From the NCBI GenBank assembly GCA_017656345.1, contig JACDNZ010000016.1, positions 1 through 47,771 on the forward strand: 47,771 bases of DNA, written 5' to 3'. The DNA comes from Thermosipho sp. (in: thermotogales). Lineage in GTDB: Bacteria; Thermotogota; Thermotogae; Thermotogales; Fervidobacteriaceae. Positions 1 to 47,771 of the stretch are shown piece after piece. Within the stretch, counting starts at the first letter, position 1. Each line of letters opens with the position of its first letter. A program made the position numbers and the translations under genes. Below the pieces are notes generated by a model that saw nothing but the letters and a program-made list of their open reading frames with translations, made no database searches and was not told where the DNA came from.

Positions 1-25
1 GCTCTAGCCACTGAGCTACGCCGCC
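1..25 (-). tRNA. tRNA, 5' part only (elongator Met-like)
   Basis: The reverse complement begins with a seven-base acceptor strand GGCGGCG followed by TAGCTCAG and a D-arm ending GAGC, the standard 5' quarter of a tRNA. The gene runs off the left edge, so the anticodon is not visible. The 5' half resembles bacterial elongator tRNA-Met (E. coli: GGCUACGUAGCUCAG), but identity is a guess. A strong minus-strand promoter sits immediately upstream. Confidence 0.85.
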
Positions 26-34
26 GCGTGAAAT

Positions 35-63
35 ATGATATCATAATTTAATTTAGATGTCAA
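35..63 (-). promoter_or_regulatory. Promoter of the partial tRNA
   Basis: On the minus strand a perfect -35 TTGACA (58-63) is followed by a 17-base spacer and the -10 TATCAT (35-40), preceded by TG to give an extended -10. The predicted start point is only about 3 bases before the mature tRNA 5' end. Confidence 0.75.
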
Positions 64-97
64 TAAAACGTACTTTTAAATATTTCTTTAATTTAAA

Positions 98-688
98 TTA
101 CACCTCGTTTTCTTCCAGCTTTTCTGTGTTTTTAATAATCTGTTTGAATATTTCAATTTTCTCAGATGCCTTTTCTACATGTTTTCCTTCGAGCAAGTCA
201 TATCTTATCGCATTTGAAAGACTTGATAAAATTTCTAGTAAATCGTCTATATCTTCACCTAATATTTTTTTGTCTTTCGACACTTCGTTAAATTTTTCAA
301 TGAATTTTCCAAATATTTTTAATACATCGATGGATGCAACCATTGAAAGTTTTTGATTAATCAGCTTTAATTTCACAATATCTTTTTTGTTTATCTCCTG
401 TTTTAAAAATATATCTTCAAGATATCTAAATAATTCATCGTATATATTCGCTTTTATCTCCAATATTTTTAAATTTTCTTCCTTTAATAACTCCACTTCG
501 GTTTGTCTATTTAAAAGAAGTGACGTAATTAAAATAGTAATTAATGTCCCCATAAGCGCTGCCAAAATTTCCTGAGAATAAGGAAATTCTAAATTTATAT
601 AATACAGCTCTCTAAATAGAAAATAAGTTACAATTGCAAGAGCAATACCTGAAATTGTGATTATCAAATTTTTCGTTTTAAGTGACAT
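98..688 (-). CDS. Hypothetical membrane-anchored coiled protein
   Basis: A 196-residue protein that I do not recognise. Two hydrophobic segments (about residues 8-27 and 38-59) make a membrane hairpin. They are followed by a roughly 130-residue charged, helix-rich cytoplasmic part with heptad-like Leu/Ile spacing. The start codon directly abuts the stop of the VanZ-family gene, with GGGGATGGG just upstream, so the two are co-transcribed and probably translationally coupled. As last gene of a trio with a polyprenyl-phosphate sugar transferase and a VanZ-like protein, it may act in envelope biogenesis, but only position supports that. No known catalytic motif was seen. Confidence 0.7.
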   Translation of the reverse strand: MSLKTKNLIITISGIALAIVTYFLFRELYYINLEFPYSQEILAALMGTLITILITSLLLNRQTEVELLKEENLKILEIKANIYDELFRYLEDIFLKQEINKKDIVKLKLINQKLSMVASIDVLKIFGKFIEKFNEVSKDKKILGEDIDDLLEILSSLSNAIRYDLLEGKHVEKASEKIEIFKQIIKNTEKLEENEV

Positions 689-1246
689 TTACCCATCCCC
701 ACTTTCTTTTTCCTTAATATTTTTTCTTTCAAATATAATAAAAATTATCCTGTATAAAATCACCAAAATCATACCAAATAAAACTCCTGAAATTATCCCT
801 GAAAGGTCAATGATCACATCATTCAATGAAGAACCCCTATTGTAGTATTGCTGCGTATATTCATCAATTACAGCTATGAGATTAGGAAAGGTTATTCCAA
901 CAATCGACGAAATAAATAAATTTTTCAGAATCTTATAAAATCCTATGAAACTCAAAAAACCTAATATGAAGTACAAGCCAAAATGAGCAGTTTTCCTCAC
1001 TAACATTTCAGCCGGGACATACTGTGTTTTAAACCACAGTTTTTTTAAATATAACTCAACTTTTCTAAAAAGTGCAGTATTAGAAAAATCAATTGCACTA
1101 TCTATCTCTTTTAAAATTTTTACAACAAAGCCTGATTGCTGAGAAGACACTACAGGGCTTCTCGATGAAAAATAAAAAATTAAAATTATCCAGGCTACTA
1201 TAAGCAAAAATATAATCAAAGCTTTGAAACTTTTTCCCTTATCCAT
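689..1246 (-). CDS. VanZ-family membrane protein
   Basis: A 185-residue integral membrane protein with about four hydrophobic segments. It carries the VanZ-family signatures RKTAHF (about 84-89), DEYTQ (about 128-132) and a DVIIDLSG-like stretch (about 142-149). VanZ-like proteins are linked to cell-envelope functions and teicoplanin tolerance, but the biochemical role is unknown. An in-frame ATG at 1264 gives a longer version. The ATG at 1246 is preferred because AGGAG (1253-1257) lies 6 bases before it, whereas that site would fall inside the coding region of the longer form. It overlaps the upstream transferase gene by 8 bases. Confidence 0.75.
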   Translation of the reverse strand: MDKGKSFKALIIFLLIVAWIILIFYFSSRSPVVSSQQSGFVVKILKEIDSAIDFSNTALFRKVELYLKKLWFKTQYVPAEMLVRKTAHFGLYFILGFLSFIGFYKILKNLFISSIVGITFPNLIAVIDEYTQQYYNRGSSLNDVIIDLSGIISGVLFGMILVILYRIIFIIFERKNIKEKESGDG

Positions 1247-2171
1247 TTTTAACTCCTGCATCATATCTCAATAAGTTTAATTTTAAGATCAAAATTAAAG
1301 CTAAAATTATTGTCAAAGATATTGATAAATATTTATTGTGCAAATAAAGTATGCCAAACAAACAGAAAAGTGCACTAATTAGAGCCATTACGAAGAAGGT
1401 TTTTCTTTTACTATTCAACCGCCTATACAATTTATCATAAATATGATCTCTATCACCAGAAAATGGTGATTTTTTTGCCAGTGTTCTTCGAATCATACTG
1501 GAAAAAATATCAACAAAAAATGGAAAAAGGATTATAAGAGAAGAAACTGTCTGAGATGCTCCTTTAGAAAAAGAAGAAATTATTGCTACTCCTAAAATTC
1601 CCCCAATAGTATAACTTCCCATATCACCCATAAATATTTTTGCAGGTGGGAAATTGTAAAAAAGGTAAGCCAACAACGAACCAATTAAAGCTATCAAAAA
1701 TACTTTATCATATGGAAAAGTGACTGTCCAAATAAGTCCAAAAGCTGCTATAGCTGATGTTACACCACAAATTCCATCCATACCATCCATCATATTCACT
1801 GAATTTATCAAAAATGCGTAAAATATTGTTGCTATAGCAATTTCTATTGGATTAGAAAGAAATCTGGTAGAAACCATATATCCTATTAAAAGCTCTATTC
1901 CCATTCTTAACCAGGGATTCAACGATTTTACATCATCATATAATCCCAAGACTCCTAAAATCAAAATATAAGCCTTTCTAAAGATACTTAATGGGGTAAA
2001 CAACAAAAAAGAAAGCATAAAAGCTACTCCTCCAAGGTAAGGAGTTGTTTTTTCATGCGTTTTCAATTTTTTGTCCGGGTGATCCACAATGTTAAACTTG
2101 AAAGCAATTTTCCTGAGAAACGGGATAATAATCAACGTAAATATGAATGAAAGCAAAAATGAATACAACAT
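1239..2171 (-). CDS. Polyprenyl-phosphate N-acetylhexosamine-1-phosphate transferase (MraY/WecA/TagO-like)
   Basis: A 310-residue polytopic protein of the glycosyltransferase family 4 / MraY-WecA superfamily, which moves a sugar-1-phosphate from a UDP-sugar to undecaprenyl phosphate at the inner membrane. Expected motifs are present: DHPDKKLKTH then PYLGG (about 30-48), the double Asp in GLYDDVKS (79-80), NMMDGMDG (126-133), MGDMGS with Asp183, and the RDHIYDKL loop (about 238-246) replacing the His-rich loop. The 310-residue length is nearer WecA/TagO than MraY, and no MurD/MurX neighbour is present, so a polymer-initiating transferase is more likely than MraY. GGAGG sits 6 bases before the ATG. 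A shorter paralogue with lost acidic residues lies at 38423-39286. Confidence 0.85.
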   Translation of the reverse strand: MLYSFLLSFIFTLIIIPFLRKIAFKFNIVDHPDKKLKTHEKTTPYLGGVAFMLSFLLFTPLSIFRKAYILILGVLGLYDDVKSLNPWLRMGIELLIGYMVSTRFLSNPIEIAIATIFYAFLINSVNMMDGMDGICGVTSAIAAFGLIWTVTFPYDKVFLIALIGSLLAYLFYNFPPAKIFMGDMGSYTIGGILGVAIISSFSKGASQTVSSLIILFPFFVDIFSSMIRRTLAKKSPFSGDRDHIYDKLYRRLNSKRKTFFVMALISALFCLFGILYLHNKYLSISLTIILALILILKLNLLRYDAGVKNG

Positions 2172-2276
2172 ATATTACCTCCACACTAATTTTAAATTTC
2201 CATTTTATTTTTGAATTTACTTCAAAAAATATTCTCAAATAAACAACTAAACCAATATATAATTATACACTAATTT

Positions 2277-2305
2277 AAAAAAAACAAGGCTCAAAAGAGC
2301 CTTGT
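2277..2305 (-). terminator. Rho-independent terminator of the por operon
   Basis: A nine-base stem (2284-2292 with 2297-2305) around an AAAA loop is followed on the minus strand by a run of eight T (complement of 2277-2284). It lies 25 bases after the porB stop. A T-run on the plus side makes it formally bidirectional. Confidence 0.9.
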
Positions 2306-2330
2306 TTTTTATTTCAGAATTCCAACAAAA

Positions 2331-3308
2331 TTATCTAATTGGTTTATCTTTTGTTGCTTCTTCGAGGATATGGAGTCTTTCCCATCTTCTGGTTATGTAC
2401 TCCTGGAGTTCTCCTATAATTTCATCTGCATCAGGTCTCTTAAGAAGGTTTCTAAATCTTCCTTGTGCTTCAATGAATTCTTTAACAGGTTTTAATTCTT
2501 TAACTTTCTTTGTAATTCTATAAACTCCTCTTTCGACTTCATATAATGGCCAGTATCCTGTTTCAATAGCAAGTTTAGAAATGTCCACTGCTTTATCATC
2601 ATTTACTCTCCAGAATCTAACACATGGTGAGAATGCAGCTATAAATGCTGGGCCATCAAATTGTAATGCTTTTTCTATTTTCTTAAAGAAATCCATTGGT
2701 TCAGATGTAGAGACTGTTGCAACATACACATTTTCATGTCCAGCCATTATTTCTACAATATTCTTCTTGAGTTGTATCTTTCCTGGAAGTTTCTTACCTA
2801 CAGGTTGTGTTGTTGTTTGGGAACCTGGAGGTGTAGCACCAGATCTTTGGTTTCCTGTATTCATGTAACCTTCATTATCATATACGATATAAATAAATTT
2901 ATGACCTCTTTCAACTGCCCCTGAAAGTGATTGGAGACCAATATCGTAAGTTCCACCATCTCCACCAAATGCAAAGAATGCATATTTTTTATCTGGATCC
3001 ACAATTCTACCTCTTTTTGCAAGTGCTCTATATGCAGTTTCAACACCACTAATTGTTGCTGCAACGTTTTCAAATGCGTTGTGAATATATGGTACATTCC
3101 AGGCAGTGTATGGGAAAATTGTTGTAGAAACTTCAAGACAACCTGTTGCAAGGCCTACAACTGGAGTATAACCCAATGATTCTGCAGTCATAAGTGCAAA
3201 TTTTGCAACATTCGGTGCTGCACATCCTGGACAAAGTCTGTGACCTTGGGTTATACCTGGATTTTTATCTGCAAACATTGTCGCAAGCTGCATTATATTT
3301 AAAGCCAT
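2331..3308 (-). CDS. porB: Pyruvate:ferredoxin oxidoreductase, beta subunit
   Basis: A 325-residue TPP-binding subunit of the four-subunit pyruvate:ferredoxin oxidoreductase (pyruvate + CoA + oxidised ferredoxin to acetyl-CoA + CO2 + reduced ferredoxin), cytoplasmic. Visible features are the N-terminal HRLCPGC motif (Cys26, Cys29, part of a [4Fe-4S] site), the TPP/Mg motif beginning GDGGTYDIG, and the downstream YDNEGYMNTG stretch. It is the last gene of porG-porD-porA-porB, the order known in Thermotoga. GGAGG lies 8 bases before the ATG, and a strong terminator follows the stop. Confidence 0.95.
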   Translation of the reverse strand: MALNIMQLATMFADKNPGITQGHRLCPGCAAPNVAKFALMTAESLGYTPVVGLATGCLEVSTTIFPYTAWNVPYIHNAFENVAATISGVETAYRALAKRGRIVDPDKKYAFFAFGGDGGTYDIGLQSLSGAVERGHKFIYIVYDNEGYMNTGNQRSGATPPGSQTTTQPVGKKLPGKIQLKKNIVEIMAGHENVYVATVSTSEPMDFFKKIEKALQFDGPAFIAAFSPCVRFWRVNDDKAVDISKLAIETGYWPLYEVERGVYRITKKVKELKPVKEFIEAQGRFRNLLKRPDADEIIGELQEYITRRWERLHILEEATKDKPIR

Positions 3309-3321
3309 TCATTACACCTCC

Positions 3322-4500
3322 TTATTCTCTGAGACCAAGATATCTTTCTTCGTCAGTATTAATGTTGCCAGAGAAAGCTTCTTCAAATGCTTGTTTAATG
3401 TGATCAACCTTAATATCTCTTCCTCCAAGACCGTAAACATAACTTCCAAGTTTTGGTCTATCAGATACTTCATATAAAGCACTCTTAACTGCTTCATATA
3501 CTGGTGCTTCTGCACCAAATGAGGCAGATCTATCAAGAACAATTACCGCTTTTCTTCCGTTAAGTAATTCCTGAAGTTCCTTTTTGGGGAATGGTCTAAA
3601 AATCCATGGTTTTACAAGACCAACCTTATGTCCCTGTTCTCTTAAAAGATCAACTGTATATTTTACAGTTCCAGCAGTTGAACCAAGAGCTATCATTATG
3701 TATTCTGCATCATCAACTTTATATTTATCAAGAATATCATATTTTCTTCCAGAAATCTTTTCAAATTCTTCCGCTATTTCTTTAAAGACCCTTTTTACGT
3801 GTTTCATTGCCTCTATTTGTTGTCTTTTGTGTTCAAAATAATAATCATATAGATCTAATGGACCATATGTTACTGGGTTATTAACATCTAAAAGTGGATA
3901 TTTTACTTTTGGTTCACCAACAAATTTTTTGACAACTTCATCATCCAAAAAGTCAACAACTTCTACACCATGAGAAATTATAAATCCATCAAAATTAACC
4001 ATTACCGGGAGTCTGACATCTTCATGTTCTCCAAGTCTTACAGCAATTAGTGTAAGATCATATGCTTCTTGAGCATTTTCTGCCCAGAGTTGTATCCAGC
4101 CTGAGTCTCTTTCTGCCATTGCATCACTGTGATCACAGTGAATGTTAATAGGACCTGAAAGGGCTCTATTTGCAACTGGCATTACTATTGGAAGTCTTGA
4201 AGATGCTGCAATATATACTATTTCGTGCATTAATGCAAGTCCATTTGCTGCTGTTGCAGTCATAGCTCTTGCACCTGCTGCAGCTGCTCCAACTACTGCA
4301 CTCATTGCACTATGTTCACTTTCAACGGGAATCATTTCCGTATCAACTGCACCATCTGCAACATATTGGGCAAAATATTCAACAACAGGTGTTTGTGGAG
4401 TAATAGGGTAAGCAGCAACCACATCTGGATTTATTTGACGCATTGCGTTTGCAATTGCTTGTGCGCCTGTAACCGCTTGTCTATTTTTTACTTCTGGCAC
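3322..4500 (-). CDS. porA: Pyruvate:ferredoxin oxidoreductase, alpha subunit
   Basis: The 392-residue pyrimidine-binding/transketolase-like subunit of POR. The N-terminal half contains AAYPITPQTP, the MIPVESEHSAMS stretch and the NIHCDHSDAM segment typical of PorA; the C-terminal half contains the transketolase-C-like region. A GTG at 4509 would start three codons earlier, but GGAGG lies only one base from it; the GTG at 4500 has GGAGG with 8-base spacing and is preferred. It follows porD by 13 bases and precedes porB by 13 bases, so all four por genes form one unit. Confidence 0.93.
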   Translation of the reverse strand: MPEVKNRQAVTGAQAIANAMRQINPDVVAAYPITPQTPVVEYFAQYVADGAVDTEMIPVESEHSAMSAVVGAAAAGARAMTATAANGLALMHEIVYIAASSRLPIVMPVANRALSGPINIHCDHSDAMAERDSGWIQLWAENAQEAYDLTLIAVRLGEHEDVRLPVMVNFDGFIISHGVEVVDFLDDEVVKKFVGEPKVKYPLLDVNNPVTYGPLDLYDYYFEHKRQQIEAMKHVKRVFKEIAEEFEKISGRKYDILDKYKVDDAEYIMIALGSTAGTVKYTVDLLREQGHKVGLVKPWIFRPFPKKELQELLNGRKAVIVLDRSASFGAEAPVYEAVKSALYEVSDRPKLGSYVYGLGGRDIKVDHIKQAFEEAFSGNINTDEERYLGLRE

Positions 4501-4513
4501 GTCACACACCTCC

Positions 4514-4846
4514 TCAATCCTGAAATTCCGTTTCAGGTTTCATAACTATTGCACGTTTTTCTTCTGGTAATTTGTCATTTGATTTTGGACATACATTTGC
4601 ACAAAGGCCGCAACCTTTACAATAGTAATAGTTAAAGCCTTTCATTTTCGGTTTTCCATCCACTACTTCTATTTCTACAGCTTGATCTGGACAATACAGC
4701 CAGCAAAACATACAATTGATACAATTTTCGGGTTTATAAACAGGTCTTATAACTCTCCATGTACCTGTTTGATATTCTTTTGCTGTTGATGGTTTATCAA
4801 TAACCCCACCTATTGCTAACTCTTTCCAGCCTTTGAGATCAGCCAT
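4514..4846 (-). CDS. porD: Pyruvate:ferredoxin oxidoreductase, delta subunit (2[4Fe-4S] ferredoxin-like)
   Basis: A 110-residue ferredoxin-like subunit with two classical four-Cys motifs: CxxCxxCxxxC at Cys42/45/48/52 and again at Cys76/79/82/86. It passes electrons from the TPP site of PorB towards external ferredoxin. Its ATG overlaps the end of porG by 8 bases and is preceded by GGAGGTGAAATGTA. The length and cysteine pattern are those of the separate delta subunit found in archaea and Thermotogales, rather than the fused single-chain enzyme. Confidence 0.95.
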   Translation of the reverse strand: MADLKGWKELAIGGVIDKPSTAKEYQTGTWRVIRPVYKPENCINCMFCWLYCPDQAVEIEVVDGKPKMKGFNYYYCKGCGLCANVCPKSNDKLPEEKRAIVMKPETEFQD

Positions 4847-5414
4847 TACATTTCACCTCCTCAAATCCTCGGCGCAATGCTCTAACGTTAGCTTCAACTA
4901 CTTCTTCAGAGAACTTTTTCTCAAATGTTTTTCTTATTCTTTTCTCTGCACTTTCAAGAGTAATAACTCCTGTAACCTTTGCTATTGAACCAAGCATAAC
5001 TGTATTTGGAATACCTCTTTTTATTTCTTCAAGTGCTATATCTGTTGCTGGGATTATACAAACTTTTCCTTTGACACCAAGTTTTTCTCTTACGTAATCA
5101 ATATCTCTTGTGGTGTTAACAATAAAAATAGTATCTTCTTTTACACCTGCTACTAAATCTGGGTTGCCAAGCATGGTATCGTCAATAATTACTACAACAT
5201 CGGGAGTTTCTACTGAACTGTGAACCAAAATTGGTTCTTCAGCAATTCTGTTAAAAGCTTTCATTGGGGCACCTGTTCTTTCTGCACCATATTCAGGGAA
5301 AGATTGTACATATTTTCCCATTTCAAGTGCAGCTTCAGCTAACATTTGTGACGCACTTTTTGCACCTTGCCCCGCTCTTGCATGCCATCTTATTTCAAAA
5401 TATTTTGCGGGCAC
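4839..5414 (-). CDS. porG: Pyruvate:ferredoxin oxidoreductase, gamma subunit
   Basis: A 191-residue gamma (C) subunit of POR, recognisable from the N-terminal IRWHARAGQGAKSAS motif shared by the POR/KOR/IOR gamma family and the EYGAERTGAP stretch at about 40-49. It begins with GTG, with GGAGG spaced 7 bases upstream. It is the first por gene; the 27-base gap from the upstream GH57 gene holds no clear promoter or terminator, which suggests por is at least partly read from the DUF4912 promoter at 7930-7958. Confidence 0.93.
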   Translation of the reverse strand: MPAKYFEIRWHARAGQGAKSASQMLAEAALEMGKYVQSFPEYGAERTGAPMKAFNRIAEEPILVHSSVETPDVVVIIDDTMLGNPDLVAGVKEDTIFIVNTTRDIDYVREKLGVKGKVCIIPATDIALEEIKRGIPNTVMLGSIAKVTGVITLESAEKRIRKTFEKKFSEEVVEANVRALRRGFEEVKCNG

Positions 5415-5441
5415 TTTTATCCCTCCTCACTAAAATTTGTA

Positions 5442-7049
5442 TTAGACTTTCAAATACATCGTATAATCTATTTCAGGAAAAATATCATCAATCCATTCAA
5501 TATGTGAAAGCCTTCCCATGTCTATTTTACCACTAATAACCATATCATACAATTCTAAAAAACGTTTCACATGTGTTTTAGTTCTGTTAACAGCATATTC
5601 TACGCTGGTATTCGTTGTCATTATAAACGCCCAATCACTTGATTGTGCTAAAAGCAATTCTCTAGCCATTTGATTAAGAGCTCGCCTGATTTCAACGGGG
5701 GTTTTGGAAGGGGAAGAGTATTTACTTGCTGCTTCTGTCATTTTCTCAACAAGTTCATGTAGATGAAGATAAATCCAATCATTTGATCCATTAAGCCATA
5801 CTTCATTATAACCATTGGCTCCCCAGGTAGATGCTGCGGGAGTTACTATTTGAACTTTTTCAACAATATCAACTATATCAGACGCTTTCATAGTCCTTAT
5901 ATATTTGTTTCCATATGCATTTCTCATAAATTCTTCCAGAAAAATCGGTCCCTCGAACCACCAGTGACCGAAAAGTTCTGCGTCAAAAGGTGCCACAATA
6001 ATAGGTTCTAAACCCTCAAATAAATTCAAAAGATGCGAAGCCTGGGCTTCTTTTTTCTTTAAGAAATCAAGAGCATGTTCTTTTGCAGCCTGTCTTGCTT
6101 CCTCAATATCATAAAATTCTTTCTGATTTTGTGGGATATCTTTACTGGTAACTTTATGATATTTAATACCTGTATTAGTTCTGACACCGCTTGGATCAAT
6201 ATATGGTTTTATATATTCATATTCCCTGTCAAAACCAATATCTCTATAAAACTCTCTATACCTTCCGTCACCAGGATAACCTATATCAGCACTCCACACT
6301 TGCTCACTACTTTCAGGATCCCTTGCAAAAACAAATACATTGTTAGGAGTTACAACAGGTCTATAAACTCCATACCTGGGTCTCTCATCTGCATACCAGA
6401 AACCATGAGAATCAACAAAAAAGTATTCTATTCCGTATTCTGCAAGATATTTATCCAAACCGGGGAAATACGCACATTCTGCAAGCCAAATACCCCTTGG
6501 TTTTATTCCCATATGTTTTTCATACGTTTTCACACCCTGTTCAATTTGAGCTCTTATAGCCTGGGGATACTGCTCCATAAAAGGAAGGAAACCGTGTGTC
6601 GCATTGCTGGTTATAATATCCACAAAACCTTTTTCCATATATTCTTTAAACCCTGTTAAAATATTTCCCTTGTATACTTCTTTGAAAATATATAAAATCT
6701 CCTTAAAGTCTTCCAAATAAAACTTCGCCATTTTGTGTTTTTTTGGATGTTCGCTTCTTGTTCTGCTTACCTCTTTTTCTGCAAGTTCAATTAGTTTTTC
6801 CATTCTTTTAATGTACTTTTGCTGCAAATCTTCATTTGCCAACATTTCCATCAAAGGAGGGGTAATAGACATCGTAAAACTAAATTTTTTCTTCTCACTC
6901 TCAAGCCTTCTTAACATTCTTAAAATTGGAACATATGTTTCAGTTATAGCTTCAAATAACCAATTTTCTTCAAGAAAGAAGTCATATTGGGGATGATGAA
7001 CATATGGCAGATGAGCATGTAACACAAACAAAATATTACCCTTGGGCAT
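5442..7049 (-). CDS. GH57 1,4-alpha-glucan branching enzyme (DUF1957 type; AmyC/TTHA1902-like)
   Basis: A 535-residue cytoplasmic GH57 protein without a signal peptide. GH57 regions are clear: HAHLPYVHH (about 11-19), GIWLAECAYFPG with predicted nucleophile Glu191, and APFDAELFGHWW with predicted acid/base Asp356, then the STWGANGYNEVW region of the branching-enzyme subgroup. Family knowledge favours branching of alpha-1,4-glucan (glycogen synthesis); T. maritima AmyC of the same type was first described as an amylase, so hydrolysis is the alternative. A GTG at 7067 is possible, but the ATG at 7049 has a GGAAGGGGG site 7 bases upstream and sits one base after the DUF4912 stop, indicating coupled translation. 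Confidence 0.88.
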   Translation of the reverse strand: MPKGNILFVLHAHLPYVHHPQYDFFLEENWLFEAITETYVPILRMLRRLESEKKKFSFTMSITPPLMEMLANEDLQQKYIKRMEKLIELAEKEVSRTRSEHPKKHKMAKFYLEDFKEILYIFKEVYKGNILTGFKEYMEKGFVDIITSNATHGFLPFMEQYPQAIRAQIEQGVKTYEKHMGIKPRGIWLAECAYFPGLDKYLAEYGIEYFFVDSHGFWYADERPRYGVYRPVVTPNNVFVFARDPESSEQVWSADIGYPGDGRYREFYRDIGFDREYEYIKPYIDPSGVRTNTGIKYHKVTSKDIPQNQKEFYDIEEARQAAKEHALDFLKKKEAQASHLLNLFEGLEPIIVAPFDAELFGHWWFEGPIFLEEFMRNAYGNKYIRTMKASDIVDIVEKVQIVTPAASTWGANGYNEVWLNGSNDWIYLHLHELVEKMTEAASKYSSPSKTPVEIRRALNQMARELLLAQSSDWAFIMTTNTSVEYAVNRTKTHVKRFLELYDMVISGKIDMGRLSHIEWIDDIFPEIDYTMYLKV

Positions 7050-7050
7050 A

Positions 7051-7875
7051 TTATATCCCCCTTCCACTTCTTAGAATACTTATCAATTGCCATCTTGATG
7101 ATTTTCCAGATAAAGTCTTGTATATTTCTTTTTCCAATTTAAATATGGATCCAGCAATTCTTTCAACTTCTTTTACAACTGGTCCATCAGAAGGTGTTAC
7201 AATTTTTCTTTTTTTCCTTATATCAAGCCATCTTTCACGCGTGCTTTGACTTGGAGAATTCGAAGGTGTTCTACAAAGATTTGATCGTAAAACGGCAACA
7301 AATCTACCATCTCTTGTAACATATCCAAGTTCAGCTAAATAATCTGCATTAGGCATTGGAACATTAAGATAATAATTTTTTTGAATTCCTATATCTACAG
7401 GTATTTCATATGTTCTATGTGCATTATTACCATTAAATTCTATATATGTGACATCATATATCCTCAAAAATATTCTCGTACCCTGCGGCAAATTACTCAA
7501 AATTTTTCTGGTATCATCAGAAAAATCCCAATATAAGTGAATCCAATTGGGATTCACAGGCATCAAAATTAATTTATCTTTATTATATGTCTCAGGAATT
7601 ATTATTTCTTCTTGTTCTGGATTTTTTATGCTTTTTTGTTTCTCAGGGGTAGGATGTGAAGGAGAAGAATTAGAGGAGGGCTTAACTTTATTTTCCATCT
7701 CGTTCATTTTTTCCTGTTTTTTGATATAATTTTCCATCAACTTGATTACTTCTCTTTTCTTCATCATCCTCTTAACTTTCAATCCCAGTTCTTTTGCCTT
7801 TGATTTCAACTCCTGAATCGTTGGATTGCTATTTAACCATTCTCTCAATTTTTTTATATTCCCATCACTAGACAT
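7051..7875 (-). CDS. DUF4912-domain protein with N-terminal SAP/Rho-N-like segment
   Basis: A 274-residue cytoplasmic protein. Residues about 18-48 form a short helical, Lys-rich SAP/Rho-N-like motif, followed by a low-complexity Ser/Pro/Glu linker (about 55-90) and then a DUF4912 domain with its typical MPVNPNWIHLYWDF opening and the LRIYDVT stretch. No enzymatic function is known for DUF4912. A DUF4912 gene next to a GH57 branching enzyme recurs in several bacterial groups (from memory), suggesting a role in glycogen metabolism or polymer binding. It is first in the operon with GH57 and porGDAB, with GGGAGGGG before the ATG and a good promoter 55-83 bases upstream. Confidence 0.82.
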   Translation of the reverse strand: MSSDGNIKKLREWLNSNPTIQELKSKAKELGLKVKRMMKKREVIKLMENYIKKQEKMNEMENKVKPSSNSSPSHPTPEKQKSIKNPEQEEIIIPETYNKDKLILMPVNPNWIHLYWDFSDDTRKILSNLPQGTRIFLRIYDVTYIEFNGNNAHRTYEIPVDIGIQKNYYLNVPMPNADYLAELGYVTRDGRFVAVLRSNLCRTPSNSPSQSTRERWLDIRKKRKIVTPSDGPVVKEVERIAGSIFKLEKEIYKTLSGKSSRWQLISILRSGRGI

Positions 7876-7929
7876 AAAAACCCCTCCCTTTTCAGAAATG
7901 TTATAATTTCTTCTTCATTTTTCAAAAAC

Positions 7930-7958
7930 ATTTTAACACGATAAATCTATGTTGTAAA
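7930..7958 (-). promoter_or_regulatory. Promoter of the DUF4912-GH57-por operon
   Basis: On the minus strand TTTACA (7953-7958), a 17-base spacer and TAAAAT (7930-7935) match consensus at 5 of 6 positions each. The leader would be about 48 bases. The -35 box lies inside an inverted repeat, GTTGT...ACAAC (7951-7971), a candidate operator. Confidence 0.6.
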
Positions 7959-7971
7959 CAGTTGACACAAC
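7951..7971. promoter_or_regulatory. Inverted repeat, candidate operator
   Basis: GTTGT and ACAAC arms separated by 11 bases overlap the -35 of the minus-strand promoter (7953-7958) and the -35 TTGACA of a plus-strand promoter-like sequence (7962-7989). The position suits a repressor site, but the repeat is short and could be chance. Confidence 0.3.
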
Positions 7972-7989
7972 AAGATTTTATTATATAAA
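7962..7989 (+). promoter_or_regulatory. Promoter-like sequence antisense to sdaAA
   Basis: Perfect TTGACA (7962-7967), a 16-base spacer and TATAAA (7984-7989). No plus-strand gene follows; transcription would run into the 3' end of the serine dehydratase alpha gene on the opposite strand. Confidence 0.35.
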
Positions 7990-8023
7990 TCCTATTAATT
8001 GTTATTTTTGTTCATTTTTCGCT

Positions 8024-8884
8024 TCATAACAGAAATATTTTCAAATTTGATACAAGGCTTTTTGCAGTTTGGGTATTAGCTATTCCTCCTTCACCCGTTT
8101 CCCGAAGGCTCTGAGGGAGGGAACTACCAACTTTTTTCATTGCATCTACTACCTCATCAAAAGGTATCACACTTTTTATTCCACTTAAAGCCATTTCAGA
8201 AGAAGAAATTGCAATGTTAACAAGATTACCATTTCTTTTAACGCACGGAACTTCCACAAACCCTCCAACTGGATCACAAACCAACCCCATAATTGATTTT
8301 AAAGTAAGTGCAGCAGCATTACCTACTTTTTCAGCATCTTTTGCTATATAATAAGTCAAAGCTCCCGAAGCCATTGCAGCTGCAGTACCTATTTCTGCCT
8401 GACACCCACCGGCAGCTCCTGAAATCGTGGCTTTATCAGCTATTACTTTTCCAATTCCACCCGCTACAATAAATGCTTCAAGCATTTCTTCAAATGTTGG
8501 ATTAAATATTTTAACCATCGCATTAAAAACTCCTGGTATAACACCTGAGGCACCAGCTGTAGGACATGCAACAATTCTTCCCATACTGGCGTTACTCTCA
8601 GCAATTGACAATGCCGTTACCGTTGCCATATAACTGAACTTACTCAAAAAATTAGGTGTATGATTTCTTAATTTGAAAGCATTATCACCTGTCATACCAG
8701 TCAATGTTTCATGTTTCTTACCATATTGTGTCTCAGCTTCTTCAAGTATCACTTTTAGCATTTTTGATAATTTTTCCTTTATTTCATCTGGATCAACTCC
8801 TGTTTCAAACATTTCCATATTTAAAATCACCTGGTGTAATGGAATGTTTCGTGACATTTCCAATATATCTTTCCAGATAAACAT
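8024..8884 (-). CDS. sdaAA: L-serine dehydratase, iron-sulfur-dependent, alpha subunit
   Basis: A 286-residue alpha chain of the oxygen-sensitive [4Fe-4S] L-serine dehydratase, which deaminates L-serine to pyruvate and ammonia. The family's Cys-containing motifs are present: IVACPTAGASG, AAGGCQAEIG and LVCDPVGGFVEVPC. The start codon overlaps the stop of the beta-subunit gene (TAATG, 1-base overlap), typical of the split alpha/beta form in Firmicutes and Thermotogae. The pyruvate produced could feed POR encoded next door. Confidence 0.93.
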   Translation of the reverse strand: MFIWKDILEMSRNIPLHQVILNMEMFETGVDPDEIKEKLSKMLKVILEEAETQYGKKHETLTGMTGDNAFKLRNHTPNFLSKFSYMATVTALSIAESNASMGRIVACPTAGASGVIPGVFNAMVKIFNPTFEEMLEAFIVAGGIGKVIADKATISGAAGGCQAEIGTAAAMASGALTYYIAKDAEKVGNAAALTLKSIMGLVCDPVGGFVEVPCVKRNGNLVNIAISSSEMALSGIKSVIPFDEVVDAMKKVGSSLPQSLRETGEGGIANTQTAKSLVSNLKIFLL

Positions 8885-9531
8885 TAATCATCCCTCCTGA
8901 TAAAATAACACTCAAACACACACGGTAGTTTTCTTATTTCTTCAAGATTATTGATCGGTTCATCAAGTTCTATTATTGTCAGTGCTCTTTCTTGAAGTAA
9001 ATTTACCCGTCGAAGATAAAGATTTGCCACATTCACTTTTATCGTTGATAAAATACTTTTTAATGCATTTGGTGCATCTCTATTCACAATAACAAGCGTG
9101 TCATAATCCCATGAAAGCTCGCAAGGAACTGAATCAATAAATGTTATTTTTATGTCTCCTCCCCCAATAGAGGATCCTTCAACTTCATGAGTCATTCCAT
9201 CTTTTAAAACTCTAATTCTAACTGTGTTTGGATGCACATCCCCCAAATCCTCAAAGAGGAACCTATATTTTAAATTAAATTTATCTGCTATTTCATATAC
9301 ATTTTTTATTTCAGGATCATCCTGTCGTAGGCCCAAAATTCCCGCAAGTAACGCTCTATCAGTTCCATGACCCTTATATGTTTTAGAAAAGGAACCATGT
9401 AAAATAAAACTTACTTCTTCAGGTCTGCCCTCTATAAATTTATACACAAATCTTGCAATTCTTAATGCACCAAGTGTATGCGAACTTGAGGGACCTACCA
9501 TAACCGGTCCAACTACTTTTAAAAGATTCAT
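8884..9531 (-). CDS. sdaAB: L-serine dehydratase, iron-sulfur-dependent, beta subunit
   Basis: A 215-residue beta chain. The N-terminal half has the family stretch GPVMVGPSSSHTLGA and the HGTDRALLAG region; the C-terminal ~70 residues (LVIVNRDAPNALKSIL onward) look like an ACT domain, which in this family may sense serine or a related ligand. First gene of the two-gene sda operon; GGGGTGAGATT precedes the ATG. Its promoter region overlaps that of the divergent tRNA-Gln. Confidence 0.92.
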   Translation of the reverse strand: MNLLKVVGPVMVGPSSSHTLGALRIARFVYKFIEGRPEEVSFILHGSFSKTYKGHGTDRALLAGILGLRQDDPEIKNVYEIADKFNLKYRFLFEDLGDVHPNTVRIRVLKDGMTHEVEGSSIGGGDIKITFIDSVPCELSWDYDTLVIVNRDAPNALKSILSTIKVNVANLYLRRVNLLQERALTIIELDEPINNLEEIRKLPCVFECYFIRRDD

Positions 9532-9557
9532 AATCTCACCCCTTACCTAACTTTATC

Positions 9558-9585
9558 TTGATTTTACCACGTAATATGCTAAAAT
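9558..9585 (+). promoter_or_regulatory. Promoter of tRNA-Gln
   Basis: TTGATT (9558-9563), 16-base spacer, TAAAAT (9580-9585). The predicted start point (about 9592) is roughly 5 bases before the mature tRNA end. Confidence 0.65.
9561..9569 (-). promoter_or_regulatory. Extended -10 of the sdaAB-sdaAA promoter
   Basis: On the minus strand TGG followed by TAAAAT (complement of 9561-9569) is an extended -10 with a weak -35 (TTATAT, 17 bases upstream). It shares bases with the -35 of the divergent tRNA-Gln promoter. Confidence 0.4.
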
Positions 9586-9596
9586 ATAAGAGGATT

Positions 9597-9670
9597 TGGG
9601 AGGTCGTCTAATGGCAGGACTGCGGACTCTGGATCCGCCAGTGGTGGTTCGAATCCACCCCTCCCAGCCA
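9597..9670 (+). tRNA. tRNA-Gln (anticodon CTG)
   Basis: A complete 74-base cloverleaf: acceptor TGGGAGG with CCTCCCA, D-stem GTCT/GGAC, anticodon stem GCGGA/TCCGC around loop CTCTGGA (anticodon CTG), T-arm GGTGG-TTCGAAT-CCACC, discriminator G and encoded CCA. The U1-A72 end pair is typical of bacterial tRNA-Gln. Confidence 0.96.
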
Positions 9671-9671
9671 G

Positions 9672-9700
9672 AAAGGGGCAATTTTGCCCCTTGTTTTTTT
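9672..9700 (+). terminator. Terminator after tRNA-Gln
   Basis: Stem AAGGGGCA/TGCCCCTT with an ATTT loop followed by G and a run of seven or more T. Confidence 0.9.
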
Positions 9701-9759
9701 TATAATCTTTAAAAAGTATATAATAATAGTGGCAAAAAAATAATCTTGGGGGGAATAAA

Positions 9760-11310
9760 ATGGAGTATGCATTAAGTATAGACTGTGGGACACAAAGTTT
9801 AAGAGCGATATTGTTTGACAAAAATGGAAATATGATCGATATGGAAAAAATAACATACGAACCGTACTTTTCAAAATATCCAGGATGGGCAGAACAAGAT
9901 CCCAATATTTATTGGGATACACTTTGTACAGCCACCAAAAAGTTAAAGAGCAGAAATGCAAACATTTTCAATCAAATTATTGGAGTAACTCTAACAACTC
10001 AAAGGGATACAGTGGTACTAGTTGACAGAAATGGGGAACCACTTAGACCAGCAATTATCTGGCTAGATCAAAGAAAATCTTCGCCTGGTAATCCTTTAAA
10101 TTTCATTGAAAATATCGGCTTTTCCATAATAAATATGAAGGAAACAGCATTAAGAATATATCGAAGAAGTAGACCAAACTGGATAAAGGAGAATGAACCT
10201 GAAATTTGGAAAAAAACTCACAAATTTTTGTTACTCTCAGGTTATTTGTTATACAAACTTACTGGACAATTTATAGATTCAAAAGCATCTCAGATTGGAC
10301 ACATTCCCTTCGATTACAAAAATCAAGAATGGCCAAAAAGTAATGGAAACTGGCGATGGAGACTTTTCGGTGTAGAAAGAGAAAAACTTCCGAAACTTGT
10401 TCCTTCCTGTGAAATTGTTGGAACAATCTCACAAAAAATTTCAGAAGAAACAGGTATTCCTAAAGGAACCCCCATAATTACTTCAGGATCGGACAAAGGC
10501 TGTGAAACGCTGGGAACTGGATGTATAGATAATGATTGTGCCAGTTTAAGCTTCGGAACTACTGCTACCGTCCAGACTACCTCAAAAAAATATTTTGAAC
10601 CAATTCCTTTTATTCCACCATATCCTGCTGTTGTACCAGGTTATTATAATCCTGAAATCGAAATATTTAGAGGTTATTGGCTAATTAGCTGGTTTTTAAA
10701 GGAATTTGGTTCGAAAGAAATTGAAGAAGCAAATAAGCTAGGAATACCTCCTGAAATCTTGTTGAATAATCTTCTTGATGACGTTCCACCTGGTTCACAT
10801 GGATTAATCTTACACCCAATGTGGACTCCTGGACTTGACATGCCAAACGCAAAAGGGGCAATCATTGGATTTGGAGATGTACATACAAGAGCACATATAT
10901 ACAGAGCAATAATTGAAGGAATAAATTATGCGCTTCGAGATGGTATGGAGAGAATAGAAAAAAGAGGAAAGCTCAAGATTAAAAAAATTACTGTTTCAGG
11001 TGGTGGTTCACAAAGCAAGAGAATATGTCAAATTACCGCAAATATGTTTAATCTTCCAGTTTTAAAACCAAAAACACACGAAACTTCAGGACTTGGAGCA
11101 GCAATATGTGTGTTCTTTGCTACTAAATATTACAACTCTATGTTTGATACAGTTTCTAACATGGTAAAATATGAAAATATTTTCGAACCAAACAGAGATG
11201 AAGTTGATATATATGAAGAATTGTATAGAAAAGTTTACAAAAAAATTTATTCTTCGCTCAAGCAGGTATATAAAAATATCAAAGAAATAACTAACTATCC
11301 CGAAGACTAA
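9760..11310 (+). CDS. FGGY-family carbohydrate kinase, substrate unknown
   Basis: A 516-residue sugar kinase of the FGGY family (ATP + sugar to sugar phosphate). It has the N-terminal phosphate-binding motif SIDCGTQSLRA (about 6-16), the sugar-site stretch IIWLDQRKS (about 103-111), the ATPase motif around ASLSFGTTATV (about 265-275) and the C-terminal adenosine motif SGGGSQSKRICQ with GLGAAI. Overall it resembles xylulokinase-type members, but residue-level substrate assignment is not safe and no isomerase or transporter lies beside it. The ATG follows a G-rich CTTGGGGGG site. It stands alone between the tRNA-Gln terminator and the convergent methyltransferase gene. Confidence 0.85.
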   Translation: MEYALSIDCGTQSLRAILFDKNGNMIDMEKITYEPYFSKYPGWAEQDPNIYWDTLCTATKKLKSRNANIFNQIIGVTLTTQRDTVVLVDRNGEPLRPAIIWLDQRKSSPGNPLNFIENIGFSIINMKETALRIYRRSRPNWIKENEPEIWKKTHKFLLLSGYLLYKLTGQFIDSKASQIGHIPFDYKNQEWPKSNGNWRWRLFGVEREKLPKLVPSCEIVGTISQKISEETGIPKGTPIITSGSDKGCETLGTGCIDNDCASLSFGTTATVQTTSKKYFEPIPFIPPYPAVVPGYYNPEIEIFRGYWLISWFLKEFGSKEIEEANKLGIPPEILLNNLLDDVPPGSHGLILHPMWTPGLDMPNAKGAIIGFGDVHTRAHIYRAIIEGINYALRDGMERIEKRGKLKIKKITVSGGGSQSKRICQITANMFNLPVLKPKTHETSGLGAAICVFFATKYYNSMFDTVSNMVKYENIFEPNRDEVDIYEELYRKVYKKIYSSLKQVYKNIKEITNYPED

Positions 11311-11330
11311 TCTTTATAACATCTATTTTT

Positions 11331-11984
11331 CTATTTTAAATAAACTGGCGGATCAATCTCAAGATGTTCTCCGCCGTTTTTTCTTCCCCTAATTAAAACG
11401 AGTTCAGCTTTTTTTCCATAAGCAAGACACATTTGTTGAGGCATCAACTTTTTTTCTCTCAATTTAGTTAAAAAAGTTACCAACCTATATGGTGCTACAA
11501 CACACACAAAAGTTCCACGGTTTCTTAAAATATATGAAGCGCCCGAAATAAAATTATCAATCAACTCTTTGTCTGCTTTTCTACTAGCTTCTCTGTATTT
11601 ATTGGGGCTTTTAGAATTAAAATGATATGGTGGATTAAAAACCACCATATCAAATGATTCTGGTTTGAAATACTTTTTAACCTGTGCTACATCGCAGTTC
11701 ACAAATTCAACATTTGAAATATTGTTAAGCTCTATTCCTATAAGTGCTCTATCATAAAACTCCTTTTCTTTTTCAATACCAACCACTTTCAGATTATAAT
11801 ATTTTGAAAGTCCAAATGACACAAAACCAGTTCCACTTCCAATTTCACATACGTTTTTTATATCAGACGTGGGTTTGGAATACCACAAAAGAAGAATCGA
11901 CGCATGGGTCGGTTTGTGACCTTCTATATCTACAGTTTTAATATCCTTACCTAAATCTTTATCAAAAGGTGGAAATTTTATCAT
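11331..11984 (-). CDS. TrmN6-like N6-adenine methyltransferase
   Basis: A 217-residue class I SAM-dependent methyltransferase. It shows motif I as CEIGSGTGFVS (about 45-55), an acidic end of beta-2 (VVGIEKEKE) and the N6-adenine signature VVFNPPYHF (about 114-122). The architecture matches the TrmN6/YfiC group, which methylates A37 of tRNA1(Val) in E. coli; the RNA target here is inferred. It is the last gene of an eight-gene operon, its ATG one base after the mscS stop. It converges on the FGGY kinase gene with a 20-base gap. Confidence 0.8.
   Translation of the reverse strand: MIKFPPFDKDLGKDIKTVDIEGHKPTHASILLLWYSKPTSDIKNVCEIGSGTGFVSFGLSKYYNLKVVGIEKEKEFYDRALIGIELNNISNVEFVNCDVAQVKKYFKPESFDMVVFNPPYHFNSKSPNKYREASRKADKELIDNFISGASYILRNRGTFVCVVAPYRLVTFLTKLREKKLMPQQMCLAYGKKAELVLIRGRKNGGEHLEIDPPVYLK
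11347..11384 (+). terminator. Possible terminator of the FGGY kinase inside the convergent gene
   Basis: GGCGGA (11347-11352) pairs with TCCGCC (11370-11375) across a 17-base loop, followed by G and six T on the plus strand. It lies within the 3' coding end of the minus-strand methyltransferase gene. The long loop lowers confidence. Confidence 0.4.
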
Positions 11985-11985
11985 A

Positions 11986-12771
11986 CTAATTTTTCATGTG
12001 AACATCAATTTGTGTAAATGGTATTTCAATACCTTCCTTATCAAATATCTCTTTAATTCTAAGCGCAAGAGAATTAACAGCATCAAAATAAGAGCTTCTT
12101 TGAACCCAGAAATAAATTGTAAAATCTATCGAGCTTGCCCCAAATTGTTTGAATGCTATAAAATTACTGACTCCTTCTTTTACAACCAATGGTTCTTCCT
12201 CAATTGCCCTTTGCAAAAGTTTTAAAACCTGTTCTAGATTACTATCATATGATACTCCAACATCCATCGTTACTCTTCTAACTGGACCTGGCCAAAATTT
12301 TGTAACTGTTCCACTCCATACATCTTTATTTGGCACCAGAACTAACTTTCCATCAAAAGTTCTTATATAACTATGGTTCATCTTTATTTCTTGAACAGTT
12401 CCGGAAATCCCATTTACATCTACAGCTTCACCTTCAAACAATTTTCTGGTAGTCATAACAAGTATTCCGGAAACAAAATTTGCCAGTGGTTCTTGAAGAG
12501 CAAGACCTATAACTATACCTGAAATTCCGAGCCCGGTTATATAAGGAATCAAATTAACGTTCCAAATACTCAAAAGAATCAAAATTGCAAAAACTGCCAC
12601 TATTATACCTATGAAAAATTGAACTGTTCTTGGGGCTTTAAGATCTTTTCCTAATGCCTTTAATGATTTTTGAATAATTTTTACAACATATTTATAAACA
12701 ATATATGAGATAATAATTGTAATAACAGAAAGAAGAATTTCATCCCAGTAGTTTAAAAACCATTCTTTCAT
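11986..12771 (-). CDS. mscS: Small-conductance mechanosensitive channel (MscS family)
   Basis: A 261-residue MscS-type channel that releases solutes under membrane tension. Three transmembrane segments occupy about residues 8-100; the pore helix is the Gly/Ala-rich ITGLGISGIVIGLALQE-like stretch (about 78-95), and the beta domain begins near GEAVDVNGISGTVQEI (about 114-129). The C-terminal mixed domain follows. The length is close to E. coli MscS (286). Located in a housekeeping operon between GH13 amylase and the methyltransferase. Confidence 0.9.
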   Translation of the reverse strand: MKEWFLNYWDEILLSVITIIISYIVYKYVVKIIQKSLKALGKDLKAPRTVQFFIGIIVAVFAILILLSIWNVNLIPYITGLGISGIVIGLALQEPLANFVSGILVMTTRKLFEGEAVDVNGISGTVQEIKMNHSYIRTFDGKLVLVPNKDVWSGTVTKFWPGPVRRVTMDVGVSYDSNLEQVLKLLQRAIEEEPLVVKEGVSNFIAFKQFGASSIDFTIYFWVQRSSYFDAVNSLALRIKEIFDKEGIEIPFTQIDVHMKN

Positions 12772-12785
12772 AAAACACCCCCTTA

Positions 12786-15248
12786 CTATTCTTTTAATAC
12801 CAGTAGAATGTCATCCATAATGTACGGATCATTTTCATCCCCACCGCCCATGATGTATGCTTTTGGTTCTTTATTCAAAGGTCTAAAGCGTGATTCTACA
12901 CCATCATAATCCCAGGAGGTTATATAAATTTTCCATCCGTCATAACTTTTTGGATTACCAATTCCAAATCCTTTTACTATTATCTTTACCCAGCCATCTT
13001 CAACTAAAACATCAGGCGACAAAATTTGAACTCCAAATTTATCCTTTTCTGCCCCTTTTGAATCATAAAGTGAAGAAGACCAACCAGTTACAAAAATTTC
13101 GTAATCCCAATCTTCGATTTCATAATTCTGGAAAGGAAGAACACTAACTCCTTTCTTATCAGGAACATCTATAAAAATCTGATATGTTACATGGTCAAAT
13201 CCATTTGGAGGATTCCAGCTTGTTGTCAGATCTCTGGGTTTTATATAAATAATCAACGTCGAACCTATTTTTTCAACTTTAGCACCAACTATGTCCATTT
13301 GTCTCTTAAATGATGGATCTGTAGGATATACATACCTTCCTTCAGGACCCTTATCATCGTTAAGTGGATCAAGTGAAAAAGCCAGTTCTTTCTTTTGAAT
13401 ATCAATGTTGAAAACTATTTCTTCCAAGTACTTTATTTCTTTAAATGACTTTCCCCTTAATTTAAATAAAACTCTATGATTTCCTGGATCGTATCTGTAT
13501 GGATCTATCACAAACGAAAATTTGCCATTCTCAACTTCAATCTTCCTTCCGGAACTATATTTTCCATCAATATACACATACACATACTTTGCATTTGTAT
13601 TTCCTTCGACAATAAATTCATTTGTTATTATCTGATTGTTTCTTAAATTAACTTTGAAATCGAAATCAACATCAGATACCTCTTCTTTTTCATTCGTTAC
13701 CTCATAAACTACCAAGCTTCTTTCAGGAACAGTTAAATTTAAAAAACCAGAACTTTTTACCACCAGATTATAAGTTTGCCCTCTAAAATTGTACACGGGT
13801 TTTAAAACTACACCTTCTTCAAAATTTGTCTTAATATTTGAAATTTTCTTTTCAGAGGATGTATTCATAACAACAAATAATTTTTCATTTTCATCTTCAA
13901 CAGTGTAAACTAATATTCCTGAAGTATCTTCATAATATATTGCTTTTACTTCTCCATATCTAGTTGCAGAATGTTTTTTTCTAAATGAAATTATTTTGCT
14001 TATAAATCTATAAATTTCACTATCTTTATCAAAATGATTTACGCCACCTGATCCCCATCCCCCTTCAAACATAGCGGCCCTTGTTTGAGTAAAATATTGT
14101 TCTGTACCGTAATATATTACTGGCATTCCAGGAATTGTCATTAAAAATAGTAAAGCTTGTTCCAGTACCACCGGTTGGGTACCTTTCAAAAATCTCTCCA
14201 TATCATGATTGTCAATAAATGTAACCAATATTCCCTTTTTTAACAGTTCATTTCTTCTCTCAAGCCTGTAGGCAAGATATCTTGTTGGCTGACCACCTTT
14301 AATAACTCTCTTTATCTCTTCATTCAAAGGAAAATCAAGCATAGCGTTAAAACCATTGTCAAAATAGGTTTCTATTTCTCTCTCAGCTTCGTCACTTAAC
14401 GGTTTGGATGTAAGCCAAACTTCTCCAAATGAAATAAAATTCTCTTTTTGTTTGTAAATACCATCATCACTTAAGAAAAAGTCTCTCCAAAAATCTTTTG
14501 GAACATACATTGCTGTATCAACTCTAAAACCGTCAACATCTACTTCCTTTATCCAATATTTGTACGATTCTTTCAATTCCTTCCTCACTAATGGATTCTC
14601 TGTGTTCAAATCATCTAAACCCGCTAGCTGGTAATTTAATTTCTGGTTTAGATCTTTATAATCCTTTATATCCTCTGTCCAATGGTAAATATTTAATTTT
14701 CTTTGTTCTTCATCATTAAAATTGTTTTGATTAAAAGGATATTGTGTTGGGGCTGAAGTGGGGACACTACCTTTATTAATCTCGAATTTTCCATTTTTAA
14801 ATCTAAAATAATTTCCAACATGATTCACAACAATATCCTGGATTAAGCTAAGGCCTTTATTATGCAATTTTTGAGAAAGTTTTTTGTATGTTTCCAGATC
14901 ACCAAAATGCTCATCAACTTGTTTGAAATTTCTTGCCCAATATCCATGATACCCTCCATAGTTCACCCAAGGATCCCACCATTGATTTGCAACAGGAGGA
15001 GTAATCCAAATTCCATCTACTCCTAACCCCTTGATATAATCAATCATCTGGATTATTCCTTCCAAATCTCCCCCACTATACTTTGCACCATCATATGGAT
15101 TATATTCATTAAAGCCCTGATCGTTATTTGCAGGATTCCCATCGTTAAATCTGTCAATCATGATAAAATAGAGAACCTTATCCTGCCAATTTGGAAATGC
15201 AATTAACGAAAATAAAATTATTAAAGCAATAAGCAATAACTTTTTCAC
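12786..15248 (-). CDS. Secreted GH13 alpha-amylase-type enzyme with C-terminal glucodextranase-like domain
   Basis: An 820-residue exported glycosidase. Residues 1 to about 19 are a signal peptide. The GH13 barrel shows QDIVVNH (137-143), FRVD with nucleophile Asp244, FGEVW with acid/base Glu276 and FIDNHD with Asp349. A beta-rich domain follows (about 430-620). The last ~190 residues, opening DPLNDDKGPEGRYVYP, resemble the glucodextranase C-terminal (DOMON-like) domain, and a related domain closes the GH57 enzyme at 39356-42895. Likely substrate is starch or a related alpha-glucan; exact specificity (amylase, pullulanase, cyclodextrinase) is not decided. It follows trpS by 4 bases within the operon. 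Confidence 0.85.
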   Translation of the reverse strand: MKKLLLIALIILFSLIAFPNWQDKVLYFIMIDRFNDGNPANNDQGFNEYNPYDGAKYSGGDLEGIIQMIDYIKGLGVDGIWITPPVANQWWDPWVNYGGYHGYWARNFKQVDEHFGDLETYKKLSQKLHNKGLSLIQDIVVNHVGNYFRFKNGKFEINKGSVPTSAPTQYPFNQNNFNDEEQRKLNIYHWTEDIKDYKDLNQKLNYQLAGLDDLNTENPLVRKELKESYKYWIKEVDVDGFRVDTAMYVPKDFWRDFFLSDDGIYKQKENFISFGEVWLTSKPLSDEAEREIETYFDNGFNAMLDFPLNEEIKRVIKGGQPTRYLAYRLERRNELLKKGILVTFIDNHDMERFLKGTQPVVLEQALLFLMTIPGMPVIYYGTEQYFTQTRAAMFEGGWGSGGVNHFDKDSEIYRFISKIISFRKKHSATRYGEVKAIYYEDTSGILVYTVEDENEKLFVVMNTSSEKKISNIKTNFEEGVVLKPVYNFRGQTYNLVVKSSGFLNLTVPERSLVVYEVTNEKEEVSDVDFDFKVNLRNNQIITNEFIVEGNTNAKYVYVYIDGKYSSGRKIEVENGKFSFVIDPYRYDPGNHRVLFKLRGKSFKEIKYLEEIVFNIDIQKKELAFSLDPLNDDKGPEGRYVYPTDPSFKRQMDIVGAKVEKIGSTLIIYIKPRDLTTSWNPPNGFDHVTYQIFIDVPDKKGVSVLPFQNYEIEDWDYEIFVTGWSSSLYDSKGAEKDKFGVQILSPDVLVEDGWVKIIVKGFGIGNPKSYDGWKIYITSWDYDGVESRFRPLNKEPKAYIMGGGDENDPYIMDDILLVLKE

Positions 15249-15252
15249 TAAC

Positions 15253-16251
15253 TTATTCCCCCTTTAAAAATGAATAATCTAGTTTCATAGCATTTCTTAC
15301 TTTTTCCATTGTTTCTTTAGCTACTTTTCTTGCTTTTTTATTACCCTCTACTATAACATCTTTTACATAACTATCCGTTAAACTGTTATATCTTTCCCAA
15401 ATTGGTTCGAGTTTTTCCTTCATATTTTTCAAAAGAAGTTTTTTACAATCAACACAACCTATTTTTGCAGTAGTACATCCTTCTTTTACCCATTCTGCGT
15501 CTTCTTCTGAAATACCAAAAGCTTTATGGTAATCCCAAACAGGACACTTTTCGGGATTCCCCGGATCCGTTCTTCGTTTTCTCGCAGGATCTGTTATCAT
15601 CGGCATTACCATTTTTCTAAGCTTCTCATCATCGGAAATTAAAGGAATTGTATTTCCATAACTTTTACTCATCTTTCTTCCATCAGTACCAAGAAGCTTT
15701 GGAACTTTTGAAAGAACTGGTTCAGGTTCCGGGAATACCTCTCCATACAAGTAATTAAATCTTCGAGCTATTTCTCTAGTAAGCTCAATATGATACACTT
15801 GATCTTCACCTACAGGCACACCTTCGGCCAAATAAATTAAAATATCTGCAGCCTGTAAAACTGGATAGATTAAAAATCCAGCATTCGAAAGGTCCCTCTC
15901 AGATAATTGTTGCTTAATCTCTTTGTAGGTGGGCACTCTTTCAAGTCTGGAAACAGACACAAACATTGAAAACAACAGAGTTAATTCTGCATGTTCCTTT
16001 ATTTCTGATTGAATAAATATTGTAGATTTGTTTGGATCAATTCCAACAGCAAGATACGATTTAACAAGCTCAATGGAATTTTTCACAATTTCATCAGTTT
16101 CGTTATAATGAGTGGTAAGAGCATGCCAATCCGCTACAAAATAAAAACATTCATGCCCTTTTTCCTGTAAATCAACCCATGATTGAAGTGCTCCAAAAAG
16201 GTGTCCAATATGCAAGCTACCAGTTGGTCTCATCCCACTTAAAATTCTCAA
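15253..16251 (-). CDS. trpS: Tryptophanyl-tRNA synthetase
   Basis: A 332-residue class Ic aminoacyl-tRNA synthetase charging tRNA-Trp. HIGH is at 14-17 (GSLHIGHLFG) and the KMSKS loop appears intact (GRKMSKSYGN, about 191-200). The C-terminal part has a CTTAKIGCVDC segment with three Cys, reminiscent of the iron-sulfur-binding TrpRS of Thermotoga (known for T. maritima), in which an Fe-S cluster sits near the anticodon-binding region. It starts with TTG, with GGAGG spaced 8 bases upstream. It lies in the glmL-Nudix-ispE-lon-trpS operon. Confidence 0.95.
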   Translation of the reverse strand: MRILSGMRPTGSLHIGHLFGALQSWVDLQEKGHECFYFVADWHALTTHYNETDEIVKNSIELVKSYLAVGIDPNKSTIFIQSEIKEHAELTLLFSMFVSVSRLERVPTYKEIKQQLSERDLSNAGFLIYPVLQAADILIYLAEGVPVGEDQVYHIELTREIARRFNYLYGEVFPEPEPVLSKVPKLLGTDGRKMSKSYGNTIPLISDDEKLRKMVMPMITDPARKRRTDPGNPEKCPVWDYHKAFGISEEDAEWVKEGCTTAKIGCVDCKKLLLKNMKEKLEPIWERYNSLTDSYVKDVIVEGNKKARKVAKETMEKVRNAMKLDYSFLKGE

Positions 16252-16265
16252 CGCAATCCCCTCCG

Positions 16266-18617
16266 TTATCTTTTCCTTTTTTTACCTTCCAGTTTTTCAT
16301 ATATTTTCTTAAGTTCAAGTTCAACGTAATAATTCACACTACCTCTTGGATAAGTACCTTTTGCCGTTAATTTTCCTGCAGGTTTTCCTGTTAATATTTC
16401 AACAGCTTCATCAACATCTTTTACAGCCCAAATATTAAACTTTCCTTTTTTTACATCATTTAAGATTTCTTTAGGTAACACCAAATTTTTTACATTGGTT
16501 TCAGGTATAATTACACCGTGTGAACCATCCAAACCTCTGTATTTACAAAGTCTATAAAACCCTTCAATTTTTTCATTAACTCCACCAATAGGTTGAACAT
16601 GACCATGTTGATTGATTGATCCCGTAACAGCAATAGACTGTTTGATTGGTATTTTGGAAATCGCCGAAATTATCGCAATTGTTTCTGCAAGAGATGCACT
16701 ATCACCTTCAATAATGCCATATACCTGCTCAAAGCTTAAAGAAACTCCCAGGGAAAATGGTATTTCTTTTGCATACTTACTTCCAAGGTAACCAATTAAA
16801 GTTAGCACTGCTTTACTATGAATATTACCACTCAGATCAGACTCTCTTTGAATATCTATTATTCCAACGTTACCAGCATACGTCTTAGCTGTAATTTTTA
16901 CTGGATGACCAAAAGCATAATCTCCTAATTGGATAACAGTTAATCCATTTACCTGTCCTACATATTCTCCTGATGTTTCAATCATTATTTCATACTTTTT
17001 TAACATTTCATCGTATTTTTCTCTAAATAACTTAACCCTGTTTTCATGTTCCTTTATAGCTTTTTCAACATCTATTGCATCAATAACCTCAGAATTTCTT
17101 TCAGACGAATAATAATCAGATTCCAAAATTAAGTTAGCAATCTTTCCCATCTTCATGGAGAGCTTTTCTCTACTCTCGGCAAGTCTCATAGAATACCAAA
17201 TTACCTTTCTAAGTGCTTTCGAATTTAACGGTCTTAAATCATTTGATTCAACAACGTTAGATATAAAGGAATAATATTGTTTAACATTATCTAAAGTTGC
17301 ATCTATTTCCCAGTCAAATTCAACTTTTACCTTAAATAGCTTTTGAAAATCTTCGTCGTATTCGTACAACAGATAATATAGCTCAGGCGTTCCAATAATT
17401 ATAACCTTTAGATTTAATTCAATAGGTTCTGGTTTTAAAGATATTGTAGGATTAATACCATACGCCGAATCAAGATTTTCAATTACGATCTTTTGAGTTA
17501 ATAAGCTTTTTTTCAATTTATCCCACACATATGGGTATTTAAAAATATCTTCTGCATTTAATATAAGATATCCACCATTCGCTCTATGAATAGCTCCGCC
17601 CCTTATCATAGTAAAATCTGTATATAAAACACCCATTTTAGAGATGTATTCAACTTTACCAAACAAATTAGGATAGGTTGGATTACTTTCAAACACAACA
17701 GGTGCTCCATCAACTTCAGAATTGTCAACAATTAAATTAACGGTTAGAATATGCTTTAAATATGCCTTTGCTTCGTCGAAATTCTTCATTTTACTACTGT
17801 TCTTAATAATATGATCCTTAAGTTTTTGAAAATGTAAAACCAATTTTTCATTAAACGAAAATTCATTTTTTAAATCCTCAAATAACGGATCGATAGAAAA
17901 TAAAATAGCATATTTATCCAAATCATTGAATTTTTCTGAGTATTCTAAATCCAGTTTTCTTAGCTGATGTACGACCCCGGAAATTAAATGCTCTACTTTT
18001 TTTGCATTTTCATCGTATGTACTTTTTATTTCATCCGATAAATTTTCATATTGCTCTGGTGTCATTGGTTTTCCGTCAATTGCCGGGACATAAACAAAAC
18101 CAGTTGGTGTTAACTTTACAATATAACCAAGCTTTAAAGCTTTTTTCGATAATTCCTGTAAAATCTCATTTTTCTTCTCTTTATATTCATTTTCAATTTC
18201 TTTTCTTTTTTCATCATATTCGTCGCTTTCAAAAGTCCTTTGAAGTTTTGTAAAAAGCTCCTCTGAAATTTTTTCAAGCCTTTCTTTTAATTTTCTTCCC
18301 ATTCCCGCCGGTAAACTTACAGATTTAGCCGAGTAGGGGTTATCAAGGTCAACAATATAAACAATATCATTTTGTTTAGGTTTCTTCTTAGCAAAACTTT
18401 TTACAAAAGATTCAACAAAAGAACGTCTTCCGGTCCCACTTGGCCCGACAATAAAAATGTTGTATCCTTTTTTGTTCATTGAAAGTCCAAAATTAATTGC
18501 CTTAAAAGCATTTTCCTGACCTATAAATGATTCACATGGACTAATATTTTTCGTTGTATTAACTCTGGGAAATATGCTTGAAGGAATAAGAAGTTCCTTA
18601 TAATTCAATTTCTTCAT
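16266..18617 (-). CDS. Lon-related protease (LonC/YcbZ type), P-loop Lys replaced by Arg
   Basis: A 783-residue Lon-family protease of the LonC/YcbZ type. The AAA-like part has a P-loop GPSGTGRR (58-65) with Arg where Lys is standard; a long helical insertion (about 100-270) follows; the C-terminal S16 domain carries the catalytic Ser in EGDSASLAE and Lys in GGVNEKIEG. LonC members are known to be ATP-independent or weakly ATP-dependent, so the Arg fits. An ATG at 18653 exists, but the ATG at 18617 has GGGGTG 6 bases upstream and gives the family N-terminus. It overlaps ispE by 20 bases. Confidence 0.87.
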   Translation of the reverse strand: MKKLNYKELLIPSSIFPRVNTTKNISPCESFIGQENAFKAINFGLSMNKKGYNIFIVGPSGTGRRSFVESFVKSFAKKKPKQNDIVYIVDLDNPYSAKSVSLPAGMGRKLKERLEKISEELFTKLQRTFESDEYDEKRKEIENEYKEKKNEILQELSKKALKLGYIVKLTPTGFVYVPAIDGKPMTPEQYENLSDEIKSTYDENAKKVEHLISGVVHQLRKLDLEYSEKFNDLDKYAILFSIDPLFEDLKNEFSFNEKLVLHFQKLKDHIIKNSSKMKNFDEAKAYLKHILTVNLIVDNSEVDGAPVVFESNPTYPNLFGKVEYISKMGVLYTDFTMIRGGAIHRANGGYLILNAEDIFKYPYVWDKLKKSLLTQKIVIENLDSAYGINPTISLKPEPIELNLKVIIIGTPELYYLLYEYDEDFQKLFKVKVEFDWEIDATLDNVKQYYSFISNVVESNDLRPLNSKALRKVIWYSMRLAESREKLSMKMGKIANLILESDYYSSERNSEVIDAIDVEKAIKEHENRVKLFREKYDEMLKKYEIMIETSGEYVGQVNGLTVIQLGDYAFGHPVKITAKTYAGNVGIIDIQRESDLSGNIHSKAVLTLIGYLGSKYAKEIPFSLGVSLSFEQVYGIIEGDSASLAETIAIISAISKIPIKQSIAVTGSINQHGHVQPIGGVNEKIEGFYRLCKYRGLDGSHGVIIPETNVKNLVLPKEILNDVKKGKFNIWAVKDVDEAVEILTGKPAGKLTAKGTYPRGSVNYYVELELKKIYEKLEGKKRKR

Positions 18618-19425
18618 ATTCAACACCCCGTGGTACGAATTCATATTCCCCATTATTTAAAGTAATCCCAAAAACAGAACTTCCACTACCTGTCATTGCT
18701 GCAACTATACAATCTTTCTTTAATTTCTTTATATTCAAAGCAATATCAGGTCTTATAGGTAAAATAACTTTTTCAAATACATTATAAGTACAATATTGCA
18801 GCTGCTTTAGATCTCTAAGTTGATATGCTTCATACAATTTGTACACATTACAATTTGCTTTTCCAAAATGGTTGGGTTTCAACATTTCGTATGCCCTTTT
18901 TGTTAACATTCCTTGAGGTGATGTAATAAGTTTTACTTTATAACCTTTTATCGGAGATAATTTTTCAATCTCGTCACCTTTACCCCTTACTATAGCAGTT
19001 CCACCCTTTAAAAAGAAAGGAACATCACTTCCTACCTTTGCAGCCATAAAGTTAAGTTTTTCATCGGAGATATTGAATTCATCTCCCAAATATTTTAAAA
19101 ATGCAGCAGCGTCCGCGCTGCCACCACCTAATCCTGCTTCCATAGGAATATTTTTTTCTAAAATAATCTTTATTCCAAAATTGGGTATTCTAACCTCCCT
19201 TGTAAACACACTCCATACTTTATACAAAATGTTTTCAGCGATATTTACATTGGATTTAATTTCAATTCCTCTTTCAATTTTTGAAATTATTAACCTATCG
19301 TACAAAGAGATGTTCTGAAAAAGAGATATTATTTCATGAAATCCATCTTTTCTTTTTCTAATTACATCAAGATATAGATTTATTTTTGCATACGCTCTAA
19401 GTATTCGACTACCGCCTTGCTCCAT
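18598..19425 (-). CDS. ispE: 4-diphosphocytidyl-2-C-methyl-D-erythritol kinase
   Basis: A 275-residue GHMP-family kinase of the non-mevalonate isoprenoid pathway (ATP + CDP-ME to CDP-ME-2-phosphate). It shows RAYAKINLYLDV (about 10-21), the GHMP glycine-rich motif PMEAGLGGGSADAAA (about 94-108) and the C-terminal AAMTGSGSSVFG motif. The N-terminus MEQGGSRIL is longer than usual, but no other start codon lies between it and the conserved RAYAK, and AGGGGAG is well placed 8 bases upstream. The gene therefore overlaps the Nudix gene by 46 bases. Confidence 0.93.
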   Translation of the reverse strand: MEQGGSRILRAYAKINLYLDVIRKRKDGFHEIISLFQNISLYDRLIISKIERGIEIKSNVNIAENILYKVWSVFTREVRIPNFGIKIILEKNIPMEAGLGGGSADAAAFLKYLGDEFNISDEKLNFMAAKVGSDVPFFLKGGTAIVRGKGDEIEKLSPIKGYKVKLITSPQGMLTKRAYEMLKPNHFGKANCNVYKLYEAYQLRDLKQLQYCTYNVFEKVILPIRPDIALNIKKLKKDCIVAAMTGSGSSVFGITLNNGEYEFVPRGVEYEEIEL

Positions 19426-19967
19426 CCTTCCATCTCCCCTAAATAATCAAAAGGTGAATTAGTAAAAATCTCTAAAAATTTATCCTTTTCAACTAAACCT
19501 CTGTACTTTACATCGGCTACGTAACATAATCCAACATGTACTCTACTTACCTGAGTATCTGTTACATTTATTACACCAATATATTCAAGGTTTTTTATTT
19601 CAACATCAACTTCTTCATTTACCTCTCGCTTTAAGCCGTTATAAAATGCTTCCAATGGATCCTCTGAATCCTCAGTATTTACATGTCCTCCTACACCTAT
19701 TGCTATTTTGTTGTGGAGCCTTTTTTCACCCTGGGCGGTAGTTCTTTTGAAAAGCAAATATTTTCCATTTTCTCTTAAAAGAATATACGGGATTACCTGC
19801 CTTATACTTTCATCAAATTCCGCTTTTTCTCTTTCAACAAAAAAACCTTTTTCTTTTATTAAATTAATTATATCATATTCAGATACCTCAACTAATCCCG
19901 TTCTTTTATTACACAATCTTTCTACATCTTCAGTGGGAATTACCAATACCTGTTCTTTTTCATACAT
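19380..19967 (-). CDS. Nudix hydrolase with insertion in the Nudix box
   Basis: A 195-residue Nudix-fold protein. The core REVNEE motif is intact and is preceded by the Glu-x7-Arg spacing, but the Gly-rich start (GVGGHVNTED) is displaced by extra residues relative to the G-x5-E consensus, and the final Gly of the box is Asp. This looks like a Nudix subgroup with an N-terminal extension (about 65 residues); the substrate is unknown. Ten bases follow the glmL/mutL-like gene, and the end overlaps ispE. Confidence 0.8.
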   Translation of the reverse strand: MYEKEQVLVIPTEDVERLCNKRTGLVEVSEYDIINLIKEKGFFVEREKAEFDESIRQVIPYILLRENGKYLLFKRTTAQGEKRLHNKIAIGVGGHVNTEDSEDPLEAFYNGLKREVNEEVDVEIKNLEYIGVINVTDTQVSRVHVGLCYVADVKYRGLVEKDKFLEIFTNSPFDYLGEMEGWSKAVVEYLERMQK

Positions 19968-19977
19968 AATTATCCTC

Positions 19978-21342
19978 CTATTCTATTTTTTCTAAATCTT
20001 TTTTAAGAATGTTTTTTGCTATTTCCTTATCAATCTCGGAAGAAATAACACCAATTGCCGCAAATATATAATACTTATCCCGATATATTTTCACATCTTC
20101 TTGTGGAAGAAGCTCCATGGGATGAAGTTTCGAGAGATGATTTATCGTACTTAAAACATCTTTTGCATATTTCGATCTACTCAAAAAACCTCCTGTACCA
20201 AATAAATATTTAACTGCTGTTAAATCTTTACCCTCCGCAACAAGTTTTCTCCCAAGTGGAGTGTAAAGATGCTTTTTTATACCTACATGTCTTCTAATTC
20301 CTTGTTGGAAACAATACATAGCAAGTCTTGATATGAAATATTCATCTCTTTCTGACTTTGGATACGGCGAAATTCTACTTACAAGTTCATCAAAGTCATC
20401 GAATTCTTTTTTTAAATTATCCTCCCCCATCAATTCAATAACTGTATTTGCATTAACAAATAATCCAAGATCACCTTCGACTGTTCTCTTGGCAATTGGT
20501 TCAGGAGAAATCATTATTTCTTGAATTTCACCACTTCCTTCGGTCACTGAATCTACATCAGTGGTTGCACCACCTATATCAACCGTTACAACATCTTTAA
20601 ACATCTCGGAAAGTAATTCCGTCGTCTTCATTACAGCTCCAGGTGTTGTATGAACCTTATAATCAACTACATCATAAATCTTTTCCATTCCAGGAGCTTT
20701 TGTAATATGTTTAGCAAACACTTCTTTAATTATATTCCTCGTTGGTTCTACATTTAATTCATCGATTCTTGGATACACATTTTCCGTTATAAATACTTTT
20801 TTTCCAGCATTTGATAAGATAAACTCTACATGTTCAGCTGCTGCAACATTCCCAGCATATATAATTGGTACATCTAAATCAAGCTTTGCAAGAAGCTTTG
20901 CGTTATGAATAACCGTTTCTTTCTCTCCGTAATCAACTCCTCCAGCTAATAGAATTAATTTAGGGGAAATCTTTTTGACCTTTTGTAAGTGAAACTCATC
21001 CATTTTTCCAGCAGTTATATACTTTATAACTGCTCCAGCTCCAAGTGCTGCTTCCTTGGCCGCTCGGACTGTCATATCATATACAAGCCCGTGTACTGTC
21101 ATCTTCAATCCACCCGCTGCACTACTGGAAGCAGCAAATTTTTCCCAGGTTAATTCTTTTACTTTAAGCTTTTCTTTTAAATTATTAATTGCTCTTTCAA
21201 TACCAATTGTTACATCGCCTTCATTTACTGTTGTCCAGTGTTCACCCTGTCCCAATATTTTTACATCCTCACCTAACCTGTCAAAAGCCGTAATCACTGT
21301 TGTTGTTGAACCAATTTCTGCAAATAAAAGATCAATTTTCAA
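19978..21342 (-). CDS. GlmL/MutL-family actin-fold ATPase
   Basis: A 454-residue protein of the GlmL/MutL family (not DNA-repair MutL). It has an actin/Hsp70-like fold: FAEIGSTTTV near the N-terminus and TVDIGGATTDVDSV at about 265. These proteins accompany B12-dependent glutamate mutase or ornithine aminomutase and may chaperone or reactivate them; no such mutase is visible in this window. A GTG at 21351 is possible, but the TTG at 21342 has GGGGTG 6 bases before it and gives a start MKIDLLFAE. It is the first gene of the eight-gene minus-strand operon. Confidence 0.82.
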   Translation of the reverse strand: MKIDLLFAEIGSTTTVITAFDRLGEDVKILGQGEHWTTVNEGDVTIGIERAINNLKEKLKVKELTWEKFAASSSAAGGLKMTVHGLVYDMTVRAAKEAALGAGAVIKYITAGKMDEFHLQKVKKISPKLILLAGGVDYGEKETVIHNAKLLAKLDLDVPIIYAGNVAAAEHVEFILSNAGKKVFITENVYPRIDELNVEPTRNIIKEVFAKHITKAPGMEKIYDVVDYKVHTTPGAVMKTTELLSEMFKDVVTVDIGGATTDVDSVTEGSGEIQEIMISPEPIAKRTVEGDLGLFVNANTVIELMGEDNLKKEFDDFDELVSRISPYPKSERDEYFISRLAMYCFQQGIRRHVGIKKHLYTPLGRKLVAEGKDLTAVKYLFGTGGFLSRSKYAKDVLSTINHLSKLHPMELLPQEDVKIYRDKYYIFAAIGVISSEIDKEIAKNILKKDLEKIE

Positions 21343-21401
21343 ACAAATCACCCCTATTTAGATTGTATCATTTTTCAAAAATACTGAAACTAAATTCTTT
21401 C

Positions 21402-21431
21402 TTGCATAATACCTACGATTTAGAGTATAAT
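21402..21431 (+). promoter_or_regulatory. Promoter of the 21.5-26.3 kb operon
   Basis: TTGCAT (21402-21407), an 18-base spacer and a perfect TATAAT (21426-21431). The predicted leader is about 76 bases and contains a 14-base perfect palindrome. Confidence 0.65.
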
Positions 21432-21465
21432 TTAAATGTCAGTAGATCTCACTTTTAAAACAAAA

Positions 21466-21479
21466 AATAGTCGACTATT
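21466..21479. repeat. 14-base perfect palindrome in the leader
   Basis: AATAGTCGACTATT is perfectly self-complementary and lies about 29 bases downstream of the predicted transcription start and 34 bases before the ATG at 21514. Position and symmetry suit a dimeric regulator site; function is inferred. Confidence 0.45.
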
Positions 21480-21513
21480 ATATTTTATCATCCTATTTTA
21501 AGGTCGTGAAATT

Positions 21514-22326
21514 ATGAAAAAGTTAATATTGGTTATATTTTTACTCATCAGCGTTAGTTTGTTTCCCATTAAAAGCGATATTTCACCAAAACATGATGAA
21601 GGACCTTTTTTGCAATTTTCAAGTATTGGCTATGCATGGCAAACATTCGAACTTTCAACAATTCCACTACTATGGCCTTTAGGTTTATACAATCTTTCAT
21701 TTAGATATTATGGTATAGAAAACTCTATAATTGATACCTTCAGCTACATATTTGACCCGGGACTTGTACCAAGTTACACCGGACAACCAAGAGAAGGATT
21801 ATTATTATTGTATAACTTAGGTAGCTATTATCATACGAATTATAACTTCGATAACTTTAGTATTAAACCTCATTTTGAAATTAACAACTCTGGAATGTTT
21901 TTAAACGATGGTACAGATACTGCTTCTCTGAATATGATATGGTTAAAAATATCCCTTGGTGTAGGTTACTATTCAACCGAAGATTTAGAAATATTCTCCA
22001 ATTTAGAAGGAGGAATTCTGGCAAATATTTTTGCATACCCTGAAACACCTACAGACTGGGAAGATACTGTCAATCAAATAAAAAGTGAAAGTCTTTACTT
22101 TTTATTGAAAGCTGGGGTTAGATGGTATTACGATGAATATTCTGCTGTAGAACTAGGATACAGATTTAAATTAAAAGAAAGTCCTTTAATGTTTTTGCAA
22201 GGATTTACCGTAACTGATTGGCTTTATAATATCTTTGGAATTATATATTACAACACAAGTGAGGAACAAATAAATATTCCATTTATCACAACTGATTATT
22301 ACCTAACTTTTTCTGCAAAATTTTAA
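21514..22326 (+). CDS. Exported hypothetical protein, possible outer-membrane beta-barrel
   Basis: A 270-residue protein I do not recognise by family. A signal peptide spans about residues 1-19 (MKKLILVIFLL...). The mature part is rich in aromatic residues and alternating polar/hydrophobic stretches, and it ends with YYLTFSAKF, an aromatic C-terminus typical of outer-membrane beta-barrels. In a Thermotogales-type cell this could be a toga (outer sheath) protein. It is the first gene after the promoter at 21402-21431 and is followed by the UPF0173 hydrolase gene after 35 bases. Confidence 0.65.
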   Translation: MKKLILVIFLLISVSLFPIKSDISPKHDEGPFLQFSSIGYAWQTFELSTIPLLWPLGLYNLSFRYYGIENSIIDTFSYIFDPGLVPSYTGQPREGLLLLYNLGSYYHTNYNFDNFSIKPHFEINNSGMFLNDGTDTASLNMIWLKISLGVGYYSTEDLEIFSNLEGGILANIFAYPETPTDWEDTVNQIKSESLYFLLKAGVRWYYDEYSAVELGYRFKLKESPLMFLQGFTVTDWLYNIFGIIYYNTSEEQINIPFITTDYYLTFSAKF

Positions 22327-22361
22327 AATTTCTTCGTAATCTTTAATAGGAGGTGAGCTAA

Positions 22362-23033
22362 TTGAAAATTACATTTTTAGGACACGCGGTCTTTTTAATT
22401 GAAGGCCAAAAAAACTTAATTATCGATCCGTTTATTACGGGGAATCCTGCTTATCCTGGAGATTTTCAATTACCTAATATAGATTATATTTTAGTAACTC
22501 ATGGGCACGGTGATCATATTGGCGATACCGTTGAACTTTCCAAAAAATTTGGTTCTACAGTAATTTCCAATTTTGAAATTTGTAACTATCTACAATCAAA
22601 GGGTGTAAACAAAGTACATCCCATGCATATTGGTGGTTCAAAGGAATTTGAATTTGGTAAATTAAAAATGACACCTGCACTACATGGGTCAGGTATTATA
22701 GATGATGGAAAGATAATCTACGGTGGAAATCCCGGAGGTTTTTTAATAAAAATGGAAAAGAGCATATACCACGCAGGTGATACAGGCTTAACAAAAGACA
22801 TGGAACTTTTAAAAGGTGCGGATATTGCTATCCTCCCTATAGGTGGAAATTTTGTTATGGATATAGAAGATGCTGTCAGGGCAGTCGAAATGATACAACC
22901 AAAACTGGTCATTCCCATGCATTACAACACGTGGGAAATAATTAATGCAAACGCCGAGGAATTCAAATCTCAGGTTGAAAAATTAGATATCGAATGTAAA
23001 ATATTAAAACCTGGAGAATCACTGGAGGTATAA
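22362..23033 (+). CDS. UPF0173 metal-dependent hydrolase (metallo-beta-lactamase fold)
   Basis: A 223-residue MBL-fold protein of the UPF0173/YtkL type. The metal motif THGHGDH lies at 46-52 (His47, His49, Asp51, His52), with later ligands in ALHGSG, YHAGDTG and the C-terminal PMHYNTW. No signal peptide, so cytoplasmic; the substrate is unknown for the family. It starts with TTG behind an almost ideal AGGAGGTGA site with 5-base spacing. Its stop is directly followed by the ATG of the next gene. Confidence 0.9.
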
Positions 23034-24299
23034 ATGAAGAAAACAATAATTATATCTTTAACATTATTTATCACAACATTATTCTTTTCTCTTAATATTC
23101 CAAGGTTTATTGGTCCAAACGATGTAACATTTGAATTTGACGGTTTAGATGCCTTTTTTGACGGAGAAAAAATAGTCAACAACGTAATTAATGGGTTGGA
23201 CTACGAAGACGGCGCCCACATTTTAAGACTTTTAGGGCAATATGAAGAATTTATATTCAAAATAACAGTTGACACTACTCCACCTACGAAAACTTCTTTC
23301 ATACTAAAAGATCCAAACCTTGTTATTTTTGAAAAAGCTGTTACACAGATAATGCTGGATTCTAGAACAAACTTTTTCAAAATTATTAACGAAAAAAACG
23401 TTAAAAGGAAGGACTTTATACCTTTAGTAGTATGCAACCACGATGAAGCGGGAAATTTAGGAGGTTTTGTATACATAAAACCAAGTGTTAGTAACATTAC
23501 ACCACTTGATTCAAAAGCACCAATTGGTGGTATTACAAACAAAATAATTTTACTTTCTTCAAATTCTCCATACAAAGCTATTGGTAAAGTATTAGTACCT
23601 TCTCAATCTACCCTTTTTCTTGAACCAGGTGTAGAAATCAAAACAGTAGGTACTGTACAGTTCACCGTTAAAGGTAATCTGTATATTCCCGAAAATGTAA
23701 AAATAACTGGAAAATTAGACATTGATCTACAACAGGAAGGAACTTTTTATTTAAATTCTTCAAAACTAGGCGGAAATATTGTAACAAACGGAGGAAAATT
23801 ATTATTTTTAGAAAACTTAAAACACACTAACGTAACAATTTCAAAAACCAATGTTATAGTCATCAAAAACTCAACTATTGAAAATTTATCTTCTAGATTT
23901 GCTCCATTGGTTATAATTGAAAATTCAACCGTAACCAACCTTAATGTGGTTAGTTCGAGAGAGGTTATAATTAACAATTCGTTTGTGAACAATTTTCACG
24001 TCGATGGTTTTACAAATGTTAAAGCGTATAACCTTACTTCTTACTCATTAAATGTTGAAAATTTTTCAAATATAAAGTTAATTAATTCAAATATTTTAGA
24101 TTCAACATTTGATAAAGGGGCATATCTGCATTCTAAAAACACTTTATTTGAAAATATTACATTTTCAAATTATTCTTTTGGCACTTTATATAAAACCATA
24201 ATTCATAAAATCTCACTATTTAAATCTAAACTTTCAAAAAGATTTACTACATATCTTGAATTTCAAAAAGATAATTCTTCTATTGTAACAGAATACTAA
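23034..24299 (+). CDS. Exported beta-helix protein, unknown function
   Basis: A 421-residue exported protein with a signal peptide (about 1-19). Residues about 25-90 look like an Ig/Big-like beta domain ending TVDTTPP. From about 180 on it carries a series of short beta-strand repeats rich in Asn, Ser, Val and Ile, beginning with a VLVPSQSTLFLEPGV signature typical of parallel beta-helices. The C-terminal ~30 residues are basic and not obviously barrel-like. No catalytic motif of pectate lyases is visible. It may be a surface or sheath adhesin or structural protein. It abuts the preceding hydrolase gene with zero gap. Confidence 0.65.
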   Translation: MKKTIIISLTLFITTLFFSLNIPRFIGPNDVTFEFDGLDAFFDGEKIVNNVINGLDYEDGAHILRLLGQYEEFIFKITVDTTPPTKTSFILKDPNLVIFEKAVTQIMLDSRTNFFKIINEKNVKRKDFIPLVVCNHDEAGNLGGFVYIKPSVSNITPLDSKAPIGGITNKIILLSSNSPYKAIGKVLVPSQSTLFLEPGVEIKTVGTVQFTVKGNLYIPENVKITGKLDIDLQQEGTFYLNSSKLGGNIVTNGGKLLFLENLKHTNVTISKTNVIVIKNSTIENLSSRFAPLVIIENSTVTNLNVVSSREVIINNSFVNNFHVDGFTNVKAYNLTSYSLNVENFSNIKLINSNILDSTFDKGAYLHSKNTLFENITFSNYSFGTLYKTIIHKISLFKSKLSKRFTTYLEFQKDNSSIVTEY

Positions 24300-24323
24300 T
24301 ATTTTCAAAGGAGTGAAAAAAGC

Positions 24324-24656
24324 ATGGATTGTGTCTTTTGTAAAATCATCAATAATGAAATACCTGCAGAAAGAGTGTATGAAGATGAAAATTTCATAGT
24401 AATCAAAGACATAAGACCTGTAGCACCTACTCATCTTTTACTTATTTACAAAAAGCATGTTCCAACAATATCAGATTTATGTGAGGATGATCAGAGAAGG
24501 TTCTGGAAGGTGTTTGAGATTATAAAAAACTTATCAAAGAAGTTGGGACTCAAAAGTTATAGAATAGTTGTAAATAATGGTGAAGAATCCGGACAGGAAA
24601 TATCACATATTCATTTTCACATAATTTCTGGAAGAAAACTCGGCAAAATAGGTTAG
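24324..24656 (+). CDS. HIT-family nucleotide hydrolase (Hint-like)
   Basis: A 110-residue histidine-triad protein. The HIT motif HIHFHII occupies residues 95-101 (His95, His97, His99). An N-terminal CVFCKI (Cys3, Cys6) begins the fold, as in bacterial Hint proteins, which hydrolyse purine nucleoside phosphoramidates. Length is normal for the family. It sits in the exported-protein operon, and the Shine-Dalgarno of the next gene overlaps its stop codon. Confidence 0.92.
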   Translation: MDCVFCKIINNEIPAERVYEDENFIVIKDIRPVAPTHLLLIYKKHVPTISDLCEDDQRRFWKVFEIIKNLSKKLGLKSYRIVVNNGEESGQEISHIHFHIISGRKLGKIG

Positions 24657-24660
24657 GAGG
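24655..24660 (+). promoter_or_regulatory. Shine-Dalgarno supporting a non-AUG start at 24668
   Basis: AGGAGG overlaps the stop codon of the HIT gene and lies 7 bases before an in-frame ATC at 24668. There is no ATG, GTG or TTG in that frame until 24746, which has no ribosome-binding site. This decides the proposed start. Confidence 0.6.
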
Positions 24661-24667
24661 CGAAAAA

Positions 24668-26257
24668 ATCAAAGCAATTGTTTATTTACCAATTAAACCT
24701 GAAATTGCTAAAACTCAAAATTTACCTGCCAAACTTCCAGTCTTAATGGAAGACTTACCTTTAATTACAGAGATGGATAAAATCCCGCTCGATGTTATAA
24801 TAAGAGGTCTTGAAGCCCAATATGAAATAGAAAAAAATGATTATTGGGCTAGTTATCTTGCATATTTTTATTATGAAGCTTTCAAAAAATATTTAAATGA
24901 AAATAATTTTGATAGAGCCAAAGAATTTCTGGAAAAATCAAAAAACGTAGTATACGATTACAGATATCACTTTTACTACGGTCTTCTTTTTTCAAAACTA
25001 TTAGATTACGATAATGCCGAAATTGAGTTAAAAAGAGCCATTTCATTAAATCCAAATTTTTACCTTGGATACTACGAACTTGGTAACGTGTTGTACCTAA
25101 AAAAAGATTATGACGAAGCAATCGAAATGTATATGAAATCTTTTGAACTTAACAAAGAATTTGCACTTCCTTTGTTGAAAATTGGTGACGTTTATTTTGA
25201 AAACAACCAACTAAAAGATGCGGAAACTGCCTACAAAGCTGCATTAAAAATAGAAAAACTACCTGAAGTTCATTTAAGACTTGGGGTGCTTTACAACACA
25301 AGATATCAATTTGAAAACGCAGAAAAAATATTCAAGGAAGGATTATCCATTGAATACAAGGCTGAAATCGCATATAACCTTTCATATACTTTAACAAGGC
25401 TTGGAAAACATTTTCAAGCCCTCCAGTTGTTAAAGGAACTAGGAAGGAATTATCCAACACCAGAAATCTACAATGAACTTGGACTCTTACAAAAAAATCT
25501 TGGCTTTTATGAAGAAGCAGAAGAAAATTTGAAACTTGCTGGTGAAGAATTTTTAGAAAACTACTACAAAACACAACTCTTTACAAAAGGAATGAAGCAA
25601 GAAATAATAGATTTCATTAAATCTTTTGACCCAGAATATGCTGAATTCTTAGTAAATGTAAGAAAAAATAAAGAAATGATCGAAGAAAAACTTGCAAAAG
25701 TAGAATTTCCATTTTCAGAACTTAACGAAGTTTTTGATCTGACCAATGAAGATGGTGAAATTCTTTTAGACGAATTCCTTTCTCATCTCAACGTCAAAAA
25801 CGTTGGAGAAAAAGCTGATGAATTCTTAAAATATATACCATACTTAATTTCAAACATGTACATAGCAGGAGCTGATCCAATAATTATTGAAAAGAATGCT
25901 ATAAAAACTTCTGTATCTTTATTTGGAGATGGTGAAGGGCTTGTTTTAGCAAAAACACTTTTAACTTTTTACTTTTCTTTTCTTTTTGAAAATGCAAACA
26001 TTGATTTTGTTATTGATAAAACTCTTGAAATTATATCAGAATTTTACTATCCACTCTCTAAAAAAATAGCCGACATGCTTGAAAACGAAAAAACATCACT
26101 TGATGATTTCATTGAAAACTATAAAAATCCAGATAACATTTCAGAATTTATTATCCAATTCATAGAACTTCTTAGCTATCACCCTACAATCGAGGAACTC
26201 CAGCCATTATCTGATACCCCACTCGCAAGGATTATCTCATTTTTATTGCAATTATAA
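24668..26257 (+). CDS. TPR-repeat protein, probably initiated at AUC
   Basis: A 529-residue cytoplasmic protein from the proposed ATC start (503 residues if ATG 24746 is used). Residues about 95-310 hold six or so tetratricopeptide repeats (for example YDNAEIELKRAISLNPN, YDEAIEMYMKSFELN), typical protein-interaction scaffolds. The C-terminal ~200 residues are helical and acidic with no recognised domain. The ATC start is chosen because AGGAGG lies 7 bases before it and the upstream codons read as plausible protein (KAIVYLPIKPE). It is the last gene of the operon, followed by a terminator. Confidence 0.8.
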   Translation: MKAIVYLPIKPEIAKTQNLPAKLPVLMEDLPLITEMDKIPLDVIIRGLEAQYEIEKNDYWASYLAYFYYEAFKKYLNENNFDRAKEFLEKSKNVVYDYRYHFYYGLLFSKLLDYDNAEIELKRAISLNPNFYLGYYELGNVLYLKKDYDEAIEMYMKSFELNKEFALPLLKIGDVYFENNQLKDAETAYKAALKIEKLPEVHLRLGVLYNTRYQFENAEKIFKEGLSIEYKAEIAYNLSYTLTRLGKHFQALQLLKELGRNYPTPEIYNELGLLQKNLGFYEEAEENLKLAGEEFLENYYKTQLFTKGMKQEIIDFIKSFDPEYAEFLVNVRKNKEMIEEKLAKVEFPFSELNEVFDLTNEDGEILLDEFLSHLNVKNVGEKADEFLKYIPYLISNMYIAGADPIIIEKNAIKTSVSLFGDGEGLVLAKTLLTFYFSFLFENANIDFVIDKTLEIISEFYYPLSKKIADMLENEKTSLDDFIENYKNPDNISEFIIQFIELLSYHPTIEELQPLSDTPLARIISFLLQL

Positions 26258-26277
26258 TTAAAAACACGAAATCGCAG

Positions 26278-26305
26278 AACCCCTTATTTAATAGGGGGTT
26301 TTCTT
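26278..26305 (+). terminator. Terminator of the 21.5-26.3 kb operon
   Basis: AACCCCT pairs with GGGGGTT around an A/T-rich loop (26278-26300), followed by TT and a T-rich tail. Confidence 0.8.
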
Positions 26306-26340
26306 GTGATATTAAAATTAAACAACTTTAACTTTCTTGC

Positions 26341-26369
26341 TTGACACTAACTTTTAGTTGTGGTATTAT
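26341..26369 (+). promoter_or_regulatory. Strong promoter of acpP
   Basis: Perfect TTGACA (26341-26346), 17-base spacer, TATTAT (26364-26369) preceded by TGG (extended -10). The leader is about 20 bases and holds AGGGAGGTG before the ATG. Confidence 0.85.
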
Positions 26370-26395
26370 TTTTCTGAAACAAGGGAGGTGTAATC

Positions 26396-26626
26396 ATGGC
26401 AAATGTGGAAAAAATAAGAGAACTTATCGCTGAACAGCTTGGCGTTGATATTTCTGAAGTTACCGACGAAAAAAATCTTACCGATGATTTAGGTGCAGAT
26501 TCTTTGGACATGGTTGACCTTGTTATGGCATTTGAAGATGAATTTGGAATTAAAGTTGAAGATTCAGACCTTTCAAAAATTAAAACAGTAAAAGACATTA
26601 TTGATCTTGTTTCTCAAAGAGTGTAA
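26396..26626 (+). CDS. acpP: Acyl carrier protein
   Basis: A 76-residue acidic four-helix protein. The 4'-phosphopantetheine attachment motif GADSLD is intact with Ser36. It carries acyl chains in fatty-acid synthesis. No fab genes are adjacent; the gene is monocistronic, with its own near-consensus promoter and a strong terminator, fitting the high expression expected for ACP. Confidence 0.97.
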   Translation: MANVEKIRELIAEQLGVDISEVTDEKNLTDDLGADSLDMVDLVMAFEDEFGIKVEDSDLSKIKTVKDIIDLVSQRV

Positions 26627-26647
26627 AAAAATAAAATGAAACTTATT

Positions 26648-26677
26648 AAAGATGGCTCTTTTAAGAGCCATCTTTTT
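26648..26677 (+). terminator. Terminator of acpP
   Basis: A 10-base or longer stem (AAAGATGGCTCTT with AAGAGCCATCTTT) around a TT loop, followed by five T. Confidence 0.92.
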
Positions 26678-26721
26678 ATTTGTATAGTAAAATATAAATA
26701 GTTGGAGAGGGGGGAATTTAA

Positions 26722-29700
26722 ATGGATAGAAAACTTGATTTAGAAATTAGACATCTTGATAGATTAATTGGGGAGTTTATTCCTTATTCAATTAAAAGCA
26801 AAACTCCTATTTTGAACTGGAAGTACTTTAACTCATCAATCTCTTTCCCTTTTAAATGGGATGATAAAAAAACTCCCGCAAAATTTGAAACTAAAATCAA
26901 ACTTCCTAACTCCAAAACGCTTTACCTTCTTGCATGGTTTGGTGGAGAAAGCCTTGTAAAAGTAGATGATAAACCATATGGAGAAATAAATATTTATCAT
27001 AAAACTGTTAACTTAAAACCATTCTGCGATGGAAAAGTTCACAAGCTCACAATTGAAACTGTTCCCCGAAGTCTCTTTGGTAGAAAAGCGGAGCCAATCT
27101 TTAAAGAAGCATATCTTATAGAATTTGATAAAGAAATAAAAGAGTTTATAATTTATACTCAAAAAGTAATCGAATTGATAAAAGAAACCAGAAACGATCC
27201 CCTGAGAAAAAGATTGATAGAAATAACTAATGAATTTCTGTATTCAATAAAAAATTCCCATTCCACAGGTCATTTTATCACCAAAGTAAGAGAAAATCCT
27301 TCGATACAATATGACATAAGTACCACCTGGTCAACGCATAACTTTCCAACTTCGTATGAAATTCCAGAAAATCTGAAAAAAGAAATACTCGAAAAATTTA
27401 AACTTTTCAAAGAAAAAATTGAAAAACTAAATAAAATTTTTCCAAAAATAGGGAAAGTATACATAGTAGGTCATGCACATATTGATTATGCCTGGCTCTG
27501 GCCATTATCAGAAACTAAGCGAAAAATTGTAAGAACTTTTGCAAACGCAGTTCAACTCGCCAAGAGGTATCCTTATTTTATTTACACTCAATCATCTGCT
27601 CAAATGTACGAAGATATTGAAAAGGAAGCACCAGAAATCTTTGAAGAAATTAAAAAGCTTGTAAAAAGCGGCCAATGGGAACCAATAGGCGGAATGTGGG
27701 TTGAATCAGATTGTAACATTCCCAGTGTAGAATCATTGATCAGACAATTCTATTATGGTCAAAAATATTTTGAAAAAAAGTTTGGAAAAAAATCTAAAGT
27801 ATGCTGGCTTCCTGATGTCTTTGGGTTTTCATGGGTTCTTCCACAAATATTAAAAGAATCCGGCATTGATTACTTCATCACAACCAAACTCGTATGGAAT
27901 GAAGCAAATCAATTTCCATATGACCTTTGCATTTGGAAAGGCATTGATGGAAGTAAAATAATTTATCATAGCTTTAATAACATTGAAGAAGGATATAATG
28001 GAAAGGTTAGTCCAAAAACTATCTATAGTACCTGGAATAACTTTAAACAAAAAGAGCATTCATCATTTACAATGGTATCTATTGGATATGGTGATGGTGG
28101 GGGAGGACCTACAGAAGAAATGTGCGAAAGTTATCCAATACTTCAAAAACTGCCCGACATGCCGGACATTGAATTTTCAAAAGTTGAAGATATTTGTAGT
28201 AAATTAACGAAAGAAATTTCAAACACTCAATTACCTATTTGGGACGGCGAACTATACTTAGAGCTTCACAGAGGTACTTTAACCTCCCAAGCAAAAATTA
28301 AAAGACTTCACAAAATGGCCGAAGAATCATTAAGAGAAGCAGAAATTATAAATGCATTTTTTGATCTAAAAAAACAAGAGGATATCGACAATCTCTGGAA
28401 GAAAAATCTTGCAATAGAATTTCACGACATATTACCGGGTTCTTCTATAAAAGAAGTTTACGAGGAAGCTACAAAAATACTTAAGGAAGTTATTTCAAAT
28501 TCAAACAAAATTATTAAAAGCGCCAAGTTAAGCAATTCCGATAATTATTTAACTATATTCAATCCTTCTTCATTTAAACAGAAAATCAAATTTGAACTAA
28601 ACACACCACTAACTCTGGAAATAAACAACCAGAAGTTAAATGTGGTAAAAACGTATAACGGGAAATATTTATACTTTTTAAACAAAGAAATTGATTCCCT
28701 TGATTTTATTACTATAAAAATAACCGGTAAATTACAACACATAAATGAAAGCAAAATAGAAAACAAAAACTCTGAACTTGAAAACAAACACATAAAAGTC
28801 CATATTTTTAACGACGGAACCATTAATATTTTCTACAAAAAATCTAAAAAATGGTTATTTAAAGAAAAAGGGAACATATTAATGATATACAAAGACATTC
28901 CTTACTTCTGGGAAAATTGGGATATAGATGTTCATTATACAAAATCCGGTGAACAAATAAAGGCAAAATCTATAAAACTTGTTGAATCAAATCCTTTTAG
29001 AAAAGTTATCGAAGTATCATATAAGTACGAAGAAACAAGTATTATCCAGTATTACATTCTCTGGAATGATTCGGATATTTTGGAAATAAAAACAAACGTT
29101 GATTGGCATCATAGAAGAAGCCTTCTGAGGGTTTTGTTCCCAACAAATATACTTTCTAGATACGCCAAAGTTGACATAGATGGAGGATATATTACAAGAC
29201 CAACCCATCAAAATTCAAATTTTGAAAAGGCAAGATTTGAAGTAATGGCACAGAGATGGGTTAATATTTCACAATACAATTTTGGAGTAAGTATTTTAAA
29301 CGACGGAAAATATGGTCATAATGTTATCGATTCTACCATAGGTATGAGCTTAATAAAAGCTGGAATTTATCCAGATTTCTTTTCGGATGAAGGTTTTCAT
29401 GAATTTTCATATGCTATAAAACCAAACGAAAAAGAAGACGTAATAGATATCATAAAAGAAGCCGATAAGTTTAATAAAAGTCTAAAAGTGCTATATGGAA
29501 AGCCCGTTAAACATTTACCAAAAATTACTCTATCAGAAGAAAATTTTAAAATCCTTTCATTCAGAGAGGTAAACGGAAAATTTATTCTGAGGATTGTAGA
29601 GGTTGCCGGTGGAAGTGGAATTCTTTCGGTATCTTTCAAAAATTTCAAACCTTTAAAAGTTTATCTCACAAATAATCTTGAAGAGATAAAACAAGAAATT

Positions 29701-29775
29701 GAATGCAAAAATGATTCTTTCAATATTGAATACAACCCCTTTAAAATTTATACATTTTTAATTGAATCTATATAA
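26722..29775 (+). CDS. GH38 alpha-mannosidase
   Basis: A 1017-residue retaining alpha-mannosidase of family GH38, without a signal peptide. After an N-terminal ~240-residue beta-rich domain come the zinc motif GHAHIDYAW (His253, Asp255), the GGMWVESDCN stretch (323-332) and WLPDVFGFS with predicted nucleophile and zinc ligand Asp365. The helical and C-terminal beta-sandwich domains follow. The length fits the class II enzymes, and T. maritima is known to have a GH38 mannosidase. It stands alone after the acpP terminator, with GGAGAGGGGGG before the ATG. Its last 8 bases overlap the end of the convergent flgI gene. Confidence 0.92.
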   Translation: MDRKLDLEIRHLDRLIGEFIPYSIKSKTPILNWKYFNSSISFPFKWDDKKTPAKFETKIKLPNSKTLYLLAWFGGESLVKVDDKPYGEINIYHKTVNLKPFCDGKVHKLTIETVPRSLFGRKAEPIFKEAYLIEFDKEIKEFIIYTQKVIELIKETRNDPLRKRLIEITNEFLYSIKNSHSTGHFITKVRENPSIQYDISTTWSTHNFPTSYEIPENLKKEILEKFKLFKEKIEKLNKIFPKIGKVYIVGHAHIDYAWLWPLSETKRKIVRTFANAVQLAKRYPYFIYTQSSAQMYEDIEKEAPEIFEEIKKLVKSGQWEPIGGMWVESDCNIPSVESLIRQFYYGQKYFEKKFGKKSKVCWLPDVFGFSWVLPQILKESGIDYFITTKLVWNEANQFPYDLCIWKGIDGSKIIYHSFNNIEEGYNGKVSPKTIYSTWNNFKQKEHSSFTMVSIGYGDGGGGPTEEMCESYPILQKLPDMPDIEFSKVEDICSKLTKEISNTQLPIWDGELYLELHRGTLTSQAKIKRLHKMAEESLREAEIINAFFDLKKQEDIDNLWKKNLAIEFHDILPGSSIKEVYEEATKILKEVISNSNKIIKSAKLSNSDNYLTIFNPSSFKQKIKFELNTPLTLEINNQKLNVVKTYNGKYLYFLNKEIDSLDFITIKITGKLQHINESKIENKNSELENKHIKVHIFNDGTINIFYKKSKKWLFKEKGNILMIYKDIPYFWENWDIDVHYTKSGEQIKAKSIKLVESNPFRKVIEVSYKYEETSIIQYYILWNDSDILEIKTNVDWHHRRSLLRVLFPTNILSRYAKVDIDGGYITRPTHQNSNFEKARFEVMAQRWVNISQYNFGVSILNDGKYGHNVIDSTIGMSLIKAGIYPDFFSDEGFHEFSYAIKPNEKEDVIDIIKEADKFNKSLKVLYGKPVKHLPKITLSEENFKILSFREVNGKFILRIVEVAGGSGILSVSFKNFKPLKVYLTNNLEEIKQEIECKNDSFNIEYNPFKIYTFLIESI

Positions 29776-30718
29776 CTACTATTGAAGCATTAATAGCTCC
29801 TATTTCTTTGAGATATTGAATAATATTTAAAATTTCATCAACGTCTAAACCTATAATCTTTAAAGCATCTATTAGATCTAATATAGATGTATTTTGTGTT
29901 ATTGTAATTTCAAATTTCTCATTTTTAAAAACTGTACCCTTTATACTTTCATATCCGCCATATAATATATTTCCTGTTGACTTTTGAATTACTACCAAAG
30001 AAGTCTCGTTAGGTACAACTTCAATTTCATTTATAATAGATAAAAAACCTATAAGATCATTTTCAAATACTTCAGGAATAGCAACTTTTACAATTTCTGA
30101 ATTAACAGCCGAAGCAATAGGAGTTTGAAATTTTCTGTTAATAAATTCTGCTACTTTTACTGAATCAACAATTTCTGTATTTAACAGAAAAATCGTTGTT
30201 GAACCTTTATCTATGATATTACCAGGAATTTCTCTAATAATAGTTCCACCATTAGAAATGATACCTTGAATTTTGAATCGACCTTGTGTTTCATCTGTAA
30301 CTGGTAAAACTGACCCTTCTGCTGTTGCATACACTTGTTTATCGGGACCATACAAATCCGTCGACAATAATAAACCATTTTCAATACTTTTTGCATTACC
30401 TATTGCATACAACTTCACATCAAGTTTCATTCCAAGTTTATAATATGGAGGAATATCCGCAATAACCAGAACCAGTGCTGTATTTTTGGACTTCAAATCT
30501 TCCCGAGGAATAGATTGTCCAAAATGTTCAAGCATATTCAAAACAGCTGGAAGATAAGAAATTCCATCGTCTCCTGTACCATTCAATCCCACGACAATAC
30601 CAAGGCCAAATAATTGATTATCCCTGGCTCCCCTATACGTTGATATATCTTTGATTCTTACAGCAGAAAAAGCTATCAACGAAACAATTAAAACAAGAAA
30701 AATTAAAATTCGTTTCAT
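29768..30718 (-). CDS. flgI: Flagellar P-ring protein FlgI
   Basis: A 316-residue P-ring protein of the flagellar basal body, located in the periplasm. Signal peptide (about 1-18), then RIKDISTYRGARDNQLFGLGIVVGLNGTGD, the family's start (about 21-50), and the C-terminal TSILDLIDALKIIG segment. It is 8 bases after flgA and is the last gene of the ten-gene operon. No FlgH (L-ring) gene is next to it here. Its 3' end overlaps the GH38 gene on the other strand by 8 bases, with no terminator visible between them. Confidence 0.95.
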   Translation of the reverse strand: MKRILIFLVLIVSLIAFSAVRIKDISTYRGARDNQLFGLGIVVGLNGTGDDGISYLPAVLNMLEHFGQSIPREDLKSKNTALVLVIADIPPYYKLGMKLDVKLYAIGNAKSIENGLLLSTDLYGPDKQVYATAEGSVLPVTDETQGRFKIQGIISNGGTIIREIPGNIIDKGSTTIFLLNTEIVDSVKVAEFINRKFQTPIASAVNSEIVKVAIPEVFENDLIGFLSIINEIEVVPNETSLVVIQKSTGNILYGGYESIKGTVFKNEKFEITITQNTSILDLIDALKIIGLDVDEILNIIQYLKEIGAINASIVVI

Positions 30719-30726
30719 CGTTCACC

Positions 30727-31650
30727 TCATTTAAGGTTAGTAATTATCTTTAATTTTGGACCACTTTCGACATAACAAATTACTATTTGATTTGTATAAA
30801 TATTTTTCGCTTTTATTACGTCTCCAATACTACCATTTTCTAAAACTTGAAACCTCGAGGATACTTTCACACCATTAAATTGAAGATATCCATCTATTAT
30901 CTGGCCTTTAACTACATATGGCAATTTTTCTAAATACTCTCTAAAAACTGGTTCTCCAATTTCAATATTTTTTCTAGAAATCATCGGGAGTTCTTCTAAA
31001 TTAAAAGTGTGTCCAAATAATGAATAGTCATTTATCACTACTTCCATAAGATCTTCAGCAGTTACTACCTCTCCAAAGCTAATTTTTCGTTTAGCTATAT
31101 AAACTTTTCTCATATTTTTCACATATACTGTTAAATCATACTCTCCAATATATATACCATCTTTTTTTTGTAAGAATTTTATTAAATAATTTCCATTTTT
31201 CAAATCTAAAATATTTAACACAAAACTATCATGATCAGTTATTGTACCATTTACAGATGTAATTGTTGCTTCTGCACTATAAGGATATTGTGCCAAAATA
31301 GTTTTAACAGCTATTTTATTTGCAATATCAACTGTTAAAGTCGCAGCAGGTAATTTAAAAACATTTGAGACCCAGACTGTACCCATTGTCGGTGTTGCAA
31401 TTATTTGCGTGGAAAGTTCGGTTAGTTTCAACAGAATATATCGGACATCAAGATCAAAAGAAGAATTATCCGGTAAATAAACCAGACTAATATCTTTTAA
31501 AACCTCTTCAGCAATTCCTGTAAAAGTTGCAGCAATATCAAAAACTGTTACAACATTAGTTGTAACAGTAGCTTGTTGTTTAAATTCTATATTGAACGAA
31601 AACAAAAGAGTAAAGCTAAGAAGCAATAATATCAGCGTAATCCTTTTCAT
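30727..31650 (-). CDS. flgA: Flagellar P-ring assembly chaperone FlgA
   Basis: A 307-residue periplasmic chaperone for P-ring assembly. The signal peptide is about 1-18; residues about 185-250 form the SAF domain (KISFGEVVTAEDL onward) followed by the C-terminal FlgA domain (VVKGQIIDGYLQF... VGDVIKAKN-like). The N-terminal region is less conserved, as usual. It follows gyrB by 3 bases, so a flagellar chaperone and its ring protein share an operon with DNA gyrase. Confidence 0.88.
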   Translation of the reverse strand: MKRITLILLLLSFTLLFSFNIEFKQQATVTTNVVTVFDIAATFTGIAEEVLKDISLVYLPDNSSFDLDVRYILLKLTELSTQIIATPTMGTVWVSNVFKLPAATLTVDIANKIAVKTILAQYPYSAEATITSVNGTITDHDSFVLNILDLKNGNYLIKFLQKKDGIYIGEYDLTVYVKNMRKVYIAKRKISFGEVVTAEDLMEVVINDYSLFGHTFNLEELPMISRKNIEIGEPVFREYLEKLPYVVKGQIIDGYLQFNGVKVSSRFQVLENGSIGDVIKAKNIYTNQIVICYVESGPKLKIITNLK

Positions 31651-31653
31651 ACT

Positions 31654-33543
31654 TTAAATATCAATCTCCTTAACCTGTAAAGCATGCCTGAATATAAATT
31701 CTTTTCTGCTATCAGTATCACTTCCCATTAACATTTCAAACAATTCGTCAGCTTCTTCCGCATCTTCAATTGTAACTCTCAACAATTTTCTATTGTCAGG
31801 AGCCATCGTAGTTTCCCACAATTGATGTGGATTCATTTCACCAAGACCTTTGTACCTTTGAATCTCAATTTTTTTATCACCAAGTTTTGATTTTAATTCT
31901 TCCAGTTCTTCATCAGAATAAAGATAATAAGTTTCTCTCCCGGCAGTTAACTTGTATAAAGGTGGTTGAGCAATATATATTCTTCCTTCATCAATTAACT
32001 CTTTCATATACCTGTAAAACAATGTAAGAAGCAATGTTCTGATATGTGCACCATCAACATCAGCATCCGTCATTATTATAATCTTTCCATATCTCAATTT
32101 TGAAGCATCAAAATCGTCACCAATACCAGTCCCAAGAGCAGTTATAATATCCCTAACCTGCTCATTTTTTAACAATTTTAACCAGCTACTTTTTTCAACA
32201 TTTAATATTTTCCCCCTAAGAGGTAAGATAGCCTGAAAATTTCTATCTCTAGCCTGTTTTGCTGAACCTCCAGCTGAATCTCCCTCAACAATGAACAATT
32301 CTGATTCTTCCTTTTTCTTTGTGATACAATCTGCTAGCTTCCCTGGAAGTGTTGAACTTCCAAAAACACTCTTTCTTTTGACCATTTCCCTGGCGTGTTT
32401 TGCGGCTTCTCTTGCTTTTTTTGCTTCTAGAGCTTTTTGTATGATTATTTTAAGTGTGTTTTGATTTATTTCGAAAAATTCTTTCAGTTTTTCTCTTACA
32501 ACCTTTGCAACAGCTTCCTGTATTTCTTCATTTCCCAGCTTGGATTTTGTCTGACCTTCAAATTCGGGTGTGGAAGTCATTAAAACACTTATAATTGCCG
32601 TCATTCCTTCACGGATATCTTCTCCTCTAAGTGATTCTTTCTTTAACTGACCTGTTTCCTTTCCAAGTTCATTTATCAATCTTGTAAAAGCAAGTTTAAA
32701 ACCTGTAACATGTGTTCCGCCTTCTACTGTTCTTATATTATTTACAAACGACACTATTTTTTCAAAATCTGAATCTGTATATTGAAAGACAACCTCTATT
32801 TTATTTGAATTATATTCACCTGAAATATAGACTGGCTCATGTAAAGACCTGTAAGTTTTATTTAAAAAAGTTATAAATTCTTTTAATCCACCTGTGTAAT
32901 GAAAAGTTTTCTCGGTCTTATCTCTTTCATCTTTAAATATGATAGTTACTTTTGGATTCAAAAATGCAAGGTCTCTGAGTCTAATTATTATAGTATCAGA
33001 ATCAAATTCTGTAGTTGTAAACACCGTAGAATCTGGTTTAAACCTTACTATTGTTCCTCTCTTATCTGTGTTTCCTATGATTTTAACCTCAGTAACCGGA
33101 ACACCTCTTTCATACTTTTGATAATAAATCTTACCATCCCTGTGAACTTCTACTTCTAACCATTCAGATAGTGCATTAACTACTGATGCACCTACACCGT
33201 GAAGTCCTCCACTTACTTTATAAGAATCTTTTGAAAATTTTCCACCAGCATGTAATGTTGTCATAACGACTTCAAGAGCACTTTTTCCAGTTTCTGGATG
33301 AATATCTACTGGTATTCCTCTACCGTTATCTTCAACCTCCACACTACCATTCTCAAATATTGTAACCTTGATTAAATCACAATAACCCTGTAAAGCTTCA
33401 TCTATACTATTATCAACTATTTCATAAATTAAATGATGAAGCCCCGCTTTACCAGTGGAACCTATATACATTCCTGGTCTTTTTCTCACAGGCTCTAGTC
33501 CCTTTAAAACCTTAATCTGCTTGGCATCGTAACTATTCTTCAT
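31654..33543 (-). CDS. gyrB: DNA gyrase subunit B
   Basis: A 629-residue type II topoisomerase B subunit providing ATPase and TOPRIM domains; with GyrA it introduces negative supercoils. GHKL motifs are EIVDNSIDEAL (about 42-52), DNGRGIPVD (about 74-82) and GGLHGVGASVVNALS (about 111-125). The TOPRIM part has EGDSAGGSAKQARDR, LPLRGKILNVEK and TDADVDGAHI. The QAILPLRGKILNVEK wording and length are those of GyrB rather than ParE, but a ParE-like role cannot be excluded without GyrA/ParC context. It follows the DUF721 gene by 11 bases. Confidence 0.95.
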   Translation of the reverse strand: MKNSYDAKQIKVLKGLEPVRKRPGMYIGSTGKAGLHHLIYEIVDNSIDEALQGYCDLIKVTIFENGSVEVEDNGRGIPVDIHPETGKSALEVVMTTLHAGGKFSKDSYKVSGGLHGVGASVVNALSEWLEVEVHRDGKIYYQKYERGVPVTEVKIIGNTDKRGTIVRFKPDSTVFTTTEFDSDTIIIRLRDLAFLNPKVTIIFKDERDKTEKTFHYTGGLKEFITFLNKTYRSLHEPVYISGEYNSNKIEVVFQYTDSDFEKIVSFVNNIRTVEGGTHVTGFKLAFTRLINELGKETGQLKKESLRGEDIREGMTAIISVLMTSTPEFEGQTKSKLGNEEIQEAVAKVVREKLKEFFEINQNTLKIIIQKALEAKKAREAAKHAREMVKRKSVFGSSTLPGKLADCITKKKEESELFIVEGDSAGGSAKQARDRNFQAILPLRGKILNVEKSSWLKLLKNEQVRDIITALGTGIGDDFDASKLRYGKIIIMTDADVDGAHIRTLLLTLFYRYMKELIDEGRIYIAQPPLYKLTAGRETYYLYSDEELEELKSKLGDKKIEIQRYKGLGEMNPHQLWETTMAPDNRKLLRVTIEDAEEADELFEMLMGSDTDSRKEFIFRHALQVKEIDI

Positions 33544-33554
33544 AGATGACCTCC

Positions 33555-33842
33555 TTACCTTTTAAGCTTAATCACAACTTTGTTAATTGCTTTAAATCCT
33601 ATTCTTTTATTCAATTCCTCAACAATTTTTTCCTTAAAAAAATTTAGTTCCGTAACATAAATATTATCGTCACACTCAATACGTAAAATTCCTTTTGAAA
33701 AACCTGTAACTCTACAATATTCATTAAAGGGTTTACCTATTATTTTAAAAAATTCTTCTTTTGAAATTGTACTAACAAGTAATCTCTTTATAATATTATT
33801 ATTTCGAGCAACTTCTTTAAAAACCTCACCTAATTTTCTCAT
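33555..33842 (-). CDS. DUF721/DciA-like protein
   Basis: A 95-residue protein of the DUF721 family. In other bacteria the family includes DciA, the ancestral loader of replicative helicase. The core is ILRIECDDNIYVTELNFFKEKI, where a buried beta-hairpin is followed by helices. A position immediately upstream of gyrB is common for DUF721 genes, which supports the assignment. The start overlaps the aminotransferase gene by 17 bases. Confidence 0.75.
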   Translation of the reverse strand: MRKLGEVFKEVARNNNIIKRLLVSTISKEEFFKIIGKPFNEYCRVTGFSKGILRIECDDNIYVTELNFFKEKIVEELNKRIGFKAINKVVIKLKR

Positions 33843-34578
33843 TAATATACCTCACAAACTGCTTAGAAAGTTTTTTTGAAAGCTCTTTTTTCAAAAAAAT
33901 CTTCTTTCCAAGACTATCAACAGGCACAATCCCTCTACTTGTATGAGTTAAAAATATTTCATCGGCATAAAAAAGTTCTTTAAGTTCAACCTGTCTTTCT
34001 ACAACATTGTATTCTAAATCTTTCAACATTCGAATTACGTATCTTCTCGTAATTCCATCTAAAATACCTGAATCAAGCGACGGAGTTATAATTTCATTAT
34101 TTTTAATAAAAAAAACATTTGAAAAACTTCCCTCACAAACCTGTCCCTTACTTCCCAAAAGAATTACTTCATAAAAGGAACCTTTTTTTAACCTTGCAAG
34201 ATATAAATCGGGTCTTCCAAGTGATTTCAAATTTGGTGGAATACTAATTGGATCTGCATGCCTAACCTCAGAAATATCTATATGAACTTCATCCAATTTT
34301 TCAGTTAGAAAATTTTCACCTATTGCAAAAATCTTCAAAGAACCATCTACAATTCCAAATACTTTAACTCTATCGTAGGAATTGTATTTATAAACCTCTT
34401 CTTCAAATTTCTTAAAAGAAACTTTTTCTTCAGTAATGTACGATAATGAATTTAAAAATCTTTCAAAGTGTTCTTCCAAAGCAAAAGGTTTTTTATTGTA
34501 AAATCTTATTGTTTCATATATTACAATTCCTTTAGTTATACTATTTAACAAATCCTCCCAGCATCTTTCGGGTGACAT
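33826..34578 (-). CDS. Class IV PLP-dependent aminotransferase (BCAT/PabC fold)
   Basis: A 250-residue fold-type IV PLP enzyme. Visible features are the predicted catalytic Lys in NLKSLGR, the substrate/cofactor loop KGQVCEGSFSN, and the phosphate-binding SGILDGITR motif. The family includes branched-chain aminotransferase, 4-amino-4-deoxychorismate lyase and D-amino-acid aminotransferase; at 250 residues it is nearer PabC, but no pabA/B is present, so function stays open. The start is uncertain: the ATG at 34578 overlaps mtaB by 38 bases and its nearest Shine-Dalgarno is about 12 bases away. Confidence 0.78.
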   Translation of the reverse strand: MSPERCWEDLLNSITKGIVIYETIRFYNKKPFALEEHFERFLNSLSYITEEKVSFKKFEEEVYKYNSYDRVKVFGIVDGSLKIFAIGENFLTEKLDEVHIDISEVRHADPISIPPNLKSLGRPDLYLARLKKGSFYEVILLGSKGQVCEGSFSNVFFIKNNEIITPSLDSGILDGITRRYVIRMLKDLEYNVVERQVELKELFYADEIFLTHTSRGIVPVDSLGKKIFLKKELSKKLSKQFVRYINEKIR

Positions 34579-35839
34579 TCTTTGAAATCACTCCCTCATC
34601 GGTTACCGCCTGTATAACCACTTCATTAAATTCTCCTAATTTACCGTACGGAATTTCATGTAAAATATAATATTCATCGTATCCACTAAAAATATTATTT
34701 TTACTACCCTCAATCAAAACATTTACACTTTTTCCTATCAATTTTTTTCTATATTCTCTAGCTCTTTCTTTACTAATCTTTTCAAGTGCAACAATTCTGT
34801 CTTTCTTTATATTTCCAGGCACTTTATTCACAAATTTTGCAGCAAGTGTTCCACTTCTATCTGAATATCTAAAACCATGAACTTTTGAAAACATCGCTTC
34901 GTTAACAACTTTTACTGTTTCATTAAAATCGGATTCCGTTTCACCTGGAAAACCTACAATAATATCTGTAGTTATTGAAAATAATGGATCCTCTTTTCTC
35001 AATTTTTCAACTATTCTCATAAAATCTCTTTGTGTATAATTTCTTCGCATTTTTTCTAAAATCTTATCGCTACCACTTTGAAGTGGTATATGAAGGTGAT
35101 TACATATTTTTTCTTCATTGACTATTAACTTAATTAGATCATCATTCAAGTCTTCTGGATTAATAGAACTTAATCTAATTCTGAAATTATCCGGAATTTT
35201 TACCAATTGTTTCAATAAATCATACAGACTGTATTCTTTTTCAAATCCATATTTTCCAAGATTTAAACCTGTTATAACTATTTCCAAATAATTCTTTTTA
35301 ACCAATCTTGATATTTCACTAACTACCAATTCAATTGGTTTGGTTCTTATTTTCACTCCTCTAGCAAATCTAATAGTACAATAGGTACAAACATTATTAC
35401 AACCATCCTGTACCTTCACAAATGCTCTTGTTCTATCGGCTAACGATGAAGTAATAAGCTCACTTTCTATATCATCATTCTTCCAATAAATTTTATCTAC
35501 CAAAACTCCCAATTCATTAATTATTTTGTGAACCTCTTTTTTCTCTTTATTTCCAATAATAAGATCTACCTTCTCATTTTTTAACTCTTCGTATCCAATT
35601 TGTGAATAACAACCAGCTGCAATAATTTTTGCCATTGGATATTTTTTCTTTAATTTCCTAATCTGTTGCCTGACCTTTCTTGTAGCCTCACCTGTAACAG
35701 CACAGGTATTTAAAATAAAAACGTCCGATTCTACTTCTCCATTTACTACAACATAACCGTAATTTTCAAGCCTTTCTGCCATCAACTCGGACTCATATTG
35801 GTTTAATTTGCAACCATATGTAATTATACTTATTCTCAT
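34541..35839 (-). CDS. mtaB: tRNA t6A37 methylthiotransferase MtaB
   Basis: A 432-residue radical-SAM methylthiotransferase converting t6A37 to ms2t6A37 in tRNA. The N-terminal UPF0004 domain has TYGCKLNQYES and Cys10, Cys46, Cys77 for one [4Fe-4S] cluster; the radical-SAM motif CNNVCTYC provides Cys147, Cys151 and Cys154. The KLNQ wording points to MtaB rather than MiaB. A C-terminal TRAM-like segment is present. Its ATG overlaps the CBS gene stop by 4 bases. Confidence 0.92.
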   Translation of the reverse strand: MRISIITYGCKLNQYESELMAERLENYGYVVVNGEVESDVFILNTCAVTGEATRKVRQQIRKLKKKYPMAKIIAAGCYSQIGYEELKNEKVDLIIGNKEKKEVHKIINELGVLVDKIYWKNDDIESELITSSLADRTRAFVKVQDGCNNVCTYCTIRFARGVKIRTKPIELVVSEISRLVKKNYLEIVITGLNLGKYGFEKEYSLYDLLKQLVKIPDNFRIRLSSINPEDLNDDLIKLIVNEEKICNHLHIPLQSGSDKILEKMRRNYTQRDFMRIVEKLRKEDPLFSITTDIIVGFPGETESDFNETVKVVNEAMFSKVHGFRYSDRSGTLAAKFVNKVPGNIKKDRIVALEKISKERAREYRKKLIGKSVNVLIEGSKNNIFSGYDEYYILHEIPYGKLGEFNEVVIQAVTDEGVISKNVTRKMLGGFVK

Positions 35840-36291
35840 TTAGCGGTTTTCTCCTCTCCAGACACAGCTTCAAGTATTCTCATTCTTGTAATTACTCCAA
35901 TAAGTTTTTCTTCTTCATCTACAACCGGGAGAATTTTTAAACTATGCCTTATCATCAAATCAGCAGCGTGTAATAAAGGAGTAGTCTCCTTTATAGTAAT
36001 TGCTGGTTTTGTCATTATTTCACTAACAGGTTTCGATGAAAGCTTCTTTAAGTTCCTAACAAATTGATTTAAATCAGGAATAAACGATGCTGATTGTAAC
36101 AATGCAAAGTAACTTGGTAAGGCTGCTCTAATAATATCATTTTCACTGATAAAACCAACAACTTTATAATCTTCATTAATAACAGGAACACCAGTTACTT
36201 CCTGTCTGGATAAAATTTTTAAAACTCTTGTCACCGTTTCATCTTCTAGAACAGCTGTTATATCTCTTATATAAAAATCTTTCACTTTCAT
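35836..36291 (-). CDS. CBS-domain pair protein
   Basis: A 151-residue cytoplasmic protein made of two CBS domains: residues about 1-60 (VTGVPVINEDYKVVGFISENDI) and about 88-148 (LKILPVVDEEEKLIGVITRMRI). Tandem CBS pairs bind adenine nucleotides and act as energy sensors. The sequence between them (about 60-85) is variable. No fused catalytic domain. Two bases separate it from the PfkB-family gene, and it overlaps mtaB by 4. Confidence 0.88.
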   Translation of the reverse strand: MKVKDFYIRDITAVLEDETVTRVLKILSRQEVTGVPVINEDYKVVGFISENDIIRAALPSYFALLQSASFIPDLNQFVRNLKKLSSKPVSEIMTKPAITIKETTPLLHAADLMIRHSLKILPVVDEEEKLIGVITRMRILEAVSGEEKTAK

Positions 36292-36293
36292 TA

Positions 36294-37247
36294 CTATTCC
36301 ACCCTTTCAATTTTGAATTTTTCCATAGCTTTCTCAATATCTTCAAAAGTAGGAGGAATTTTTCTTTTATACCAGGTCTTTGCAAGCGCTGCTGCATAAC
36401 CATATTTTGCAATTTCTACCAAATCATTGGTTTCAAGATATTTATATATCATTGCAGCCATATAAGTATCGCCTGTTCCCAGTAAGTGGGCATGCTCAAC
36501 TCCCACAAGAGGTTTGACAAACCAGACACCATCATTTGTAACTACAATATCATAATCGATCTTGTAAGATAATACGGCCATTTTTACTCCGTACCTTATT
36601 ATTTCTTTTCCTGCATCAATATAATCTTGCTCTGTCTTTAAATCTTCACCAAATAACTTCTTTTCTCTTCTAAAATCAGGCTTCAAAACAAACGGAACAG
36701 ATATCTTTAACGATTCAGTAATAATCTCATCTTTAGCTTCCCAAAATACCGCTTTGTTATATTTTTTCGCCAATTTTGTAAGTTCACCATAGATACTATT
36801 TGGTATTCCAATAGGTAAACTTCCCGATAAAACAACAACCCTGACAGTTGGTACAATCAATTTGTACCTTCTCAAAAAATGCTGAAGGTCTTCAAGGGGA
36901 ATAGTAGGTCCCGAAGAATTTATTTCAGTAAGCGTGTGATTTTTCTCATCTATAATTGCAATATTTTCTCTAATTTCTTCCTCAATATGAACAAAATTCG
37001 TTGTAATTAATTCACTGGTCTCTCTAAGCTCGGTTAATACCACATCACCCAAATATCCACCTATAAACCCAGTAACCACACTCTTTATACCAAAAGCGGC
37101 TAAATCAACCGCAACATTAATTGCTTTACCTCCTGGTGTCATTCTTGAGTTTTCTATTGTTAATCTGTGCAATTTATCAATTGTAAAATCATTAATATAA
37201 AACTCCCTGTCTAATGCAGGATTCATACAAACAGTTAATATAGGCAA
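36294..37247 (-). CDS. PfkB-family sugar kinase (1-phosphofructokinase / tagatose-6-phosphate kinase type)
   Basis: A 317-residue ribokinase-fold kinase of the FruK/LacC subgroup. It shows CMNPALDREFYI (about 7-18), the GGKAINVAVDLA substrate motif (about 39-50), VVLSGSLPIGIP and the catalytic anion-hole motif LGTGDTYMAA (GTGD in place of the usual GAGD/GSGD, with the base Asp retained). Fructose-1-phosphate and tagatose-6-phosphate are the likely classes of substrate; no PTS gene is adjacent. It follows the ABC gene by 4 bases and precedes the CBS gene by 2. Confidence 0.85.
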   Translation of the reverse strand: MPILTVCMNPALDREFYINDFTIDKLHRLTIENSRMTPGGKAINVAVDLAAFGIKSVVTGFIGGYLGDVVLTELRETSELITTNFVHIEEEIRENIAIIDEKNHTLTEINSSGPTIPLEDLQHFLRRYKLIVPTVRVVVLSGSLPIGIPNSIYGELTKLAKKYNKAVFWEAKDEIITESLKISVPFVLKPDFRREKKLFGEDLKTEQDYIDAGKEIIRYGVKMAVLSYKIDYDIVVTNDGVWFVKPLVGVEHAHLLGTGDTYMAAMIYKYLETNDLVEIAKYGYAAALAKTWYKRKIPPTFEDIEKAMEKFKIERVE

Positions 37248-37251
37248 AATA

Positions 37252-37977
37252 TCACCTCACAATTGTAAATTCCTTGGGCTCTCCTCTAAATTCAATTTTA
37301 CCATTTTTAAGGAAAATAAACAAATCAGCGATAGGAAGGAAACGTTTAAAAAACCTGGTTGCAATTATCATGGCTTTCCCATTGGACAGGATTTTTTTCT
37401 TCAAAATTACAGAAAGTTTTTTCAAATGATCATCATCAAGATGGTCAAAAATACAATCAAAAATAAGAAGCTTAGAATCTTTCAGGTAAGAAACAAACAA
37501 AAGGACAAATATTTTCTCTAAAACATACAAATCTGAAAGCTTGGTTTTATAACCATCCCTTAAACTTTTCAATAATCCAAAATCATCAAGTAAAGAAGAA
37601 TATTCTTCAAAAGGCAGGAAATCTCTACCAAAAGCAAGATCAACTAATTCACCAAAAGTTAAATAATCCAGAGCTTCGAAAAAATTAGTATCGCTATAAA
37701 AAACCAGACTTCGAATAGCTTTTATATCAAAATCAAAAAGATCTTTCTCTTCCAGGTATACTTTGCCATCGTATTTAACTTCATCATATATTTCTTCATT
37801 TAGCCTCGCAAAAGATCGAAGGAGGGCTGATTTTCCGGAACCTCGTGGGCCATAAAGAACGAGAGTGCTTTTTTCTTCAAGGGTAAAAGAAATATTTTCG
37901 AATAATTTGACGTTACTAGCAAAACCAGTAAAATCTTCAGCTTCAAGAATTTTCTTTTTTGGTTTTTCCATCTCCAT
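37252..37977 (-). CDS. Degenerate ABC-type ATPase without permease
   Basis: A 241-residue ABC-fold protein. Walker A is intact (GPRGSGKS, 43-50) and the Walker B Asp is present (LLIFD, 170-174). The other functional motifs are altered: the residue after the Walker B Asp is Cys175 instead of the catalytic Glu, the signature LSGGQ reads LSDLY (147-151), the Q-loop Gln is missing around VFYSD (92-96), and the H-loop His is Arg in ATRFF (206-210). No membrane subunit is nearby. It probably binds ATP but should not hydrolyse it normally, and may be a regulatory or structural protein. It overlaps a proposed small ORF by 35 bases. Confidence 0.8.
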   Translation of the reverse strand: MEMEKPKKKILEAEDFTGFASNVKLFENISFTLEEKSTLVLYGPRGSGKSALLRSFARLNEEIYDEVKYDGKVYLEEKDLFDFDIKAIRSLVFYSDTNFFEALDYLTFGELVDLAFGRDFLPFEEYSSLLDDFGLLKSLRDGYKTKLSDLYVLEKIFVLLFVSYLKDSKLLIFDCIFDHLDDDHLKKLSVILKKKILSNGKAMIIATRFFKRFLPIADLFIFLKNGKIEFRGEPKEFTIVR

Positions 37978-38086
37978 TCACCATATCCTTTAATCTTTTT
38001 TCAAGTTCTTTCTTTGCCTCATTATTTCCTGAAGAAGAAAGCTTTATTAATTCTATTTGGGAGAGTATTTTTACCTTTTTTGTCAT
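37943..38086 (-). CDS. Small basic protein, 47 residues, previously unmarked
   Basis: A short reading frame from ATG at 38086 to TGA at 37943 encodes 47 residues beginning MTKKVKILSQIELI and ending GDGKTKKENS; it is rich in Lys, Glu and Ser and predicted helical. GAGGTGG with about 6-base spacing precedes the ATG, a better ribosome-binding site than that of the next gene. Its 3' end overlaps the start of the ABC-like gene by 35 bases in another frame, which suggests coupled translation. I do not recognise a family. Confidence 0.55.
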   Translation of the reverse strand: MTKKVKILSQIELIKLSSSGNNEAKKELEKRLKDMVNGDGKTKKENS

Positions 38087-38422
38087 TCAATGCCACCTCT
38101 CTTGTATTATAAGTTCCATTATTATTTTACACTTTTTTCTTTAAAACTTTTTGTATTATAAATTACACTTTCAACAATTTGTTTACAAAAAAGTACAACA
38201 CTCTTGCTTATTTCAAAAAAGTAAAGTCCAAAACACCTTTATTCAAAGTCGATCAATAAATTTTCGTATTATTTGATTAGACAATTTAATATTTATTAAA
38301 ATAAACGATAATAATAAAAATTCCAATTTGCGAAAAAATCCACAAACAATAAAAAAAGAACAAGCAATATCACCACTGCAAACAAAAATTACAAGCACAA
38401 CTTCAAAAGTTTCAATCAACCA
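38087..38422. other. 336-base intergenic region
   Basis: This is the largest gene-free stretch. It holds the duplicated TTGTATTATAA/TTACACTTT motif near its left end (upstream of the minus-strand operon) and little else. The right part is strikingly poor in G on the plus strand. An open frame at 38243-38419 (minus, TTG start, 58 codons, hydrophobic) exists but has no convincing ribosome-binding site and is explained by T-rich composition. No RNA gene or clear terminator was found. Confidence 0.5.
38103..38171. repeat. Duplicated upstream motif
   Basis: TTGTATTATAA occurs at 38103-38113 and again at 38151-38161, each followed on the plus strand by TTACACTTT after different gaps. On the minus strand each copy contains TATAAT, so they may be two tandem promoter elements for the ten-gene operon; no good -35 is seen with either. 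Confidence 0.4.
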
Positions 38423-39286
38423 CTATAACCTAAATTTTCCGGGATAATAAAGTACAAATACAGTAAAAGCGATATAAAACAAATAAGAAATCCACGAAGA
38501 AACTAATCCAAAATATAACCATAAACCCACAATAAGATATATTCCAGAAATAGCCCACATATAATAAAGCATTTTTCTTTTGGCTTTAACAACACCGAGT
38601 ATCTTGAAACTCAAAGTACTTTGTTTTTTTCCAAGAATAGCCGGCAAAGCTTCAAGTAAAATAGGAGTTAAGACTATAAAAGATTGTAAAATACGGGTAA
38701 ATCCTCCTCTTGAAGAAGAGAATATACCCGCCACAATAATTCCCCCAATCAAATATTCACCAATTCTACCCAGCTGAATCCTTGCAGGTGGGAAGTTATA
38801 AAATGAAAAAGCAAATAAGGATCCTAATAAACTCAAGATAAGTATTTTATCAAAAGAACTGGTAACAAAAAAATAAAGACCAAAACCTGAAACCAACGAT
38901 AAAGAAACTCCTAAACCATCAAAATGATCAATATTTTGTAAAAGATAAATAATTACTATGGAAATAACTAAACCAACAGGTATATAATACAGTGGGAAAT
39001 ATTTATACGAAACCAGTAAAGTGGAAAACAAAACAATTAAATAATCAAATTTTATCCTTTTTGACTTTATGTCTTCGTACAAACCCAAAACCGCCAGAAT
39101 AGTCAAAAAAGTTTTAACCATTAAATCAAACGGTACAACCAAAATTATAGATAAAAAAATCCCCATTCCACCAAGATATGGAACTGTTTTCTCTTCTTTA
39201 GTTGTCAATTTATACTTCACAGCAAACTTACCAAATACAGGAATAGCTATTACCGATATAGCAAATGATATCAAAAAATATACCAT
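38423..39286 (-). CDS. MraY/WecA-like paralogue with lost catalytic residues
   Basis: A 287-residue polytopic membrane protein clearly related to the transferase at 1239-2171 (shared PYLGG, VLGLY-x-D-x-KS, GSL-AY/F-F-YNFPPA and IGEY-IGG patterns). Compared with it, the double Asp becomes Glu71-Asp72, NMMDGMDG becomes NIDHFDGLG, the key Asp183 of MGDMGS becomes Arg174 in LGRIGEY, and the RDHIY loop is absent. Catalysis is therefore unlikely; it may bind lipid or regulate the active paralogue. The stop is followed by the largest intergenic gap. GGGAGG lies 6 bases before the ATG. Confidence 0.82.
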   Translation of the reverse strand: MVYFLISFAISVIAIPVFGKFAVKYKLTTKEEKTVPYLGGMGIFLSIILVVPFDLMVKTFLTILAVLGLYEDIKSKRIKFDYLIVLFSTLLVSYKYFPLYYIPVGLVISIVIIYLLQNIDHFDGLGVSLSLVSGFGLYFFVTSSFDKILILSLLGSLFAFSFYNFPPARIQLGRIGEYLIGGIIVAGIFSSSRGGFTRILQSFIVLTPILLEALPAILGKKQSTLSFKILGVVKAKRKMLYYMWAISGIYLIVGLWLYFGLVSSWISYLFYIAFTVFVLYYPGKFRL

Positions 39287-39303
39287 TTCAAACCTCCCTA
39301 AAA

Positions 39304-39312
39304 ATTATAACA
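39304..39312 (-). promoter_or_regulatory. Extended -10 upstream of the MraY-like paralogue
   Basis: On the minus strand TGT followed by TATAAT (complement of 39304-39312) sits just past the terminator of the GH57 gene. The -35 is weak, and the leader would be only about 11 bases. Confidence 0.4.
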
Positions 39313-39314
39313 TG

Positions 39315-39343
39315 AAAAAACCTGGCTCTATACGAGCCAGGCT
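39315..39343 (-). terminator. Terminator of the secreted GH57 gene
   Basis: Stem CCTGGCTC (39321-39328) with GAGCCAGG (39334-39341), loop TATAC, then six T on the minus strand (complement of 39315-39320). Confidence 0.92.
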
Positions 39344-39355
39344 TGAAAAATCAAA

Positions 39356-42300
39356 CTATTTTATTTTCAAAGGTAAAACAGTTGCATACTCTTTGCCAGG
39401 GATGTAAGAAGACAAAACAGTTTTCTGATCATAACCTTCTGGAACTAGAATATCTACAACGTATGGCGCCATATCTTTTGAATCAGTTGGATAACCACCC
39501 AAAGTCCACTGACCCGGATTTGGAGTTACTGGTCTGAAATTATCGGGACCATAACCATCTTGACTTCCAACAAGAATATACGCAAAAATTCCATTTGAAA
39601 TATCCAGATATTTTTTGCTGATTATTACATTAATTGTTTTTTCACCGGTATCAGCTTCAACTCTCACGGCTTCTGGAATTTCTTCTCCATCACTGGTTGC
39701 AAAAAATTGTCCATATGAAGGCCAACCAGCTACTTTTATAAAGTAATCCCAAGGATGGTTTTTATCAAATTGAACTCTTGCGCCTTCATTATATGTATCT
39801 GTTCTTCCGCCTTCCTTTGTGTCAAGGTATATGTTGATCAATTGATGTGAAAATCCTTTTGGAGCACCCCAAGGATTGGTCATTTCAGCAAATTTTATCT
39901 GGAATATGTATGATTCTTCATTTTCAAGTACAACAACATCAGTCATGTCAAATAAGCCTTTATAAGGTTTAAATGCTGGATCTTTTGGATAAGAATAAGT
40001 ACCTGGTCCATATTCATCTCCCAGAGGATCTTTAAATATTTTTAATATATCACCCGTAACTGCCGCAGGAATTATAACATTAATTGGTCCATAGTTTGGT
40101 GCAAAATCTTCATCCTTTCTATCTTTTGAAACCACAACTGCTATATTAAATTCCTGACCTGATTTTACATTAATTAAATCATAAGGTATTTCCATTTCTA
40201 CGATATCTCCAACAAATCCTTTAACATTACCTGTCGTTAAAATCCATTTATCAGTTCCTGAAGCTTTGTAAAAACTTACCTTTTGCCTCTTAGGCCATGT
40301 TTTTAAATTTATTGCAAATCTATGGGACAGAGCAAATCCAAGTGGAGTAACTTTATCTTTTGAATAGTACGTCTTTGCATTAAATTTATTTGCAGTTGGA
40401 CTATCAGCATACACTTCAACTTTTATATCCTCGCCCAGATACTCTGTTGCAGGTTTATCAAGAATAATTCCCACATATACTCCTGAATCTCCTCTACCTA
40501 CATATACATATCTTAAAAGGTTTTCGTCCAATGAATCATCAAACATAGCTGTAGTTTTCTCTACTTCATCTAATTTTCCATTGAATTCATATTCAATCTT
40601 CTTAATAACCCCAGAAGTTGGTGGAGCAGGTTTTTTGTTCGGGATATATAGATAACTTGGTATCTCAGTATAACCAGCCATTTCATACATCTTTATTAAA
40701 AGATTCTTGAACTGTTGATCAAACAATACCTCATTGTTACCCGCATCCTGATCAGCTCCATACCACCAGAACCAGTCGCTTCCTTCAGCTGCATACAAGA
40801 CATGTCTTGCCAGCTCGTTTTCATTTATATTTATCTTACTAAGTAGAATTTCTCTTGCTTTAGCCAATCTATCCCAAGCTTCATTTTCTTCTTTTTCACC
40901 AATCCACGTATCTAAAGTACCACCGGCCCATGAACCCTTAGCTAATGTCTCTAATTCATTCTTAACTCCATATTTTTCTAAATATTCACTCGGTGTTACA
41001 AGATTAATTAAAGGATCTTTTGAAAGTTCTTTATAAAGCAATTTTCTAAAGTCATTTCCGTTGTTGGGATAATGTTCCCATGCATTTTCTCCATCCAGGG
41101 CAACAGTTACTATTAAATCCCCTGTCGTATTTAATTTTTGATACTCATGAAGAGTATTAATAAAATCTTTAACTGCTGCTTCTGCGTCCATCTGCGAATA
41201 TTTAAAGCTAATTCTATTTGAAAGATCCGTGTCTCTAAAGAACACAACAATCTCTTTACCATTCACTTTCACTTTATACGGTCTAAACAGATTTTCTATT
41301 TCTCCTGTGTTTACACCACTTTTTTGTAAAATATCTTTATCTGTTACTATCCACTTTACATTATTTTCAGCTATTAATCCTGCTACTTCTAAAGAAACTG
41401 CCTGTTCAGATGGCCACATCCCTTCTGGCCTTTTTCCAAATATCTGCTTAAAGTATTCCAACCCTTCTTTAATCTGACCATTTGCATCTTCAACCCAACC
41501 CTTGTCAACAAGTATTGGAAGTATTGGATGATAGAAAGGTGTTGTTGTAATCTCTATTTTTCCCTCTTCCCAGAGCTTTTTATATTTATCTACAATTGTT
41601 GATAAAAGCTTTTTATGATAATCCAATACATATATGAGATCGTCTCTCGTATAATGTTCCTTATCAAGCAACTTGCTCAGTCTTTCATCTGCTTTTATAT
41701 ATTCAATGTTAATCCAGTAAAGATTCCAACATACTTTTAAATCCAAAATATCTTGATCGGAGAATTCTACACCCGATACTTTCATTTCCATAAGTTCTTT
41801 ATACCTTTTGTGAGCGTTTACAAACCGTGGATTTATATCAAAAAAGTGATCAAGAATGAATTGTTTTTCTTCTTTTGTAAGTTCATCCTCATTTTTCATT
41901 GAAAGTCTCTGATATTCATCAATTGATCCCTTTAAGTAATCCTGTATCTGGAGCAATAAGCTTGGAACAATATTAAATGTTACTTTTCCATTTTCAAGAT
42001 AATCAGCAACCAGATCTGCCATGTAAGGATAGTCATTTACCCCATGAGCTCTAACCCATGGCATCATGTATTTATCAGATCCAGGAATTTTGTATAATGG
42101 CTGATGATGATGCCAAATAAGTGCAACATTAAGAGGTTGTGCTTCACCTTTTTCTTCAACATCTTTTAATCCAACTGTTAATTGTCCATCTTTTTCAAAA
42201 ACTTCAAAATATCCATTCTTTCCTCCAAAACCATCATCAACAAATGCAGGAGCATTGGGATCTGTAACCCACTTTTCTCCATTAATTACAAATTTATACT

Positions 42301-42895
42301 CATACGAACCCTCATCTAATTCAAGTACCGCTTCCCACCAACCATCACCAATATCGTAACATTCATTTGCTGATGAATCCCAGCTGTTAAAATTACCCGC
42401 AATTGTCACATATTCAGCATCTTCTGCAAAAAACCTTATCACTACAAAATTTTCCTCATCAACAAAAAATTTCTCGGGATCAAAATTTTCATTAACTTCA
42501 ATTTCCTTCGTTTTTTCCTCAGTTTTTTGACCACCAGCAGCTACAATTAATAATTTTCCATCCTTTTCAACCAGTGAAAAAATGCCATTATACCCTCCAA
42601 AACCATCGTCCACATATCCAGGAGCTTCGGGATCTTCTTTCCAGTTTTTACCTTCAATCACATATTTATACTGATATGTACCTGGTTCCAAATCTAAAGT
42701 TACTTTCCACACATCGCCTTCTTTTTTCATAGCAAGCCCTGTAGGATTCCAGTTATTAAAAGTACCAGCAAGATAGACAACTTTCGCATCTAAAGCTTCC
42801 TTAAATGTGAAAACAACTTTTCCGTTCTCCACATAAACAGCTGAAAAAACTAGCAATCCAGCTAAAAGCAAATACAAAATCAAAAGTTTCTTCAT
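39356..42895 (-). CDS. Secreted GH57 amylopullulanase-like enzyme with two starch-binding-like domains
   Basis: A 1179-residue exported enzyme. Signal peptide about 1-20, then two CBM48/AMPK-like domains (about 25-110 and 148-235, with GTFNNWN and GNFNSWD), then the GH57 domain from WHHHQPLY (261-268), with predicted nucleophile Glu497 in MWPSEQ and acid/base Asp601 in ALDGENAWE. The C-terminal ~230 residues (DPLGDEYGPGTYSYP onward) match the glucodextranase-C-like domain also found in the GH13 enzyme at 12786. An ATG at 42928 is possible, but ATG 42895 has AGGGGG 8 bases upstream and begins a proper signal peptide. Likely degrades starch or pullulan outside the cytoplasm. Confidence 0.9.
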   Translation of the reverse strand: MKKLLILYLLLAGLLVFSAVYVENGKVVFTFKEALDAKVVYLAGTFNNWNPTGLAMKKEGDVWKVTLDLEPGTYQYKYVIEGKNWKEDPEAPGYVDDGFGGYNGIFSLVEKDGKLLIVAAGGQKTEEKTKEIEVNENFDPEKFFVDEENFVVIRFFAEDAEYVTIAGNFNSWDSSANECYDIGDGWWEAVLELDEGSYEYKFVINGEKWVTDPNAPAFVDDGFGGKNGYFEVFEKDGQLTVGLKDVEEKGEAQPLNVALIWHHHQPLYKIPGSDKYMMPWVRAHGVNDYPYMADLVADYLENGKVTFNIVPSLLLQIQDYLKGSIDEYQRLSMKNEDELTKEEKQFILDHFFDINPRFVNAHKRYKELMEMKVSGVEFSDQDILDLKVCWNLYWINIEYIKADERLSKLLDKEHYTRDDLIYVLDYHKKLLSTIVDKYKKLWEEGKIEITTTPFYHPILPILVDKGWVEDANGQIKEGLEYFKQIFGKRPEGMWPSEQAVSLEVAGLIAENNVKWIVTDKDILQKSGVNTGEIENLFRPYKVKVNGKEIVVFFRDTDLSNRISFKYSQMDAEAAVKDFINTLHEYQKLNTTGDLIVTVALDGENAWEHYPNNGNDFRKLLYKELSKDPLINLVTPSEYLEKYGVKNELETLAKGSWAGGTLDTWIGEKEENEAWDRLAKAREILLSKININENELARHVLYAAEGSDWFWWYGADQDAGNNEVLFDQQFKNLLIKMYEMAGYTEIPSYLYIPNKKPAPPTSGVIKKIEYEFNGKLDEVEKTTAMFDDSLDENLLRYVYVGRGDSGVYVGIILDKPATEYLGEDIKVEVYADSPTANKFNAKTYYSKDKVTPLGFALSHRFAINLKTWPKRQKVSFYKASGTDKWILTTGNVKGFVGDIVEMEIPYDLINVKSGQEFNIAVVVSKDRKDEDFAPNYGPINVIIPAAVTGDILKIFKDPLGDEYGPGTYSYPKDPAFKPYKGLFDMTDVVVLENEESYIFQIKFAEMTNPWGAPKGFSHQLINIYLDTKEGGRTDTYNEGARVQFDKNHPWDYFIKVAGWPSYGQFFATSDGEEIPEAVRVEADTGEKTINVIISKKYLDISNGIFAYILVGSQDGYGPDNFRPVTPNPGQWTLGGYPTDSKDMAPYVVDILVPEGYDQKTVLSSYIPGKEYATVLPLKIK

Positions 42896-42943
42896 ATCTT
42901 TTACCCCCTTTTCTGGAATCATTTCCACAAATATTATACTAAA

Positions 42944-42973
42944 TTCTCAGACATAAAAAATGCCTTCTGAGAA
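42944..42973 (-). terminator. Hairpin after the MrpC-like gene
   Basis: TTCTCAGA (42944-42951) pairs with TCTGAGAA (42966-42973) around a 14-base loop. It lies 13 bases after the mrpC-like stop on the minus strand but is followed only by TTTAG, so termination may be weak. Confidence 0.45.
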
Positions 42974-42985
42974 AAATTCCAAAAA

Positions 42986-43321
42986 TTATTCTTTCTCTAA
43001 CCTATTCAAATCTGTTTTTCTTTTTGATTCAACTATCATCATGCTCAATGCTAATGTCAGAGAGAGGGTAGCAAAACCAATTACTATGGAAGTGATAATA
43101 ACTGCTTGTGGGAAGGGGTCAACATAATTTAAAATTCCAGGTGTATAAATAGGATAGTAATTTCCTTTTTTTGAAGCAATTATTACAAAAAGCATAATAA
43201 CCCCGGTATTTAAAATATCAAGAGCAATAATTTTGGAAATAATATGTTTTTTAAACAGCAAACCATACATTGATAAAACAATTATTATTATTGGCGCTAG
43301 AAAATCTATATTTTTTAACAC
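42986..43321 (-). CDS. MrpC/NuoK-like antiporter subunit
   Basis: A 111-residue membrane protein with three predicted helices. The hallmark DPFPQAVIITSIVIG (68-82) matches the DPLPQALVLTAIVI motif of MrpC (MnhC) and is related to NuoK. It is a small subunit of cation/proton antiporter or complex-I-like modules. It is last in a gene order MrpD-like, ComB-like, MrpC-like, overlapping comB by 7 bases. No MrpA, B, E, F or G gene is visible nearby. Confidence 0.87.
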   Translation of the reverse strand: MLKNIDFLAPIIIIVLSMYGLLFKKHIISKIIALDILNTGVIMLFVIIASKKGNYYPIYTPGILNYVDPFPQAVIITSIVIGFATLSLTLALSMMIVESKRKTDLNRLEKE

Positions 43322-43995
43322 ATTTTCACCCCATAAAATGAATCACCAATCATTTGAGGAATAATATTAAAAATTGAAAGCTTTTTACAAAAACTAATAT
43401 CATCCTCAAAACCATTTTTTATTAGTTTTTCCACATGACTTCCTTTAAACTCCAGGTTATTTCCTTTAAAAAATTCTAAAGAAATAAGTACGCTATCAAG
43501 CAGATCATATCTTCCATATTGTACAAGTTTATGCACAAGCATTCCTGCAAATAATGTATCTTCATATGATATTTTCCCATTATTCCCTGAACACCAAATT
43601 ATAATATTTTCTTCATCTTTAATGTAATCATACAAATATTCAAAATTCAAAAATGCACCTATCATAACCTTTTTTGAATATTTTCTTGCCTTTTCAATTG
43701 TTTTAGTACCATTCGAGGTGGTTAGTACTATTTTTTTCCCGGCTACATCAAAAAATTCAAGAGGTGAATTTCCTTTATCAAATCCACTTATTTTTACCGT
43801 ATTTCGTTCACCACAAATAATATATCCTTCTTTTTTTAGTATTTTTGCTTCTTTTATACTTTTAACCGTCTTTACAAGTTGTGCACCATTTCCTAAAGCC
43901 GTAATTACAACTGATCCTGCTCTGAGAATATCTACAACGACTGAAGTACCTGTAATTGCAGGTTTTTCTCTGTATGTAAACAAAACTTCTATCAT
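43315..43995 (-). CDS. ComB-family 2-phosphosulfolactate phosphatase-like protein
   Basis: A 226-residue ComB-family protein. Conserved blocks are VVVDILRAGSVV (19-30), CGERNTVKISGFDKGNSPLE (61-80) and LTTSNGTKTI (91-100), as in 2-phosphosulfolactate phosphatase of coenzyme M synthesis in methanogens. Bacterial ComB homologues have unknown substrates, and no comA/comC partner is here. It is tucked between two antiporter subunit genes, overlapping the MrpD-like gene by 4 bases and the MrpC-like gene by 7, which strongly suggests co-translation with them. Confidence 0.85.
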   Translation of the reverse strand: MIEVLFTYREKPAITGTSVVVDILRAGSVVITALGNGAQLVKTVKSIKEAKILKKEGYIICGERNTVKISGFDKGNSPLEFFDVAGKKIVLTTSNGTKTIEKARKYSKKVMIGAFLNFEYLYDYIKDEENIIIWCSGNNGKISYEDTLFAGMLVHKLVQYGRYDLLDSVLISLEFFKGNNLEFKGSHVEKLIKNGFEDDISFCKKLSIFNIIPQMIGDSFYGVKMC

Positions 43996-45272
43996 AAAAT
44001 CACTCCAAACAAACTAAAAATACCTATTGAAAAAATCATGAATGTTAGTATCGTTTCAGTTGTAAACGAAAGTTCCATATTAATTTTCGAAAAAATAACT
44101 TTCCCCAAAATCATTCCAAATATAATGGCCACAAAAGATCCTATTTCAAAAAACATAGGGAAAATCAACCCCAGTGAAATCAAAAAAAGCACCAAATGAT
44201 TTTTAGAAATATAAATGTTTCCAGTAAGAATTTTACCTGCATATAATGCTGTAATAAAAGATACAATTAAAGAAACAAGTTTAGAAGCTATAATTTGTTC
44301 TTTTAAATATCCTCCCAGTGTAAATGAAAAACCAGCTAATGACAAAAGAGAAATAAATATCATTAAAAATAAAAATATCGGATATTTCCTTTCCTTTTCA
44401 AGATCTCTTTCAACAAATCTGGTACTTAAAAAAAGTAATGATTTTGAAATACCATGAACCAGAACATAAATTGGAGTAATTATGGGATTAATCAGCATCA
44501 AACCAAGATGCGACATAGAACTATATGCTAACAGTTTTTTTAAATCTTTTGAAAAAACTGAAAAAATAGCTCCAAAAAAGAACGTTAAAAAACCCAGAAT
44601 ATAAAAATCTTTACCTATACCTATTCTGATTAAAGGAAATAAAACTGATTGCGTATAAATACTTGATAAAAGTGCAGAAATTTCTGGTTCTGCTTTTGAA
44701 TGCACTTCTGGAAGCCATAAACCAAATAAGAATATACCGGCTTTTGAAATTAAAGATGCTTTCATCAAAAATTCTGAAATTCCCTGAATGTTTTGAATAT
44801 CAAAGCTTCCAGTTCTAAAATAATGAATTCCAACACCTATAAGATATATATTCATTGCCACCGAGCTTGCAAATATATATTTCAAACCTGTAAGTTTATA
44901 TTCAAATTTTCCGCCAGATAAAATTGTTAAAACTATCAAAAGCGTTGTTGTTTCAAGCAACACATAAATATTAAACAAATCATGAGAAATAAAAAGTAAG
45001 TTCAAAATTATATGTGTAAGTGAAACAAAAAAATTCGTGTTTACATTGTAAAATTTAATAAGTTGTAAAGAAACAATCAATGTACAAATTATGTTCGCAA
45101 GAATAAAATAAAAAGAGATGAAGTCACACACAAGGTGAACTCCATTGTACCCAATCAGGTATACATCAAAATTTTGAAAAAGAAAGTAGGACGAAGTTAA
45201 AGAAATTATCACAGGAAGATATTTCGTGTTCTTTAAAATAAAAAACAGAAACGTTGAAATAAGCTGAAACAA
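43992..45272 (-). CDS. MrpD/NuoN-like proton-conducting subunit, start uncertain
   Basis: A 426-residue membrane protein of the antiporter-like family (MrpD, NuoN/NuoM). The helix-5 Glu is present (NIYVLLE, Glu107), as are the helix-7 Lys177 and the WLPEVHSKAEPEISALLSS block with His191. The Lys usual in the following helix appears as Gln208. A later LKEQII holds the distal Lys. It is short for MrpD (about 490). TTG 45272 has no Shine-Dalgarno. An upstream ATA at 45293 overlaps the PFK stop (ATAG) and has GGAGG 10 bases before it, giving a 433-residue form. Confidence 0.83.
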   Translation of the reverse strand: MFQLISTFLFFILKNTKYLPVIISLTSSYFLFQNFDVYLIGYNGVHLVCDFISFYFILANIICTLIVSLQLIKFYNVNTNFFVSLTHIILNLLFISHDLFNIYVLLETTTLLIVLTILSGGKFEYKLTGLKYIFASSVAMNIYLIGVGIHYFRTGSFDIQNIQGISEFLMKASLISKAGIFLFGLWLPEVHSKAEPEISALLSSIYTQSVLFPLIRIGIGKDFYILGFLTFFFGAIFSVFSKDLKKLLAYSSMSHLGLMLINPIITPIYVLVHGISKSLLFLSTRFVERDLEKERKYPIFLFLMIFISLLSLAGFSFTLGGYLKEQIIASKLVSLIVSFITALYAGKILTGNIYISKNHLVLFLISLGLIFPMFFEIGSFVAIIFGMILGKVIFSKINMELSFTTETILTFMIFSIGIFSLFGVIL

Positions 45273-45289
45273 TGAATAAATTACAAATA

Positions 45290-46477
45290 CTATTGCCCTT
45301 CAACCTCCTCAAAAATCGTATATTTAGGGAGTCCATTTTCAAAAGGAGGATAAATCTCTCCTTCAATTAGAGGTTTAGCATATTCTATAAATTTATCTGT
45401 AATCTCATATTCATCATAAAATTCTTCAGGCAAATATTTAGTTTGATCTGCTACTTTATTTAATTCAACTGTTCCATATTCTACAGTATAAGGATCATTG
45501 CTCTTCCTCTCTATCGTAACCATTACACCCGTTACACCAGAAAGTGCTAATTTCACAGCAGTTCTTCCAACCATTTCAGCTTCTTCCACATCTGTTTTGC
45601 TTGCAATATGCCTTCCACTTCTCTGGAGATAATCGGGAATTGCTACATGAGTTTTTAATGATAATTCTGATCTAATCATTCCTGCAATCGTAAATCCAAC
45701 TCCACCTAGTTGTCGGTTACCAAAGCTATCTGTATAACCCATATCAGAAACAAAGAAACCATCGGGATATCTTATACCTTCCGAAACCGCAATTGAACAA
45801 TATCCTTTTCGTCTAATTAATTCGTCAACTCTTTCCAAAAATTTCTCTTTATTAAATGGAACTTCTGGAAATAGTATAATATCTGCACCAATTCCATTTT
45901 GCCAGCCAAGACCAGCAGCAGCAACAAGCCATCCAGCATGTCTTCCCATAATTTCCATAACAAAAACCCTGGTTGAATCAACATACATACTTCTAAGATC
46001 CAATGATGCCTCCATTATAGATGTTGCCACATATTTAGCAGCTGAACCATATCCTGGACAATGATCTGTATATGGCAAATCGTTGTCAATTGTTTTTGGA
46101 ACACCTATAACCTTCAACGGGAAACCTCTAATTTTTGCCTCTTGTGCAACCCTCCAGGCCGTATCCATAGAGTCATTCCCACCATTGTAAAAGAAATACT
46201 CAATTTCATATTTTTCAATAATATCAAATAACTTACTAATATCTTCTTGTGTTTTCATTTTTCTTCTACAAGAGCCAAACGCTCCTGCAGGAGTATATTT
46301 CAACCCTTCAATATCCATATCATTAACCTTTAAAAGTTTCTCTTTTAAAACCCCAGTAACACCATGAATTCCCACATAAACCTCCATACCGGCTTTCTTT
46401 GCCTCGTCAATCACCCCATAAGCAGATGCATTGATAACACTGGTAACTCCTCCAGATTGTGCATACAATACTTTCAT
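45290..46477 (-). CDS. Pyrophosphate-dependent 6-phosphofructokinase
   Basis: A 395-residue phosphofructokinase of the PPi-type. GGNDSMDTA (99-107) has Asp where ATP-dependent enzymes have Gly (GGDGS), and PKTIDND (127-133) has the Lys typical of PPi-PFK. It interconverts fructose-6-phosphate and fructose-1,6-bisphosphate in glycolysis; T. maritima is known to have such an enzyme beside an ATP-PFK. ATG 46498 is possible, but ATG 46477 has GAGGGGGAG directly upstream and lies one base after the ADH stop. Confidence 0.92.
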   Translation of the reverse strand: MKVLYAQSGGVTSVINASAYGVIDEAKKAGMEVYVGIHGVTGVLKEKLLKVNDMDIEGLKYTPAGAFGSCRRKMKTQEDISKLFDIIEKYEIEYFFYNGGNDSMDTAWRVAQEAKIRGFPLKVIGVPKTIDNDLPYTDHCPGYGSAAKYVATSIMEASLDLRSMYVDSTRVFVMEIMGRHAGWLVAAAGLGWQNGIGADIILFPEVPFNKEKFLERVDELIRRKGYCSIAVSEGIRYPDGFFVSDMGYTDSFGNRQLGGVGFTIAGMIRSELSLKTHVAIPDYLQRSGRHIASKTDVEEAEMVGRTAVKLALSGVTGVMVTIERKSNDPYTVEYGTVELNKVADQTKYLPEEFYDEYEITDKFIEYAKPLIEGEIYPPFENGLPKYTIFEEVEGQ

Positions 46478-46478
46478 T

Positions 46479-47642
46479 TTACTCCCCCTCGAACGCAATT
46501 TCCAGGATCTTTCTTATATCCTCTCTTTCTAATTTTTTCAACTTACCCATTGGAGCCATTTTTGATGCAATTTCAGTTAATGTTTCAATGTCTTCTTTTT
46601 TAAATCCAAGCTCCTTCAAAGTAATTGGTGCTCCTATTTTTTTATACCAATTTCTTAATGATTCAATAGCTTTTTCTGGAGTGCTATTTTTCATTCTAAA
46701 GATAATTCGTCCAAATCTTTTAAATTTGTAAGGATCTTTTCTGTATACATATTTCATCCAGGCGGGGAAAATTACAGCAAGTCCGGCCCCATGAGCAACT
46801 TCTGGATTTAATGCACTCAAAGCATGTTCAATAGCATGTGATGACCAATCTCCACCTCTGTGACCCATACCAGAAATTCCATTTAAAGCCAAAGTAGTAG
46901 AAAGTGCAAAATTTGCTCTCGCTTCGTAATCCTTCGGATCATTTAGAAGTGCTTCAGTAGTTTCCATTAATGTTAAAATAATACTTTCATCAATTCTATC
47001 GACAAGTTCTGTCCTTTTGGCTCCGTCAAAGTAATATTCCATAACATGACTAATTGCATCTACAGAACCATTTACAATTTGATTTTGAGGCAAAGAAAAT
47101 TGTACTTCAGGATCAACTATAGAAACCTTTGGATATACATGAATGGAACTAAATGAATATTTTTCAAGAGTTTCTTCTTTTGTAACAACTGAATTTCCAT
47201 TCATCTCGGTTCCAGTAGCAGAAAGTGTTAGGATTGTATACAAAGGAATCGCTTCTTTGGGTCGAGCTTTTCCGATATAAAAATCCCACACATCTCCATC
47301 ATATAAGACACCCGCTGCAACTGCTTTTGCACTATCAATTACACTTCCACCACCAACAGCCAGTATAGCATCTATCTTTTCTTTTTTTGCAGTTTCTATC
47401 GCCTCATATACCTTAGATAAAACTGGGTTAGGTCTTATTCCCCAAATTTCCACTTTTTCTATTGAGTTATCCATTAAGGACCTTACAACTTTTTCGTAGA
47501 CTCCATTCTTTTTAATAGAGCCACCACCTGCAAGCAAAAGAATCTTTTTTATTTTATCTTTTCTTAAATACTCCCCAATTTTTTCAACGGTATTTTTTCC
47601 AAAAACCAATTTAGTAGGATTATAAAAAACAAAATTTTCCAT
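46479..47642 (-). CDS. Iron-containing alcohol dehydrogenase (butanol-dehydrogenase type)
   Basis: A 387-residue group III, metal-dependent alcohol dehydrogenase. The NAD(P)-binding motif GGGSVIDSAK is at 97-106; metal ligands are expected from Asp and His in SVDAISHVMEYY and His residues in SSHAIEHAL and VAHGAGLA. It resembles NAD(P)H-dependent butanol dehydrogenases (YqhD, T. maritima TM0820-like), which reduce aldehydes. ATG 47660 would place the AGGAGGTGG site inside the gene; ATG 47642 right after it is the start. First gene of the five-gene minus-strand run. Confidence 0.93.
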   Translation of the reverse strand: MENFVFYNPTKLVFGKNTVEKIGEYLRKDKIKKILLLAGGGSIKKNGVYEKVVRSLMDNSIEKVEIWGIRPNPVLSKVYEAIETAKKEKIDAILAVGGGSVIDSAKAVAAGVLYDGDVWDFYIGKARPKEAIPLYTILTLSATGTEMNGNSVVTKEETLEKYSFSSIHVYPKVSIVDPEVQFSLPQNQIVNGSVDAISHVMEYYFDGAKRTELVDRIDESIILTLMETTEALLNDPKDYEARANFALSTTLALNGISGMGHRGGDWSSHAIEHALSALNPEVAHGAGLAVIFPAWMKYVYRKDPYKFKRFGRIIFRMKNSTPEKAIESLRNWYKKIGAPITLKELGFKKEDIETLTEIASKMAPMGKLKKLEREDIRKILEIAFEGE

Positions 47643-47678
47643 TAGACCACCTCCTATCATCCCTTAACTTTTCAATTA

Positions 47679-47687
47679 ATTATACCA
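47679..47687 (-). promoter_or_regulatory. Extended -10 promoter of the ADH operon
   Basis: On the minus strand TGG followed by TATAAT (complement of 47679-47687). The -35 region falls in the tRNA-Thr terminator hairpin and is weak. Confidence 0.55.
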
Positions 47688-47715
47688 TAAAAAAAAGAGC
47701 CTCTATTGAGGCTCT
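47688..47715 (-). terminator. Terminator of the tRNA-Thr transcript
   Basis: Stem AGAGCCTC (47696-47703) with GAGGCTCT (47708-47715), loop TATT, followed on the minus strand by a long T-run. Confidence 0.9.
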
Positions 47716-47718
47716 ATT

Positions 47719-47771
47719 TGGAGCAGGCGGTGGGACTCGAACCCACACCCTCCTCCTTACCAAGGAGGCGC
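47719..47771 (-). tRNA. tRNA-Thr (anticodon GGT), 3' part
   Basis: The minus strand holds an anticodon arm CCTCC-TTGGTAA-GGAGG (anticodon GGT), a T-arm GTGGG-TTCGAGT-CCCAC, the acceptor half CGCCTGC, discriminator T and an encoded CCA. The 5' part lies beyond the right edge. Confidence 0.93.

Follow-up and report, generated by a model that had tools for sequence, protein, structure and literature searches.

A WecA/MraY-type membrane protein of Thermosipho that has lost catalytic residues and is retained as a predicted pseudoenzyme under purifying selection

The question raised by this locus is why a Thermosipho genome retains, in addition to a WecA-type enzyme with complete catalytic motifs (Y), a paralogue whose catalytic residues are lost (X). 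Enzymes of this superfamily (PNPT) start many undecaprenyl-phosphate-linked glycan pathways, and one of them, MraY, is an antibiotic target. Both genes are located in the window, i.e. the whole 47,771-nucleotide stretch of DNA that was analysed, with the following neighbouring features:

38423..39286, minus strand: X, WecA/MraY-type (PNPT, PF00953) protein of 287 aa with lost catalytic residues, intact ORF
39293..39298, minus strand: ribosome-binding site of X (GGGAGG), just upstream of its start
39315..39342, minus strand: terminator-like hairpin and T-run in the interval between the amylopullulanase gene and X, present in all four genomes carrying X
39356..42928, minus strand: amylopullulanase-like gene, positional marker preceding X
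1239..2171, minus strand: Y, paralogue in which every catalytic motif is intact (YDDVK, NMMDGMDG, MGDMGS, RDHIY)
689..1264, minus strand: VanZ-like gene of the Y operon, overlapping the end of Y
98..688, minus strand: 196-aa protein encoded in the Y operon, without a Pfam family

In a profile search X scored 39.3 bits against PF00953 (curated Pfam cut-off 27), and this cut-off was exceeded by all four X orthologues; none was reached in the NCBIfam profile search with X. An earlier note on this DNA had described X as a full-length homologue of Y, and the alignment agrees with this description (33% identity over 273 aa, E 5e-33). The source genome (G000) encodes four PF00953 proteins, namely MraY and its neighbour (contig C14), Y and X.

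A single-sequence search of the genome contigs with X gave no match, while a search with a four-row alignment matched two sister Thermosipho sp. MAGs, each contributing an X orthologue of genus g1. X is present in all four known genomes of this genus (G000-G003), the orthologues in G001-G003 sharing 56-58% identity with it. Where the contig allows, these three genomes also share the locus, with the amylopullulanase gene on one side and ABC-ATPase and sugar-kinase genes on the other. GGAGG likewise precedes X in the three orthologues, and the hairpin is found at the same position in all four genomes with a different sequence and the ribosome-binding site of X directly behind it (L044, L045, L046 and the window). 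In G001 and G003 a convergent gene overlaps X at its 3' end (L044:7841-8479, L045:6533-7168); in G001 its Pfam assignment is haemolysin-III-like, and it is absent from the window.

The motifs of X were compared column by column with those of 33 WecA-type homologues including Y, all of them catalytic. The columns lost in X are near-invariant among these active homologues, and the pattern of losses is fixed in the four X orthologues and absent from every aligned active homologue. The affected segments are:

39179..39208, minus strand: L27-P36, shortened first cytoplasmic loop in which PDxxLKxH of the active enzymes is deleted
39071..39076, minus strand: E71-D72, remnant of DD (MraY D117/D118; Y D79/D80), first Asp replaced by Glu in 4/4 orthologues
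38915..38938, minus strand: Q117-G124 (QNIDHFDG), remnant of NxxDGxDG that retains both Asp but not the Asn or the first Gly
38753..38773, minus strand: L172-Y178 (LGRIGEY), remnant of MGDxGSY, Mg2+-ligand Asp lost
38603..38629, minus strand: K220-K228, where the GDRDHIYDK loop with the catalytic His is deleted

Work on A. aeolicus MraY describes D117, D118 and D265 as critical for activity and D265 as the Mg2+ ligand (PMC6606608, PMC4790310), an essential residue that coordinates the metal (PMC6606608). The position of this ligand (Y D183) is occupied by R174 in X and by R, E, K and K across the four orthologues, so that the catalytic Asp is missing from each and no substitute ligand is conserved there. 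The His of the RDH/HHH loop (Y H243) is absent together with the whole loop in all four. The second Asp of the DD motif is retained (Y D80, X D72); with ED in every orthologue, none has the complete motif. In NxxDGxDG the Asn (Y N126) is replaced by Gln, Arg, Lys and Lys (Q117 in X) and the first Gly (Y G130) by His or Asn (H121 in X), while both Asp (Y D129 and D132) are present as D120 and D123, again leaving the motif incomplete in all four.

The earlier note had read these losses as DD to ED, MGDMGS to LGRIGEY (Asp183 to Arg174) and removal of the RDHIY loop, all three of which the alignment and the orthologues bear out. Its pairing of NMMDGMDG with NIDHFDGLG was out of register by comparison with the aligned stretch QNIDHFDG. 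The general claim of active-site loss thus holds for D117 (Glu), D265 (Arg), the Asn and the RDH loop, and does not hold for D118 and the two Asp of NxxDGxDG. Two further losses had escaped that note: the deletion in the first cytoplasmic loop and the loss of the residue corresponding to Y R89, an Arg at a position where MraY has a conserved Lys. As the four orthologues agree, an alignment artefact was rejected as the source of the losses. E71, D72, K74, D120, D123, Q171 and E212 are fixed among the X orthologues, the first five of them despite saturation at synonymous sites; no His or Cys has newly become fixed.

All four X copies are dead in the same way and none carries a frameshift or an internal stop. 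The M0 codon model for X in the four genomes gave an omega of 0.027 (LRT 499 against omega=1), of which the direction alone is reliable as dS is saturated. This omega is comparable to that of the neighbouring genes and of MraY. Total dN of X exceeds that of MraY and Y roughly twofold and comes closer to the value of a neighbouring gene (window 43315-43995), and segment 151-195 is approximately 70% invariant. Intact reading frames and purifying selection led us to reject pseudogene status. The dN/dS analysis had been proposed in the earlier note, which had also stressed the intact frame and named decay of the orthologues as evidence against its view; no such decay was found. X combines an intact ORF, purifying selection and missing catalytic residues, the features of a selected pseudoenzyme, and its proposed pseudoenzyme status is well supported by the variable Mg2+-ligand position, the four unbroken ORFs and the low omega. 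Judged by sequence, phylogeny and selection, X is a predicted pseudoenzyme, and it probably performs a non-catalytic job that has so far not been described.

In the tree the sister of X is the catalytic single copy of G006 (support 96/90), and the stem branch leading to X is long (1.02 changes per site). Y belongs to a different clade, together with genus g5 and one copy of G011. The gene of the active G006 enzyme lies downstream of the amylopullulanase orthologue with three genes between them. Trees of the ligase-like protein described below and of MraY group g1 with g5 and place G006 outside. The sister relationship, the shared position next to the amylopullulanase gene and these two trees together suggest that X is a vertically inherited copy that was lost in g5. 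X is absent from genus g5, and in G010 of this genus the amylopullulanase gene is present with no X remnant beside it. An AU test of 'X plus Y-type' also shut out the dead g5 rows and therefore carries no weight on the relation of X to Y. On the most plausible reading X is the native copy, still at its ancestral locus, and a Y-type enzyme would have taken over its chemistry.

A Y-type enzyme accompanies X in all four X genomes, at a distance of 33-41 kb where one contig holds both, and a homologue of the 196-aa protein is encoded near Y in G001, G002 and G007. X is in an operon with neither Y nor the ligase gene.

Catalytic residues have been lost independently in three further lineages, represented by G011 (L013), G007 and G012 of genus g5 (L043, L040) and G025 (L033), in each case with intact ORFs. 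The dead copy of G011 carries K, E and S at the Asn, Gly and Mg2+-ligand positions and has lost the RDH loop while keeping DD; in the g5 copies both Asp of NxxDGxDG are lost; in G025 DD is changed to LE and the Mg2+-ligand Asp to Glu, and the DHFY loop is kept. A single origin of all dead copies was rejected (AU 2e-60), as was a clade uniting X with the g5 dead copies (AU 0.0009). The dead g5 pair showed an omega of 0.27-0.33 compared to 0.07-0.09 for its active twin, which makes decay possible there. Elsewhere in the phylum, 79 additional members of the family (MraY among them) showed no loss comparable to that of X; the milder changes seen in this set are described below.

Wherever a genome of the family was found to hold two WecA-type copies in addition to the mraY-linked one (G000-G003, G007, G011, G012), one of the two is active and the other dead. 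Besides its dead copy G025 encodes only MraY and no second WecA-type protein, so that regulating an active twin fails as a general explanation; it also has a PF02397 initiating enzyme, as do 11 of 12 genomes tested.

Three side observations concern other members of the family. The dead copy of G007 is located within an active Y-type operon, between the gene of the 196-aa type and the VanZ-like gene (L043:5678-8664). In MraY of three f5 genera of Thermotogota, D118 is replaced by Gly (DG for DD) with the other motifs canonical (L214:307-1257, L219:248-1195, L220:1-688). The PF00953 paralogue directly following mraY has MGE for MGD (D265 to E) in g1 and g5, and GD in G006 and g3 (L005:6609-7481 on contig C14 of G000; second ORFs of L102, L103, L105 and L106).

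In G004, G006, G011, G015, G017, G025 and G031 the gene after the WecA-like one encodes a protein of approximately 1,040-1,110 aa, which in G006 and G025 contains a Wzy_C (O-antigen ligase) domain; in G006, G011, G025 and G031 the WecA-like gene adjoins this O-antigen-ligase-like gene. The ligase-like gene is kept unlinked in g1 (G000-G003) and g5, and G009 yielded neither a ligase-like gene nor a WecA-like match. The WecA-like gene and the large Wzy_C gene appear as an ancient adjacent pair in Thermotogales (L126:8905-13041 in G025, L127:9198-13335 in G031, L128, L129, L047). The ligase-like neighbour ties the WecA-like family to surface-glycan assembly, in which X itself may have a role.

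We lean towards the explanation that X is a PNPT pseudoenzyme selected for a non-catalytic function in the membrane, where it would contribute, together with a putative partner, to the initiation or ligation of glycans. X, read as the native WecA/TagO-like enzyme of the lineage and still at its ancestral locus, has lost its Mg2+ site and substrate loops, with the membrane core remaining under purifying selection and a second PNPT enzyme of the Y type presumably now performing the transferase chemistry. Most likely it would serve undecaprenyl-phosphate-dependent glycan assembly as a membrane partner without catalysis of its own and tune the initiation of this process. X may bind the carrier or a lipid-linked intermediate at a vestigial pocket formed by E71-D72-K74 and D120-D123, or it may pair with Y, with MraY or with the O-antigen-ligase-like protein encoded elsewhere. 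Lipid-carrier binding, scaffolding and regulation of the active transferase, as proposed in the earlier note, are candidate roles of this kind, and the position aligned with the conserved Lys of MraY is not conserved in X. As genus g5 lacks X, such a role would be dispensable there.

A specific form of this explanation, in which X pairs with Y or MraY in a heterodimer and acts on it allosterically or as a dominant negative, is possible yet tentative. MraY is a dimer (PMC4790310), in EpsW-EpsZ a partner regulates, by way of dimerisation, an initiating transferase from a different superfamily (PMC12802240), and Y occurs in all four genomes with X; however, X is closer to the G006 enzyme than to Y, is encoded far from Y where one contig holds both, and the model is inapplicable to G025 unless MraY were the partner. 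We regard as similarly speculative the broader idea that, in Thermotogales, WecA-type proteins also do a non-catalytic job that might be linked to the ligase neighbour. This job would have preserved the protein after catalysis was lost on four or more occasions, in the case of G025 with no second WecA-type copy present. It is doubtful that X is a neofunctionalised enzyme that would use E71, D72, D120, D123, E212 and the new Q171 in another polyprenyl-phosphate reaction. Fixation of these residues and of K74, the replaceability of Asp by Glu in some metal sites and the long stem branch would suit such an enzyme, but its Mg2+-ligand position is variable, both substrate loops are gone, E212 is Glu in MraY as well, and no His or Cys was gained.

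It is unlikely that X is an ex-enzyme in slow decay, a remnant under relaxed selection after takeover by the Y type with its frame still unbroken. Neutral drift would have left stops, whereas X is intact in four genomes despite saturated synonymous divergence, its omega is far below 1 and its segment 151-195 is largely invariant. These data outweigh the presence of a Y-type enzyme in every X genome, the faster divergence of X than of its neighbours, the g5 genomes devoid of X and the relaxed omega of the dead g5 copy. Slow decay is therefore already disfavoured for X, while it is a live reading for the g5 and G011 copies. Very improbable is a normal PNPT reaction carried out by X with a rearranged site: one Asp of DD and both of NxxDGxDG are kept, but three of the four orthologues have Lys or Arg in place of the essential D265 (PMC6606608), and the loop with the catalytic His is deleted. 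A selected, repeatedly evolved dead PNPT branch, if true, would be a natural loss-of-function series showing which parts of the protein are needed without the chemistry, and would suggest that the committed step in making surface glycans involves a non-catalytic function or a regulatory partner that has gone unrecognised.

The open-access papers searched contained no report of a pseudoenzyme belonging to the WecA/MraY superfamily. AlphaFold2 modelling of X from four sequences (X, two orthologues and Y) was of low confidence (pLDDT 46.5), and a profile of X only matched no PNPT structure in the PDB at E<=1. An alignment of X with active homologues matched MraY structures of the same superfamily (5jnq, E 1.3e-18; 4j72, E 1.1e-10); compared to MraY, the DDD motif is broken and the HHH motif absent in X. 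With the WecA/TagO-type enzymes, i.e. the G006 single copy and Y, X shares a membrane core alignable over its full length and the motifs PYLGG, YNFPPxRI and GxxGxY, and with the G006 enzyme also the genomic position. In contrast to these enzymes X lacks the Mg2+-ligand Asp, the RDH and PDxxLKxH loops and the Asn of NxxDGxDG, and has Glu for the first Asp of DD. The dead copies of G011, G007/G012 and G025 have lost key positions as X has (Asn to Lys or Gln, the Mg2+-ligand Asp) from separate origins in the tree. Like pseudoenzymes in general, X has a conserved family core devoid of catalytic residues that is maintained under selection.
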